Assembly: GCA_021734045.1 (NCBI GenBank)
Contig: JAIPJR010000107.1
Location: forward strand, 1-6,606
Direction of reading: 5' to 3'
Source: Fidelibacterota bacterium
GTDB taxonomy: Bacteria; Fidelibacterota; UBA8477
DNA: 6,606 nt
Of this stretch, positions 1-6,606 are shown piece by piece. Below the pieces are notes generated by a model. The model was not told the origin of the DNA. It searched no databases and saw only the letters and a list, made by a program, of their open reading frames with translations. Every line of letters begins with the position of its first letter. Position 1 is the first letter of the stretch. Both the position numbers and the translations under genes were made by a program.

Positions 1-257
1 GGGTGTTTGAAGCCCTGCGCAACCGGCAAGCCATGACCGGCATTACACTGGGTTCTGTTTTCGGACCCTTTCTGGGTGTAACCGCTTCGCTTTACGCCGT
101 ACAACACACCCAGGTTGGCATCGCGTCAACGATTATGGCGATTGTCCCGATTCTCATCATCCCGCCGGCAATTTTGGTCTTCAAGGAGAGCGTCTCATGG
201 AAAGAGGTGCTGGGAGCAGTCATTGCCGTTGGCGGTGTGACGATCTTGTTTATGTGA
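1..257 (+). CDS. EamA/DMT-family permease, C-terminal fragment (5' end outside window)
   Basis: This is the last 84 or so codons of an inner-membrane permease of the drug/metabolite transporter superfamily (EamA domain); the substrate cannot be predicted. The visible part holds about three hydrophobic segments. It includes the typical late-EamA pattern of a small-residue-rich helix (GPFLGVTASLYAVQ), a helix with PILIIPPAI, the short FKESVSWKEVLGA loop and a final glycine/valine-rich helix ending at a TGA. EamA proteins usually have about 280-300 residues and ten helices, so roughly two thirds lie upstream of the window. The GTG at position 3 is almost certainly an internal valine codon, because no ribosome site can be seen and the fold would be incomplete. 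It converges on the cytochrome operon and shares a hairpin with it. The family call is firm; the function is not. Confidence 0.85.
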   Translation, partial: VFEALRNRQAMTGITLGSVFGPFLGVTASLYAVQHTQVGIASTIMAIVPILIIPPAILVFKESVSWKEVLGAVIAVGGVTILFM

Positions 258-265
258 TAATCAAC

Positions 266-293
266 CAACGGCTCCGAATATTCAGAGCCGTTG
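266..293. terminator. Hairpin between convergent genes, probable bidirectional terminator
   Basis: A perfect 9-bp inverted repeat, CAACGGCTC (266-274) and GAGCCGTTG (285-293), encloses a 10-base loop containing the palindrome GAATATTC. It lies 8 bp after the permease stop and 32 bp beyond the stop of the convergent cytochrome-porin gene, where either transcript could use it. Neither side has a strong uridine run directly after the stem, so it is either a weak intrinsic terminator or a 3'-end-protecting hairpin. Confidence 0.55.
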
Positions 294-325
294 ATTTATG
301 CTGGTTAATTCTTGTACGCTTTTTT

Positions 326-1525
326 CTAGAACGCGCTGCTAATCCCGAATAACAGGTGATTGGCGCTCTTTTCCATGTCCCGCAAATATTCCACAATCGC
401 ACGCATATTACGATAGATCTGGTAACAACCGGTAACGGAAATTGCATGATAAGCCGGATCGGATGCAGTGGGATAGAGATCGGTCACATCGGAATTCACC
501 AGATTATATAACAAAATCGCGTTCCACTTACTCTGATCACCATTCGGCGAATAGATAGCCTCCACAAATCCGCCGTTGGTTTTCACCTTGTCTGCTGCCG
601 GTGCAGCCCGGTACAACGGGTTGTCGTCGGTACGGAAGAGCCATTGAGCATTCACTTCAAACCTCCCCAGCAGCGCCGTAGCATCTGCGCCGAACATGAG
701 GGCTGTGTTCACCTCGGACCACCATTCTGTGGGGGCGTAATATCCAAACCCGCCGACACGCATGTTTCCCAACCCGTGGCTGGCTCTCAGCAGGTAGGTT
801 TTATAGTTATCATCATCAAATTGTCGTAATCCACTGGCAGGTCCGATGCCATTGCCATTGGCGATGGTAAAGACAAAATCAGTTCCGAATGGTGCGCCAT
901 AGTCGAAACTCAACCCCCGGTCATAGGTCAAATCCGTAGGCGCCCAGCCAATCGTGGTGCGATAAACCTGGTAATCAGAATAGCTCAGGCGCAATTCCCG
1001 TTTGAACATGGGGTCGGATAGTTGGAACTGGCCAATGGCCACATTCACACCCTTTCCAAACAGATCATTGACATAGATGAAGGCATCCTCCAGGCCCGCA
1101 ACAGATCCGCGTTCGCTCATGAAAAAGTAGAAATAGTAGCTCACATTTTTACCCACATTGCCTCCGGAAAGCAACTTGATGTTGTAGGGTGTGCGGAAAT
1201 CGGTTTTTGGGTCACCGGAAACTGCATCAGGTGTTAGATCATAGTACAGATCCATGCGCACCGCCACGGGTAATTCCCGCTGGAGCAGGAGTTCAATATC
1301 CCCGGTCTCCAGAAATGCCCGGCTGGGCTCTACACCCGGCATGACAAAACCATTACCGGCAAATTCGTCCCCGAAATCCTTCAATTTCGGGAACATGGTA
1401 TGGCAGGTGTTGCAGCTCATCCGGTACTTACGGGCAAATGCCGGAATAGCCCGGGCGGTTTCCGCGAAAAAAGTGAACAGCACCAGTGCCATTAATCCAA
1501 TTTTTAAGCTTTGGTATCCTCGCAT
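326..1525 (-). CDS. Cyc2-like outer-membrane monoheme cytochrome-porin fusion
   Basis: This is a predicted outer-membrane protein of 399 residues with a small c-heme domain at its N terminus. Residues 1-26 form a signal peptide (hydrophobic core, cleavage near ARA|IP). One heme-binding motif, CNTCH, follows at 38-42, flanked by FARKY before it and FPKLxxFGxxFxxNGF after it. The remaining 330 or so residues alternate polar and hydrophobic positions with many aromatic residues and end in SSAF, as expected of a beta-barrel with a terminal Phe. A heme segment of about 35 residues joined to a barrel is the architecture of Cyc2, the Fe(II)-oxidising cytochrome-porin, and the length is at the short end for that group. 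ATG 1525 has a GAGGA site about 9 bases upstream. It lies 36 bp downstream of the pentaheme gene and is probably co-transcribed with it. An electron-conducting role is inferred; membership of the true Cyc2 clade is not shown, because related uncharacterised proteins share this motif. Confidence 0.75.
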   Translation of the reverse strand: MRGYQSLKIGLMALVLFTFFAETARAIPAFARKYRMSCNTCHTMFPKLKDFGDEFAGNGFVMPGVEPSRAFLETGDIELLLQRELPVAVRMDLYYDLTPDAVSGDPKTDFRTPYNIKLLSGGNVGKNVSYYFYFFMSERGSVAGLEDAFIYVNDLFGKGVNVAIGQFQLSDPMFKRELRLSYSDYQVYRTTIGWAPTDLTYDRGLSFDYGAPFGTDFVFTIANGNGIGPASGLRQFDDDNYKTYLLRASHGLGNMRVGGFGYYAPTEWWSEVNTALMFGADATALLGRFEVNAQWLFRTDDNPLYRAAPAADKVKTNGGFVEAIYSPNGDQSKWNAILLYNLVNSDVTDLYPTASDPAYHAISVTGCYQIYRNMRAIVEYLRDMEKSANHLLFGISSAF

Positions 1526-1561
1526 GATAATAGGTCCTCTCTTAAATGATTCTGGCGGTCA

Positions 1562-2896
1562 TCAATCAAAAATTTCAATCCAGGTGGCGGCGTCATTGAT
1601 GAATACTGCACGACTTTCCTCCTCCGGTACCCCCAGATATTGGGCGACCGCTACCGGGAGTTTGCGGTAGTACATCTCCGCCTTGACTGTGAGTTTTCCC
1701 GGCGCTACTTCATCGGGGACCTGCCAGGTATAGGTTTCCACTTTGGTTTCTCGCGGACCAAGACGGTAGTCCACACCCAGGTCGGCGGTGTACCACTGCA
1801 TGATGGTCATTTCGCCATCTGGATTCAGGTACGGCATCCTGTAAACACGATCGCCCAGGGGGATCATTTCCCGGCGAACACCTTTGAAATCCGGCTCGTT
1901 CAGCGGAATACCCATATCCTGGTAGGCCAGAACCTCGGAGGCAATAGTGTATTCTTCGCCCTCAAAACCTTTCTTGTCAACCGGTATTGGATAGGTCTTG
2001 CCATCTGCATCCACCGCCTCCACGTGGACCCACACAACCCGCTCCTCGGCGGACCCGGTGGGAAATTTGTGTCCGGTTTTGGCATTGAACAGCTGCAGTG
2101 AAAAAGTTACCCGGTCACCCGGCTCCACTTCCCGGGCGTTTGGCTCCATCCGCATTTCAATCACACTGCGCAACTTCCCATCGTCGTGGGCACCGTGGAA
2201 AAGGTGTTGTGCAACCATGCCCTTTTTGCCCATGAGGGCGCTGACACCTTCCGCTTTGGGCATATGGCAGGTTTGGCAGGTGACATTTTGGGCAGGATAG
2301 GGTCCCTCCAGCCACTCCAGGTGCGTGGACTTAACCCAAATGCCGTAGGGACTTTTCTCGTTGTGACAGCCACCGCAAAATTCAGCCTGGGTAAATAATT
2401 CATTGTACTGGGAGGTGTGGTATGGGGAATTGACATTGGGCTTGGGGCCATATTTCACCCTACCAGGACTGGAATAGAAGTTGAAATTGAACGGGACATC
2501 CCCCTCAAATCCGGTAATGGTATGGCACACATCGCAAAAGACCGATTCATTGGCCCGGCTGTTCTCTTCCGGGCGGGGTGGTGGTGTGTCCCCGGCCCGA
2601 AAGGCCATGGGCGTGTGGCAACCATTACAGCCAGCCTTCACTCCGGCAACCTCCGGTTCCATATCCGCGTGCGGAACGGCCAGTTTGAAATACTCGATTT
2701 CATCCCAATGATGGGTGTAGGCAATGGACATCATGGACTGATCCCATTGATAATAAAAATTGGTATGGCAGGGCCGGCACGTCATGGGACGTTCAAAGTC
2801 ATCATATGACAATGTCCCATAGGAGGCATCACCGGCCTTACCCTGCGCCATTGAAGATGATAGCATGAGTAATGCAAGCAGAACAATTCGATACAT
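1562..2896 (-). CDS. Secreted pentaheme cytochrome c with C-terminal beta domain
   Basis: This is a probable periplasmic electron carrier of 444 residues. A signal peptide with core IVLLALLMLSS ends near residue 16-20. Five c-heme motifs follow at about 40-44 (CRPCH), 90-94 (CNGCH), 121-125 (CDVCH), 174-178 (CGGCH) and 207-211 (CQTCH, followed by MPK). Histidines around 62-63, 76, 192, 231, 234 and 237 could be distal ligands. Residues from about 243 to the end carry no heme motif and look like a beta-sandwich, with GHKFPTG at about 275-281, a motif recurring in multiheme cytochromes related to the cytochrome c554 group. The start chosen is ATG 2896, four bases after a G-run in AAAGGGGG; an in-frame GTG at 2911 would add five residues but has no ribosome site. 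It is the first gene of the operon, ahead of the cytochrome-porin, which suggests it exchanges electrons with that protein. No catalytic heme or enzyme signature was recognised. Confidence 0.82.
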   Translation of the reverse strand: MYRIVLLALLMLSSSMAQGKAGDASYGTLSYDDFERPMTCRPCHTNFYYQWDQSMMSIAYTHHWDEIEYFKLAVPHADMEPEVAGVKAGCNGCHTPMAFRAGDTPPPRPEENSRANESVFCDVCHTITGFEGDVPFNFNFYSSPGRVKYGPKPNVNSPYHTSQYNELFTQAEFCGGCHNEKSPYGIWVKSTHLEWLEGPYPAQNVTCQTCHMPKAEGVSALMGKKGMVAQHLFHGAHDDGKLRSVIEMRMEPNAREVEPGDRVTFSLQLFNAKTGHKFPTGSAEERVVWVHVEAVDADGKTYPIPVDKKGFEGEEYTIASEVLAYQDMGIPLNEPDFKGVRREMIPLGDRVYRMPYLNPDGEMTIMQWYTADLGVDYRLGPRETKVETYTWQVPDEVAPGKLTVKAEMYYRKLPVAVAQYLGVPEEESRAVFINDAATWIEIFD

Positions 2897-2900
2897 GGTT

Positions 2901-2908
2901 CCCCCTTT
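2901..2908 (-). promoter_or_regulatory. Ribosome binding site that fixes the pentaheme start
   Basis: On the minus strand, AAAGGGGG is followed by AACC and then ATG 2896. This favours ATG 2896 over the in-frame GTG 2911, because that GTG lies just upstream of the SD sequence. Confidence 0.6.
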
Positions 2909-2909
2909 C

Positions 2910-2924
2910 ACCGGAAAATCCGGT
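2910..2924. repeat. 15-bp palindrome ACCGGA-AAA-TCCGGT upstream of the pentaheme gene
   Basis: A perfect inverted repeat with 6-bp arms and a 3-bp spacer lies 14-28 bases before ATG 2896, directly beyond the SD site. It could be an operator near the transcription start or a short 5'-UTR hairpin. A loose -10-like TATTTG (minus strand, 2930-2925) lies next to it, but I found no convincing -35 partner. Function is unproven. Confidence 0.35.
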
Positions 2925-2991
2925 CAAATACCTGTATTCAGTTCAGTACAACAGAAATTGGCAAATATTAAGCCATTAAAAGCTCAGAACT

Positions 2992-3042
2992 AATTCGGGA
3001 AATCCGGACGAGTTTTGTCATCATTCGGACGACAGTCGGACG
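2992..3042 (+). promoter_or_regulatory. Operator array with CGGAC repeats in the divergent control region
   Basis: The element AATTCGGGAAATCCGGACGA spans 2992-3011. It is followed by ATTCGGACGA (3023-3032) and TCGGACG (3036-3042). The CGGAC cores start at 3005, 3026 and 3037, steps of 21 and 11 bp that approximate two turns and one turn of the helix, as for direct-repeat sites read from one face of DNA. The 20-bp element recurs at 4940-4959 with 16 of 20 identical bases. The array sits between the cytochrome operon (minus) and the SRPBCC gene (plus) and could serve either. The neighbouring AraC-family protein is the inferred binder. Confidence 0.55.
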
Positions 3043-3057
3043 CTTTGGGTTTATTTT
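3029..3057 (+). promoter_or_regulatory. Predicted promoter of the exported SRPBCC gene
   Basis: The -35-like ACGACA (3029-3034, four of six bases of TTGACA) is followed by a 17-bp spacer and the -10-like TATTTT (3052-3057). The same hexamers with the same 17-bp spacer occur on the minus strand at 4915-4887, upstream of the outer-membrane barrel gene, and in both places ACGACA lies inside CGGACGACAG. Transcription would start near 3064, leaving a leader of about 40 bases before ATG 3103. The -35 overlaps the CGGAC repeats, so a bound regulator would touch RNA polymerase directly. Confidence 0.55.
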
Positions 3058-3090
3058 ACCACCATGAAAAAAGTTGTTAACCAAACCAGC

Positions 3091-3095
3091 AGGAG
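3091..3095 (+). promoter_or_regulatory. AGGAG ribosome binding site that decides the SRPBCC start
   Basis: AGGAG lies 7 bases before ATG 3103 and 4 bases before the adjacent ATG 3100. The farther in-frame ATG 3064 has no SD sequence and falls at the predicted transcription start, so the downstream start is preferred. Confidence 0.6.
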
Positions 3096-3102
3096 AAGCA
3101 TG

Positions 3103-3702
3103 ATGCGCGTACATTTGTTCGTTGCAGCTATCACTATCGCATTCTTGACAGTACCTATGACGGCTCAGGAAAGGGACATCAGCATGTCAAATCCAAAATC
3201 AGGTTCCATCAATACGAACACTGTCAGCAAGGCTCAATTCAACATACCTGTTAATCAGGAAGCACCGGTGATAGCATATTCTTCAATTGAAATTGTGGCG
3301 CCGGTGGAAGCGGTCTGGAAAACTCTCACAGATATTGAGAACTGGCCGGTATGGCAGAGCGCGGTTTCTGAAGCCACGTTACTGGGAGATTTGGCATCGG
3401 ACACCGAGTTTGTCTGGAAGGCCGGGGGCTTGACATTTCATTCCCAACTTCACACCGTAGAACCGTTCCAGGCAGTGGGCTGGACCGGGCGAACCATGGG
3501 CGTTTCCGCGATTCACAACTGGCAATTATCCTATCAAGATGGCGTGACAACAGTCGCTGTGTCTGAAAATTTGTCGGGGTTTCTGCCCTGGTTGATGCGG
3601 AGAAAGTTCCGGAAGGATTTACAGGTGGGAATGTCCAAAAATCTGGCGGAGTTAAAAGCGGCAGCGGAAGCTCCTGTGGTGTCCGGAAACGATTCCAATT
3701 AG
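3103..3702 (+). CDS. SRPBCC (START/Bet v1-like) family protein with export signal
   Basis: From ATG 3103 the protein has 199 residues. Residues 1-21 look like a signal peptide (hydrophobic core FVAAITIAFLTV, cleavage at MTA|Q). A polar linker runs to about 54, then an SRPBCC domain fills 55-190. Its opening is characteristic: a first strand, then APVEAVWKTLTDIENWPVWQ, then a set of strands and a long C-terminal helix. SRPBCC domains form a deep pocket for hydrophobic ligands and are mostly cytosolic, so an exported copy is unusual. ATG 3064 would add 13 residues including SRRSMM, which resembles a Tat twin-arginine motif, but it lacks an SD site. An internal ATG at 3184, preceded by AGGAAAGGGA, could give a signal-less form. 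It is divergent from the cytochrome operon and has the same promoter pattern as the barrel gene at 4826. Ligand and activity are unknown; the fold call is good. Confidence 0.8.
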   Translation: MRVHLFVAAITIAFLTVPMTAQERDISMSNPKSGSINTNTVSKAQFNIPVNQEAPVIAYSSIEIVAPVEAVWKTLTDIENWPVWQSAVSEATLLGDLASDTEFVWKAGGLTFHSQLHTVEPFQAVGWTGRTMGVSAIHNWQLSYQDGVTTVAVSENLSGFLPWLMRRKFRKDLQVGMSKNLAELKAAAEAPVVSGNDSN

Positions 3703-3768
3703 GTCGGTTTTGTTTTCAGAATCAGAGCAGCCGGAGCCCTGTGGCATCCATTTTCACCCATGCGGTTG

Positions 3769-4290
3769 TCAGACACTTTTTTCTGCATCCATGAATAATG
3801 CCTGCAACGTGTTGTGAGTGGCGGCGAGCCAAAGTCGTTCCACCTGTGACATCATTAAAAAGAGAACCGGACTACGCCAGACTTCCACCAGCATAATCAG
3901 GCTAAAACCGGGCCGGCTTTCACCAATGGTGAGTAACAAGCCACTGCGCAACCAGCGATTTTTCAGAACCAACTCGATTTCCTCGCCGGGAATCACCTGA
4001 TGGATCTGCACCGAAGTGGTCAATCGCCCCAGGGGCCAACCAAAATAGCGGGTGAGTTGAAACACTGAGTCAATACTAAGAAGGTCGGGTAATATCCACT
4101 CTCCATCCCTTTTTATTTCAAAGAATCCCGCATGCTTCCGGGTTGTCAGGAATCGCCTCCATACAACGGGAGGCTCCAATGGAACCTCCCGTACGGCTGA
4201 CAAGCGTTGTGTTGTGAATTCGAAGCCTGAGCTGCCAGCCAGCAGTGCACAGGTTTTGAATTGGTCTTCCATTGGTTTCAGAAACGCCAT
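3769..4290 (-). CDS. Uncharacterised protein, possibly SRPBCC-like, coupled to barrel gene
   Basis: This is a 173-residue protein without a signal peptide, cysteine motif or clear membrane span. I do not recognise the family with certainty. The layout suggests a divergent SRPBCC fold: a strand then VPLEPPVVWRRFL near 36-47, resembling the APxxVW opening of that superfamily. Several strand-like stretches follow (TSVQIHQVI, EEIELVLKN, GLLLTIGE, SLIMLVEVW), then a long C-terminal helix from about 147. The start ATG 4290 lies inside the end of the upstream barrel gene (13-bp overlap, different frame) with no strong SD site, so translation is probably coupled. ATG 4272 is an in-frame alternative. 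It converges with the exported SRPBCC gene across a 66-bp gap where I see no good terminator. If the fold guess is right, the locus carries two SRPBCC proteins, one exported and one cytosolic. Confidence 0.65.
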   Translation of the reverse strand: MAFLKPMEDQFKTCALLAGSSGFEFTTQRLSAVREVPLEPPVVWRRFLTTRKHAGFFEIKRDGEWILPDLLSIDSVFQLTRYFGWPLGRLTTSVQIHQVIPGEEIELVLKNRWLRSGLLLTIGESRPGFSLIMLVEVWRSPVLFLMMSQVERLWLAATHNTLQALFMDAEKSV

Positions 4291-4826
4291 CCCACATGAA
4301 CCGTTGGGAACGGCTGGATGGCGCTGTTCTCAAACACCTTGTCGTTTATTTCCATATCCTTGGCGTTGAAGACATAGCCCAGCCCTACCCAGGGTGTGAC
4401 ATAGAGATTTCCCAAACCGGTCATCCAACGGTATCCAATGCGTCCGCCCATGGAATATTCCAGTCGCTGGATCGTGTCAGGCGTATCATTATCCTCAATC
4501 ACCTTCCGGCTGACACCGCCATCAATACCCAAGAAGGCACCGTCGGATCCACCTTTGATAAATCGGTCCATTTTCCAGCCGGCCCCTACGAACCTGGCGG
4601 TCAAACCCTCATTGCCATGAACCGCTTCCGGCAGCGTCAGGCCATACACACCCAGATCAAACCGCCAGCCATTTACGCCATAAGCGGTGTGAACCGAAAA
4701 TCCCTCCAACGCATAAGCGATGGGATCGATTTCCACATCCAGTTGCTGCGCGGTAACCGGTGTAAACGGGAACCCGAACACAAAACTCAGGACCAGTGTG
4801 TGTAGCATAACTTTGATTTTTTTCAT
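4278..4826 (-). CDS. Small outer-membrane beta-barrel protein
   Basis: This is a 182-residue protein with a signal peptide at 1-26 (KK start, hydrophobic core LVLSFVFGF, cleavage at VTA|QQ). The mature part of about 156 residues has alternating hydrophobic strands rich in Gly, Tyr and Trp (for example GWRFDLGVYGL, GRIGYRW, LYVTPWVGLGYVF) and ends in HVGWRF with a terminal Phe. This is the pattern of a small outer-membrane barrel of about eight strands. There is no enzyme motif; the exact family was not recognised. ATG 4826 has a strong SD site, GGGAGG, five bases upstream. It is first in a two-gene unit with the overlapping SRPBCC-like gene. Its predicted promoter matches that of the exported SRPBCC gene, suggesting joint control. 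Possible roles are uptake or passage of a hydrophobic molecule, or envelope stability; these are inferences. Confidence 0.75.
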   Translation of the reverse strand: MKKIKVMLHTLVLSFVFGFPFTPVTAQQLDVEIDPIAYALEGFSVHTAYGVNGWRFDLGVYGLTLPEAVHGNEGLTARFVGAGWKMDRFIKGGSDGAFLGIDGGVSRKVIEDNDTPDTIQRLEYSMGGRIGYRWMTGLGNLYVTPWVGLGYVFNAKDMEINDKVFENSAIQPFPTVHVGWRF

Positions 4827-4862
4827 CTTTTCCTCCCTTTCAATAGGATTATGGATGCTGAC

Positions 4863-4877
4863 TCACAACCATTGTGA
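4863..4877. repeat. 15-bp palindrome TCACAA-CCA-TTGTGA in the barrel-gene leader
   Basis: A perfect inverted repeat with 6-bp arms and a 3-bp spacer lies 37-51 bases before ATG 4826, just downstream of the predicted transcription start near 4880. It has the same geometry as the palindrome at 2910-2924 but a different sequence. It could be an operator or a small leader hairpin. The half-sites are in the wrong order and spacing for a Crp site. Confidence 0.35.
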
Positions 4878-4886
4878 ATCGGGAGG

Positions 4887-4915
4887 AAAATACCGTTAAT
4901 GAAGCCGTCTGTCGT
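4887..4915 (-). promoter_or_regulatory. Predicted promoter of the barrel/SRPBCC-like operon
   Basis: On the minus strand, ACGACA (4915-4910) is followed by 17 bp and TATTTT (4892-4887). ACGACA lies in CGGACGACAG (4918-4909), identical to 3026-3035. The same 10-mer, -10 and spacer length at two places in one window is stronger evidence than either hexamer alone. Transcription would start near 4880, giving a leader of about 54 bases. Confidence 0.55.
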
Positions 4916-4939
4916 CCGGTGGCAGGGAATACCCGTCTG

Positions 4940-4976
4940 AATTCGGTGAATACGGACAAATTCAGGAAAATCGGAC
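4940..4976 (+). promoter_or_regulatory. Second copy of the operator array
   Basis: AATTCGGTGAATACGGACAA (4940-4959) matches 2992-3011 at 16 of 20 bases, and TCGGAC recurs at 4971-4976, as at 3025-3030 in the other array. The copy lies 24 bp upstream of the predicted -35 of the barrel gene and directly beyond the 3' end of the regulator gene. Relative to the minus-strand genes it has the same orientation as the copy upstream of the cytochrome operon. Confidence 0.5.
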
Positions 4977-4998
4977 CCATTAAAAAATTTTGAAAGAC

Positions 4999-6219
4999 TT
5001 ACTGGCGGTTTTCCTGCAGCATGAAATATTGGCGCTTATACTGTGAGGGCGTCATACCGGTGTAGCGTTTAAATGCCTCGTTAAAAGTTGATTTTGATTG
5101 AAATCCACAGTCATAGGCGATAGCCAGGTTGGTGAATGCCTGGTTTTTCGGGTCAACCAGGCGGGCTTTTACCGCTTCCACGCGGTACCGGTTTACAAAT
5201 TCGAAAAAATTTTCGTTCAGCCGTTCATTGATAACCTTGGAGAGCAAATAGGCTGGCAATCCCACCTCGCGGGATAGATTTTCCAGGGTGAGGTCGCCTC
5301 TCAGGTAGGGCTTTTTATCGTCCATCGCAGCTAATAATTGACTCAAATATTGCTGATCCCGGACAGTGGATGGATCCACCGACTGGTTCACCGCAGACTC
5401 TGATTTGATCCAAACACCGGGAGAAAATCCCGTGAGCCAGCCCGCCAATGACAGTTTTTCTGCATCCAATGGATAATGTTCACCATCCGGTGCGGAAATT
5501 TCCGGCTGGCGCAAGCCCCGGTATCCCATTGCATAGATAAAGATGGCCATAATAAATGCGATGGTAATATTTACTTCCAGGGGACTCAGACCGAACCAGT
5601 CCGCCCAGGCAAATCCCAACGCTGCAACAATCCAGGTGATGAATAACATCGTAACCAGCGTCCCTATCCATTGGAGATTGCGTTTCCTCTCCTCGGAAAA
5701 CACTTCCCGGATATCCTGACGATGGCGACGCACCAGGAAATGTGTGGCTACCAGATAAGCCAGGTTCACCACCAATTTCAACAGTGTAATACCCCGCATC
5801 CAGGGCGTGTTAAACAGCGTGCCATTTTCTACCAACTCGATTTTGACTGCACCCGGCTGTAAATAGAATGGCAGCAGAAAGAGCAAATAAAAGCAAAAAG
5901 GCGCCAGGTGAATGAGCATCACGGGATGAAAGCGACCGGTTCGGTGAGCCACAACATAAAGAAATAGGGTGGGTCCCAGTAAAAAAACGAAGGGATCACC
6001 AATACGGATGAGATGGGGAACGCGACTATACCATCCGGTGGCCGCTAAGACCGTTCCCAGGATCGCCAGACTGAAAGAGCCGATAAACAATGCCAGCAGA
6101 CGATTGGCGGCACGATTCCCTGCGCGGCGACCCGCCAGTTCAATCGTCAGGAAGAAGCCCTGCAACCCGGCGAGCAAATTCACAATCCCCAGATAAACAA
6201 ACGGTGCTCTGACCATCAT
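4999..6219 (-). CDS. Membrane-bound AraC-family regulator (7-TM sensor domain plus HTH)
   Basis: This 406-residue protein combines a membrane sensor and a transcription factor. Hydrophobic helices lie near residues 7-28, 41-61, 75-92, 100-120, 141-162, 182-204 and 214-233, about seven in all. A linker at 234-302 leads to an AraC/XylS double helix-turn-helix at about 303-398. The C-terminal HTH has the family signature: IAYDCGFQSKSTFNEAFKRY, then TGMTPSQYKRQ. This architecture is common in Bacteroidota and relatives. The membrane part is thought to sense a signal in or near the membrane while the HTH binds DNA from the inner face; that is family knowledge, and the signal here is unknown. ATG 6219 (or adjacent ATG 6216) follows AAGG. 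It lies upstream of, and on the same strand as, the barrel operon, whose control region begins right after its stop. The CGGAC arrays are its likely targets; it shows no CGGAC array upstream of itself. Confidence 0.88.
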   Translation of the reverse strand: MMVRAPFVYLGIVNLLAGLQGFFLTIELAGRRAGNRAANRLLALFIGSFSLAILGTVLAATGWYSRVPHLIRIGDPFVFLLGPTLFLYVVAHRTGRFHPVMLIHLAPFCFYLLFLLPFYLQPGAVKIELVENGTLFNTPWMRGITLLKLVVNLAYLVATHFLVRRHRQDIREVFSEERKRNLQWIGTLVTMLFITWIVAALGFAWADWFGLSPLEVNITIAFIMAIFIYAMGYRGLRQPEISAPDGEHYPLDAEKLSLAGWLTGFSPGVWIKSESAVNQSVDPSTVRDQQYLSQLLAAMDDKKPYLRGDLTLENLSREVGLPAYLLSKVINERLNENFFEFVNRYRVEAVKARLVDPKNQAFTNLAIAYDCGFQSKSTFNEAFKRYTGMTPSQYKRQYFMLQENRQ

Positions 6220-6299
6220 AAAAGCCTTACCCTCAGATATGAATGTCCCTGCTGCGGTTGAGAATGACGGTGATTTCCGGAAGCGGTGTGGTGTTACTG

Positions 6300-6305
6300 A
6301 TTATA
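6300..6305 (-). promoter_or_regulatory. Possible -10 box of the regulator gene
   Basis: The minus strand reads TATAAT at 6305-6300, about 80 bases before ATG 6219, in the 132-bp gap behind the CoA-binding gene. No good -35 hexamer lies 16-18 bp upstream; TTGGCA is present but only 11 bp away. This is a tentative call. Confidence 0.3.
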
Positions 6306-6351
6306 CAAAACAGGAATGCCAACATCTGAATTACGTGACGTCTCCAAAGGT

Positions 6352-6606
6352 TCATTTGGGCAGTTTGCCGGTAACACCCATGAACCACTTGATACATTTA
6401 TGCCCAAAATCCACCGGTTCCGCAAACATCATGGGACAGGCACCGGGAATAACCGTGATACCATTTTCCCGACACATCTGAACGGCCTTCTCTGAGACAC
6501 TGTTTCCAAATGATCTGTGCATCCAAACGCGAGGTACTCCGGCATCAATCGCCTGTTGCACAACTTCCTCGGTCCCTTCCGGTGTGGTGAGCGTAAAAAC
6601 ACCTTC
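6352..6606 (-). CDS. YccU-type CoA-binding protein, C-terminal part (5' end outside window)
   Basis: The reading frame is open to the window edge and gives the last 84 residues of a small cytosolic protein with a CoA-binding (Rossmann-type) fold. The visible part has the family's hallmarks in order: GVPRVWMHRSFGN, SEKAVQMCRENGITVIPGACPMMF, then EPVDFGHKCIKWFMGVTGKLP before the stop. Family members usually have about 130-150 residues, so perhaps 50-60 are missing. The GTG at 6561 is an internal valine codon, since in-frame sequence upstream (EGVFTLTTPEGTEEV) continues the domain. These proteins are thought to bind CoA or a similar nucleotide; no specific reaction is established for most. It probably has no functional link to the regulator downstream, which has its own 132-bp upstream gap. 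Confidence 0.87.
   Translation of the reverse strand, partial: EGVFTLTTPEGTEEVVQQAIDAGVPRVWMHRSFGNSVSEKAVQMCRENGITVIPGACPMMFAEPVDFGHKCIKWFMGVTGKLPK

Follow-up and report, generated by a model that had tools for sequence, protein, structure and literature searches.

Can two adjacent genes, one for a pentaheme cytochrome and one for a heme-bearing porin, provide a route for electrons across the bacterial outer membrane, and in which direction would the electrons travel? The question is raised by a locus in a Fidelibacterota genome (GenBank assembly GCA_021734045.1). The window analyzed here, 6,606 nucleotides long, is an entire contig (C94, JAIPJR010000107.1) of a 2.5-Mb genome that is assembled in 119 contigs and is 92% complete.

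Organization of the locus

The pentaheme gene (P0002) and the porin gene (P0001) lie on the minus strand and, as the initial annotation had described, 36 bp apart, and we confirmed the count of five hemes in P0002 and the CNTCH, FARKY, and FPKLxxFG motifs of P0001. The features of the window are listed in Table 1. The contig carries no cytochrome genes besides the pentaheme gene and the 16-strand porin. A Shine-Dalgarno-like GAGAGGA, read from the sequence, precedes the porin start codon within the spacer. The spacer is compatible with a single operon.

Table 1. Features of the 6,606-nucleotide window
Feature	Position	Strand	Details
P0002, pentaheme c-type cytochrome (PHC family), secreted, gene 1 of the pair	1562..2896	-	444 aa, five CxxCH, Sec-type signal
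Heme motif I of P0002, CRPCH	2765..2779	-	
Heme motif II of P0002, CNGCH	2615..2629	-	
Heme motif III of P0002, CDVCH	2522..2536	-	
Heme motif IV of P0002, CGGCH	2363..2377	-	
Heme motif V of P0002, CQTCH	2264..2278	-	
C-terminal immunoglobulin-like beta domain of P0002, with invariant H276	1565..2173	-	Model, VIA-align, conservation
Intergenic spacer, 36 bp	1526..1561	.	Read from sequence
P0001, Cyc2-like monoheme cytochrome-outer-membrane porin fusion, gene 2 of the pair	326..1525	-	399 aa, one CxxCH
Predicted signal peptide of P0001, residues 1-26, cleavage ahead of IPAF	1448..1525	-	Charged start, hydrophobic stretch, ARA before conserved I/V-P-A-F
Heme-binding CNTCH of P0001, residues 38-42	1400..1414	-	C38, C41, H42 invariant in 86 homologs
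16-stranded barrel region of P0001, residues 87-398	332..1267	-	DSSP on AlphaFold model; Foldseek and VIA-align to general porins
SRPBCC-fold protein, possible signal peptide	3064-3702	+	
173-aa protein without assignment	3769-4290	-	
Small putative outer-membrane barrel	4278-4826	-	
AraC-type regulator, hydrophobic N-terminal half	4999-6219	-	

P0001 carries the Cyc2 signature and a predicted porin barrel

Cyc2 proteins have been delimited by a length of at least 365 amino acids, a CxxCH motif, the motif AxPxFAR[QK][TY] just upstream of it, and PxL 4 residues downstream (PMC8406198). P0001 has 399 residues and a single CxxCH, and its sequence AIPAFARKY-RMS-CNTCH-TMF-PKL agrees with this signature at every position; FARKY stands before the heme motif and FPKLKDFG after it. 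Across 86 relatives, P28, F30, R32, and P46 are invariant together with the three heme-binding residues C38, C41, and H42. No Pfam or NCBIfam model matched P0001, and PHROGs held no model for P0001 or P0002.

The AlphaFold model of P0001, built on an 86-row alignment (pLDDT 83), contains sixteen long strands, which span residues 87 to 398, in keeping with the earlier proposal that the heme segment is fused to an outer-membrane barrel. Foldseek searches with this model led to general porins, and the top solved matches in VIA-align were OprO (Z 25.9, rmsd 2.9, 304 aligned residues) and OprP (Z 25.8). Cyc2 of Mariprofundus ferrooxydans PV-1, likewise a 16-strand barrel, has been modeled on these same two porins (PMC8406198), and the predicted model of P0001 shares with Cyc2 this fused, OprO/OprP-like architecture. 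Many charged residues are conserved in the barrel region, directly after which the protein ends in a Phe. A C-terminal Phe is typical of BAM substrates. Residues 22–42, including the heme motif, were mostly modeled with pLDDT below 50, and the homolog alignment shows no invariant His or Met outside CxxCH in this segment.

We then compared P0001 with Cyc2-motif proteins outside its own clade (see below), which are unnamed motif-bearing genes rather than characterized Cyc2 proteins: HMMs built from them matched P0001 with E-values of 2e-19 to 6e-32, and hhalign gave a probability of 98.9. The same HMMs found no match among 200 shuffled copies of P0001. These matches point to homology between P0001 and other Cyc2-motif proteins, significantly above chance.

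P0002 belongs to the PHC family of pentaheme cytochromes

Three Pfam models matched P0002 (Cytochrome_C7, NapC/NirT, and c554-type), and phmmer related it to the pentaheme cytochrome c552 of T. tepidum (5ze8) with an E-value of 2.9e-10. The model of P0002 (pLDDT 90) aligned to 5ze8 over nearly its full length (VIA-align Z 27.9, rmsd 3.3, 341 residues), and all subsequent matches covered the Ig-like domain only. In an alignment of 75 homologs with a mean column identity of 70%, six His residues beyond those of the CxxCH motifs (H62, H76, H160, H231, H237, and H276) are at least 97% conserved, which together with the five CxxCH motifs would be sufficient for five bis-His hemes.

A 2025 study joined Geobacter ExtKL and proteins of cable bacteria in the PHC family and noted their structural homology to c552 (PMC11976967). 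P0002 shares with c552 and the cable-bacteria proteins the 5ze8 fold, the five hemes, and the C-terminal Ig-like domain; its identity to them is about 25%, and no Cyc2-like partner is reported for them in that study. Against the ExtKL equivalog NF040886, P0002 scored 44.6 bits, well short of the 250-bit cut-off. We conclude that P0002 belongs with T. tepidum c552 and Geobacter ExtKL in the PHC family and lies outside the ExtKL equivalog itself.

The paired porins form a separate clade

A 56-row tree was computed from the pair-associated porins and other, unnamed Cyc2-motif proteins from the window's phylum and from a set of 198 genomes. In this tree, P0001 groups among Cyc2-motif porins and not with soluble cytochromes, and all pair-associated porins fall into one clade with it (SH-aLRT 100, branch 1.29). 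Judged by sequence, the pair clade is divergent, long-branched, and separate from the other Cyc2-motif porins. The porin motifs GQFQxxDPxxKRELR and YDRG are kept across it.

The other Cyc2-motif genes that we inspected never adjoin this pentaheme gene; where they have cytochrome neighbors, these are of the monoheme, diheme, or octaheme kind. Three Cyc2-like genes (L179 3370-5190, L181 5631-7449, and L182 2947-4765) have FARQTG or FARQTN motifs, nearer to those of iron-oxidizer Cyc2, and each adjoins a small monoheme cytochrome c. At L189/L190, the Cyc2-like porins are paired differently: a small cytochrome and then an 8-heme gene follow the Cyc2-motif genes. One cytochrome-rich contig carries two Cyc2-motif genes that are very divergent (L176 6867-8282 and 12330-13817 (-)).

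The pair is a conserved two-gene module

Scanning 84,980 species genomes, we obtained 318 relatives and examined the best 80 of them together with same-phylum genomes. Of the 88 loci with upstream DNA, 86 have the pentaheme gene directly upstream of the porin gene in the same orientation (83 of 85 when the three duplicated contigs L028/L051, L033/L119, and L034/L122 are excluded), mostly with a gap of -35 to about 140 bp. The pair occurs in at least ten phyla among the relatives examined. According to the names in the records, which can err for MAGs, the carriers belong to Ignavibacteriota, Bacteroidota, Calditrichota, Aminicenantota, KSB1, Krumholzibacteriota, Fidelibacterota, Zixiibacteriota, Acidobacteriota, Myxococcota, and Latescibacterota. 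Beyond the pair, no neighbor is broadly conserved. The two-gene order that the initial annotation had wished to see in relatives is thus widely kept. Its possible link to an AraC/SRPBCC locus, which simply reflects the remaining gene content of this contig, is not supported: in the 88 relatives, the pair is never flanked by counterparts of those genes.

To avoid the selection bias of a pair-based search, we ran separate profile searches for the porin and the pentaheme protein in 198 genomes of one phylum. The porin search identified the clade in 14 genomes, and the pentaheme search identified the close family in 13. The pentaheme protein occurred in 13 of the 14 carriers of the clade porin and in 0 of the 184 others (Fisher p 1.8e-19, an indicative value only, because related genomes were treated as independent). 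In all 13 pentaheme carriers, the porin gene is the same-strand neighbor of the pentaheme gene; in G163, the contig ends within the pair. The distance matrices of the two families are also correlated (Mantel r 0.79, 73 pairs).

Three clade porins have no adjacent pentaheme gene: L029 9036-10370, L050 5977-7179, and L204 6440-7666. The genomes of the first and last (G028 and G248, respectively) yielded no close pentaheme homolog anywhere, suggesting that loss or replacement of the partner can occur. Both genes are absent from two close relatives of the same genus (genomes 82 and 89% complete), which makes the pair accessory. ResB-like and CcsA-like genes, recognized by eye rather than by profile, lie upstream of the pair on the same strand in several relatives from the window's phylum. 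ResB and CcsA take part in cytochrome c maturation. Together, these data establish the pair as a real, strongly conserved two-gene module, whose most likely role is electron handling at the outer membrane.

Apparent pentaheme-porin fusions (ORFs of 550–800 amino acids on GC-rich Aminicenantes contigs) proved to be alternative-frame extensions across the upstream gene. Viral contigs encoded no relative; plasmid records gave no Cyc2-like match to a distant homolog and only distant multiheme matches to P0002. One Cyc2-like gene (L143, G170:C24:201100-202275) contains one in-frame TGA, which may reflect an error of sequencing or assembly.

Comparison with known systems

Cyc2 of Acidithiobacillus ferrooxidans and M. 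ferrooxydans PV-1 and Cyt572 of Leptospirillum share with P0001 the N-terminal monoheme segment (AxPxFAR[QK][TY]-CxxCH-PxL) and the 16-strand OprO/OprP-like porin. Unlike these proteins, P0001 lies in a long-branched clade of its own with conserved porin motifs, and unlike Cyc2 with its Cyc1-type cytochromes, the clade has a near-obligate pentaheme partner. The Cyc2 layout proposed in the initial annotation stands on signature and barrel, whereas its Fe(II)-oxidizing role is not transferable to a divergent clade with many carriers in groups better known for fermentation or Fe(III) reduction.

The Geobacter extHIJKL conduit resembles the pair in having an OprP-like porin gene (ExtI) near a PHC-family pentaheme gene (ExtKL). 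In contrast to P0001, ExtI has no heme (PMC5877670); in contrast to P0002, ExtKL is a predicted selenoprotein; and the Ext cluster includes the further genes ExtH, ExtJ, ExtM, and ExtN, unlike the two-gene pair. MtrCAB, MtoAB, and OmbB-OmaB-OmcB likewise combine a porin with multiheme cytochromes as an outer-membrane conduit. The MtrB barrel is larger (28 predicted strands) and filled by a decaheme cytochrome, whereas the 16-strand barrel of P0001 has its own heme. The locus has no MtrB-like barrel, no decaheme MtrA, and no surface multiheme cytochrome of the kind that serves as reductase in MtrCAB-type systems.

We found no description of the conserved pairing in the open-access literature, although subscription papers may contain one. 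In the same literature, "pentaheme cytochrome" and "Cyc2" appear together in the context of ACIII only and not for this pair. Earlier work mentions Cyc2 homologs in Ignavibacteriaceae (PMC6344600), and cyc2 or sulfocyanin in Ca. Aminicenantes has been read as iron oxidation, alongside a Geobacter Cyc2 "cluster 3" (PMC7005843), in both cases with no mention of a partner. The pairing had been flagged at the outset as unfamiliar, and this holds for the combination but not for the pentaheme family. The parts are known, the pairing is apparently undescribed, and its function is one that we infer.

Proposed function and direction of electron flow

Computation directly shows the two proteins with their predicted folds and signature motifs, as well as a gene pair that is conserved as one unit. 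On this basis, we propose a route in which P0002 would be exported to the periplasm, dock to P0001 there, and relay electrons along its heme chain to the single N-terminal heme of P0001. That heme would be placed at the periplasmic mouth of the 16-stranded barrel or inside it, where a small dissolved redox partner, such as chelated iron, a flavin, or a humic quinone, could enter from outside and be turned over. The net flow would more likely run outward, from the cell to an extracellular acceptor, than inward in the Fe(II)-oxidizing direction. Our preferred reading, held with modest confidence, is a dedicated, minimal two-protein outer-membrane electron conduit, probably an exporter rather than an Fe(II) oxidase. 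It draws on the Cyc2 signature, the 16-strand barrel, the 5ze8-like partner, adjacency, co-occurrence, correlated distances, and the ResB/CcsA neighbors. Points that we count against it are the low pLDDT of the heme segment, the Fe(II)-oxidizing Cyc2 proteins, a heme-copper oxidase in the window's genome, the absence of the pair from two congeners, and the porins without a partner.

Three observations favor the outward direction. One, by analogy, is the Geobacter ExtI-ExtKL cluster, which belongs to a conduit contributing to metal oxide reduction (PMC6148476). The heme of Cyc2 PV-1 has a potential of +208 mV (PMC8406198), and T. tepidum c552 is called "low-potential" in a title cited in PMC11976967; if this potential, taken from a homolog of about 25% identity, applied to P0002, flow from the cytochrome to the barrel would be downhill. 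Finally, many carriers of the pair belong to Aminicenantota, Calditrichota, and Ignavibacteriota, groups known chiefly for fermentation or Fe(III) reduction (partly PMC7399161).

A rival reading is a true Fe(II) oxidase, in which the barrel heme would oxidize dissolved Fe(II) and the pentaheme protein would replace Cyc1, carrying electrons inward to a periplasmic or inner-membrane acceptor. P0001 carries the published Cyc2 signature, all three biochemically tested Cyc2 proteins oxidize Fe(II) (PMC8406198), and the heme-copper oxidase makes an inward route to oxygen possible. We nonetheless regard this reading as rather unlikely, given the separate, long-branched clade, the lifestyle of many carriers, and a low-potential pentaheme acceptor, with which Fe(II) oxidation would be uphill unless the potentials were raised. 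An oxyanion or small-molecule reductase in the periplasm, with the barrel as a substrate-selective porin and the pentaheme protein as the enzyme, would recall Geobacter ExtI/ExtKL: cells that lack ExtI, a protein weakly similar to phosphate-selective porins, are impaired in reducing selenite and tellurite (PMC5877670). P0001 is closest to the phosphate and pyrophosphate porins OprP and OprO, and the conserved charges in its barrel region would suit such a role. We consider it improbable, because the heme motif missing from ExtI is invariant in 86 sequences and would be needless in a passive pore, and because the six conserved candidate distal His residues could serve five hemes, with no catalytic heme site identified. 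Least of all do we expect P0002 to polymerize into a conductive filament contacted at the outer membrane by the Cyc2-like porin. A link between T. tepidum c552 and the archaeal cytochrome nanowire AvECN has been drawn, and pentaheme homologs of cable bacteria have been proposed as nanowire subunits (PMC11976967), but the internal conserved His residues suffice for all hemes, so that inter-subunit ligation is not required.

If the pair is an outward conduit, it would be among the smallest outer-membrane electron conduits known. More tentatively, and somewhat against the odds, the pair may represent a widespread, self-contained class in which a Cyc2-type heme-barrel is run in reverse as an extracellular reductase, fed near-obligately by a pentaheme cytochrome; "cyc2" in many anaerobic lineages would then mark electron export rather than iron oxidation. 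Genome surveys, FeGenie for example, count cyc2 homologs as markers of iron oxidation. Should the clade export electrons or use another substrate, predictions of iron oxidation would be mistaken in many lineages, spread over at least ten phyla. The porin motifs and the partner gene offer a simple marker that separates the pair clade from iron-oxidizing Cyc2, and a Melioribacter genome carries the pair, which may open the idea to testing in cultured relatives.

Electron-transfer genes elsewhere in the genome

Host metabolism was sampled by family searches of the window's genome, which revealed the heme-copper oxidase considered above. CxxCH-coding patterns number 479 in this genome compared with 144 in a reversed control, and contig C5 carries genes for 11 to 19 hemes; the genome looks rich in extracellular electron transfer. 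The initial suggestion of a route without an MtrCAB-type complex therefore holds for the locus but not for the cell, which has large multiheme clusters elsewhere. These lie on contigs C5 (L201 4827-9750; L202 2207-10661) and C6 (L203 5199-12001) of this genome (G000). They include tetraheme, Fe-S, and NrfD genes with 13- and 12-heme genes, as well as 19-, 11-, and 18-heme genes, two of them with MtrC/MtrF-like domains.
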